Virus record (IMG/VR): IMGVR_UViG_3300021437_000069
Span: 1 to 29,117 of that record
Direction: 5' to 3' (one strand)
From: a virus
DNA: 29,117 nt
The notes beneath the pieces are model-generated. The model was not told where the DNA came from and ran no database searches. It was given only the letters and a program-made list of their open reading frames with translations. Position 1 is the stretch's first letter, and each line of letters opens with the position of its first letter. Both the position numbers and the translations under genes were made by a program. Shown here one piece after another: positions 1 through 29,117 of this stretch.

Positions 1-595
1 CTGTCGGCAGGGTGATCTCGCCGGGACCGGGTTTTTTACCATGCACCAGGACAGCACCCTCAGCGTTCACAATGATCGAGCCTGCGGCTGCCTGCGACAG
101 CTTCAAAAAGCCGTCGTCGATCTTGAGCAAGAGGTCATTCGGATCAGTATTGCCGGTGATACTCGTATCTCCCGCAATGGCGAGCTGTTCAAAGTCACGA
201 CCGATCTGGTCAGCCGCCTCTTGATAAAGCGTCTGCTCTAATCCAGCGCCCTCAACGGTGTTCTCCAGCATGTCCGTCGTAAAGCCCCACTTAGAGTGAG
301 TCTTTAAGGCGCTGTAGCCCACCTTTGAGGTCGTAATGCCAAAGGTATCCGCAATCACGGTCTGGCCTTCCGCAGCGGCGCGAGTGATCGGATGAGCAGA
401 TTTGATCTTGTAGATCTCCCCGACCTTGTTAGTGACCGATTTTGTGCTGATCGCTCCCAACAACACGGATGGGATTTGCAACAGGCGGATGAACTCTTGA
501 GCCTGTTGCAGGTTTAATTTGCCTTCCGTTACGTTGTTGGTCGCAATCGCTTTCTTTAACTGTTCCAGTTGTTCTGTGGAAAAAGTTTCACTCAT
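1..595 (-). CDS. Major capsid protein, HK97-type (3' end missing)
   Basis: This is the N-terminal part of a phage major capsid protein; the gene continues past the left edge of the window. Translation from the ATG at 595 gives about 198 residues. They open with a charged helical arm (MSETFSTEQLEQLKKAI), followed by a stretch with EGQTVIADTFGITTSKV and QEAADQIGRDFEQLAIAGD. This resembles the E-loop/P-domain start of HK97-fold shells such as PBSX XkdG. The start has a good site (AAGGGAG, 6 bases upstream). It lies 10 bases downstream of the protease/scaffold gene, the usual order portal-protease-capsid. The first 30 residues are nearly repeated in the protein at 6822-7298. The capsid call comes from motif style and gene order, with no database match. 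Confidence 0.85.
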   Translation of the reverse strand, partial: MSETFSTEQLEQLKKAIATNNVTEGKLNLQQAQEFIRLLQIPSVLLGAISTKSVTNKVGEIYKIKSAHPITRAAAEGQTVIADTFGITTSKVGYSALKTHSKWGFTTDMLENTVEGAGLEQTLYQEAADQIGRDFEQLAIAGDTSITGNTDPNDLLLKIDDGFLKLSQAAAGSIIVNAEGAVLVHGKKPGPGEITLPT

Positions 596-605
596 GGTGG
601 CTCCC

Positions 606-1070
606 TTATTGTGCAACGCCTAACTTCGGCATCTGCACTTGACCGTTATTCGCCCCGTTCGGGACGATCGCCGCAAATTTCTTCACAGCGGACTCCGGAC
701 CGTATTCCATAATGGCCTTCTGCAATGCCTCGAATTGCTTACCCTGCAAAGCAAATGCAGCCTTCAAGGTCTCAATGTCTTTCCCTTGAGTCTCCAGAGC
801 CTTGACCTGTGCCTCCGACTTCGTGCCTTGCTCTTTAAGCTGCTTAGAGACCTCGGCCAACTGATCGGTCGCCGTCTTTAGGCCTTGAACTAGTACCCCG
901 TCGGCCTGCGGCGGCTGGGTTTTTTCGGCTTTTTCTTTGCCAAGAGTGTCTCCTAACTGCTTCATGCCTGTTTGCAGCTCGGAGAGACCTTTTTCTACGA
1001 AGCCTTTCAGGTCTTTCACGAGCTTGTCTTGCTCATCGACTCGCTTAGTCAATGTTTCCAACTCATTCAT
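606..1070 (-). CDS. Possible internal in-frame scaffold protein start
   Basis: Inside the protease gene, in the same frame, an ATG at 1070 (MNELETLTKRVDEQ) begins exactly where the coiled-coil scaffold part begins. It is preceded by GAGGTGACGCT, a better ribosome site than the one at the gene's own start. It would yield a separate 154-residue scaffold protein with the same C-terminus. This is the arrangement known for lambda C/Nu3 and related protease-scaffold pairs. The sequence shows the start and the SD; use of the start is inferred. Confidence 0.5.
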   Translation of the reverse strand: MNELETLTKRVDEQDKLVKDLKGFVEKGLSELQTGMKQLGDTLGKEKAEKTQPPQADGVLVQGLKTATDQLAEVSKQLKEQGTKSEAQVKALETQGKDIETLKAAFALQGKQFEALQKAIMEYGPESAVKKFAAIVPNGANNGQVQMPKLGVAQ

Positions 1071-2018
1071 AGCGTCACCTCTATCAGAATCACTAGGATT
1101 GGTTTTCTTCGAGCTGTATCTCGCCAAAATTGCTTCTAATTCCTTTTTCGCTTCCGCCAGAATGTCAGAAGGAACCCCCTGCACCTGCGGAAGCCTCGAC
1201 AACGCATTACGCACCCCATTTAGATTGATCGTGCCATTGGGTTCTTTATAGGGAAGGTGCAAATCGTCTTTGATCACGGCCCGGTTTTCTTTCTTAGCCT
1301 GCGCTCTGGCCCAGCGTGCGATCGCCTCCGGCACCGCCCGCAATAATTCCTCGACGCTGAAACGGCTCTTCGAGCCGTCCCACGGCGCGTTACTGATCGC
1401 TTTCACTTCGGCGTCCATTGACTTGAGACTGATCGACTTGATCGCGGTCGCATCCCCCGGCATTGATTCCGGTGAGACGACCTGTCCGAAGAGACGCAAA
1501 ATGAGCGCCATTTCCTCATGGCTTAAATTGGAGAGCACCATCTCTCCGGTCTCTGCATTCACTTCTACTTTTTGTTGATCGAGCATTTTGTACCCCTGAA
1601 AATAAGCTCCCTGGTTCGCCGGTGTCTTCGTGAGCGAAATCTCATTCAGCAGAAGCTTGTGAAACGATCGGATTCCCTTCTCTTTACTGGTCCATTCGTT
1701 CGCAAAATCAAAGCCAACGGAAAAGGAATTAAGCCTTCCGTCCGCTACCATCTGTCCGGCCTCTGGATCGGTGACATTTCCCTCAATCCAGAGGCCGCTC
1801 TTATCCATTTGCAGATTGGCAGCCTCGCCTACCTGTTTATTCCCATGCTCCAGCATGATCTTGCGGTTGCCCTGAGTGAGGTAATGAGCAACGGCCGCAG
1901 GCCATGCCTCGGCCTTAATTTCTTCCCCCTGTCGATCGACGACAGGAATACTCGCAAAGCCCCATACCTTCTTGGCGGGAGCGTTATAGGCTTTTATCTC
2001 AAGGTACAGTCGGTCCAT
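606..2018 (-). CDS. Prohead protease (XkdF/S78-like) with C-terminal scaffold region
   Basis: This is a 470-residue head maturation protease. The N-terminal domain shows the S78-type pattern: GFASIPVVDRQGE near the start, the MLEHG histidine (about H58), LNSFSVGF with the likely nucleophile serine (about S100), and LLLNEISLTKTPAN (about E126). A middle part (WDGSKSRFS ... DLHLPYKEPNGTINLNGVRNA) is a segment often seen in phage proteases of this type. The last 150 residues are a charged, Q/K/E-rich coiled coil that probably scaffolds the shell and is then cut away. An ATG at 2018 is preferred to a TTG at 2111, because the domain starts there and it overlaps the portal gene by only 20 bases. 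No strong SD is seen for either. Family assignment is good; the catalytic residues are inferred. Confidence 0.85.
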   Translation of the reverse strand: MDRLYLEIKAYNAPAKKVWGFASIPVVDRQGEEIKAEAWPAAVAHYLTQGNRKIMLEHGNKQVGEAANLQMDKSGLWIEGNVTDPEAGQMVADGRLNSFSVGFDFANEWTSKEKGIRSFHKLLLNEISLTKTPANQGAYFQGYKMLDQQKVEVNAETGEMVLSNLSHEEMALILRLFGQVVSPESMPGDATAIKSISLKSMDAEVKAISNAPWDGSKSRFSVEELLRAVPEAIARWARAQAKKENRAVIKDDLHLPYKEPNGTINLNGVRNALSRLPQVQGVPSDILAEAKKELEAILARYSSKKTNPSDSDRGDAMNELETLTKRVDEQDKLVKDLKGFVEKGLSELQTGMKQLGDTLGKEKAEKTQPPQADGVLVQGLKTATDQLAEVSKQLKEQGTKSEAQVKALETQGKDIETLKAAFALQGKQFEALQKAIMEYGPESAVKKFAAIVPNGANNGQVQMPKLGVAQ

Positions 2019-3489
2019 CGCTAGAGAGACTAGGACTGGGGACCGTCGCTCCGGGTTGGGGTGACCCTTGTTGTGGTTTAGGCGCGAGAGGTATTCCACT
2101 ATTTGCGTCAATGGGAACCCCCCCGCTGTTTATCAAGTTGCGATCGCCACCCTCGACGGCGGGTAGTCCTAGTTTTGCTAATCTCTGGTTGATCGTGAGC
2201 ACGCCGCGATCCTGTAAGCCGTCGTCGATCTTCGATTGCTCGGCAAGGTTCGCTAAGCTCACGGGTCGTAACTCTAAATTCCAATCCTCAATGCCAAACG
2301 CCAGGCGGTTGATCCTCTGGGTAAGCACCCGGTTAAAGGCTTTCGAGCGCGGTATGAAATAGGTGTCATGGAATATCGCAAACTGTGCTTCCAGTTCTCC
2401 CTGAGAGGCTTGTCGCTGGCCGCGACCCTGAATATCTAGTAAGAGTGGCGGGATTCCATGAGAGCGAGCAATCTTTTGCTCAGCCACTGCGTCATATTCT
2501 GTGAATAAGGCCGGACTAAATTCAGTGGCCAATTTTTCTACTTGGATTTCTACGCCGGGAGGCAAGTCCAGTTTTAGGACAGCCTTCCCACCTTGAACCT
2601 CTCTACCAAAGAACTTTTTCAGTGATTCTTCCGATTCCACGTCATTCGGGTCGGCATTCTTAAAAATGAAGGCCAGCGGCACGACTCCCATGCGAGCGAG
2701 CTGGCGCACGAGAAATTCATCAGCTTTTTCACTACCAAGGATCTGACGAAGGTTGGTGATCACCGAAGGAATGCCGTAATAGCCAGAGCTGGGGTGATAT
2801 TCTCCCATGTGGATCATTTCGGTCACTAGCTTTCCCTCAAAACGGCGACGATCGCTTGACAAATCCCCGGCTCGGCGGAAATAGGCGACTATCTTCCCGT
2901 CGATCATTTGTGCAAAACCCATAGGGTGCTCGTCCGGCAGAATCAACATGGTCGAGGCCGGTGCGTGATTGATCTGCTTGATCTGACCGTTGTTGCGGGG
3001 AATGACTTCCATAAAACAGTTGCCGGTGGTCTGATAATCCACCTCGCAGCGTTTCAGCACTTCTTCCATGCCAAGGTCTGGGTTAAAATCCTCGTGATAA
3101 AATCTGAGTAATTCTTTCGGTGGGGTGGTATCAGTGCTCGTGGCGATCGGACTTTTTACCAGTTTTATTCCGCCGAAAGCGATCGATTTGGCCTTGAACT
3201 CGACAGCGGCATAATGCGCCGGGTGATTCGTGAACAGGATCGATAGCCATGACAGGGGAAAGGGAGGCTTGACCGGTTCTGGGTATTTCCGGTTAAGATC
3301 GGTCAGGTTGATAATAGATTCGCGCTGGCTGGGATAATTGACGACTTGCTGTTCTGTAAGTCCTTGAGGCTGCTGCGGACCCGGAACTTCTGTGATAATG
3401 AACGTCTTCTGTCCCAGCATCTGCTCATCGGCGGGGGTTATTTCCTGTCCGAAGCTCTGCACGACAATTTTCTTAACGCTATCGCCCAT
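1999..3489 (-). CDS. Phage portal protein
   Basis: This is a 496-residue portal, the dodecameric ring at the capsid vertex through which DNA is packaged. Recognisable parts are PLSWLSILFTNHPAHYAAVEFKAKSIAFGG near residue 80, GNCFMEVIPRNNGQI, HMGEYHPSSGYYGIPSV (the usual portal crown/wing stretch) and QGELEAQFAIFHDTYFIPR near the C-terminus. The tail is rich in P and S. An ATG at 3489 is chosen, 17 bases after the terminase stop. A GTG at 3552 would extend it back into the terminase gene. The family is HK97/PBSX-like by pattern and by position between large terminase and protease. The SD is weak, so translation is probably coupled. Confidence 0.88.
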   Translation of the reverse strand: MGDSVKKIVVQSFGQEITPADEQMLGQKTFIITEVPGPQQPQGLTEQQVVNYPSQRESIINLTDLNRKYPEPVKPPFPLSWLSILFTNHPAHYAAVEFKAKSIAFGGIKLVKSPIATSTDTTPPKELLRFYHEDFNPDLGMEEVLKRCEVDYQTTGNCFMEVIPRNNGQIKQINHAPASTMLILPDEHPMGFAQMIDGKIVAYFRRAGDLSSDRRRFEGKLVTEMIHMGEYHPSSGYYGIPSVITNLRQILGSEKADEFLVRQLARMGVVPLAFIFKNADPNDVESEESLKKFFGREVQGGKAVLKLDLPPGVEIQVEKLATEFSPALFTEYDAVAEQKIARSHGIPPLLLDIQGRGQRQASQGELEAQFAIFHDTYFIPRSKAFNRVLTQRINRLAFGIEDWNLELRPVSLANLAEQSKIDDGLQDRGVLTINQRLAKLGLPAVEGGDRNLINSGGVPIDANSGIPLAPKPQQGSPQPGATVPSPSLSSDGPTVP

Positions 3490-3506
3490 GCCTGAAGCAC
3501 TAGGAG

Positions 3507-4007
3507 TTAGAGCGAGCTGACCTTGATCTTGGCACCCCCCCCTCGACTGCACACCGCTGAATAAGTCAAAGCGATCGCCGTCACCAGATCGTCATGCTCC
3601 CCAGAGGGAGCCCCATAAGAGGTAAGGCCGGTCGCCGTCTCGTGCTTTTCATAGGCCAAGAGTTGTTTTTCGAGTTCTACATGATCCGGCCAAGAGAGGT
3701 CTTCTTCCTCAAGGCCAATACGCAGGCGGTCCATCATCGCCGCCTTTGGCTGGCTCTTCATTTGTATGCCGACCACGCCGGTCATGCCCTCAGCGCGTAA
3801 GGCTTGGGTAATCGGGTCTCCCACCGAGCCGCCGGTCGCGTCAATAAAGCAGATTGGCTTAAAATACTGTTCCCAGATCAGTTTGATCCGACTCTTTTGC
3901 TCACCCCAGCCCCCCTGAAATTGTTTCAGGTAGACCAAACCGTTATTGGCTAGGTCAAAAATGGCGACCGCGCTAAAGTCCCGCACCCTTCCTAAGTCCA
4001 CCCCCAT
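3507..4007 (-). CDS. Large terminase, C-terminal nuclease half (separated by in-frame TAA)
   Basis: These 166 residues form the RNase H-like nuclease domain of the large terminase. It starts with GVDLGRVRDFSAVAIFD (first metal aspartate), then FIDATGGSVGD (second acidic site), and ends with GEHDDLVTAIALTYS (third). It is in the same frame as the ATPase half upstream: only the TAA at 4032-4034 and eight sense codons lie between that stop and this ATG. The ATG has no SD in front of it, which suggests this was one protein of about 440 residues that a single codon now interrupts. It may be made by readthrough, by weak re-initiation, or not at all. A sequencing or assembly error is also possible. 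Confidence 0.85.
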   Translation of the reverse strand: MGVDLGRVRDFSAVAIFDLANNGLVYLKQFQGGWGEQKSRIKLIWEQYFKPICFIDATGGSVGDPITQALRAEGMTGVVGIQMKSQPKAAMMDRLRIGLEEEDLSWPDHVELEKQLLAYEKHETATGLTSYGAPSGEHDDLVTAIALTYSAVCSRGGGAKIKVSSL

Positions 4008-4031
4008 TGCATAGCGGTGTCCCAGAATCGG

Positions 4032-4835
4032 TTAAGAGTAACCAAAGGCGGGGTTAGAAAATTCCCCGCGTCGGCATTGCGAAATAGCCCACGGCGGGAA
4101 GGCTTGGCCGGAAAACTCAAGGAATTGCGCATAAATCTCTTGCGAGACCCACGTCTTGTCCTTGCCACGACACATGGTTTTAATGACTTCGGGATCGAGA
4201 TAGGGGTTATCGAACGAAGTGTAGCGCCAAGAGCGCCAGTCAGGGTCTTTCAATAAATTCTGTTTTACCGTCACGCCGTTCGTACACATTACGCAACCTA
4301 CCCCGCCGCAAGTCCTACAAGGCAGCTCGATCGAGTCCTGACCTTTGTTGAACCAGTCATAGAAATGGTTGCGACCTTTAGGACTGCTGCCGAAATTAGC
4401 CCAACCGTTGTTATCCATGAGTCCAAATTCGACAATGCTCCAAATATCAGGCGGGAAGTGAGCCGCCTCGTCGATCGTGACTATAATCAAGTCCGCACCG
4501 ACCGAGCGTAAATTGTCCGGCTCTTCAGAGGTCTTAAACTCTAGCCGAGACCCCCACCGGAACGTAATATCTCTTTCAGTGACTCGATATTTCTTGATAT
4601 GAGGCTCGTAGAGTCGCAATGCCTCTTCCCAGATCGGACGCAACTGCTTATAGGTCTTCGAGATATACCAGCCAATATAGCCTGGATATTCGTAAAGTTT
4701 TAGGAAATCCTCGGCCAACAGACAGGTGCTTTTCCCCCATCTTCGCCCTGCTACGAGCAATTTCCTTTTTTCCTCCGCCTTATGGAAATGCAGTTGGCCC
4801 CGGTGAGGCTTGTAATTGAGGGAAACGGAACTCAT
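4032..4835 (-). CDS. Large terminase, N-terminal ATPase half, with a zinc-knuckle insert
   Basis: This is the ATPase motor domain of the packaging terminase, 267 residues. Walker A is GRRWGKST (30-37). LIIVTIDEAAH (about 116-126) carries Walker B and the catalytic glutamate, and NFGSSPKGRNHFYDWF is the usual coupling motif. After it comes an unusual DnaJ-type cysteine cluster, CRTCGGVGCVMC (C173, C176, C181, C184), likely to bind zinc. The frame ends at TAA 4032-4034, in the linker before the nuclease domain (see 3507-4007). The ATG at 4835 abuts the stop of the upstream gene with no gap, so translation is probably coupled. Normal large terminases of this type have both domains in one chain. 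Confidence 0.9.
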   Translation of the reverse strand: MSSVSLNYKPHRGQLHFHKAEEKRKLLVAGRRWGKSTCLLAEDFLKLYEYPGYIGWYISKTYKQLRPIWEEALRLYEPHIKKYRVTERDITFRWGSRLEFKTSEEPDNLRSVGADLIIVTIDEAAHFPPDIWSIVEFGLMDNNGWANFGSSPKGRNHFYDWFNKGQDSIELPCRTCGGVGCVMCTNGVTVKQNLLKDPDWRSWRYTSFDNPYLDPEVIKTMCRGKDKTWVSQEIYAQFLEFSGQAFPPWAISQCRRGEFSNPAFGYS

Positions 4836-5171
4836 TTAGGGTGGGGGTGTGTAGAGGTTAAGAATCTCGTAGGTGCGCTCGATCAGTTGATCGGGAACTT
4901 GAAAGCTACCCCGCAGCTCGATCTCATAGCGCACCGAGGGGATACCGGCCACATCCCACTCGTAATCGTAAATGCCGTCCTGAACTTTGCGCATCAGCGC
5001 ATGGCTTACGATCGCTTTCCCCGTATAGTCGCTGATCGTGATATAGAGCTTGTCTTGATCTGGGTTCAGTAATGCACCGTTAGCGTCCTCATCGACGATC
5101 ACCCACCGTAGACGACTATGGCTGCTCGACAGCAGTTTCTTCTCCGGTCTCGACAATATGTTTGGTCTCAC
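4836..5171 (-). CDS. Small head-operon protein, probable beta-sandwich
   Basis: This is a 111-residue protein between the two terminase genes. The body (WVIVDEDANGALLNP ... LYITISDYTGKAIVSHALM ... DGIYDYEWDVAG ... YEIELRG) has alternating strands and the DGxYxYxW pattern seen in small Ig-like phage structural proteins. No family name can be given. The GTG at 5171 has a GGGAG site ten bases upstream and overlaps the upstream gene by 56 bases; a later start at an internal GTG is possible. The stop touches the terminase ATG directly. The function is unknown; a role in packaging or head completion is only suggested by position. Confidence 0.65.
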   Translation of the reverse strand: MRPNILSRPEKKLLSSSHSRLRWVIVDEDANGALLNPDQDKLYITISDYTGKAIVSHALMRKVQDGIYDYEWDVAGIPSVRYEIELRGSFQVPDQLIERTYEILNLYTPPP

Positions 5172-5583
5172 GCGGCTTCGTCTCCCTTTTGCGGTGCTTT
5201 AAGGGTTTGCGTTCTACTTGGAAAATGACCGCACCCGGCCCGCTGGTCGCCGCGCTCTCGCTATCCACTGGAATTTCTTTGAGTGCTCGGATCGCCGCCC
5301 CTAAGTCTTTCGGCTGAATCGCGCCCGACAGCACTTGCGATAGAAGCATTTTGCCCGCGATGCGCTGTGAGTCTTCAGGACTTAGGTCGTCCTTCTGGAG
5401 CAGCGTCTCTATTTCCTCATTCACGGCGGCGACTTTGATCTGCAAGCGCAACTGAAACAACTTTTCTTTCTTGCGTAGCGCCGCCTCTATTTCTTTAGAG
5501 AGCCGCTGCTCTTTCTCTTTGTCCGCCGTGGCAATCGCTTCGTTGATCTCTCGCCTCAATGCTTCTATACTCATCGCACCCAT
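5116..5583 (-). CDS. Small terminase subunit candidate
   Basis: These 155 residues make up the first gene of the packaging/head operon. The N-terminal third is a long charged helix (EALRREINEAIATADKEKEQ...), likely a coiled coil. Then comes QRIAGKMLLSQVLSGAIQPKD LGAAIRALKEIP, the helical segment typical of small terminase or terminase-associated proteins, and a basic, polar tail. A clear N-terminal DNA-binding HTH was not recognised, so the call rests on position just upstream of the large terminase, size and helical content. The ATG at 5583 is used; a second ATG three codons later is equally possible. Confidence 0.55.
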   Translation of the reverse strand: MGAMSIEALRREINEAIATADKEKEQRLSKEIEAALRKKEKLFQLRLQIKVAAVNEEIETLLQKDDLSPEDSQRIAGKMLLSQVLSGAIQPKDLGAAIRALKEIPVDSESAATSGPGAVIFQVERKPLKHRKRETKPRETKHIVETGEETAVEQP

Positions 5584-5624
5584 AAGACTAGTGGGACCTT
5601 TGCTGTTAAGAGCGACAACGGGGG

Positions 5625-5654
5625 TTGACAGACAAATCAGGGTGGGTGTAAATT
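5625..5654 (+). promoter_or_regulatory. Promoter for the sigma-like gene
   Basis: TTGACA (5625-5630), an 18-base spacer, then TAAATT (5649-5654). It lies about 30 bases before the start of the plus-strand gene at 5682, in the 98-base gap between divergent genes. The same TTGAC-N18-TAAA layout is seen at 7346-7375. Confidence 0.6.
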
Positions 5655-5681
5655 GTGGTATCTTTCAACAAAGGCGGTTGA

Positions 5682-6515
5682 GTGCCACCTATGTTCAGCA
5701 AAGCCATTCGAGAGTTGTTGGCCGACCCGTCCGTCCAAGAATCCCCCAACGAACAAGTCCTTGCCTGGGTAGAGACCGTGCAAAATGGTAGGTTAATGCA
5801 AACTGTTTTGAATGAATATGCCTACCAGCATAGAGTTATCTCAGAGGCAGACCAAAAGCGGTGTGAAGCGCAAATTCTCGCGGGGGAAAAAGCCAGAGAA
5901 AGGATTCTCAAGTCCTTCCTAAAAGTAATCGCCAAGACCGCCGGACAATACGGCAAAGAGTACGGACATGAGGACGACTTGTTCCAGATCGGCGTGCAGG
6001 CCACTTATAAAGCGGTAGCTCACTTCAATAAATACAAAGGCAGTTCCTTCATTGCCTATTTGTATGCCTACCTGCAAGACGCCTTTGGCAAGCACAGCCG
6101 CCGCTACTGGCGCACCGGCGCTAACAAAGCCAGAGCCATGCTCACCGCCGACCTACCCCTATCAGAAAATAATGAAGAAGAAGTGGACGAAGAACGATTC
6201 CCCGACCCGCACCACTTTCGCTCACCCCACTCTGAGGGAAGACAACAATGGCTGCTCGAACAAATGCAAGCCTGGGTGGAGGAGCAGCCGACAGAAGAAA
6301 GAGATACGATCGTGCTCGCGTTCGGACTCTATGACGGGATTATGAGAACGAACGGCAATGTCTGCCAAATCCTGCGCAAACCCAAACCCCAAGTGAATCG
6401 AATCATTAAAAAAGCCAAGCAAGCGCTGAGAGAAAAGTTCCCTGCTTACTGCTCGGTGAACACCGGCGGACAACGCTCGCAGCGTCCCGTGTCCGGGTCT
6501 TTAACTAAGTGGTGA
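5682..6515 (+). CDS. Sigma-70-like transcription factor, late-gene regulator candidate
   Basis: This is a 277-residue protein with a sigma region-2-like segment (about residues 98-143: DDLFQIGVQATYKAVAHFN ... SFIAYLYAYLQDAFGKHSRR), matching the core-polymerase-binding and -10 helices. A weaker region-4-like helix pair lies near the end (about 205-250, NVCQILRKPKPQVNRIIKKAKQALREKF). The start is GTG at 5682, four bases after an AAAGGCGG site; an ATG three codons later is the alternative. It is transcribed away from the packaging/head operon, as expected for a phage factor that turns late genes on. The last 70 bases overlap the opposite-strand gene at 6446. The role is inferred; the family pattern in region 2 is clear. 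Confidence 0.7.
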   Translation: MPPMFSKAIRELLADPSVQESPNEQVLAWVETVQNGRLMQTVLNEYAYQHRVISEADQKRCEAQILAGEKARERILKSFLKVIAKTAGQYGKEYGHEDDLFQIGVQATYKAVAHFNKYKGSSFIAYLYAYLQDAFGKHSRRYWRTGANKARAMLTADLPLSENNEEEVDEERFPDPHHFRSPHSEGRQQWLLEQMQAWVEEQPTEERDTIVLAFGLYDGIMRTNGNVCQILRKPKPQVNRIIKKAKQALREKFPAYCSVNTGGQRSQRPVSGSLTKW

Positions 6516-6817
6516 AGCGGACAGATTTGATCCAGGTAGTCAGGCGGTTCGGGTTCTTTGAGGTCGTCTTTCGTGACCCCCATTTGTTTCACTATGTCAT
6601 GGCGCACCCTACGACCGTCGTAGGCGTCGCAGGCAAAGACGATCAGGTCACCGAGAGAGATTCCGAGCTTACCCGCCTTCTCGATCATTCGGTTCTTTTC
6701 GGTGCGGGTGAGCCGCACCCCGATCTCCACCGTGCGTCGTTCAGTGGTCATGGCCAATTTACGCTGGGGTCTGCCAGTGGGTCTACCCCCCGGATCAGCA
6801 GGCGGTTTCTTCCACAT
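6446..6817 (-). CDS. Ribbon-helix-helix-like DNA-binding protein
   Basis: This is a 123-residue basic protein. Residues about 25-65 (RRTVEIGVRLTRTEKNRMIEKAGKLGISLGDLIVFACDAY) read as one strand followed by two helices, the pattern of MobC/CopG-type ribbon-helix-helix proteins. A short cysteine/histidine group follows near the C-terminus (CPLHH ... CERCPP), possibly zinc-binding. The ATG at 6817 has AGGA nine bases upstream and lies four bases after the stop of the preceding gene, so the two are co-transcribed. It converges on the sigma-like gene with a 70-base overlap. It is one of few candidates in the window for the protein that binds the repeated CTCTAACNGTTAGAG palindrome; that link is conjecture. 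Confidence 0.65.
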   Translation of the reverse strand: MWKKPPADPGGRPTGRPQRKLAMTTERRTVEIGVRLTRTEKNRMIEKAGKLGISLGDLIVFACDAYDGRRVRHDIVKQMGVTKDDLKEPEPPDYLDQICPLHHLVKDPDTGRCERCPPVFTEQ

Positions 6818-6821
6818 TGGT

Positions 6822-7298
6822 CTAGTCCTGGTAGGGGTCAAGCTGCATTTCAATGACGATTTCGTCCATTTTAATGCTCTCTGGATAGTCTATGACTATG
6901 ATTTTATTGTGTCCGGCCAAGACCCAATTCAACAATTGGTTGGCTAAATGATCCTCACACGCCAACTCAAGGGTGTCATTGGTATGCCAGTTGCTAAAAA
7001 CAAGCGTGAGCACACATTCGTCCCGATCGCCGCTAAAATCAACCAACCGCAAATGATAGTCGAGCGGCGTCAAGTATTGGCGCAAGGACACCAGAGATTG
7101 CACACTGCTATCCTCTGCCAGCACTCTCTTGACCAGACTTAGCACCCGGCCATGATCGGCGGGGTGTAAACGAGAATTATCCTCTTCTTCAACAAGCGGC
7201 ATGGCGCTAACGAACTCTTGTACCTGTTGCATATTTAATCTGCCTTCCGCCATGTTGTCAGTCGCAATTGTCTTCTTGAACTGTTCCAATGACTCCAT
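6822..7298 (-). CDS. Unknown protein carrying a copy of the capsid N-terminal arm
   Basis: This is a 158-residue acidic protein. Its first 30 residues (MESLEQFKKTIATDNM AEGRLNMQQVQEF) nearly repeat the first 35 of the major capsid protein (LEQLKKAIATNNV TEGKLNLQQAQEF). At DNA level, 7212-7289 matches 491-568 at about 63 of 78 bases by hand count. The rest (PADHGRVLSLVKRVLAEDSS ... LVDFSGDRDECVLTLVF ... KIIVIDYPESIKMDEIVIEMQL) shows no likeness to the capsid or to anything I recognise. The start has a strong GAGGTGAT site. It lies next to the integrase, far from the head operon. It could co-assemble with or disturb the shell, or be a relic of recombination. Confidence 0.75.
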   Translation of the reverse strand: MESLEQFKKTIATDNMAEGRLNMQQVQEFVSAMPLVEEEDNSRLHPADHGRVLSLVKRVLAEDSSVQSLVSLRQYLTPLDYHLRLVDFSGDRDECVLTLVFSNWHTNDTLELACEDHLANQLLNWVLAGHNKIIVIDYPESIKMDEIVIEMQLDPYQD

Positions 7299-7330
7299 AA
7301 GATCACCTCATCTAAGAGTAGTCTGTAACT

Positions 7331-7345
7331 CTCTCACTGTTAGAG
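7331..7345. promoter_or_regulatory. Operator-like palindrome, copy 1
   Basis: CTCTCACTGTTAGAG, one mismatch from the perfect palindrome CTCTAACNGTTAGAG that recurs at 16177, 18817, 22477 and 22597. It touches the -35 box at 7346, so a bound regulator would block that promoter. It also lies 33 bases upstream of the minus-strand gene starting at 7298. Confidence 0.6.
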
Positions 7346-7375
7346 TTGACTTGTTCGGGACACTTAGTGTAAAGT
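7346..7375 (+). promoter_or_regulatory. Promoter upstream of the attachment/integrase region
   Basis: TTGACT (7346-7351), 18-base spacer, TAAAGT (7370-7375). It resembles the promoter at 5625-5654 and has the operator-like palindrome on its upstream side. It could give a transcript with a 250-base leader through the tRNA-like region to the integrase. Confidence 0.5.
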
Positions 7376-7396
7376 AGCACCCTAAATTCAGGCAGT

Positions 7397-7408
7397 TCTA
7401 AGGTCTTT
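7397..7408 (+). repeat. Direct repeat flanking the attachment region, left copy
   Basis: TCTAAGGTCTTT, repeated exactly at 7623-7634. The two copies bracket both tRNA-like fragments and sit just before the integrase start, as arm-type integrase-binding sites often do. Confidence 0.5.
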
Positions 7409-7466
7409 CAGTGAGGATATTTGAGGTTTATGCAGATTGGTAGGCGCTTTTAGTAAAACATGAAAT

Positions 7467-7513
7467 CGCCTACGGCTTAGAAGGCCGTCGCTCTTCCTTT
7501 GAGCTACGGGCGC
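7467..7513 (-). other. 5' half of a tRNA-Arg(TCT)-like sequence
   Basis: Read on the minus strand from 7513, the sequence gives an acceptor strand GCGCCCG, TA, a D arm (GCTC - AAAGGAA - GAGC) and an anticodon arm (ACGGC - CTTCTAA - GCCGT) with anticodon TCT (arginine). All stems pair. No variable loop, T arm or 3' acceptor strand follows, so it cannot be a working tRNA by itself. It is probably a tRNA gene fragment picked up at an attachment site. Confidence 0.6.
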
Positions 7514-7535
7514 AAGCTTTACGCTCTAGTGTAAC

Positions 7536-7588
7536 GGCTCAGAGAAGCGATGGCAAGCCATAGGTTGCAGGTTCGAGTCCCGCCGTGC
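7536..7588 (+). other. Degenerate tRNA-like 3' half, candidate attP core
   Basis: The plus strand carries AAGCCATAGGTTGCAGG followed by the T-loop consensus TTCGAGTCC and CGCCGTGC, the layout of the anticodon-stem 3' strand, variable loop and T arm of a tRNA-Arg. The anticodon hairpin is shortened to ATGGC-AA-GCCAT, so about five loop bases are missing. The T stem has one mismatch (GCAGG/CCCGC). The integrase starts 50 bases downstream, the usual place for an attP core that matches the 3' half of a host tRNA gene. Confidence 0.5.
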
Positions 7589-7622
7589 AAAGGCCTTGAA
7601 CTGACCCTAAAAAGAGGGGAAG

Positions 7623-7634
7623 TCTAAGGTCTTT
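7623..7634 (+). repeat. Direct repeat flanking the attachment region, right copy
   Basis: Exact second copy of TCTAAGGTCTTT (first at 7397). It overlaps the AAGG ribosome site of the integrase and ends five bases before its ATG, so a protein bound here could also limit integrase expression. Confidence 0.5.
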
Positions 7635-7638
7635 TATC

Positions 7639-8550
7639 ATGCAGATCACAACGCTGCAAACACTCGCGGACGCGATCGACGCATTCACTCTCTACGCTCG
7701 TGTAGAGGGACGACTACCCAAGACGCTAAAAACATATCAACAGGCATTCAGCGATTTTCAAACGTTTATTCACAAAGACACGGCACTGTTAGGGTTGGCG
7801 ACAGGCGACTTTCGGCGTTGGGTCTCACAACGCCTCGACGAAGGCTACTCGAAAGTCACGATCAACATTCGACTGCGAGTGCTGCATACGCTCTTTCATT
7901 GGCTGGTGCGCGAAGGTCACTTAGCTGAAAGTCCCATGCAGCAGATCAAGCCGCTCAAGGTCCCGCGCCAGTATCCGTTCGTGCTCTCGACTGAACAAGT
8001 CCGGGCGCTCTTGAAGGCCGTCCCGAAGCATACCTGGACGGGCAAGCGCAACTGGGCCATGCTGCTCACCTTCTTAGACGGTATGCTGCGGCTCTCGGAA
8101 CTGATTCACTTGGAACTCGCGGACGTGAGTCTACAAGCACGGTCGCTCAGGGTCAGGCATGGTAAGGGGGATAAGGAACGGATCGTATTCATGGGCCGAC
8201 GCCTGACCCGCGCGCTGCAAGACTGGCTGCATGTGAGAGGTCACCAGCTCGGGGAAGAGTCACTGTTCGTCACCCGAGGGGTTTATCGCCTTGATCAACG
8301 CAACATTGGTCGGATCATTGAGCGCTTGGCAAAGGAAGCCCGTATAGAGGGGGTGCGTTGTTCGCCGCACACGCTGCGTCATACTGGCGCGACATTGTTT
8401 ATTAGGAATGGCGGCGATCCATTTAGCCTGCAACAGCTCTTAGGCCATTCGGATATTAGCACGACCATGGTCTATGTGCATATGGCGGGGACGGCGTTGA
8501 GAGAGGCACATGCTAAGGCGAGTCCGGTGGATCGACTGTTGGAAGATTGA
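7639..8550 (+). CDS. int: Tyrosine recombinase, phage integrase
   Basis: This is a 303-residue tyrosine recombinase that would integrate and excise the phage DNA. The N-terminal SAM-like core-binding domain spans about residues 1-100 (ADAIDAFTLYARVEGR ... TYQQAFSDFQTF). The catalytic domain has the full set: R151 in GMLRLSEL, K176 in HGKGDKER, H244/R247 in PHTLRHTG, H270 in LLGHSD and the nucleophile Y279 in TTMVYVHM. Length and domain order are normal for XerC/D-like phage integrases. The ATG at 7639 is preceded by AAGG at 11 bases. The tRNA-like sequence and direct repeats just upstream make this the attachment region. Confidence 0.95.
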   Translation: MQITTLQTLADAIDAFTLYARVEGRLPKTLKTYQQAFSDFQTFIHKDTALLGLATGDFRRWVSQRLDEGYSKVTINIRLRVLHTLFHWLVREGHLAESPMQQIKPLKVPRQYPFVLSTEQVRALLKAVPKHTWTGKRNWAMLLTFLDGMLRLSELIHLELADVSLQARSLRVRHGKGDKERIVFMGRRLTRALQDWLHVRGHQLGEESLFVTRGVYRLDQRNIGRIIERLAKEARIEGVRCSPHTLRHTGATLFIRNGGDPFSLQQLLGHSDISTTMVYVHMAGTALREAHAKASPVDRLLED

Positions 8551-8749
8551 AAGTAGAATCTATGAAATTGAACACAAAAGTTCCAGGTCGGCTTTCTGCC
8601 CGATTTAGCCTTAGACAATAGTCTCGCCTTATGCTTGTACAATCATGCCCACCGGCTTCGGGCTCGCGGCGGCGGCGATCCCCGTCTATCCGTGAGTGTT
8701 CACGCCTAACTGAGTTAGGTCTTGGCCGAGTCGTTCCCTTTGTGTTCAA
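8551..8749. other. Gap after the integrase, with inverted repeats
   Basis: No convincing gene lies between 8551 and 8745. TTGAACACAAA (8568-8578) and its complement TTTGTGTTCAA (8739-8749) form an 11-base inverted repeat around a 160-base GC-rich segment. CCTAACTGAGTTAGG (8705-8719) is a perfect 7-1-7 palindrome. It resembles the operator family in sequence but has a different centre (TAACTGAGTTA). These may be regulator or integrase sites, or ends of a small relic element; nothing decides between these. Confidence 0.4.
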
Positions 8750-9027
8750 ATTGATAAATTCTCCCCGGTGCCTATCTTCTTAGCCATTGGACTTGACTTC
8801 CTCATGTCATTCAAAACATCAATTCCATTCGGTTGAGGACAGGCACAATAATTATCGTACACCACTTGATACATTGCAGCCAAAGCAGACTCTAACTGTT
8901 GGTCCAGCTCCATAAAAAGCTGTGCAATTTTACTGATAAGCAATTCCCTGTCATGGGGACAAAGCTCTTCAATAAAAGACTCTTCCCATTCACCTAGCAA
9001 GTTAGAGGCTCGCTCTTCGGGAGTCAT
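8746..9027 (-). CDS. Small phage protein with TPEERA start
   Basis: This is a 93-residue, mostly helical, acidic protein that begins MTPEERASNLLGEWEES. The same TPEERA opening followed by a helix occurs in the protein at 12637-13005. I take this as a common type of small phage accessory protein without known function. A CPHDREL segment and CACPQ add three cysteines. The ATG at 9027 has AAGGTAGG upstream, and the gene follows the stop at 9034 by six bases, so it is in one transcription unit with the membrane protein. Nothing in it indicates an enzyme. Confidence 0.6.
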   Translation of the reverse strand: MTPEERASNLLGEWEESFIEELCPHDRELLISKIAQLFMELDQQLESALAAMYQVVYDNYCACPQPNGIDVLNDMRKSSPMAKKIGTGENLSI

Positions 9028-9033
9028 TTATAC

Positions 9034-9582
9034 CTACCTTCGCGTCAGTTTGTAAATATCCACGTCATTCACGTGCTCGACCAGCTCATACGCCGTATAG
9101 CCGATCGCACGCAGGACTTCGGTCACGGTCGCGCTGCCAAAGTGAGCGTCCGCATACGCTTGACTGACCGCAAAATAGACTACCGCTAAATTGTTCGCGG
9201 TGCCAACGTGCGTCAAATGATCGTCGCTGCACGAGGATTTAATCAAAAGGCGTCTGATCGAGTCGTAGGAAACGTCGCCACTCTTAGGCTGCAACGTCAC
9301 AAAGCGGAAAGCCAGCACGACCCGCGCCGCTGGCAGAAATGCACTGGTAAAGTCCGACTGCGTGATCGTGTAACTGCGATCGGTGAGCGTGCCGCAGGCA
9401 TTCGAGCCTTGATCGCCGGTAAACTCTTGCACCTTGAGGTTATCGCCTGTAATCAGATACCCCTTGACGGGGGTGCCGGATAGCTGGCCGCGTGCAATAT
9501 AGACACTCACGAATATGGAACAGCCTAACAGAATGACCAAGAGCGCTGCCATTTCCATGCCGAACTTGTTCAAAGATTTCAT
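9034..9582 (-). CDS. Membrane-anchored protein of unknown function
   Basis: This is a 182-residue protein with one N-terminal membrane segment (about residues 10-30, MAALLVILLGCSIFVSVYI) after a short basic head, so the rest probably lies outside the cytoplasm. The outer part is soluble and carries two cysteines that could pair (SNACGTL ... KSSCSDDH). It shows no recognised domain; repeated short strands and helices suggest a small alpha/beta fold. SD AAGGAAGTGA is strong. It is divergent from the lipoprotein at 9761, and the pair sits between phage genes, which fits cargo that alters the lysogen's surface. That role is a guess. Confidence 0.6.
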   Translation of the reverse strand: MKSLNKFGMEMAALLVILLGCSIFVSVYIARGQLSGTPVKGYLITGDNLKVQEFTGDQGSNACGTLTDRSYTITQSDFTSAFLPAARVVLAFRFVTLQPKSGDVSYDSIRRLLIKSSCSDDHLTHVGTANNLAVVYFAVSQAYADAHFGSATVTEVLRAIGYTAYELVEHVNDVDIYKLTRR

Positions 9583-9621
9583 AAGTCACTTCCTTTCAAA
9601 TTATACTTTTCTGCCAGGAAA

Positions 9622-9646
9622 CATAATTCTTCGGATCAGAATTATG
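9622..9646. repeat. Perfect inverted repeat between divergent genes
   Basis: CATAATTCT - 7 bases - AGAATTATG, a perfect 9-base inverted repeat 40 bases upstream of the minus-strand gene at 9582 and 55 bases upstream of the -35 of the plus-strand promoter. It is a candidate regulator site; no run of T follows that would make it a terminator. Confidence 0.45.
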
Positions 9647-9700
9647 CTTAACCTCATAACTAAGAATAGCCTCAAAGAACGCTTCTGTTATTCCCGCCTC

Positions 9701-9730
9701 TTGACAGGCTGGCTCGATAAGTTATACAAT
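9701..9730 (+). promoter_or_regulatory. Promoter of the lipoprotein gene
   Basis: TTGACA (9701-9706) and TACAAT (9725-9730) with an 18-base spacer; TATACA two bases earlier gives a 16-base spacer. It is the best sigma-70 match I see in the window, 30 bases before the start of the gene at 9761. It makes that gene an independently expressed cargo gene. Confidence 0.7.
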
Positions 9731-9760
9731 GCTGCCGTTACCATAGGAGGTATCTCTCTC

Positions 9761-10264
9761 ATGTTCATACGAGGACTCGCTGTCATTACGGTGTGTGTAA
9801 GTGTCGCGTTTCTGTTCGGCTGCACGTCTGGCATCGTGGCTCCAAACACTGGCGATAGGCAGATAGAGCCGGTATTGCTGGCACAGGACAAGCCTAATAC
9901 TTTCTCACCAGATGACTTTATTGGCCATTGGTCCGGCACTCTTATAAATACAACTTGTTGGTTTGAGATTACAAGATTGATTAAAATAAACAAGAAAAGA
10001 TTCCAAGCAGTGGGTTCATGTTTCCCGAACATTAACTTAATTCTTCGCAAACGAGAGCTACATGGTGGCATTTTTAGTCAGGGAGAAGGAGCTGGCCTTA
10101 CCTTCACTATGATAGATCGCAACACCTTGGAAATGACCATAAAATCGGTAATTAGACTACCCATACTAACGAGTATCGGAATCACGCAGGATGGTAATAA
10201 CCTTAGAATCATAGTCCGCAGTTATATCTTTAATAGAATAATAGAAAATCTTAAATGTTGCTGA
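9761..10264 (+). CDS. Small lipoprotein, lysogenic cargo candidate
   Basis: This is a 167-residue lipoprotein. The signal peptide (MFIRGLAVITVCVSVAFLFGC) ends in a lipobox LFGC with the lipidated cysteine at 21. The mature part contains DDFIGHWSGTLINTTCWFEI and later strands (LTFTMIDRNTLEMTIKSV), the feel of a small lipocalin-like or beta-barrel domain; no family is certain. The ATG at 9761 has a perfect AGGAGG nine bases upstream, and the gene has its own promoter and a hairpin at its end. A self-contained unit facing against the surrounding genes is typical of phage cargo expressed in lysogens. A longer reading upstream is open, but the SD decides for this start. Confidence 0.75.
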   Translation: MFIRGLAVITVCVSVAFLFGCTSGIVAPNTGDRQIEPVLLAQDKPNTFSPDDFIGHWSGTLINTTCWFEITRLIKINKKRFQAVGSCFPNINLILRKRELHGGIFSQGEGAGLTFTMIDRNTLEMTIKSVIRLPILTSIGITQDGNNLRIIVRSYIFNRIIENLKCC

Positions 10265-10295
10265 GGGAAGAAGCGAGACTGCCTTCTTCCCTCAG
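10261..10295. terminator. Hairpin between convergent genes
   Basis: CTGAGGGAAGAAG - 9 bases - CTTCTTCCCTCAG, a perfect 13-base stem that overlaps the TGA stop of the lipoprotein gene and lies 14 bases after the stop of the minus-strand gene ending at 10309. Placement suits a two-way terminator, although no clear T run follows on either strand. Confidence 0.55.
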
Positions 10296-10308
10296 ACCAC
10301 CGATACAC

Positions 10309-12042
10309 TTATCGCTTAATGACGATTTTCACAACGCTGGTCTTACCTTCCATGTCTTTCTTGACCGCTAAGTAGACACCGTTGGCAAGACGATCCTGTA
10401 ACTTAGCCATTGCCTCAGATGTCTGGTCAAGCGCGATCGCCTTACCATGTAAGTCATAGATTGAGACTGACTTGACGCTCTTCTGGAAGATTTGATCGAC
10501 GATGGCTATGAGTCGAGCCATCTGAGGCGTGACTGTACCGCTCCCACCCGAATTGCTTCTCCTGATGACTACAGCCATATTAACGCCTGCGAGGTCAAGC
10601 TGGGTATATGAGTTAATTACTATCGACCCATTCCCTGCAATACTATGACCTGAATCTGTGCCAAAATAGAGTGAATCGTTATTTAATATCTGGACCGTTC
10701 CTAGTACACCGAAACCGTCAAGGCGACGATAACGAGCATCTACAGGACCGGATTGGGAAACGCTTGGTTGTTTGTCCCAGTTGAAGTAAATGTTAGATGT
10801 ATTCAAGGGTTGTTCAGTTGAGGTTCTATTGAAAACTCCCGCCGTATTCGTCGTGGAATCCAAAGTAACCTGCGCACCCCAGCCGCTTGTGCAAATCGTA
10901 CCACTGTTACGCTTAAAATATGCAGCCTCGTTCACAAGAACAGGCGTCGATATATCGTTTGATATTTTTGTATAGGCCACTATCCATTGACCACTATTAC
11001 GGCCATTGACGAGCATCGGCTCATCATATTGATAGTTGGCTGTTGGACTAGTAGCCTGGAACACTGACATATTCCCCGTTATATCGGTGAATGTACCACC
11101 AAGAGCCAAAAGATCAAATCCATTGTCTGTATTCCCAGCAGTAAGGCCTGCGGCAACCATACAAACATTGTTATCTGAGGCAATTGCAGCCGTAATTTCG
11201 GCAGCTTCTTGCCATTGAGTTGATCCACTCCCATCTTTTATGAGCGTAGGAGTTGACCACGTCGCGCCATTATCCTGAGAATAGAGGAAGAAAAAGCCTG
11301 TCTTGGGAACACCATTGCTTAGTGTACCATCCCAAGGGGAAACGATCATCGCTGTAGGACTTTCGTTACTTTGTCTTGCAAGCCTAGCACCTCCGCATTG
11401 AAAGAAACAATAGCCTCTGAAAGTCACTCCCGTCGGCATTATAGGAGTTGCAATGGCCGTTGGCGCACTATAGGAGAAAGCGCCATTATTGTTCGTGATT
11501 CTAACATACACGGCTCCAGTAAGCTCTTGCTGATCCAAGCTACCAAAGAAGTTACAGTTAGGTCCTTGAGATGAGACACCGATAAGGACATGAACATACT
11601 CAGTGGTATTATTACCCACTGTATTAGACAAAGAGATTGTAGCTTCTGATCCCCCTGGAGAATATTTTCCATCAAAACCCCTTTTTCTCATACATTGGAT
11701 ATATCCCAGTCCATTGGTTACATGATCATATATCAGCGTGGGAGAAGACCAAGTCGCTCCACTGTCAGAGCTGGTAATGAAGAAGGCTTGAGTTCTTACC
11801 CCTTGCGGGTCTGGTGCATACGCTGACATAATAGTGTATACCAAATAAAAACGACTGCTGAACAAGTTGCTGGGTTGAATGTCATTTGAGTAAATGGTGT
11901 CGGTAGGATGAGCAGCTATAGTCACAAGAGTCTGTTTGTCAAGCCAACTGGCATAGCCATTCACCGAGATACCGACAGATAGAGCCAAAACCGCCACTAG
12001 ACAAACGACCGCCGAAACTGCATACTTGGAAATGTGGTTCAT
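10309..12042 (-). CDS. Secreted Asp-box (BNR) repeat protein with C-terminal sorting-type domain
   Basis: This is a 577-residue exported protein. A signal peptide covers residues 1 to about 31. Two Asp-box motifs of the sialidase/BNR type are seen: SSDSGATW (91-98) and SQDNGATW (255-262), each followed by S(S/T)PTLI, so the body is probably a beta-propeller. The last 55 residues (SVSIYDLHGKAIAL ... RLANGVYLAV ... VVKIVIKR) match the C-terminal beta domain used for T9SS sorting or the related FlgD-like domain. Sialidase catalytic arginines could not be placed, so no enzyme activity is claimed. The SD GGGAGG is strong. Such a protein is not a usual virion part; it fits cargo that acts at or outside the host surface. 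Confidence 0.75.
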   Translation of the reverse strand: MNHISKYAVSAVVCLVAVLALSVGISVNGYASWLDKQTLVTIAAHPTDTIYSNDIQPSNLFSSRFYLVYTIMSAYAPDPQGVRTQAFFITSSDSGATWSSPTLIYDHVTNGLGYIQCMRKRGFDGKYSPGGSEATISLSNTVGNNTTEYVHVLIGVSSQGPNCNFFGSLDQQELTGAVYVRITNNNGAFSYSAPTAIATPIMPTGVTFRGYCFFQCGGARLARQSNESPTAMIVSPWDGTLSNGVPKTGFFFLYSQDNGATWSTPTLIKDGSGSTQWQEAAEITAAIASDNNVCMVAAGLTAGNTDNGFDLLALGGTFTDITGNMSVFQATSPTANYQYDEPMLVNGRNSGQWIVAYTKISNDISTPVLVNEAAYFKRNSGTICTSGWGAQVTLDSTTNTAGVFNRTSTEQPLNTSNIYFNWDKQPSVSQSGPVDARYRRLDGFGVLGTVQILNNDSLYFGTDSGHSIAGNGSIVINSYTQLDLAGVNMAVVIRRSNSGGSGTVTPQMARLIAIVDQIFQKSVKSVSIYDLHGKAIALDQTSEAMAKLQDRLANGVYLAVKKDMEGKTSVVKIVIKR

Positions 12043-12087
12043 GTTACGCGCCTCCCAGCGCGTGATATGTTGAACTGTTGTACCCAG

Positions 12088-12110
12088 GAGCGCGATCTCT
12101 ATTCGCGCTC
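12088..12110. repeat. Hairpin upstream of the Asp-box gene
   Basis: GAGCGCGA - 7 bases - TCGCGCTC, a perfect 8-base stem, 46 bases upstream of the ATG at 12042. On the plus strand it is followed by TTGGCTTTTA, so it could stop plus-strand transcripts. On the minus strand it lies in the leader of the Asp-box gene. Confidence 0.4.
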
Positions 12111-12273
12111 TTGGCTTTTAGGACGACGAACGTGTTGCACGACGAGATTGTTGTTTGTCGCGGGTATCACCTCCCTGATAAAGTGAAAAAGCGGCTGCAC
12201 GCGAATCACCCTCTGCCAGTGGCAAGCCGAATGCACCAGCGGCCTCTGCTGCTAGTAAAGGGGGTGAATCGTT

Positions 12274-12516
12274 ATGAGCTATGAACAGCTCAAGGCTTAC
12301 CGCGACGCCATACGTCGTATGGAAGCCGAGTGCAGCCGCCGGTTGCCGGATCTTCGGCCTTTGGGGACGCAACACTCGATCCTCACCTTAGTCTTTCCAG
12401 CCAATCCGCCAGCTCTAGCCACTCTTCTTCATAGTCAATCGCTCTTCCCAGACCTCGATCGAATCGAGCTGCTTCACGAATGCTTTGCACTATCACTTCA
12501 CGATCCCCCTCACTGA
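12274..12516 (+). CDS. Doubtful short gene or gene remnant
   Basis: The 80-residue reading starts MSYEQLKAYRDAIRRMEAECSRR after a good GGGGGTGA site, and the first 30 residues look like a real helix. The rest overlaps the better supported minus-strand gene at 12383-12640 and has odd composition. It may be a broken gene start. The surrounding 12111-12273 shows nothing else convincing on either strand. Confidence 0.25.
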   Translation: MSYEQLKAYRDAIRRMEAECSRRLPDLRPLGTQHSILTLVFPANPPALATLLHSQSLFPDLDRIELLHECFALSLHDPPH

Positions 12517-12640
12517 TAAAACGAGCATGGTTTTTGACTATCTCCATAATCATTCCCGGCATGTAACTCTTCCTCCCCAGCGCGTAGCGCACTGAGCAGA
12601 TCAGTGAGACACCCAGAGCCTCTTGAGAAATTTGTATCAT
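12383..12640 (-). CDS. Small phage protein, YMPG family-like
   Basis: This is an 85-residue protein with the pattern YALGRKSYMPGMIMEIVKNH ... EGDREVIVQSIREAARF ... YEEEWLELADWLERL, a small helical protein of the kind seen in many phages with alternate histidine, methionine and W near the end. Its function is not known to me. The ATG at 12640 overlaps the upstream stop as ATGA, so the two are translationally coupled. It is the last gene of the operon that begins with the methyltransferase at 15394. Confidence 0.7.
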   Translation of the reverse strand: MIQISQEALGVSLICSVRYALGRKSYMPGMIMEIVKNHARFISEGDREVIVQSIREAARFDRGLGRAIDYEEEWLELADWLERLR

Positions 12641-13005
12641 GGCTCTCCATTATCCCCGCACGCAGAGCACCAGTGCGTTCCCTCGTCGCTGCCTTGAATG
12701 CAGGCGACGGGGTGTCCGCAGGGTTGCAGTTCGCGCATCTCAGCACAGTCTGACTCTCTAAGCTTACACAAAACTTCTGCAATAGCCGCTTGAAACCCTT
12801 GGTCCCAAGGTTCTGTAGAATTAAATACCGATCTATACCCTTGCAAAGATAGAAGACATGTTTCACGTTCTTCTGCGCGGGTTTGCTCTTCGGCTTCGCA
12901 GATGGCTTGACGCACCACGTTTTCGATGTCAGTTCTACCCATCGCAAAACGCTCGATCAGATAGGACGCCTTCTGTGCTCGTTCCTCTGGCGTGAGTTTA
13001 AGCAT
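12637..13005 (-). CDS. Small phage protein, TPEERA start and C-terminal zinc ribbon
   Basis: This is a 122-residue protein. The N-terminal helices (LTPEERAQKASYLIERF ... VVRQAICEAEEQTRAEERET) resemble the protein at 8746-9027. The C-terminus has a Cys/His group (LQPCGHPVACIQ ... HWCSACG) that should bind one zinc ion. Many phages code for such paired helix-plus-zinc-ribbon proteins with no known role. The ATG at 13005 overlaps the previous gene's end by eight bases and the stop is shared in an ATGA with the next gene. Confidence 0.7.
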   Translation of the reverse strand: MLKLTPEERAQKASYLIERFAMGRTDIENVVRQAICEAEEQTRAEERETCLLSLQGYRSVFNSTEPWDQGFQAAIAEVLCKLRESDCAEMRELQPCGHPVACIQGSDEGTHWCSACGDNGEP

Positions 13006-13225
13006 ATTCCATTGCCTTTACAGAAACTATCCGCACTTCTACAGGGAGATTGTTCTCTCCCCACCTGCTTCCGAATGCCTGGAACAAAGCATCGTCTACG
13101 GTATTTGAGAAGGCTTCCGTCTCGCGCTGATGACCGTCTTGATATTTTATTTTGAGGACGAACTTGTATTTAGTCCTCAAACCAACCGTCGGGGATTCTC
13201 GTTTATAATCTGTTACCTTTGGCAT
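12998..13225 (-). CDS. Hypothetical 75-residue protein
   Basis: A small basic protein (MPKVTDYKRESP ... YKFVLKIKYQDGHQRETEAFSNTVDDALFQAF ... VEVRIVSVKAMEYA) with a strand-strand-helix-strand order that could be a compact alpha/beta domain. Not recognised. SD AAAGGATC ahead of the ATG at 13225 is good; its stop overlaps the next start by eight bases, which supports its being real. Confidence 0.6.
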   Translation of the reverse strand: MPKVTDYKRESPTVGLRTKYKFVLKIKYQDGHQRETEAFSNTVDDALFQAFGSRWGENNLPVEVRIVSVKAMEYA

Positions 13226-13345
13226 AACATTCTGATCCTTTCATTAGGCTGGCGTGCTGGCTGCTGAGTCGCAGGGATAACCCGCGCAAGGCGCTACTCG
13301 CCACAGTCAGCTTAAGAGTAGTTTGTGCCAGCCTTTGCATACTCC
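13226..13345. other. Structured gap inside the methyltransferase operon
   Basis: This is a 120-base stretch without a gene. AGGCTGGC (13246-13253) pairs perfectly with GCCAGCCT (13327-13334), enclosing smaller hairpins such as CTGC-tgagt-CGCAG and GGCG-ctact-CGCC. On the minus strand this would form a branched RNA between two co-directional genes, perhaps a processing site or partial terminator. No known RNA family is recognised. Confidence 0.4.
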
Positions 13346-13672
13346 TCACCACCACAACGCACCATACCACTCAGCGAATAATTGCATCCCGCGCTCCACC
13401 CTCTTACCATGCTTCTTCCAGTATTCAGCAGTGTGTTTTTCAAAATCAGCGTGATAGCGAAAAGCAAAAACAATATCATCCAGAATCTTGTGCCATTGCT
13501 TTTTTGTCAAGTCTGCCGGGTGTCCGCAAGTTATTTCCCTGTATCGTTCCAGTCTCGGCAGGATCAGGTTGGCCAGCGACCAGTCCAAGCTCCACGTCTC
13601 TGAGTCGTCCCAGCCGCGAGTCCGCCGCTGCCAGAAAAACCTTAGCCTACGCTTCAAGAGGTATAAATCCAT
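13346..13672 (-). CDS. Small W-rich phage protein
   Basis: This is a 108-residue protein rich in tryptophan (WDDSETWSLDWSLANLILPRLERY ... KKQWHKILDDIVFAFRYHA ... EYWKKHGKRVERGMQLFAEW). I recognise the pattern SLDWSLA-x-PRLERY followed by KKQWHKILDDIVFAF as a recurrent family in phage early or accessory regions, with no established function. The ATG at 13672 is chosen over one four codons upstream because GAGGAGG stands directly before it. It lies in the methyltransferase operon. Confidence 0.7.
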   Translation of the reverse strand: MDLYLLKRRLRFFWQRRTRGWDDSETWSLDWSLANLILPRLERYREITCGHPADLTKKQWHKILDDIVFAFRYHADFEKHTAEYWKKHGKRVERGMQLFAEWYGALWW

Positions 13673-13706
13673 ACTCCTCCTCATTCAATAAATAGCCGCC
13701 ACGCAC

Positions 13707-14261
13707 TCACTTGTTATTTCCCCAATGAATGACCATAGCTTCCGATAATGCTTTGAGTAAAAGATCAATCGGCACCGCCACGCTCTCCGTCACATAAGTT
13801 TCGTTCTGTGCTTCGACCATTCTGAATCCGTCCTTCTTCTGTCTCGCACTTTTTACCCACTCCTCCCGGTGCTTCTGCCACGCTTTACGCAGAGTATGAA
13901 ACGGCAATAAATAGCACTGCTCGTTAGGCACAAACGCATAGGCGATATAATCACAAGCCAAGTCTTTGGCCACCCACCCAGGAACGCGACGATCCCGGTC
14001 ACTCCACATTTCTAATAAAATATCAGGCCAGTCTTTTTCTCTAACTTTCTCGTCCACCCAAAGCGTCTTTCCGCTCGCCAATGTCAGCACCCGGTCAATC
14101 CCCCCGCGCTGCGCCCACCCGTCCGCTCTCACCGACGCCATACTCAACAACGTGGGGAACGCTTCTTTATAGACGATCCCCCACCACGGCGCGTCCGTAT
14201 ACCGGCCAGAGAAATCTAACGACTCTTGGAAGCGGTGAACCGTCGCAGTAGAGACCGACAT
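13707..14261 (-). CDS. Nuclease-fold (PD-(D/E)XK-like) phage protein
   Basis: This is a 184-residue protein. The centre reads QRGGIDRVLTLASGKTLWVDEKVREKDWPDILLEMWSD, followed by GWVAKDLACDYIAYAF. The ordered acidic and lysine residues (D, then D-E-K, then E) fit a PD-(D/E)XK nuclease core, and I have the impression of a common phage/prophage family with the invariant DEKVR. The substrate is unknown. The ATG at 14261 lies two bases after the methyltransferase stop with a GGGGGCG site eight bases upstream. Sitting behind a DNA methyltransferase it could be the cutting partner of a modification system, or a recombination nuclease. Neither is shown. Confidence 0.65.
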   Translation of the reverse strand: MSVSTATVHRFQESLDFSGRYTDAPWWGIVYKEAFPTLLSMASVRADGWAQRGGIDRVLTLASGKTLWVDEKVREKDWPDILLEMWSDRDRRVPGWVAKDLACDYIAYAFVPNEQCYLLPFHTLRKAWQKHREEWVKSARQKKDGFRMVEAQNETYVTESVAVPIDLLLKALSEAMVIHWGNNK

Positions 14262-14263
14262 AG

Positions 14264-15394
14264 TTACTTCGCCCCCACTTCGTTGCCCCAGGCCGTCCAC
14301 CCCGCACGCTCGGTCCTCGCAAAAAGCTCAAGATACTTTTGCCCCGGACACATGCGCTCCATTAGGTCATAAAACTCTTTAGGCTTGCTGCTGTGCGCCC
14401 CACGCTTGGCCGTGACTACTGACGCCGGTCGGCGCGCCTCTTCGGGAATTACTGGGTTTCCATGCCTAGCGATCAACAACAATTCGTGCTGCCCGCGCAC
14501 CCAAAACCCCATGCCGATCTTATCCTTCACCCACACCATGTTCGTCACATACTCGAATCCCCACTTTTCAATAACCTGTAACGCTTCTCTCAGCTTAGGA
14601 TTGGTCGCCCACAAAAAGAGCACCGCGTCCTCCGCCGCTACCTCTCCCACCTTGAGCGCACAGATCCCCTCCAGACTCATAGTCGGGTATTGGTTCTCAA
14701 TCTGCCTGCTCTCCGTTGGGCTAAAGTCATACTGCCACGGCGGGTCTGCATAAATCACCGAAAACTTGTCCGCAGGCAGCGCCACTGCCTCCGACCGCCT
14801 CTCCCGCCGATTCGTTTCCCTCACCGCCCGACTCAACCTCACCTCTCCCGCCAATACCCTCTCCGCCAACTCCGGGTCTGCCTCCTCCAACGCCAGCGCC
14901 CTCTCCACTTTCTTACGCGATACATTTAACGCCTCAGCCACCTGTTGACGAGTATCAGTCTTCTCCTTGTCGCCTACGGGGGGCGACAAGGAGACCTCGC
15001 CATGCTTTTTCTCGTTCGCTCTTTCTGACCTGCTCTTCTTCGCCGCCTCTGATAACGGCTTCCTCAGCCTCGCCGCCAATACCGCCCGCTGATCGTCACT
15101 CAAATGCCTCCGCACGATCGCCGACCGCAAAATAAACAACACCTGCCCCGCCTCACTCAACTCCACATACCGCACCGGCACCCGCTCTACCCCGGCCGCC
15201 TTCGCCCCCTCCCACCTATGCCTCCCGTCTAAAATAACATTCGGCCCCTGCACTACCAGCGGCTCCTGCACCCCGTCTGCCTTAATACTTCCCCAGAGCG
15301 CCTTCTGCTCGTCTTCCCTCATCCTCGGTATCATTCCCGCCGCCGGGTGTAAGCTCAGTCCGCTTACCTCTACTAACTCAATCTTCGTATCCAT
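14264..15394 (-). CDS. ParB/MT-A70 DNA adenine methyltransferase
   Basis: This is a 376-residue fusion. Residues 1-110 are a ParB/Spo0J-like nuclease-fold domain (LVVQG, LDGRHRWEGAKAAG at 54-67). A central stretch with a helix-turn-helix look (QQVAEALNVSRKKVERALAL, about 150-169) follows. Residues 205-376 are an MT-A70-type adenine-N6 methyltransferase with the catalytic DPPW at 217-220 in VIYADPPWQYDFS and further family parts (VLFLWATNPKL, GQHELLLIARHG, SSKPKEFYDLMERM). Phage enzymes of this architecture modify phage DNA against host restriction or mark genes. It is first in its operon. GGGAGGAG lies 26 bases before the ATG, too far for normal use; the nearer TTAGGT is weak. Confidence 0.9.
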   Translation of the reverse strand: MDTKIELVEVSGLSLHPAAGMIPRMREDEQKALWGSIKADGVQEPLVVQGPNVILDGRHRWEGAKAAGVERVPVRYVELSEAGQVLFILRSAIVRRHLSDDQRAVLAARLRKPLSEAAKKSRSERANEKKHGEVSLSPPVGDKEKTDTRQQVAEALNVSRKKVERALALEEADPELAERVLAGEVRLSRAVRETNRRERRSEAVALPADKFSVIYADPPWQYDFSPTESRQIENQYPTMSLEGICALKVGEVAAEDAVLFLWATNPKLREALQVIEKWGFEYVTNMVWVKDKIGMGFWVRGQHELLLIARHGNPVIPEEARRPASVVTAKRGAHSSKPKEFYDLMERMCPGQKYLELFARTERAGWTAWGNEVGAK

Positions 15395-15777
15395 ACCTAA
15401 GCACTACCGCCAAACTCCTCCCTGTTATTAACCCCACTACCTATAAATGCCCTATCCACGCCTACTCACGTAATTAATTGCGTGTGCACGCTATTCACTC
15501 ACTATCCCACTAACTCATTCACCCGTACCCCACTACCCCAAAACACCCTCTCTACGCCTCAATCGCTCAATAATGCGCATAGATTCATTGCTGCCTTTTT
15601 ATGCCTGTTATTTTTTAGCTCGGAACCAGGTCTGCCACACAGAAATTGCATAGAAAGCATGGGGGGGGTCTACGTGACAGCGGACAACTGCGAAAAGAAA
15701 AATAGAGCTTGGATTATATTTTCCTTTGACGTTGCGCGACAGAGAAAAAGAAAGCGCAACAAAAGGAGAGACACAAC
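15395..15777. other. Intergenic control region between divergent operons
   Basis: No convincing gene. CACGTAATTAATTGCGTG (15467-15484) is an 18-base palindrome with one mismatch, a likely regulator site upstream of the methyltransferase. The stretch from 15395 to about 15560 is strikingly poor in G on the plus strand. GTTGCGC (15731-15737) pairs with GCGCAAC (15754-15760) directly before the SD of the gene at 15778, so a hairpin may control its translation. A run of eight G lies at 15661-15668. Confidence 0.45.
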
Positions 15778-15924
15778 ATGAGAGAAGCACTGAGAGAAGC
15801 ACTAAGAAAGCTGAATGAACCAACATGGCGCGGCGACAACGCCTGGCGGAAGCTGCGGAGCTATCTAATCGACGACCTAAGCGATCTGCCCTGGAAGATC
15901 AAGCAAGCGCTAAAGCGAAACTAA
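15778..15924 (+). CDS. Basic 48-residue protein
   Basis: A short gene (MREALREALRKLNEPTW ... NAWRKLRSYLIDD ... WKIKQALKRN) with AAAGGAGAG eight bases before its ATG. It is arginine-, leucine- and tryptophan-rich, probably two amphipathic helices, and opens with a tandem REAL repeat. Not recognised. A 7-base hairpin stands just before its SD. It is the first plus-strand gene after the divergent control region, a position where phages often place small regulators or host-takeover peptides. Confidence 0.55.
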   Translation: MREALREALRKLNEPTWRGDNAWRKLRSYLIDDLSDLPWKIKQALKRN

Positions 15925-16263
15925 AACACTAAGCGTAGGGACAAGCCCCCCTCTGGCGTGCAAGGCGCTAGGCGCTATCAGACGTTGCGCGAGAAAGCGA
16001 CAAGCACTAACAGCAAAGCGCAATCTCGCAAGGCGTAGCCAAGGACTCTTCAAGGGCTGCTGGCACACAGCACGGCCACAGAGAGTACCAGCAAGCGATC
16101 TAAGCCAAGAGCGCTGAGAACGTGCAACCTCAATGCTCAAAGGCAAAGGAAGCCGTCCAAGCGCGGCGACAACGCGCTCTAACTGTTAGGGAAAGAAGCG
16201 TGAATGACTTAACAGCTTAGCGGGAATCAGCACGATACGCGATTAGAGCACAGACGCGAAGAG
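15925..16263. other. 339-base stretch without a gene, structured
   Basis: No open frame on either strand looks real. GACGTTGCGCGA at 15980-15991 repeats 15728-15739 exactly, and in both places GCGCAA follows (15754, 16018), so the same hairpin occurs twice. TTGC-gc-GAGA (15984-15993) can also pair with TCTC-GCAA (about 16025-16031). An operator-like palindrome lies at 16177. The stretch could hold a phage small RNA or the leader of an early transcript. Confidence 0.4.
16177..16191. promoter_or_regulatory. Operator-like palindrome, copy 2
   Basis: CTCTAACTGTTAGGG, one mismatch from CTCTAACNGTTAGAG. It lies in the gene-free stretch between the 48-residue gene and the minus-strand VTQQ gene. 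Confidence 0.6.
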
Positions 16264-16650
16264 CTATTCTGCATTGGGAACAGGATGTCTACGAGCTTCA
16301 CGCTGAGCGGCAAAGCACGTACCACAATAACCACCCTGCATAGCAATCAGGGATTGAACCCCACAATGCTTGCATGTGTAGGAACGTGCTGGCTGTTGTG
16401 TAACAGATTCTTGTTGCACAACACTTTGTTGCACAACAGACTTAACTTGTTGTGTAACTGCTTGTTGTGTAACAGGCTTTTCCACAACAGGCTGTTGTGT
16501 AACAACCTCTTGTTGTGTAACTGAATCTTGTTGTGCAACAGACTCAGCCTGTAGATAGCGATGCTTGACCTTACCGTCAGCGTCCCTATAGCCTTCGACC
16601 AGATACTCGTAAACTTTCCCGTTCCGTTTCACTTTGCGAATAAATGCCAT
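16264..16650 (-). CDS. VTQQ-repeat protein with C-terminal zinc ribbon
   Basis: This is a 128-residue protein in three parts. Residues 1-34 (MAFIRKVKRNGKVYEYLVEGYRDADGK VKHRYLQ) match the small N-terminal module common in transposases and phage proteins. Residues 35-90 are a low-complexity run of VTQQ and VVQQ units. The last 35 have CKHCG ... GYCGTC, a likely zinc ribbon. The ATG at 16650 is chosen because the module starts there; there is no good SD, and a longer reading from 16773 shows only cysteine-rich noise. The repeat part is coded by the 10-base repeats listed at 16395-16539. It is the only minus-strand gene among the early region genes. Its function is unknown. Confidence 0.6.
   Translation of the reverse strand: MAFIRKVKRNGKVYEYLVEGYRDADGKVKHRYLQAESVAQQDSVTQQEVVTQQPVVEKPVTQQAVTQQVKSVVQQSVVQQESVTQQPARSYTCKHCGVQSLIAMQGGYCGTCFAAQREARRHPVPNAE
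16395..16539. repeat. Eight copies of a GTTGNNNAAC 10-mer
   Basis: GTTGTGTAAC five times, GTTGCACAAC twice and GTTGTGCAAC once, spaced irregularly by about 12 to 33 bases. They encode the VTQQ repeats of the gene at 16264-16650, but the half-palindromic unit is conserved better than the protein needs, so they could also be protein-binding sites. Too short and too even with coding for a CRISPR array. Confidence 0.6.
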
Positions 16651-16768
16651 AACACTATAACAACTAGGATTTACACAACAACGCAAAATGTGGTGCAACT
16701 GGCATAACCCTTCGCGGCGCTGTGCACACCCGAAAAGACATAGCGCAAGCAGCGCCACTGCATATATA

Positions 16769-16819
16769 CGCATGTATGCAGGGTGCCAAAAAACATGTAT
16801 GGCAACATGCGTTTGGCAC
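16769..16819. promoter_or_regulatory. Cluster of inverted repeats before the early gene run
   Basis: GTGCCAAA (16783-16790) with TTTGGCAC (16812-16819), and CGCATG (about 16769-16774) with CATGCG (about 16806-16811), nested around CATGT-type short palindromes. It lies 50 bases before the first small plus-strand gene, so it may be the control site of that operon. No clear -35/-10 pair was found. Confidence 0.4.
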
Positions 16820-16871
16820 TATGCGAGCTTGATTTTGCAGAGGCGTTTAATGCAGGCATGTAAAGGCTGCA

Positions 16872-16955
16872 ATGAGCGTTGAGAGCGATCTTGAGCGTTT
16901 GGCGCTGCTTGCGCACAGAATTAACGAATTGGCACGTAACGACGAGAAGCGTTGA
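16872..16955 (+). CDS. Very small protein, 27 residues
   Basis: MSVESDLERLALLAHRIN ELARNDEKR, one amphipathic helix with an acidic start and a basic end. AAAGG stands five bases before the ATG. The next gene also opens with MSV(E/A)...ERL, so the two may be a short and a long version of one helix. Function unknown. Confidence 0.4.
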   Translation: MSVESDLERLALLAHRINELARNDEKR

Positions 16956-16986
16956 TAGAAATACAGAAACAAGGAAGTGACTATCA

Positions 16987-17154
16987 ATGAGCGTAGCTGA
17001 GCGTTTGGACGGTGTTGGGAGTCAGTCTCATTTGAAAGCGATAGCGTATAGGACGGCGAAAGAGTCAGGAAAGAGCGTCAAGGGTGAAATGATAGCGCGG
17101 ATTAGGTGGGCATGTATCAAGAGCACATTGAAGAAAGAAGAACAGCATGGGTGA
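16987..17154 (+). CDS. Small basic protein, 55 residues
   Basis: MSVAERLDGVGSQSHLKAIAY ... SGKSVKGEMIARIRWACIKSTLKKEE: helical, basic, with a possible short helix-turn-helix (about residues 14-42). AAGGAAGTGA upstream is a usable ribosome site. It ends inside the next small gene (8-base overlap), which supports both being translated. Not recognised. Confidence 0.5.
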   Translation: MSVAERLDGVGSQSHLKAIAYRTAKESGKSVKGEMIARIRWACIKSTLKKEEQHG

Positions 17155-17230
17155 ATATCTGATAGCGCTTAGCGTGTTTTGGGTGATGTTCTTACTACTA
17201 AGGTCTCTGACAAAGGAGGTCTTGAAATGA
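17147..17230 (+). CDS. Small membrane peptide, 27 residues
   Basis: MGEYLIALSVFWVMFLLLR SLTKEVLK: a single membrane helix (about residues 4-18) with a basic tail, so probably an inner-membrane microprotein with its C-terminus in the cytoplasm. The ATG overlaps the preceding gene and the TGA overlaps the next ATG (ATGA), so it is locked into a coupled chain of reading frames. Its own SD is not obvious. Function unknown; phage peptides of this size often act on membrane proteins of the host. Confidence 0.5.
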   Translation: MGEYLIALSVFWVMFLLLRSLTKEVLK

Positions 17231-17460
17231 CGATTGTAACGAGTATAAGACAGAACGATTTGGAGAAGGAATATCTGATTGAGGTCACGGAGAATCCATA
17301 CAGGCGCTATGTGCGATTAGAGCGCGGTTTGGGGAAGTTGAGGCGTAGGGGTGCGACGATCAAGCGAACAGGGAAGGGGAATGAGGTATTGGTCGTTTTG
17401 CCTTGCAGCAAATTCAAGGGAACGCAAACAGATTTGCAAGATTTTTTCGAGAAAGCATAA
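17227..17460 (+). CDS. Hypothetical basic protein, 77 residues
   Basis: MTIVTSIRQNDLEKEYLIEVTENP ... YVRLERGLGKLRRRGATIKRTGKGNEVLVVLP ... TDLQDFFEKA: beta strands, an arginine-rich centre, a final helix. Its AAAGGAGGT site is ideal and the ATG overlaps the stop of the membrane peptide. Probably a small nucleic-acid-binding or adaptor protein by composition only. Confidence 0.6.
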   Translation: MTIVTSIRQNDLEKEYLIEVTENPYRRYVRLERGLGKLRRRGATIKRTGKGNEVLVVLPCSKFKGTQTDLQDFFEKA

Positions 17461-17476
17461 AAAGGGGGAATACAAA

Positions 17477-17776
17477 ATGGATAGAGTGACGAAAGAGCAG
17501 ATAGACGAGCTGGAGAGCGAAGCGACTGAATTAGAGAGCAAAATAAACTTGTGGAACTCAAAACAAGATCGCAGCGTTCAACTGGAAGACGATGGGACGA
17601 TGGATACGGTAGTGAAAGTCTCAATTGAAGACGATACAGAGACTTTTCGCTTTGATTCATTGAGTCTGATCGAAGATTTGCCAGATGATACGCCGGAGAG
17701 CCTTGTGGATGATCTGAGAGTCTATCGTGCGATGATGCAAACTATTGAAGAGTTTGAGACAAGGGAGCCAGCATGA
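17477..17776 (+). CDS. Acidic coiled-coil protein, 99 residues
   Basis: Strongly acidic: MDRVTKEQIDELESEATELESK (coiled coil), then DDGTMDTVVKVSIEDDTETFRFDSLSLIEDLPDD and a C-terminal helix. The ATG at 17477 follows AAAGGGGG at nine bases. The charge pattern would suit a DNA mimic or an acidic anti-host protein, but that is only an impression. Its stop overlaps the HNH gene's ATG (ATGA), so both are made together. Confidence 0.6.
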   Translation: MDRVTKEQIDELESEATELESKINLWNSKQDRSVQLEDDGTMDTVVKVSIEDDTETFRFDSLSLIEDLPDDTPESLVDDLRVYRAMMQTIEEFETREPA

Positions 17777-18285
17777 ATCCCTATCGGAACAAAAGAGGAT
17801 TTGCTAACGATCCTGACCCGGTTAAAACATTTTGGTCAAGGGTAGACAAGTCTGGTTCGTGTTGGATATGGAAGGGAGCAAGAACGGGACCGCATAGGGA
17901 ATACGGCCAATTTGCTATAAAAGGGAGAGGAAAGCGGGCGCACAGACTTGTCTGGGAATGGTTACACGGACCAATCCCAGAGGGGTTGCACGTCTGCCAT
18001 CGCTGCGACAACGGTCTTTGCGTAAATCCAGATCATTTATTTTTAGGGATTGCCAAAGACAATCAAAGGGATTCGCTAAACAAAGGGAGACATCAAAGTC
18101 TAAAGCAAAAAGGGGAGAAAGGCCCCAACGCTAAATTAACACAAAGTCAAGCCGATCAAATCCGTTGGCTTTATCAGCAAGGGAATATCTCCCAGGCTGA
18201 ATTGTCAAACAATTTCGGGGTAGATCAGGCCGCTATCAGTAGAATCATCCACAACAAAAGTTATATTCAGGAGCAAAAATTATGA
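17773..18285 (+). CDS. HNH homing-type endonuclease with C-terminal helix-turn-helix
   Basis: This is a 170-residue free-standing HNH endonuclease of the phage type. CWIWKGA at 30-36, AHRLVWEW at 56-63, then VCHRCDNGLCVNPDHLFLG (74-92) give the HNH core: H76, N85 and H88, with zinc cysteines around. DNQRDSLNKGRHQ is the usual exit of this family. Residues 120-165 (KLTQSQADQIRWLYQQGNISQAELSNNFGVDQAAISRIIHNK) form a helix-turn-helix that would supply sequence recognition. No split host gene or intron is visible next to it. Start and stop both overlap neighbours by four bases, so it is embedded in the operon. Confidence 0.88.
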   Translation: MNPYRNKRGFANDPDPVKTFWSRVDKSGSCWIWKGARTGPHREYGQFAIKGRGKRAHRLVWEWLHGPIPEGLHVCHRCDNGLCVNPDHLFLGIAKDNQRDSLNKGRHQSLKQKGEKGPNAKLTQSQADQIRWLYQQGNISQAELSNNFGVDQAAISRIIHNKSYIQEQKL

Positions 18286-18602
18286 ATTCAAACGAAAAAG
18301 GCGTGAGCAGATTGAGCTATGCAGCGAAGATTGCACGTCAAATCATAATCCCTTCGACGGGTAAGGGATCATTGAGATTTCCGATCAATCCGAGACCGTC
18401 GCCGGTCACAAGCGGACGGGACGTTACTGAGCGCACAGCCGTCAACATAGGTCAGAACTTTTTCAAGAGCGATCTGACCGGCACGCGAGCATGTAAGGCG
18501 ATCGAGCGTGAGAAGGACAAGAGACAGGCTTTTAGGCCGAGCAATCGGCAACGGCGACGAGCGCAAAGGCACTGGCAAACGTTCAATAAGTGCAAGGGGT
18601 GA
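18282..18602 (+). CDS. Basic protein of unknown function, 106 residues
   Basis: The ATG overlaps the HNH stop (ATGA). The product is basic (many R and K, EREKDKRQAFRPSNRQRRRAQRHW at the end) with little predicted order in the middle (SLRFPINPRPSPVTSG). No family recognised. Composition suggests nucleic-acid binding. It has no strong SD of its own and depends on coupling. Confidence 0.5.
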   Translation: MNSNEKGVSRLSYAAKIARQIIIPSTGKGSLRFPINPRPSPVTSGRDVTERTAVNIGQNFFKSDLTGTRACKAIEREKDKRQAFRPSNRQRRRAQRHWQTFNKCKG

Positions 18603-18606
18603 ATTT

Positions 18607-18822
18607 ATGAGGCAGGCATGGCATACGATTCAACCTAAAGATCGTGAACGTATTCGATGCAGTCGCTGCCGTGAGACAAGCGCAAAATACTGTCAGCATT
18701 GGTATTGGGACACTGGCGCACAAAAAGGTGTCAGTTTCTTTTATCTTTGCGAACGATGCGCTTACGATCAAGTGACTACCCAAAAGCAACAACACCACTA
18801 CTCGACACTAAGTCACGTCTAA
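18607..18822 (+). CDS. Small zinc-finger protein, 71 residues
   Basis: MRQAWHTIQPKDRERIRCSRCRETSAKYCQHW ... SFFYLCERCAYDQ: two CxxC pairs 32 residues apart make a treble-clef or ribbon zinc site. The ATG at 18607 stands after AAGGGGTG, four bases after the previous stop. It ends the gene block: operator copy 3 overlaps its stop codon and a terminator follows. Such zinc ribbons in phages often bind DNA or host enzymes; the target is unknown. Confidence 0.65.
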   Translation: MRQAWHTIQPKDRERIRCSRCRETSAKYCQHWYWDTGAQKGVSFFYLCERCAYDQVTTQKQQHHYSTLSHV

Positions 18823-18831
18823 CCGTTAGAC
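18817..18831. promoter_or_regulatory. Operator-like palindrome, copy 3
   Basis: GTCTAACCGTTAGAC, a perfect 15-base palindrome with the same CTAACNGTTAG core. It overlaps the stop codon of the gene before it and lies 10 bases before a terminator hairpin. Confidence 0.65.
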
Positions 18832-18841
18832 CCGCATAACA

Positions 18842-18870
18842 AGACCCGGTTCAACGGGTCTATTTTCTTT
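18842..18870 (+). terminator. Intrinsic terminator
   Basis: AGACCCG - 6-base loop - CGGGTCT, followed by ATTTTCTTT. It ends the transcript from the block upstream, just before the SD of the gene at 18884. Confidence 0.75.
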
Positions 18871-18883
18871 AGGAGGTTTCAAA

Positions 18884-19915
18884 ATGCAGTGCGCCACCTA
18901 TCCAAAAAGTTTCTTTGCTGAGCTGAAGAAAAAGACACCCGCCAAAGCCTTAAAAGAATTTAAGGCTATTGTGCTTGACGACGGTGCGATCATACCCTCT
19001 CTACTCATTAGCAAGTATCAAGCTCTGTTTTCCGATTCAGTGCACTCTGTAGAGCTTGACTACAGCGCCCTCGATCAAGCCAAAGTCATGGCGACGCCAA
19101 AGGGATACGGGATCGAGGCAAAATTCACGCTCTCGGTAGGGAATTGCAAGCCCGATAACATGCCTTTTATCGCATTTGAATCTATCGCTGACTATATCGC
19201 CAAAGCCAAGAGCGTCAGCGCGCTCAACAAAGAGCAAAAGCACATACGCAACCTTGCCAAAATCCAAGAGAAAATAGAGCACGAGCGAGCAGTCATAGTT
19301 GATTACGAAAACAAACTCAAAGAGATTGAACGAGTGAAAGCCATGTCGCCGAACTTACAGCGCTTGCGCCGCGCTGAAGCAAAGTGGTATGGTCTCTTGT
19401 TTGCACTGAAAGAAATCACTTTAGTTTTGGGGAAAGCGCAAGAGGATCGAAAGATTGCAGTTGATCTTGCAAGCTCGTTACGTCCACGCTTGCCCGAAAG
19501 CATTATTGCATTAGCGACCGAAGCGCAAGAAACACCCAGCGCACACTGCAAAAAGCGAATGCGTTTGGCGTTAAAGTTCTACGATCAAGCGACTCAGTTT
19601 TATCAAGTGCAAATGGGACGCTATGTAGACCTAAGAGACTACTCAAGCGTGCCTGATAGCAAACTAGGCGCGACCTTTGCTCGCGCCACCAAACCCGATA
19701 ACAATAGCGAGTCTTGGTTTTTCATATGGGGTCAAGTCGGCAGATTAGAAAGAGCAGTCTGTTATGACTACACGCACAAGTCTTTAAGCGCTTTGGCGCG
19801 TTGCGTCGCTATTCTGAATAGTGAAACCCAAACCCGCGTCAGTCTCACCAAAGCCAAGACTGACTTAACGATAGCTGAACAAAACATGAAAATCCTACAA
19901 GGGGGTAAGTCGTGA
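18884..19915 (+). CDS. Large unrecognised early protein with a central coiled coil
   Basis: This is a 343-residue protein. The N-terminal 120 residues are alpha/beta (CATYPKSFFAELKKKTPAKAL ... DDGAIIPSLLISKYQALF ... VHSVELDYSALDQAKVMA). Residues about 120-160 form a charged coiled coil (KIQEKIEHERAVIVDYENKLKEIE). The rest is helical with repeated AxxxA. No domain is recognised. It is the first gene after a terminator, with a perfect AGGAGG at 18872, so it heads its own transcript. Codon use is like the neighbours. Confidence 0.7.
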   Translation: MQCATYPKSFFAELKKKTPAKALKEFKAIVLDDGAIIPSLLISKYQALFSDSVHSVELDYSALDQAKVMATPKGYGIEAKFTLSVGNCKPDNMPFIAFESIADYIAKAKSVSALNKEQKHIRNLAKIQEKIEHERAVIVDYENKLKEIERVKAMSPNLQRLRRAEAKWYGLLFALKEITLVLGKAQEDRKIAVDLASSLRPRLPESIIALATEAQETPSAHCKKRMRLALKFYDQATQFYQVQMGRYVDLRDYSSVPDSKLGATFARATKPDNNSESWFFIWGQVGRLERAVCYDYTHKSLSALARCVAILNSETQTRVSLTKAKTDLTIAEQNMKILQGGKS

Positions 19916-20148
19916 GGGTACTATACGTTTTTGACAATGGCGGCGTTACAGTAGACCGATATACGCTGATTACCAACCAAAAAGCTGGGGGTTACTGGCT
20001 AGGACTGACGCTTAGCCAAAACTGCGACTCGCCACAAGGAGTAAGTAATTGGGTGCCATGCGAATTAGGCGGCCATTTAGGTAAGGGAATAACGTTTTCA
20101 CAGTTGCCAAAAAAAGTCCAAGATCATGCGTTGCTCAGAATTTCCTAA
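19912..20148 (+). CDS. Small phage protein, DRYT family-like
   Basis: A 78-residue protein that starts with GTG in a GTGA overlap with the previous stop, after a GGGGGTAAG site. It reads FDNGGVTVDRYTLIT ... GYWLGLTLSQNCDSPQGVSNW ... HLGKGITFSQLPKKVQDHAL, a pattern (GG-x-x-x-DRYT ... LP-x-x-V-x-x-AL) I know as a common small phage protein without assigned role. Confidence 0.7.
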   Translation: MRVLYVFDNGGVTVDRYTLITNQKAGGYWLGLTLSQNCDSPQGVSNWVPCELGGHLGKGITFSQLPKKVQDHALLRIS

Positions 20149-20169
20149 AAACACAAAGGAGGCCATACC

Positions 20170-20445
20170 ATGAACACAAAGTTTACACCAGGACCGTGGG
20201 AATATGACTCAAGCGGCAAGTATTACAAACCGTGCATCAGAACGAACGGGGTAGTGATCGCTCTACTCTATCGACAAACTACCGTGACGCCAGAAGAGTA
20301 TGAGGCAAACAACCATTTACTAGCTGCCGCGCCGGAGTTATTAGTAGCTCTCAAAGAATTATGCACGCTACCCAACAAACACAGGCCCGACAAAGTGTGG
20401 GAGCAGGCAAAAACCGCAATAGCCAAGGCAGAAGGGAGTTTATGA
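20170..20445 (+). CDS. Small phage protein, TPGPW / AAAPELL family
   Basis: A 91-residue protein of a very frequent phage family: it begins FTPGPWEY, has NGVVIALLYR in the middle, then EEYEANNHLLAAAPELLVALKELC. The family is widespread in early regions of siphophages and myophages; no biochemical function is established. SD AAAGGAGG is ideal. Its stop overlaps the next start. Confidence 0.85.
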   Translation: MNTKFTPGPWEYDSSGKYYKPCIRTNGVVIALLYRQTTVTPEEYEANNHLLAAAPELLVALKELCTLPNKHRPDKVWEQAKTAIAKAEGSL

Positions 20446-20654
20446 TCCTCTATAAACTCAGCGCCAAGATCAAGTTTTGCGAGTCCGTGCAAGAAGAGCT
20501 TTTGGGTAAGTGGCCAGACTGGGAAGAAGGAGACCTAGACAAGTTTGACGCCTATCTCACGGCGGCGCGATGCCTTGAAGCGACCTTCTTGCAGATCGTA
20601 GAAATCGGCATGAGAGAACAACAGTTAGCAGACGCCTATGTAGGCACATTCTAG
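20442..20654 (+). CDS. Hypothetical acidic helical protein, 70 residues
   Basis: MILYKLSAKIKFCESVQEELL ... WPDWEEGDLDKFDAYLTAARCLEATFLQIVEIGMREQQLADAY: helical and acidic, no known family. The ATG overlaps the previous TGA (ATGA), and GAAGGGAG stands ahead of it. Strong coupling with the TPGPW gene suggests they are made in equal amounts. Confidence 0.6.
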   Translation: MILYKLSAKIKFCESVQEELLGKWPDWEEGDLDKFDAYLTAARCLEATFLQIVEIGMREQQLADAYVGTF

Positions 20655-20666
20655 AGAAGGGAAGTT

Positions 20667-21302
20667 ATGAAGTTTGAAATAAATTCTTGGCTCACTGGCA
20701 AAATTCTTTTCAGTTTTGAAACCGAAACGATCAAATTGGCAGTCGAGGCGGCGGTCAAACAACGCGCTTATCTGCGAGACGCTTATCTGCGAGACGTTAA
20801 TCTGCAAGACGCTGATCTGCAACGCGCTTATCTGCGAGACGTTAATCTGCAAGACGCTGATCTGCAACGCGCTTATCTGCAAGGCGCTAATCTGCAAGGC
20901 GCGAAAAACTTGAACAAGTATGCAGTTACGCCATTACTCATTTTGCTCGATCAGCCCGGCAAGATAAGAGTTTACAAGCTCGTAAAAGAAAACGGTGAAG
21001 GACCATTTAATGGAGAAGTTGTTTACAAAAAAGGCAAGACAATCTCAGTAAAGGACATCGACAAAGATGAGTTTGTGCAATGCGGCAAAGGGATTAATGT
21101 CGCAACGCTCGACTGGTGTATCAAAGAATGGAAAGAAGGTTATCGCATTCTGATTGTAGAGTTTACGGCAAAGGATATTGCTTGCATACCTGTTGCAACT
21201 GACGGGAAATTCAGACTAATCAAGTGCCGCGTCATAGGAGAGAAAGACCTGCGTGAGATAGGCTTAATAAAGGAGGAAAGTCATGTTCAAAGTCAGTCTT
21301 GA
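20667..21302 (+). CDS. Pentapeptide-repeat protein with an extra C-terminal domain
   Basis: This is a 211-residue protein. After a short N-terminal module (EINSWLTGKILFSFETETI) come nine pentapeptide repeats A(Y/N/D)L(R/Q)x, residues about 34-78, enough for two turns of a right-handed beta helix. The C-terminal 130 residues (YAVTPLLILLDQPGKIRVYKLV ... GINVATLDWCIKEW ... YRILIVEFTAKDIACIP) resemble the phage domain that often follows such repeats (DUF5758-like). The repeat run is shorter than in gyrase-mimic proteins, so gyrase action is not claimed. SD GAAGGGAAG. Repeats are nearly identical in DNA, see 20766-20900. Confidence 0.85.
   Translation: MKFEINSWLTGKILFSFETETIKLAVEAAVKQRAYLRDAYLRDVNLQDADLQRAYLRDVNLQDADLQRAYLQGANLQGAKNLNKYAVTPLLILLDQPGKIRVYKLVKENGEGPFNGEVVYKKGKTISVKDIDKDEFVQCGKGINVATLDWCIKEWKEGYRILIVEFTAKDIACIPVATDGKFRLIKCRVIGEKDLREIGLIKEESHVQSQS
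20766..20900 (+). repeat. Nine 15-base units with a 45-base duplication
   Basis: Nine units of 15 bases (such as GCTTATCTGCGAGAC) code for the pentapeptide repeats. The 45-base block 20781-20825 is copied without change at 20826-20870, so the array grew recently by slippage or unequal crossing-over. The number of units may vary between relatives. Confidence 0.9.
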
Positions 21303-21444
21303 TTCAGAATTATACGACTACGAGGAGTTCACTTATGATTCGCTAGAAGAAGCGATTGAAGGACTGAAACGTCTCGCCAAAGCGTCAATCAAAAGGTTCA
21401 AACAAGATCACGAAGAGCGAGAGATTACGCTGTATATCGACTAG
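21283..21444 (+). CDS. Hypothetical 53-residue protein
   Basis: MFKVSLDSELYDYEEFTYDSLEEAI EGLKRLAKASIKRFKQDHEEREITLYID: strand, helix, strand; acidic N-terminus. An ideal AAAGGAGGAAAG site precedes the ATG, which lies 20 bases inside the end of the pentapeptide gene. Real by SD and coding quality; function unknown. Confidence 0.65.
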   Translation: MFKVSLDSELYDYEEFTYDSLEEAIEGLKRLAKASIKRFKQDHEEREITLYID

Positions 21445-21461
21445 AATAGGGAGGACGAACT

Positions 21462-21626
21462 ATGACCGTGCGAGAAGTCTTTGAAAAGTACAAACACTTA
21501 GATAAGCTCTTATCGGATAATAGGACCGTAGATGAATTCTCTATGCAAAGTCTTATTTTGTTCGACCTCTGGCAAGCGGTAAAGAAAGAATGTCAAGAGA
21601 AGACCGACGAGGAGGAAGGGATATAA
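21462..21626 (+). CDS. Hypothetical 54-residue protein
   Basis: MTVREVFEKYKHLDKLLSDNRTV ... SLILFDLWQAVKKECQEK: two to three helices, acidic tail. GGGAGGAC stands before the ATG. No family recognised. It fits a run of small coupled early genes. Confidence 0.6.
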   Translation: MTVREVFEKYKHLDKLLSDNRTVDEFSMQSLILFDLWQAVKKECQEKTDEEEGI

Positions 21627-21628
21627 AT

Positions 21629-22000
21629 ATGCTTAATGCTTACCAGCAAATTATTTTGCTGCTGATACTCGCGCTCTTGATAGCGCTCGGTATCCCAGTA
21701 AGATACGCCGTCACAAGTCCACCGCCGACCTATGGCGATCCTGTGATTGTCGAGAGCCTACAGTTCCAAACGATCGCTGACTACCCACCCCAGGCCGTCG
21801 TGCATGGCTTTGTTTATGTGACCCGTTATTGCTACCAGCTCGACCTTGTAGTTGGCCTTTATGACAGTTACAGTTACGAAGTGAGCCGTGTAGTTTTTAC
21901 GTCGTTCGACCGAGCACCGGGAGCGTTCAGTTTCATTGCGAACGGACCGCCTGCGTGGAGTGCGATTCGTGCTCAGTTAGTTTACGCAGTTTGTCAGTAA
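21629..22000 (+). CDS. Membrane-anchored protein, 123 residues
   Basis: One N-terminal membrane helix (about residues 8-26, IILLLILALLIALGIPV) and a 95-residue outer part with beta strands (VVHGFVYVTRYCYQLDLVVGLYDSYSYEVSRVVFTSFD) and two cysteines. The ATG at 21629 is chosen: the SD GGAAGGGAT is near and the membrane helix begins here. It starts two bases after the previous stop. Could be an early membrane protein or a superinfection factor; no evidence separates these. Confidence 0.6.
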   Translation: MLNAYQQIILLLILALLIALGIPVRYAVTSPPPTYGDPVIVESLQFQTIADYPPQAVVHGFVYVTRYCYQLDLVVGLYDSYSYEVSRVVFTSFDRAPGAFSFIANGPPAWSAIRAQLVYAVCQ

Positions 22001-22014
22001 GCGAAAGGAGAACA

Positions 22015-22251
22015 ATGGCAATACAAATTCTGCTACCGGACGGCACAAATATCGTAGAAGTGCTGCGAGACATTGCTGGCGTGTTACCCGCCAGTATCAC
22101 GATAGAGACAACGGCGAAAGGCATGGCAATGCCCAAGGTCTCGCTTTACGGTACAAACTTAGAAGAGTGTGAACGCAAAGCGCGAGAGACTTATTTGCGC
22201 TTGCGCAGCGATCTGAACGCAGAGGTGAAAACCCATGTCAGCGAAAATTGA
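22015..22251 (+). CDS. Hypothetical 78-residue protein
   Basis: MAIQILLPDGTNIVEVLRDIAGVLPASITIETTAKG ... KVSLYGTNLEECERKARETYLRLRSDL: beta-alpha-beta with a long final helix. SD GAAAGGAGAA is good. No family recognised. Confidence 0.6.
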   Translation: MAIQILLPDGTNIVEVLRDIAGVLPASITIETTAKGMAMPKVSLYGTNLEECERKARETYLRLRSDLNAEVKTHVSEN

Positions 22252-22300
22252 GCCGTGGAAAAAAGCGCTCGCGCTCTGCGATCAAGAAGGTGAACCATGA
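22235..22300 (+). CDS. Possible 21-residue peptide
   Basis: ATG at 22235 after GAGGTGA gives MSAKIEPWKKALALCDQEGEP; its TGA overlaps the ATG of the membrane protein at 22297 (ATGA). It overlaps the end of the previous gene by 17 bases. It may serve only as a coupling leader. Confidence 0.35.
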   Translation: MSAKIEPWKKALALCDQEGEP

Positions 22301-22473
22301 AAACACTATCCTACGCGGCAGAAGTTGTAATCGGTGGGATCGCTACGATCGGTCTGACGCTATGGGTATTATCCATTCTGATCGAATCGTTCCTAAAAGC
22401 CAAGCACCATTCTACCCAAGCGCACCATTTCTGGCGCGAAACCGTTCACGGCAAAGGCCCGTCGCATAAGTAA
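22297..22473 (+). CDS. Small membrane protein, 58 residues
   Basis: One membrane helix (about residues 9-31: VVIGGIATIGLTLWVLSILIESF) and a histidine-rich basic tail (KAKHHSTQAHHFW ... HGKGPSHK). SD GAAGGTGA is good and the start overlaps the preceding peptide. It is the last gene before the operator/terminator block at 22477-22613. Size and topology would allow a holin or a host-membrane effector, but no endolysin is near. Confidence 0.6.
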   Translation: MKTLSYAAEVVIGGIATIGLTLWVLSILIESFLKAKHHSTQAHHFWRETVHGKGPSHK

Positions 22474-22476
22474 GCA

Positions 22477-22491
22477 CTCTAACAGTTAGAA
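22477..22491. promoter_or_regulatory. Operator-like palindrome, copy 4
   Basis: CTCTAACAGTTAGAA, one mismatch from the consensus, four bases after the stop of the membrane protein gene. Confidence 0.65.
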
Positions 22492-22505
22492 CATAACCTC
22501 CAGTC

Positions 22506-22546
22506 ACACAGGGATTTCCCCTCTAACCAGAGGTTTTGCCCTGTGT
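22506..22546 (+). ncRNA. Nested hairpin between two operators
   Basis: ACACAGGG pairs with CCCTGTGT (8 bp); inside, CCTCT - AACC - AGAGG (5 bp) on a four-base loop, with an asymmetric internal loop between. Together with the terminator at 22551 it would form a compact structured 3' end or a separate small RNA. No RNA family recognised. Confidence 0.45.
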
Positions 22547-22550
22547 AGAA

Positions 22551-22594
22551 GCCGGTGGGGTTTACCCATTTTTCCCCACCGGCCTTTCCCTTTT
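22551..22594 (+). terminator. Strong intrinsic terminator
   Basis: GCCGGTGGGG - 13-base loop - CCCCACCGGC (perfect 10-base GC-rich stem) followed by CTTTCCCTTTT. It ends the run of small early genes. Confidence 0.85.
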
Positions 22595-22596
22595 CG

Positions 22597-22611
22597 CTCT
22601 AACAGTTAGAG
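22597..22611. promoter_or_regulatory. Operator-like palindrome, copy 5
   Basis: CTCTAACAGTTAGAG, perfect, extending to the 19-base palindrome CGCTCTAACAGTTAGAGCG (22595-22613). It lies directly behind the terminator and 38 bases before the gene at 22649, so it may control the next transcript. Confidence 0.75.
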
Positions 22612-22648
22612 CGCTGAAGGCTACTCTCTTTTTGAGAAAGGAGCCAAA

Positions 22649-22957
22649 ATGACTATCCATGTCGAGATTACGCAGGAAGACATTGAGCGCTGTCAGCCCG
22701 GCAGCCAAGTCACGCCATTAACACTGGCAGTCCGGCGCGAGTTATTAAACCAGCATATCTCTACCGAGCACTTTTATGTCGGCGCAGCCTGCGCTTATGT
22801 CCAGAGCTGGCCGTATGAGTTGCCACAGTGCGCAGTGGATTGGATCAGAGCGTGGGATCGAGGGGAGCTGGTCGCGCCGCTCGCGTTTGAGTTGAGATTG
22901 GAAAGGGTGAATGGACGTGGCAAGAAAGAAGTACCGGCGACGCAGAACAGATCGTAG
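22649..22957 (+). CDS. Small phage protein, ITQEDI / LP-V-x-W family
   Basis: A 102-residue protein of a widespread phage family: ITQEDIERCQPGSQVTPLTLAVRREL ... YELPQCAVDWIRAWDRGELVAPLAFEL. Its usual core is an N-terminal strand with ITxEDI, a conserved polar helix, and a C-terminal D-x-G-x-x-V-x-P-x-x-F motif; all are present. Function is not established. SD GAAAGGAG. It is the first gene behind operator copy 5 and overlaps the sigma-like gene. Confidence 0.8.
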   Translation: MTIHVEITQEDIERCQPGSQVTPLTLAVRRELLNQHISTEHFYVGAACAYVQSWPYELPQCAVDWIRAWDRGELVAPLAFELRLERVNGRGKKEVPATQNRS

Positions 22958-23492
22958 CGAATGGAACCTCATGGCTGCCAAGCGTGCAATGAATATGATT
23001 ACCTTTGAAACAATAAATGAAAAGTGGAAATCCCTGTACAACAGCGACTACAACGTTCTTTCCGAAGAAACAATACCCGACCAGCACGAGATCGACATGC
23101 GCAAATTGGAACGGAAAAGAGAAGTCATTCTGTGGCTCTTGCAAGAAACCGAACTCTTGGATCGAGAAAGGAAAGTGCTCGAACTACGTTACGGTTTTCG
23201 TATCTGCAAAGGCCAATGGATCGAGACAGAACGCTTGACCCTGGAAAAACTCGGTCAACGTTTGCAAGTGACCAGAGAAGCGGTCAGGCAAATTCAAAAC
23301 AGAGCAATCAATAAACTAAGGAGGACCTATGCCGCACGCCAACAGTGCTCACCAGAAGAAACGTCTGCAAAATCCAGAATATCTGGAGTTTCTGAGAACG
23401 GTCGGGAAGAACGGCGGTCACAAAACCGGCAAGAAATTCAAAGTAATTTTACCCGCATGGTATCTCAAAGAAAGGAAGGCGAAACAGCATGA
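22911..23492 (+). CDS. Sigma region-4-like DNA-binding protein
   Basis: This is a 193-residue protein. Residues about 84-138 (LDRERKVLELRYGFR ... LTLEKLGQRLQVTREAVRQIQNRAINKLRR) are a textbook sigma-70 region 4, including the helix-turn-helix that reads -35 boxes. Region 2 is absent; the N-terminal part is short and basic. The ATG at 22911 follows GAAAGGGTGA and overlaps the previous gene by 47 bases. The last 54 residues, after the region 4 helix, lack order and are read in a different frame from the overlapping gene at 23329. The stop overlaps the next ATG (ATGA). It may pair with the region-2-type protein at 5682, or bind an existing sigma factor; neither is shown. Confidence 0.8.
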   Translation: MDVARKKYRRRRTDRSEWNLMAAKRAMNMITFETINEKWKSLYNSDYNVLSEETIPDQHEIDMRKLERKREVILWLLQETELLDRERKVLELRYGFRICKGQWIETERLTLEKLGQRLQVTREAVRQIQNRAINKLRRTYAARQQCSPEETSAKSRISGVSENGREERRSQNRQEIQSNFTRMVSQRKEGETA

Positions 23493-23508
23493 ACATTTTG
23501 GAAGTTAA
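23329..23508 (+). CDS. Out-of-frame overlapping 59-residue protein
   Basis: An ATG with a perfect AAGGAGGACC site lies inside the sigma-like gene in another frame. It gives MPHANSAHQKKRLQNPEYLEFLRTV GKNGGHKTGKKFKVILPAWYLKERKAKQHEHFGS, basic and compact. It overlaps the sigma-like gene by 164 bases and the next gene by 20. The SD is much better than chance and the peptide looks more protein-like than the sigma C-terminus over the same bases. Function unknown. Confidence 0.55.
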   Translation: MPHANSAHQKKRLQNPEYLEFLRTVGKNGGHKTGKKFKVILPAWYLKERKAKQHEHFGS

Positions 23509-24076
23509 AGCAATGAAAGAAAAGCAGCAGATCGTCCCGGCGCTCGTCGCTACGATCAAGTCCGCCGAACCCAAAACACAAGAGACTGGCGACAAAGGCC
23601 CTTACACACGCCAGCGCTTTGTCCTGCAAGATAACACCGGCGACATAAAAGTCACCGCGTTTGGCCGCGCCGAGGACTTCGCTGCGTTCGTAGGGACACA
23701 GATCAGAGTAGGAGCGGCACAAACCAAGAATGGCTGGGGAGGCTGCCAACGAACTGAGTATCACGGTCCGCAAATCACCCTGCGCGACAATGGACTGGTT
23801 GAGATTATCCCCGACGCCAATGGCAGCGCAGCGCTGCCGCCAAGTGCGGCGGCGGCGAACGGCAGCCAAGCCAAAGACTTCGGCCCCAGGTGGCATTACA
23901 ACGACGGCCCGGTGCGCACCCATGCCGAGAGCGTTAAGTTCATGCTCGACGCCTATCGTGCGATCATGGACATGCAAGGTATCCCCAGCGATCAAGTTCA
24001 TGGTATCACCGAGAGCGAAGCCTCGCTGATCAGTACCATGTTGATCGCATACTTTTCTGGCAAAATTCAGGGGTGA
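23489..24076 (+). CDS. OB-fold single-stranded-DNA-binding candidate
   Basis: This is a 195-residue protein. Residues 12-105 read as an OB fold of the kind used for nucleic acids (IVPALVATIKSAEPKTQET ... RQRFVLQDNTGDIKVTAFGRAEDFAAFVGTQIRVGAA). LQDNTGDIKVTAFG is the classic strand of tRNA-anti/RPA-type OB domains. A flexible A/P/N-rich linker follows, then a helical C-terminal region (AESVKFMLDAYRAIMDMQGI). It lies in the replication block, and an ssDNA-binding role is the simplest reading. SD GGAAGG; the start overlaps the sigma-like stop. Confidence 0.7.
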   Translation: MNILEVKAMKEKQQIVPALVATIKSAEPKTQETGDKGPYTRQRFVLQDNTGDIKVTAFGRAEDFAAFVGTQIRVGAAQTKNGWGGCQRTEYHGPQITLRDNGLVEIIPDANGSAALPPSAAAANGSQAKDFGPRWHYNDGPVRTHAESVKFMLDAYRAIMDMQGIPSDQVHGITESEASLISTMLIAYFSGKIQG

Positions 24077-24079
24077 GTT

Positions 24080-24508
24080 ATGCCTAGACGCAAGCGAGAG
24101 CCGGTGATCACGCTGGCCCAAGTGATTGAGACACTTGGGTCAGACGTGCAGATCGCACAAAAATGGTGCGGCGTGAACTATCACAGACGCAAAAATATGT
24201 GGGAATCACGCACACGATTCAAAGCAGGTTACGTCCACGGCGGCTATTATCCAAGCGAGGTCGAGGCCGCGCTCGTACATGACTTGTGCGTGCTCATGTA
24301 TCGCAAAGATATACGAGCTTTCCGACGTTACCTGAATTTCAATCCACCGCTTCCCTCAGTGACCAACTTGACCCAATTCGATTTGGTCGCCAAACATTTG
24401 CAGGAAATGGAAGAGAAATATAAACGCTACCAGGATCAAATCGGCGTGCTTTTGCTCAGTAACCATATCCTTGAAATCAAGGATATTGCAGAACTGATAT
24501 TAAAATAG
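24080..24508 (+). CDS. AP2-like DNA-binding protein
   Basis: This is a 142-residue protein. Residues 32-92 (GVNYHRRKNMWESRTRFKAG YVHGGYYPSEVEAALVHDLCVLMYRKDIRAFRRYLNF) follow the AP2/ERF plan: GV-x-R, W-x-S/A, G-x-Y-x-S/T-E-x-EAA, then LNF. Phages carry such domains alone or fused to HNH nucleases; here it stands alone. A helical C-terminus may be for dimer contacts. SD GGGGTGAG. It closes the block before the 310-base gap with the structured leader. Confidence 0.75.
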   Translation: MPRRKREPVITLAQVIETLGSDVQIAQKWCGVNYHRRKNMWESRTRFKAGYVHGGYYPSEVEAALVHDLCVLMYRKDIRAFRRYLNFNPPLPSVTNLTQFDLVAKHLQEMEEKYKRYQDQIGVLLLSNHILEIKDIAELILK

Positions 24509-24509
24509 C

Positions 24510-24583
24510 GTTTGGACGCCAAACTATAGGCGGCTGTGGGGACGCCAAATTTCGGAGAGCCGCTGGTAGGTAAGTACGCCAAA
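24510..24583 (+). repeat. ACGCCAAA direct repeats
   Basis: ACGCCAAA three times (24516, 24542, 24576). The first lies in the hairpin GTTTGG-ACG-CCAAAC. Spacing is 26 and 34 bases. Iteron-like sites in the gap before the replication genes. Confidence 0.5.
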
Positions 24584-24661
24584 TTAACCCTGCAAAATGC
24601 TACATTCACATACAATCAGCCACACGGCGTCAACGACTATCACCCCCGTAACAGGCGACCG

Positions 24662-24688
24662 TCTCATACCTAGTCTATGGGTATGAGA
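24662..24688. repeat. Inverted repeat in the replication gap
   Basis: TCTCATACC - 9 bases - GGTATGAGA, a perfect 9-base stem, followed by GAGTT-CAT-AACTC. Without a T run it is more likely a protein site or RNA structure than a terminator. Confidence 0.5.
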
Positions 24689-24718
24689 GTTCATAACTCA
24701 CAACTAAGAAATTAAAAA

Positions 24719-24799
24719 TAACCGCCGAAACCTGACCTCTGAACTCTCATTCAGAAATCGCCGGGGACGGCCCCAAAACCGCCCCGGCGACGGCGGTTA
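24719..24799 (+). promoter_or_regulatory. Three-way-junction RNA leader before the replication operon
   Basis: TAACCGCCG (24719-24727) pairs with CGGCGGTTA (24791-24799), a perfect 9-bp outer stem. Inside are a 5-bp hairpin TCTGA - 8 - TCAGA (24738-24755) and an 11-bp hairpin, CGCCGGGG-a-CGG closing with CCG-CCCCGGCG (24759-24789), with a single unpaired base before the outer stem closes. The stop end lies 20 bases before the ATG at 24819 and 3 before TTTT. It could be a regulatory leader, a terminator or origin structure; it is not a riboswitch I recognise. Confidence 0.55.
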
Positions 24800-24818
24800 C
24801 TTTTAGGAAAGGGAAAGT

Positions 24819-25862
24819 ATGTCTGCTGAAAGTATGCTTCACGAAATTTTTGAGAAGTATTGGATGACAGATGACGAAGGGAAATGGAAATTCCAAGTCA
24901 TCCAGTTGACGAAAGATGCTTACATCAGCAAAGCATTCAAGAACGCCGGATTGTTAAAGATTGTTGGCACTCATCAATCTGGAGCTAGGCTTGTCTGCTG
25001 GTCAAGAAGCCAATATCAAGAATTATGCAGGCATGTAGAATTGTTGAAAAAACACAGTATTCACAACCCGTCAGCATTTGAAAAGAACATACACCCAGAA
25101 GACAAAAATATCTACAACTCGTATTTAGAAAACCTAGCTAGAGTTGCGAAAGAAAAACAGCAAGAAGAAAGAAAAAATCAAGACACATTTCTTCTGTCAG
25201 CACAAACAAAATGCTCTCAATCGGATTTTACAAAACAAGAATTGCTTGTGCTGAGCATATTCAAACATCATTTGCAAGAATTATTTCAGCAGAACAAACT
25301 TTCGTTCAACCAACTGGCATTCAAGTTGAAAATCAGTCCCCGAAGGGCTCAAGAATTATATGCTTCATGCCTGAGAAAGGGTGGCTTGATTGTCAGGGTT
25401 GATTTAGAATCCGGCGCAAATTTGCTTGAAGGCATAAATCAGGCACTAGAAATTCCAGAGATTCAGGAATCCAGCAGGATTAAACAGGTCGTCCCTTCTC
25501 AGCCAGCGCAAAAACTTTTTCACTATCTTAGCGAAAACTATATCTATGTGTTTCCAGAATTAACACCAGCTTCTTTCATGGATTTTGATTCAGTCAAAGA
25601 CGCGCTAGATGAAACCGGACGGAAAAGATTTTTCATGTTGAGATATGACTTCGTTTGTTGCGATGAGGATTTTCAACCAAACTTCATTCTGGAATATAAC
25701 GGATCACACCATTGGACAAGCGAGGGCAACGACAGCGACAAACGAAAACTCAAAAGATTCCTTGCAGACTATTTCGGTATTCCCATGAGAGAAATAAACA
25801 GTATCAAACAACTGCAAGATTTCATAGGAGATGAACAGCATGAACCCACTTACCAAGATTAG
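24819..25862 (+). CDS. DUF2726-like nuclease-domain protein
   Basis: This is a 347-residue protein. The C-terminal domain (about 265-330) holds FFMLRYDFVCCDEDFQPNFILEYNGSHHW ... KRKLKRFLADYFGIPMREINS, the D277, E292 and K308 set of the PD-(D/E)XK-fold family that includes DUF2726. Residues 140-195 contain a winged-helix-like part (LSFNQLAFKLKISPRRAQELYASCLRKGGLI). The N-terminal 100 residues are unassigned. The gene is richer in A and T than its neighbours, which may mark a recent arrival. SD GGAAAGGGAAAG. It heads the replication operon and overlaps the initiator by 23 bases, so it may act in replication or recombination, or defend against other DNA. Confidence 0.7.
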   Translation: MSAESMLHEIFEKYWMTDDEGKWKFQVIQLTKDAYISKAFKNAGLLKIVGTHQSGARLVCWSRSQYQELCRHVELLKKHSIHNPSAFEKNIHPEDKNIYNSYLENLARVAKEKQQEERKNQDTFLLSAQTKCSQSDFTKQELLVLSIFKHHLQELFQQNKLSFNQLAFKLKISPRRAQELYASCLRKGGLIVRVDLESGANLLEGINQALEIPEIQESSRIKQVVPSQPAQKLFHYLSENYIYVFPELTPASFMDFDSVKDALDETGRKRFFMLRYDFVCCDEDFQPNFILEYNGSHHWTSEGNDSDKRKLKRFLADYFGIPMREINSIKQLQDFIGDEQHEPTYQD

Positions 25863-26913
25863 AGATCGCAGAGACAAAGCTACCTGCTGGCAAGAGAAAC
25901 AGGCATTACGCAGGATGAGAGATCACTTCAAAGGTAATTTGCTGGTGAATGTCCGATCGCTCTATCTAGCCCTGACTGAATGGGCAAGCGATCACTATAG
26001 CGATGCCATCAGGCCCAGCGGTGGTTTAGAAGTTATATATAAATACAGTGGCTTGAACAAGAATAGCCTGCCGCGAGCCAGGGATGCCCTTTTACAACTT
26101 GGATTGATTGAATGGCATGAAATCAGAGAGGCTCAAGGATATAGAATGGCCCACGAACTCTTGCTACTCAATTGCCCAGATCGCACCCAGCCGCTCATAA
26201 GCATACCCGCAGAAGGCTTTAAGCCCAAGCTAATTACCATGAATCCAACGAACTATTCGCACGATGTCGATAAAGACGCAACCGAAGAAGGAAAATCCCT
26301 AACTCCCGAATCCCTAAGTAGGGAATCCCTACTTCCCGAATCGGGAATACACTACAGAAGTAAAGAAGGGATAAAGACAGAAGATACACAAAGGATAAAT
26401 ACAGAAGAAAAGTCAACACCTTCGCCTGCGCTTTCGCTCGGCGAGGGGTTTGACCCAGAAATTCATTCACCCCCCCCAACTGCAAACGGCCAGACCCAAG
26501 TCAACTCACCCCAAGAGAAAGCGTCGTTGCCGGAAATGACCTCGCAGGAATTTATTGGGCGCGGCATTCAGGGATATGAACGCATTCGCGGGGTGCGGTT
26601 GGCTGCGTCAGAGCGTAGTCGGTTGGGTCGGGACTTTAAGCTGCTCTACCGCGAGCAACGCACGCTGGAACAAGTGATCGGACTCATGGAATGGTTAGAG
26701 AAAGAATCGGGCTGGCCGGAGTGGTCGAGCCATACCCTCGTCAGTAAGATCGCGGATTTCGTCGCAGGCCGACTTCAGGCGCGAAAGAAAATGACGACAA
26801 AGAAAGACCCCTTGCAAGTGAATGCAGACCCCAAAAACTATGATTTCGAGAAAGCATGGCCTATTCTGGCGGCTCGCCAGAAAAAGGAGGTGTCAGCGAA
26901 TGGCAAGGGCTGA
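25840..26913 (+). CDS. Replication initiator, winged helix plus DnaD/O-like
   Basis: This is a 357-residue protein. Residues 30-115 (GNLLVNVRSLYLALTEWASDH ... LEVIYKYSGLNKNSLPRARDALLQLGLIEWHEI) form the winged-helix DNA-binding domain of phage O/DnaD-type initiators. Then comes a low-complexity, S/P/E-rich linker (KSLTPESLSRESLLPESG) that is coded by the origin-like repeats, and a helical C-terminus (EFIGRGIQGYERIRGVRLAASERSRLGRDF ... WSSHTLVSKIADFVAGRLQA) that fits contact with a helicase or its loader. The ATG at 25840 is preferred to one three codons earlier because AGGAG is spaced nine bases from it. It overlaps the helicase loader by 14 bases. Confidence 0.8.
   Translation: MNPLTKIRDRRDKATCWQEKQALRRMRDHFKGNLLVNVRSLYLALTEWASDHYSDAIRPSGGLEVIYKYSGLNKNSLPRARDALLQLGLIEWHEIREAQGYRMAHELLLLNCPDRTQPLISIPAEGFKPKLITMNPTNYSHDVDKDATEEGKSLTPESLSRESLLPESGIHYRSKEGIKTEDTQRINTEEKSTPSPALSLGEGFDPEIHSPPPTANGQTQVNSPQEKASLPEMTSQEFIGRGIQGYERIRGVRLAASERSRLGRDFKLLYREQRTLEQVIGLMEWLEKESGWPEWSSHTLVSKIADFVAGRLQARKKMTTKKDPLQVNADPKNYDFEKAWPILAARQKKEVSANGKG
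26296..26412. other. Candidate replication origin inside the initiator gene
   Basis: Repeats of TCCCTA and TCCCGAA (26296-26347) include two perfect palindromes, TAGGGAATCCCTA (26319-26331) and TTCCCGAATCGGGAA (26333-26347). A purine-rich, A-rich strand follows (26350-26412) with very few C and T. This is the layout of lambda: iterons inside gene O, then an easily melted A-rich stretch. Confidence 0.6.
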
Positions 26914-27700
26914 GGAACTGGCGGATCAGGGCTGGGAACCTACGGAAGAAATAAAGCGGTGTCCCGCCTGCGGAGCGGAGGGCAAAATCTGGTCTTTTCG
27001 TTTGGGGCCTTCCACATTCAAATCGGCAGACTTTCCGTGTATATGCCTGGACCACGAAGAGGATATTGTGGAGCGCAAGCGGAAAGACGAACTGGCGCAA
27101 ATGTATGAGCGATCTTTAGAAAAGCAGGTGAGCGTGGACTTATGGGACAAAGCGAATTTTGAGACTTTCCAAGTGAGTCCGTTCAACCAGAACGTATTCG
27201 ATCGCTGCAAAATTTACAATGCACATAGAACGAACGAGCCAAGATCAATGCTGGTCATAGGAAACACCGGCACTGGGAAGACTCGGCTTGTTTTAGCCTC
27301 GGCCAGAAAAGAGGTGCGTCGCCTTGGAATATCTGCAAGATTCTTGCCTTTAGACCTGTATTTCGTCCATATGTTTGGGCACAAAAACAGAGAAAGGCTG
27401 GACTATGAATATGAAATGAAAACAGTTCCATTTCTGATCTTGGACGAGCTTGAGATTCCACAGAAATCGTTCGATCGGGAGCTTATGGAATCCTGGCTTC
27501 GCCGACTGTTGGAGCATCGTCTGGGAAATAAGTTACCTACTCTGATGACCCTGAATGCAGTGAGTCAGGACGAATGCAAACAGAAACTGGGCGAGAAAAT
27601 AAATTCAAGAGTCTTTAACCGGGAATTGTGCGAAGTGTTGCAAATACAACCGCATGAGCGCGATGACTTTCGTTTATATGGCGCAGTTTCCGCAGAGTAA
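26900..27700 (+). CDS. DnaC-type helicase loader ATPase with zinc site
   Basis: This is a 266-residue AAA+ ATPase. Residues 1-60 have a zinc site (RCPACG at 20-25 and PCICLDHE at 46-53). The ATPase core has Walker A GNTGTGKT (121-128) and Walker B FLILDELE (178-185). The sensor and arginine finger region (EKINSRVFNRELCEVLQIQPHERDDFR) closes it, as in DnaC and IstB-like loaders. It would load a replicative helicase at the origin; no DnaB-type helicase lies in the window, so it probably recruits the host's. SD AAAAAGGAGG; it overlaps the initiator by 14 bases. Confidence 0.9.
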   Translation: MARAEELADQGWEPTEEIKRCPACGAEGKIWSFRLGPSTFKSADFPCICLDHEEDIVERKRKDELAQMYERSLEKQVSVDLWDKANFETFQVSPFNQNVFDRCKIYNAHRTNEPRSMLVIGNTGTGKTRLVLASARKEVRRLGISARFLPLDLYFVHMFGHKNRERLDYEYEMKTVPFLILDELEIPQKSFDRELMESWLRRLLEHRLGNKLPTLMTLNAVSQDECKQKLGEKINSRVFNRELCEVLQIQPHERDDFRLYGAVSAE

Positions 27701-27727
27701 GCGTGCTTACTTTTGGAAACCTCAACT

Positions 27728-27844
27728 ATGCGTATAAAATATCTCTGGGCAGCCAAGGTGGTGAGAGACAAACTAAACCTAGAGGACTTGTTTTATAAAA
27801 TTGGGCGTCCCCTCATTACAAACCGAACCTACGGAGAAAGGTAG
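27728..27844 (+). CDS. Small basic protein, 38 residues
   Basis: MRIKYLWAAKVVRDKLNLEDLFYKIGRPLITNR TYGER, helical with basic ends; the SD (GGAAA) is weak. It fills the gap between the helicase loader and the next gene and ends five bases before the next ATG. Function unknown; could also be non-coding. Confidence 0.45.
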   Translation: MRIKYLWAAKVVRDKLNLEDLFYKIGRPLITNRTYGER

Positions 27845-27849
27845 CTGAT

Positions 27850-28239
27850 ATGTATTGTGACGATCGCGGTGACTTGATTATCACGCGCAATGAGTTCATG
27901 GCGCTGTGGGGAAAACCGGGACTCGCTCTCTTTGGCGATCGCGGGGTCTACAGCGTGAAATCCTGCTTAGGCCAAATCAGTGACGAAAACCGCTGCGTGC
28001 TTTGCCTCGCGGTGATCGTCGGGGATAAAAAGCGTTTCTGTTCGCCAGACTGCACCAACGTCTACAACAACAAAACGAACCTGACCGAACTCTCTCTCGA
28101 TATTTCTCTGACCTACAAGCAATTATTGAGTCTCTGGGACGTGAGCCACAGGTCGCATTCTACATTGTGGGTCGCGCTAATGACCGTTCTCGAAGACAGC
28201 TTTTCGATCAAACGAGAACAGGTCGGCTCGAAAGCATAA
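27850..28239 (+). CDS. Zinc-finger protein, 129 residues
   Basis: Two similar halves: ITRNEFMALWGKP ... and LTYKQLLSLWDVSHRSHS both look like a helix-turn-helix (LW-x-x-S/K), and between them CVLCLAV ... FCSPDCTNVYNNK gives a zinc knuckle of the CxxC...CxxC type. AAAGG stands eight bases before the ATG. Likely a DNA-binding phage protein; the target is unknown. Its last codons are 10 bases before a hairpin. Confidence 0.65.
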   Translation: MYCDDRGDLIITRNEFMALWGKPGLALFGDRGVYSVKSCLGQISDENRCVLCLAVIVGDKKRFCSPDCTNVYNNKTNLTELSLDISLTYKQLLSLWDVSHRSHSTLWVALMTVLEDSFSIKREQVGSKA

Positions 28240-28248
28240 AAACAGAAA

Positions 28249-28298
28249 CTCCCCTCAAGCCTATACTTGGTTGAGTGCCTTACACAGGCCGAGGGGAG
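28249..28298 (+). promoter_or_regulatory. Hairpin that covers a Shine-Dalgarno sequence
   Basis: CTCCCCTC (28249-28256) pairs with GAGGGGAG (28291-28298); GCCT/AGGC pairs inside. The 3' arm is a perfect SD for a short reading frame at 28305. Closing the stem would hide it. It may also be a terminator without T run. Confidence 0.45.
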
Positions 28299-28304
28299 AC
28301 ACCC

Positions 28305-28397
28305 ATGCTGAGCGTGCGAGACCACTGTAGACGATTCGATTCATTCAAGGCAAATATCCCCCAAAGGAGATTTCAATGCCAGAGATTTACGAGTTAG
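28305..28397 (+). CDS. Doubtful 30-residue leader peptide
   Basis: MLSVRDHCRRFDSFKANIPQ RRFQCQRFTS, started from the SD GAGGGGAG in the hairpin above. It overlaps the start of the next gene. The basic composition is unremarkable; it may be a leader or nothing. Confidence 0.25.
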   Translation: MLSVRDHCRRFDSFKANIPQRRFQCQRFTS

Positions 28398-29117
28398 GGT
28401 TTTTCACACAACTGCCGACGCATAAGCAAACGGTGCTCATGCAAGGTTGGGCGGAAATTAAAAACATGCGCAATAAATTATTGGAAGATTTCGTGCGGAT
28501 CGGCGGCAGCCTGAAGCTGATCCGTGAGGTAATCGGCAACTCTTCGCAGTATGAACTCTTTACCGAGAAGGCGCTCGGTATGTCGCTACGCATGGCCGAG
28601 CGCTATGAGCAAATCCACACGAAATATGCGGATAGCTTTCAAGACCTTGCCAAGATTCCCAACGTGCCAATGGGTGTCTATCTCGAACTGGCGCGACCCG
28701 AATTTCCCGAAGAAGCAAAGCAAAAACTGCTTGCCGGTTCAGAGGTTGAGGTTGAAGGCAAGGCAGTAGGAATCGATACCGTGACCCTGAAACAACTGGA
28801 AGACTATCGCAAGAAGAATGAACAGTTGACTGACAGTTTGAAGCGCTTGCAAAAAGAATTGAAAGAGGCGAATGGCGCAAAGCAGGCCAATCAGGCCAAG
28901 CAGGCGGAACCCGACAAACTCACCGAGCTTCAAGCCACCGTGAAAAACCAAAAAGGCGAGATCGAAGAGCTGAGTGAAAAGCTCGAAGTCTTTGAGTCGC
29001 AGAAAGAAAAACACCAAGAGCGTATCGGTCTGCTCTTTGCCATATCGACAGGTTTCAAGAGCGTGGACTCCCAACTCCAACAGTTAGACTCGCTCTTGCA
29101 TAATTTTAGGAAAATCG
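28376..29117 (+). CDS. DUF3102-like coiled-coil protein (3' end missing)
   Basis: The gene runs off the right edge; 247 codons are visible. Residues 25-95 (GWAEIKNMRNKLLEDFVRIGGSLKLIREVIGNSSQYELFTEKALGMSLRMAERYEQI) match the DUF3102-type helical domain found on phages and plasmids. After PNVPMGVYLELARPEFPEEAKQKLL comes a long coiled coil (about 140-230, KQLEDYRKKNEQLTDSLKRL ... EIEELSEKLEVFES). SD AAAGGAGATT is ideal. Known relatives have no firm function; partition or segregation-type roles are suspected by context only. Confidence 0.75.
   Translation, partial: MPEIYELGFFTQLPTHKQTVLMQGWAEIKNMRNKLLEDFVRIGGSLKLIREVIGNSSQYELFTEKALGMSLRMAERYEQIHTKYADSFQDLAKIPNVPMGVYLELARPEFPEEAKQKLLAGSEVEVEGKAVGIDTVTLKQLEDYRKKNEQLTDSLKRLQKELKEANGAKQANQAKQAEPDKLTELQATVKNQKGEIEELSEKLEVFESQKEKHQERIGLLFAISTGFKSVDSQLQQLDSLLHNFRKI

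Follow-up and report, generated by a model that had tools for sequence, protein, structure and literature searches.

The N-terminal arm of a major capsid protein (MCP) was found to be copied, without its translation start, onto a separate 158-aa protein encoded in the same virus record. This record, IMGVR_UViG_3300021437_000069, is a linear virus fragment of 29,117 bases, which was analysed over its whole length (hereafter, the window) and which suggests a temperate-looking phage. Among the explanations weighed below, the one that we tentatively place first is that a temperate phage uses the 158-aa protein as an accessory protein, the captured arm of which may contact the shell or the scaffold of phages of this type and thereby modulate or block capsid assembly.

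Copy of the capsid arm on the 158-aa protein

The segments compared in this analysis are as follows.

2 to 592, − strand: MCP, HK97-type, assigned by PHROG 1623 (E 3.4e-28)
491 to 567, − strand: MCP arm segment, the source of the copy or the sister of that source, matched by blastn to 7212–7288
6822 to 7298, − strand: ORF of the 158-aa protein, consisting of a captured MCP arm (residues ~2–30) and a body with no family match
7212 to 7288, − strand: copy of the coding segment of the MCP arm, identical to 491–567 (−) at 63 of 77 nt (E 3e-18)
6825 to 7199, − strand: body (residues 34–158), with no database or fold match

The first-pass annotation had described the MCP arm as copied onto this separate protein. 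The blastn match confirmed this copy at the DNA level, and a search of the whole record with the 158-aa protein detected, besides the query, nothing but the MCP arm (E 2.3e-8, residues 2–33). The hand count of 63 identical bases in 78 proved exact, since comparison of 26 codons (78 nt) between the two genes gave 15 base differences. No other non-tandem direct repeat of the window is as long as this copy. On a score for a second arm copy, the 158-aa gene reached 105, compared with at most 34 elsewhere in the window; related phages, the MCP loci of which were scanned likewise, reached at most 48, and none of them carried a second arm within its own locus. Chance was thus rejected as the cause of the match, based on the blastn E value and the gap between 105 and the maximum of 48.

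The similarity to the MCP ends after residue ~30 of the 158-aa protein. Both proteins had been said to begin with the shared motif; the shared segment is real, but the MCP does not start there, carrying ~8 extra residues ahead of it. The start codon and the ribosome-binding site of the MCP both lie outside the copied segment, and capture of the arm as a translation start was rejected because the ribosome-binding site and ATG context of the 158-aa gene differ from those of the MCP. Since the arm is a native, conserved part of MCPs, we infer that the copying proceeded from the MCP to the 158-aa protein.

For the 158-aa gene itself, a GAGGTGAT ribosome-binding site is located immediately 5′ of the ATG. 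Its codon score, 0.21 bits/codon, exceeded all of the 650 null windows taken from non-coding frames of known genes (mean −0.05, maximum 0.20), while the body alone scored 0.16, near the top of the null. The GC content by codon position was 0.56/0.28/0.58. Based on the ribosome-binding site, the closely spaced next gene and the codon score, the 158-aa protein is very probably translated. A promoter scan detected no strong promoter for the arm gene.

Conservation of the arm and selection

We then compared the copy with the arms of related MCPs, 51 distinct sequences in all. Each of them carries G24, Q30 and F34, and conservation is also seen at L26 (50/51), K14 (45/51) and E10 (35/51). The 158-aa protein is identical at all six positions, and the copied DNA extends as far as F34, beyond which no position of the MCP arm family is invariant. 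Because the copy starts past the start codon and ends at F34, it comprises the conserved arm itself without the translation start. The two arms of the window are alike at 19 of 33 positions, while the best agreement with other arms was 12/32 for the 158-aa protein and 14/33 for the MCP. The pairwise dN/dS of the two window arms was about 0.23 (bootstrap 95% 0.06–0.76), a value to which constraint on the MCP branch contributes as well and which a recent capture from the MCP of a diverged relative would likewise give. Amino acid replacements in the arm were milder than expected from neutral drift (p 0.011), and a stop codon would have arisen in 52% of neutral arm simulations. Taken together, the endpoint at F34, the retained near-invariant residues and the dN/dS value suggest that a functional docking module, not a random sequence, was captured.

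These data also bear on a chimera without any capsid role, in which illegitimate or short-homology recombination would have placed an MCP segment onto the 5′ end of an unrelated accessory gene, leaving an N-terminus that is merely tolerated. Phage mosaics of such a kind are generally known to be common, the copied segment is short, the arm-plus-body protein is a single orphan example and, as noted above, a recent capture could by itself account for the low dN/dS. However, no simple capture of a translation start took place, the reading frame is intact across both junctions, no arm invariant is lost and the end of the fragment coincides with that of the conserved arm. The retention of invariant residues and the dN/dS below 1 support kept function over a dead chimera, and we regard the chimera without a capsid role as somewhat unlikely.

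Body of the 158-aa protein and search for relatives

The rest of the protein had been called unrelated to the MCP, in agreement with the comparison of the body with the MCP profile (hhalign probability 0.7%). Neither this comparison nor PHROG 1623, which gave no match for the 158-aa protein, detected an HK97-type capsid fold (E-loop, P and A domains) beyond the arm. The protein as a degenerate full-length MCP paralogue was rejected on the lack of MCP similarity in the body. The body matched nothing in PHROGs, Pfam, NCBIfam or PADLOC, nor among PDB sequences, and no described defence model in PADLOC-DB 2.0.0 (E up to 1) matched the 158-aa protein. The elements predicted for the body, at low confidence, are in order two helices, three strands, a helix and two short strands. 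Single-sequence AF2 models were of low confidence (mean pLDDT 52 for the whole protein and 60 for the body), and no meaningful fold match was found for them, the best VIA-align Z being 4.7 and all rows under 5.

Relatives of the body were detected neither in viral contigs, genome contigs, and phage and plasmid records, nor in the 37 whole records or genomes behind related MCP loci; the best weak matches to the 158-aa protein had E 0.4 and covered the body region only, and those scans that were based on patterns detect no more than close relatives. Degenerate arm patterns gave 0 matches in viral contigs; the second of these patterns does recover the two copies of the window. For the MCP pattern search, an alignment of nine MCPs was too diverse, whereas a three-member alignment worked. 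Among the related MCP loci, contig L097, assigned to an Archaeoglobales MAG by binning, is the same as the IMG/VR virus contig L020 in length, range and MCP arm, which may reflect an archaeal virus or misbinning.

Head genes and other genes of the window

The head genes are arranged on the − strand in the order terminase (from 4835 downwards), portal, protease with a coiled-coil tail, and MCP. The MCP ORF is truncated at the beginning of the record, and the first 197 residues are present. PHROG 1623, which it matches, carries the label ‘virion structural protein’; MCP relatives were found in 60 annotated phage records, most of them labelled major capsid protein. The prohead protease gene (606–2111, − strand) encodes a Peptidase_S78 domain and a long coiled-coil C-terminal part, and is likely a protease–scaffold fusion. 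The gene for the terminase large subunit (3507–4835, − strand) comprises two ORFs that lie in separate frames, the ATPase part at 4032–4835 and a second part at 3507–4007 assigned by position; this split may be natural, reflect a programmed frameshift or stem from a sequence error. The closest TerL relatives of this phage stand at only 29–30%, and portal and sigma-factor searches revealed no near relatives.

Several other genes were observed. The ORF at 14264–15394 (−) encodes a ParB-N domain fused to an MT-A70 adenine methyltransferase, that at 16264–16773 (−) contains repeated VTQQ/VVQQ segments from a TGTTGTGTAAC-type DNA repeat, and that at 20667–21302 (+) encodes a pentapeptide-like repeat protein with a 15-nt DNA repeat, across which two frames are open. 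Two separate sigma-factor-like genes are present, one of region 2 type (5682–6515, +) and one of region 4 type (22911–23492, +). For the BNR-repeat protein encoded at 10309–12042 (−), a type IX secretion sorting tail was detected weakly (E 0.012), which hints at a Bacteroidota-like host.

Neighbourhood of the arm gene

The arm gene is surrounded by the following features.

6446 to 6817, − strand: downstream partner gene, for a ribbon-helix-helix/NikA-like DNA-binding protein (Pfam PF21983, E 1.4e-4)
7331 to 7345: operator-like palindrome CTCTCACTGTTAGAG, a member of the dispersed CTCTAACNGTTAGAG set
7397 to 7634: attP-like region between the arm gene and the integrase gene, with 12-bp direct repeats TCTAAGGTCTTT and a partial tRNA
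7639 to 8550, + strand: tyrosine integrase (Pfam PF00589, E 2.6e-35)

The arm gene had been placed beside the integrase; the two are indeed neighbours, but they lie 340 bp apart on opposite strands with the att-like region between them. Within this region, the 12-bp repeats start at 7397 and 7623, 226 bp apart. The partial tRNA (7461–7513, − strand) was detected by Rfam (E 0.0018) at 26.4 bits, short of the gathering score of 29, and an ARAGORN scan of the window detected no tRNA. The anticodon-loop sequence CTTCTAA of this truncated tRNA suggests Arg TCT, and a second decayed T-arm-like stretch is seemingly present on the + strand near 7560–7590. We consider 7397–7634 to be a putative attP, based on its sequence features; if so, the integrated prophage would carry the arm gene at one end. 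Prophage ends are a usual place of lysogeny-linked accessory genes.

The palindrome CTCTCACTGTTAGAG is located 33 bp upstream of the ATG of the arm gene. With up to 3 mismatches, the CTCTAACNGTTAGAG palindrome occurs at 9 sites in comparison with 1.0 expected, and 9 sites were reached in none of 100 shuffles. The sites with 0–2 mismatches are at 7331–7345, 16177–16191, 18817–18831, 22477–22491, 22597–22611 and 29075–29089. This dispersed set may represent the operators of a phage repressor and is a candidate repressor regulon.

The location of the gene bears on a role as cargo, in which the arm would serve as a capsid tag, and the body would enter the prohead as an internal head protein, be injected and act in the next host. 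As in T4-type internal head proteins, a short N-terminal tag is joined to a small unrelated body, and the arm invariants are retained; T4-like phages reportedly have internal head proteins with an N-terminal capsid targeting sequence, a tag that the prohead protease removes. The T4 tag, however, is not known to derive from the MCP. Moreover, the arm gene is not part of the head operon; with an operator-like site upstream and attP close by, its setting fits lysogeny-linked genes over late virion genes. We consider such a cargo role improbable.

The partner gene begins with an ATG 4 nt past the stop codon of the arm gene, and the match of its product to PF21983 (NikA-like) scored 22.4 bits, below the cutoff of 27. 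This close spacing of a gene for a DNA-binding-like protein would suit a sensor or decoy, the arm mimicking an incoming capsid while the body and the ribbon-helix-helix partner react to the capsid or scaffold in defence or as a timing switch; capsid-triggered defences are known. Against such a sensor stand the negative PADLOC search and the lack of a known effector domain in the body by PHROGs, Pfam and NCBIfam, and we judge it very unlikely.

Discussion

In the mechanism that we tentatively prefer, that of an assembly-modulating accessory protein, the arm would have been taken from the MCP of the phage itself or of a near relative. The arm may keep the contact that it makes in the MCP, either with adjacent capsid subunits or with the scaffolding portion of the protease–scaffold protein, and the 158-aa protein may then join or cap shells in formation if the phage has this MCP. 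From the position of the arm gene at the edge of attP and its repressor-type operator, the protein probably has its own timing of expression, either in the lysogen or at an early stage, and the partner gene product could be a small DNA-binding regulator. As a result, when a phage of this kind superinfects or is expressed prematurely, its capsid assembly would be lowered or modified. A lone N-arm without the rest of the subunit may, however, fail to bind in HK97-type capsids. A stronger form of this mechanism, in which the self-derived arm mimic, encoded beside attP under repressor-type control, would bring about homotypic exclusion of superinfecting phages at capsid assembly, free of any satellite, is unlikely in our estimation.

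The first-pass annotation had likened the protein to satellite-encoded factors that act on capsid assembly. A shared segment of the CpmB kind bears this out in part; the satellite status does not hold, and a satellite without its own capsid genes was rejected, since the record encodes terminase, portal, prohead protease and MCP. CpmB of SaPI1 (Staphylococcus aureus pathogenicity island) docks on the capsid via a short stretch at its C-terminus that is homologous to the phage scaffold, with which it shares the RIIK motif and the preceding helix, the rest being unrelated (PMC5644958). The 158-aa protein is likewise a small protein in which a short segment of a morphogenesis protein, here the MCP arm with 63/77 nt and its invariants kept, is joined to an unrelated remainder. 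In contrast to CpmB, with its C-terminal, scaffold-derived segment and known dimer domain, the segment of the 158-aa protein is N-terminal and MCP-derived, and its record has its own capsid genes, whereas CpmB is satellite-encoded. Judged by sequence, the 158-aa protein is thus CpmB-like in form but not a member of that class.

Ccm of SaPIbov5 is a capsid-protein homologue that takes the pentamer positions and redirects assembly (PMC8569155). As with Ccm, the 158-aa gene is a second gene with capsid-protein homology and its product could alter assembly. However, Ccm has a complete HK97 fold that is 24% identical to the CP and occupies pentamers, while the 158-aa protein shares only the ~26–30 residues of the arm and its body is not HK97-like by profile comparison. 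Rcm of SaPIpT1028 binds the MCP (PMC12409344), and Rcm, Sid of P4 and TcaP of PLE are small capsid-protein-binding proteins that change assembly (PMC12409344; PMC10945586). Unlike the 158-aa protein, these three are satellite-encoded, and a copied capsid-arm segment is not reported for them in the passages covered. In the openly accessible literature, we found no report of another phage-encoded protein that carries an MCP arm.

If the arm of the 158-aa protein docks, further cases could be sought by a simple rule, namely, an MCP N-arm on short non-capsid proteins encoded next to attP, and the protein would offer a direct test of what an isolated N-arm binds in an HK97-type shell. Its logic would be comparable to that of the satellite proteins CpmB and Ccm, yet it would be built only from the conserved arm of the phage's own MCP. 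Provided that the arm still docks, the 158-aa protein would represent a self-derived factor, encoded by a phage, that inhibits or modulates capsid assembly.
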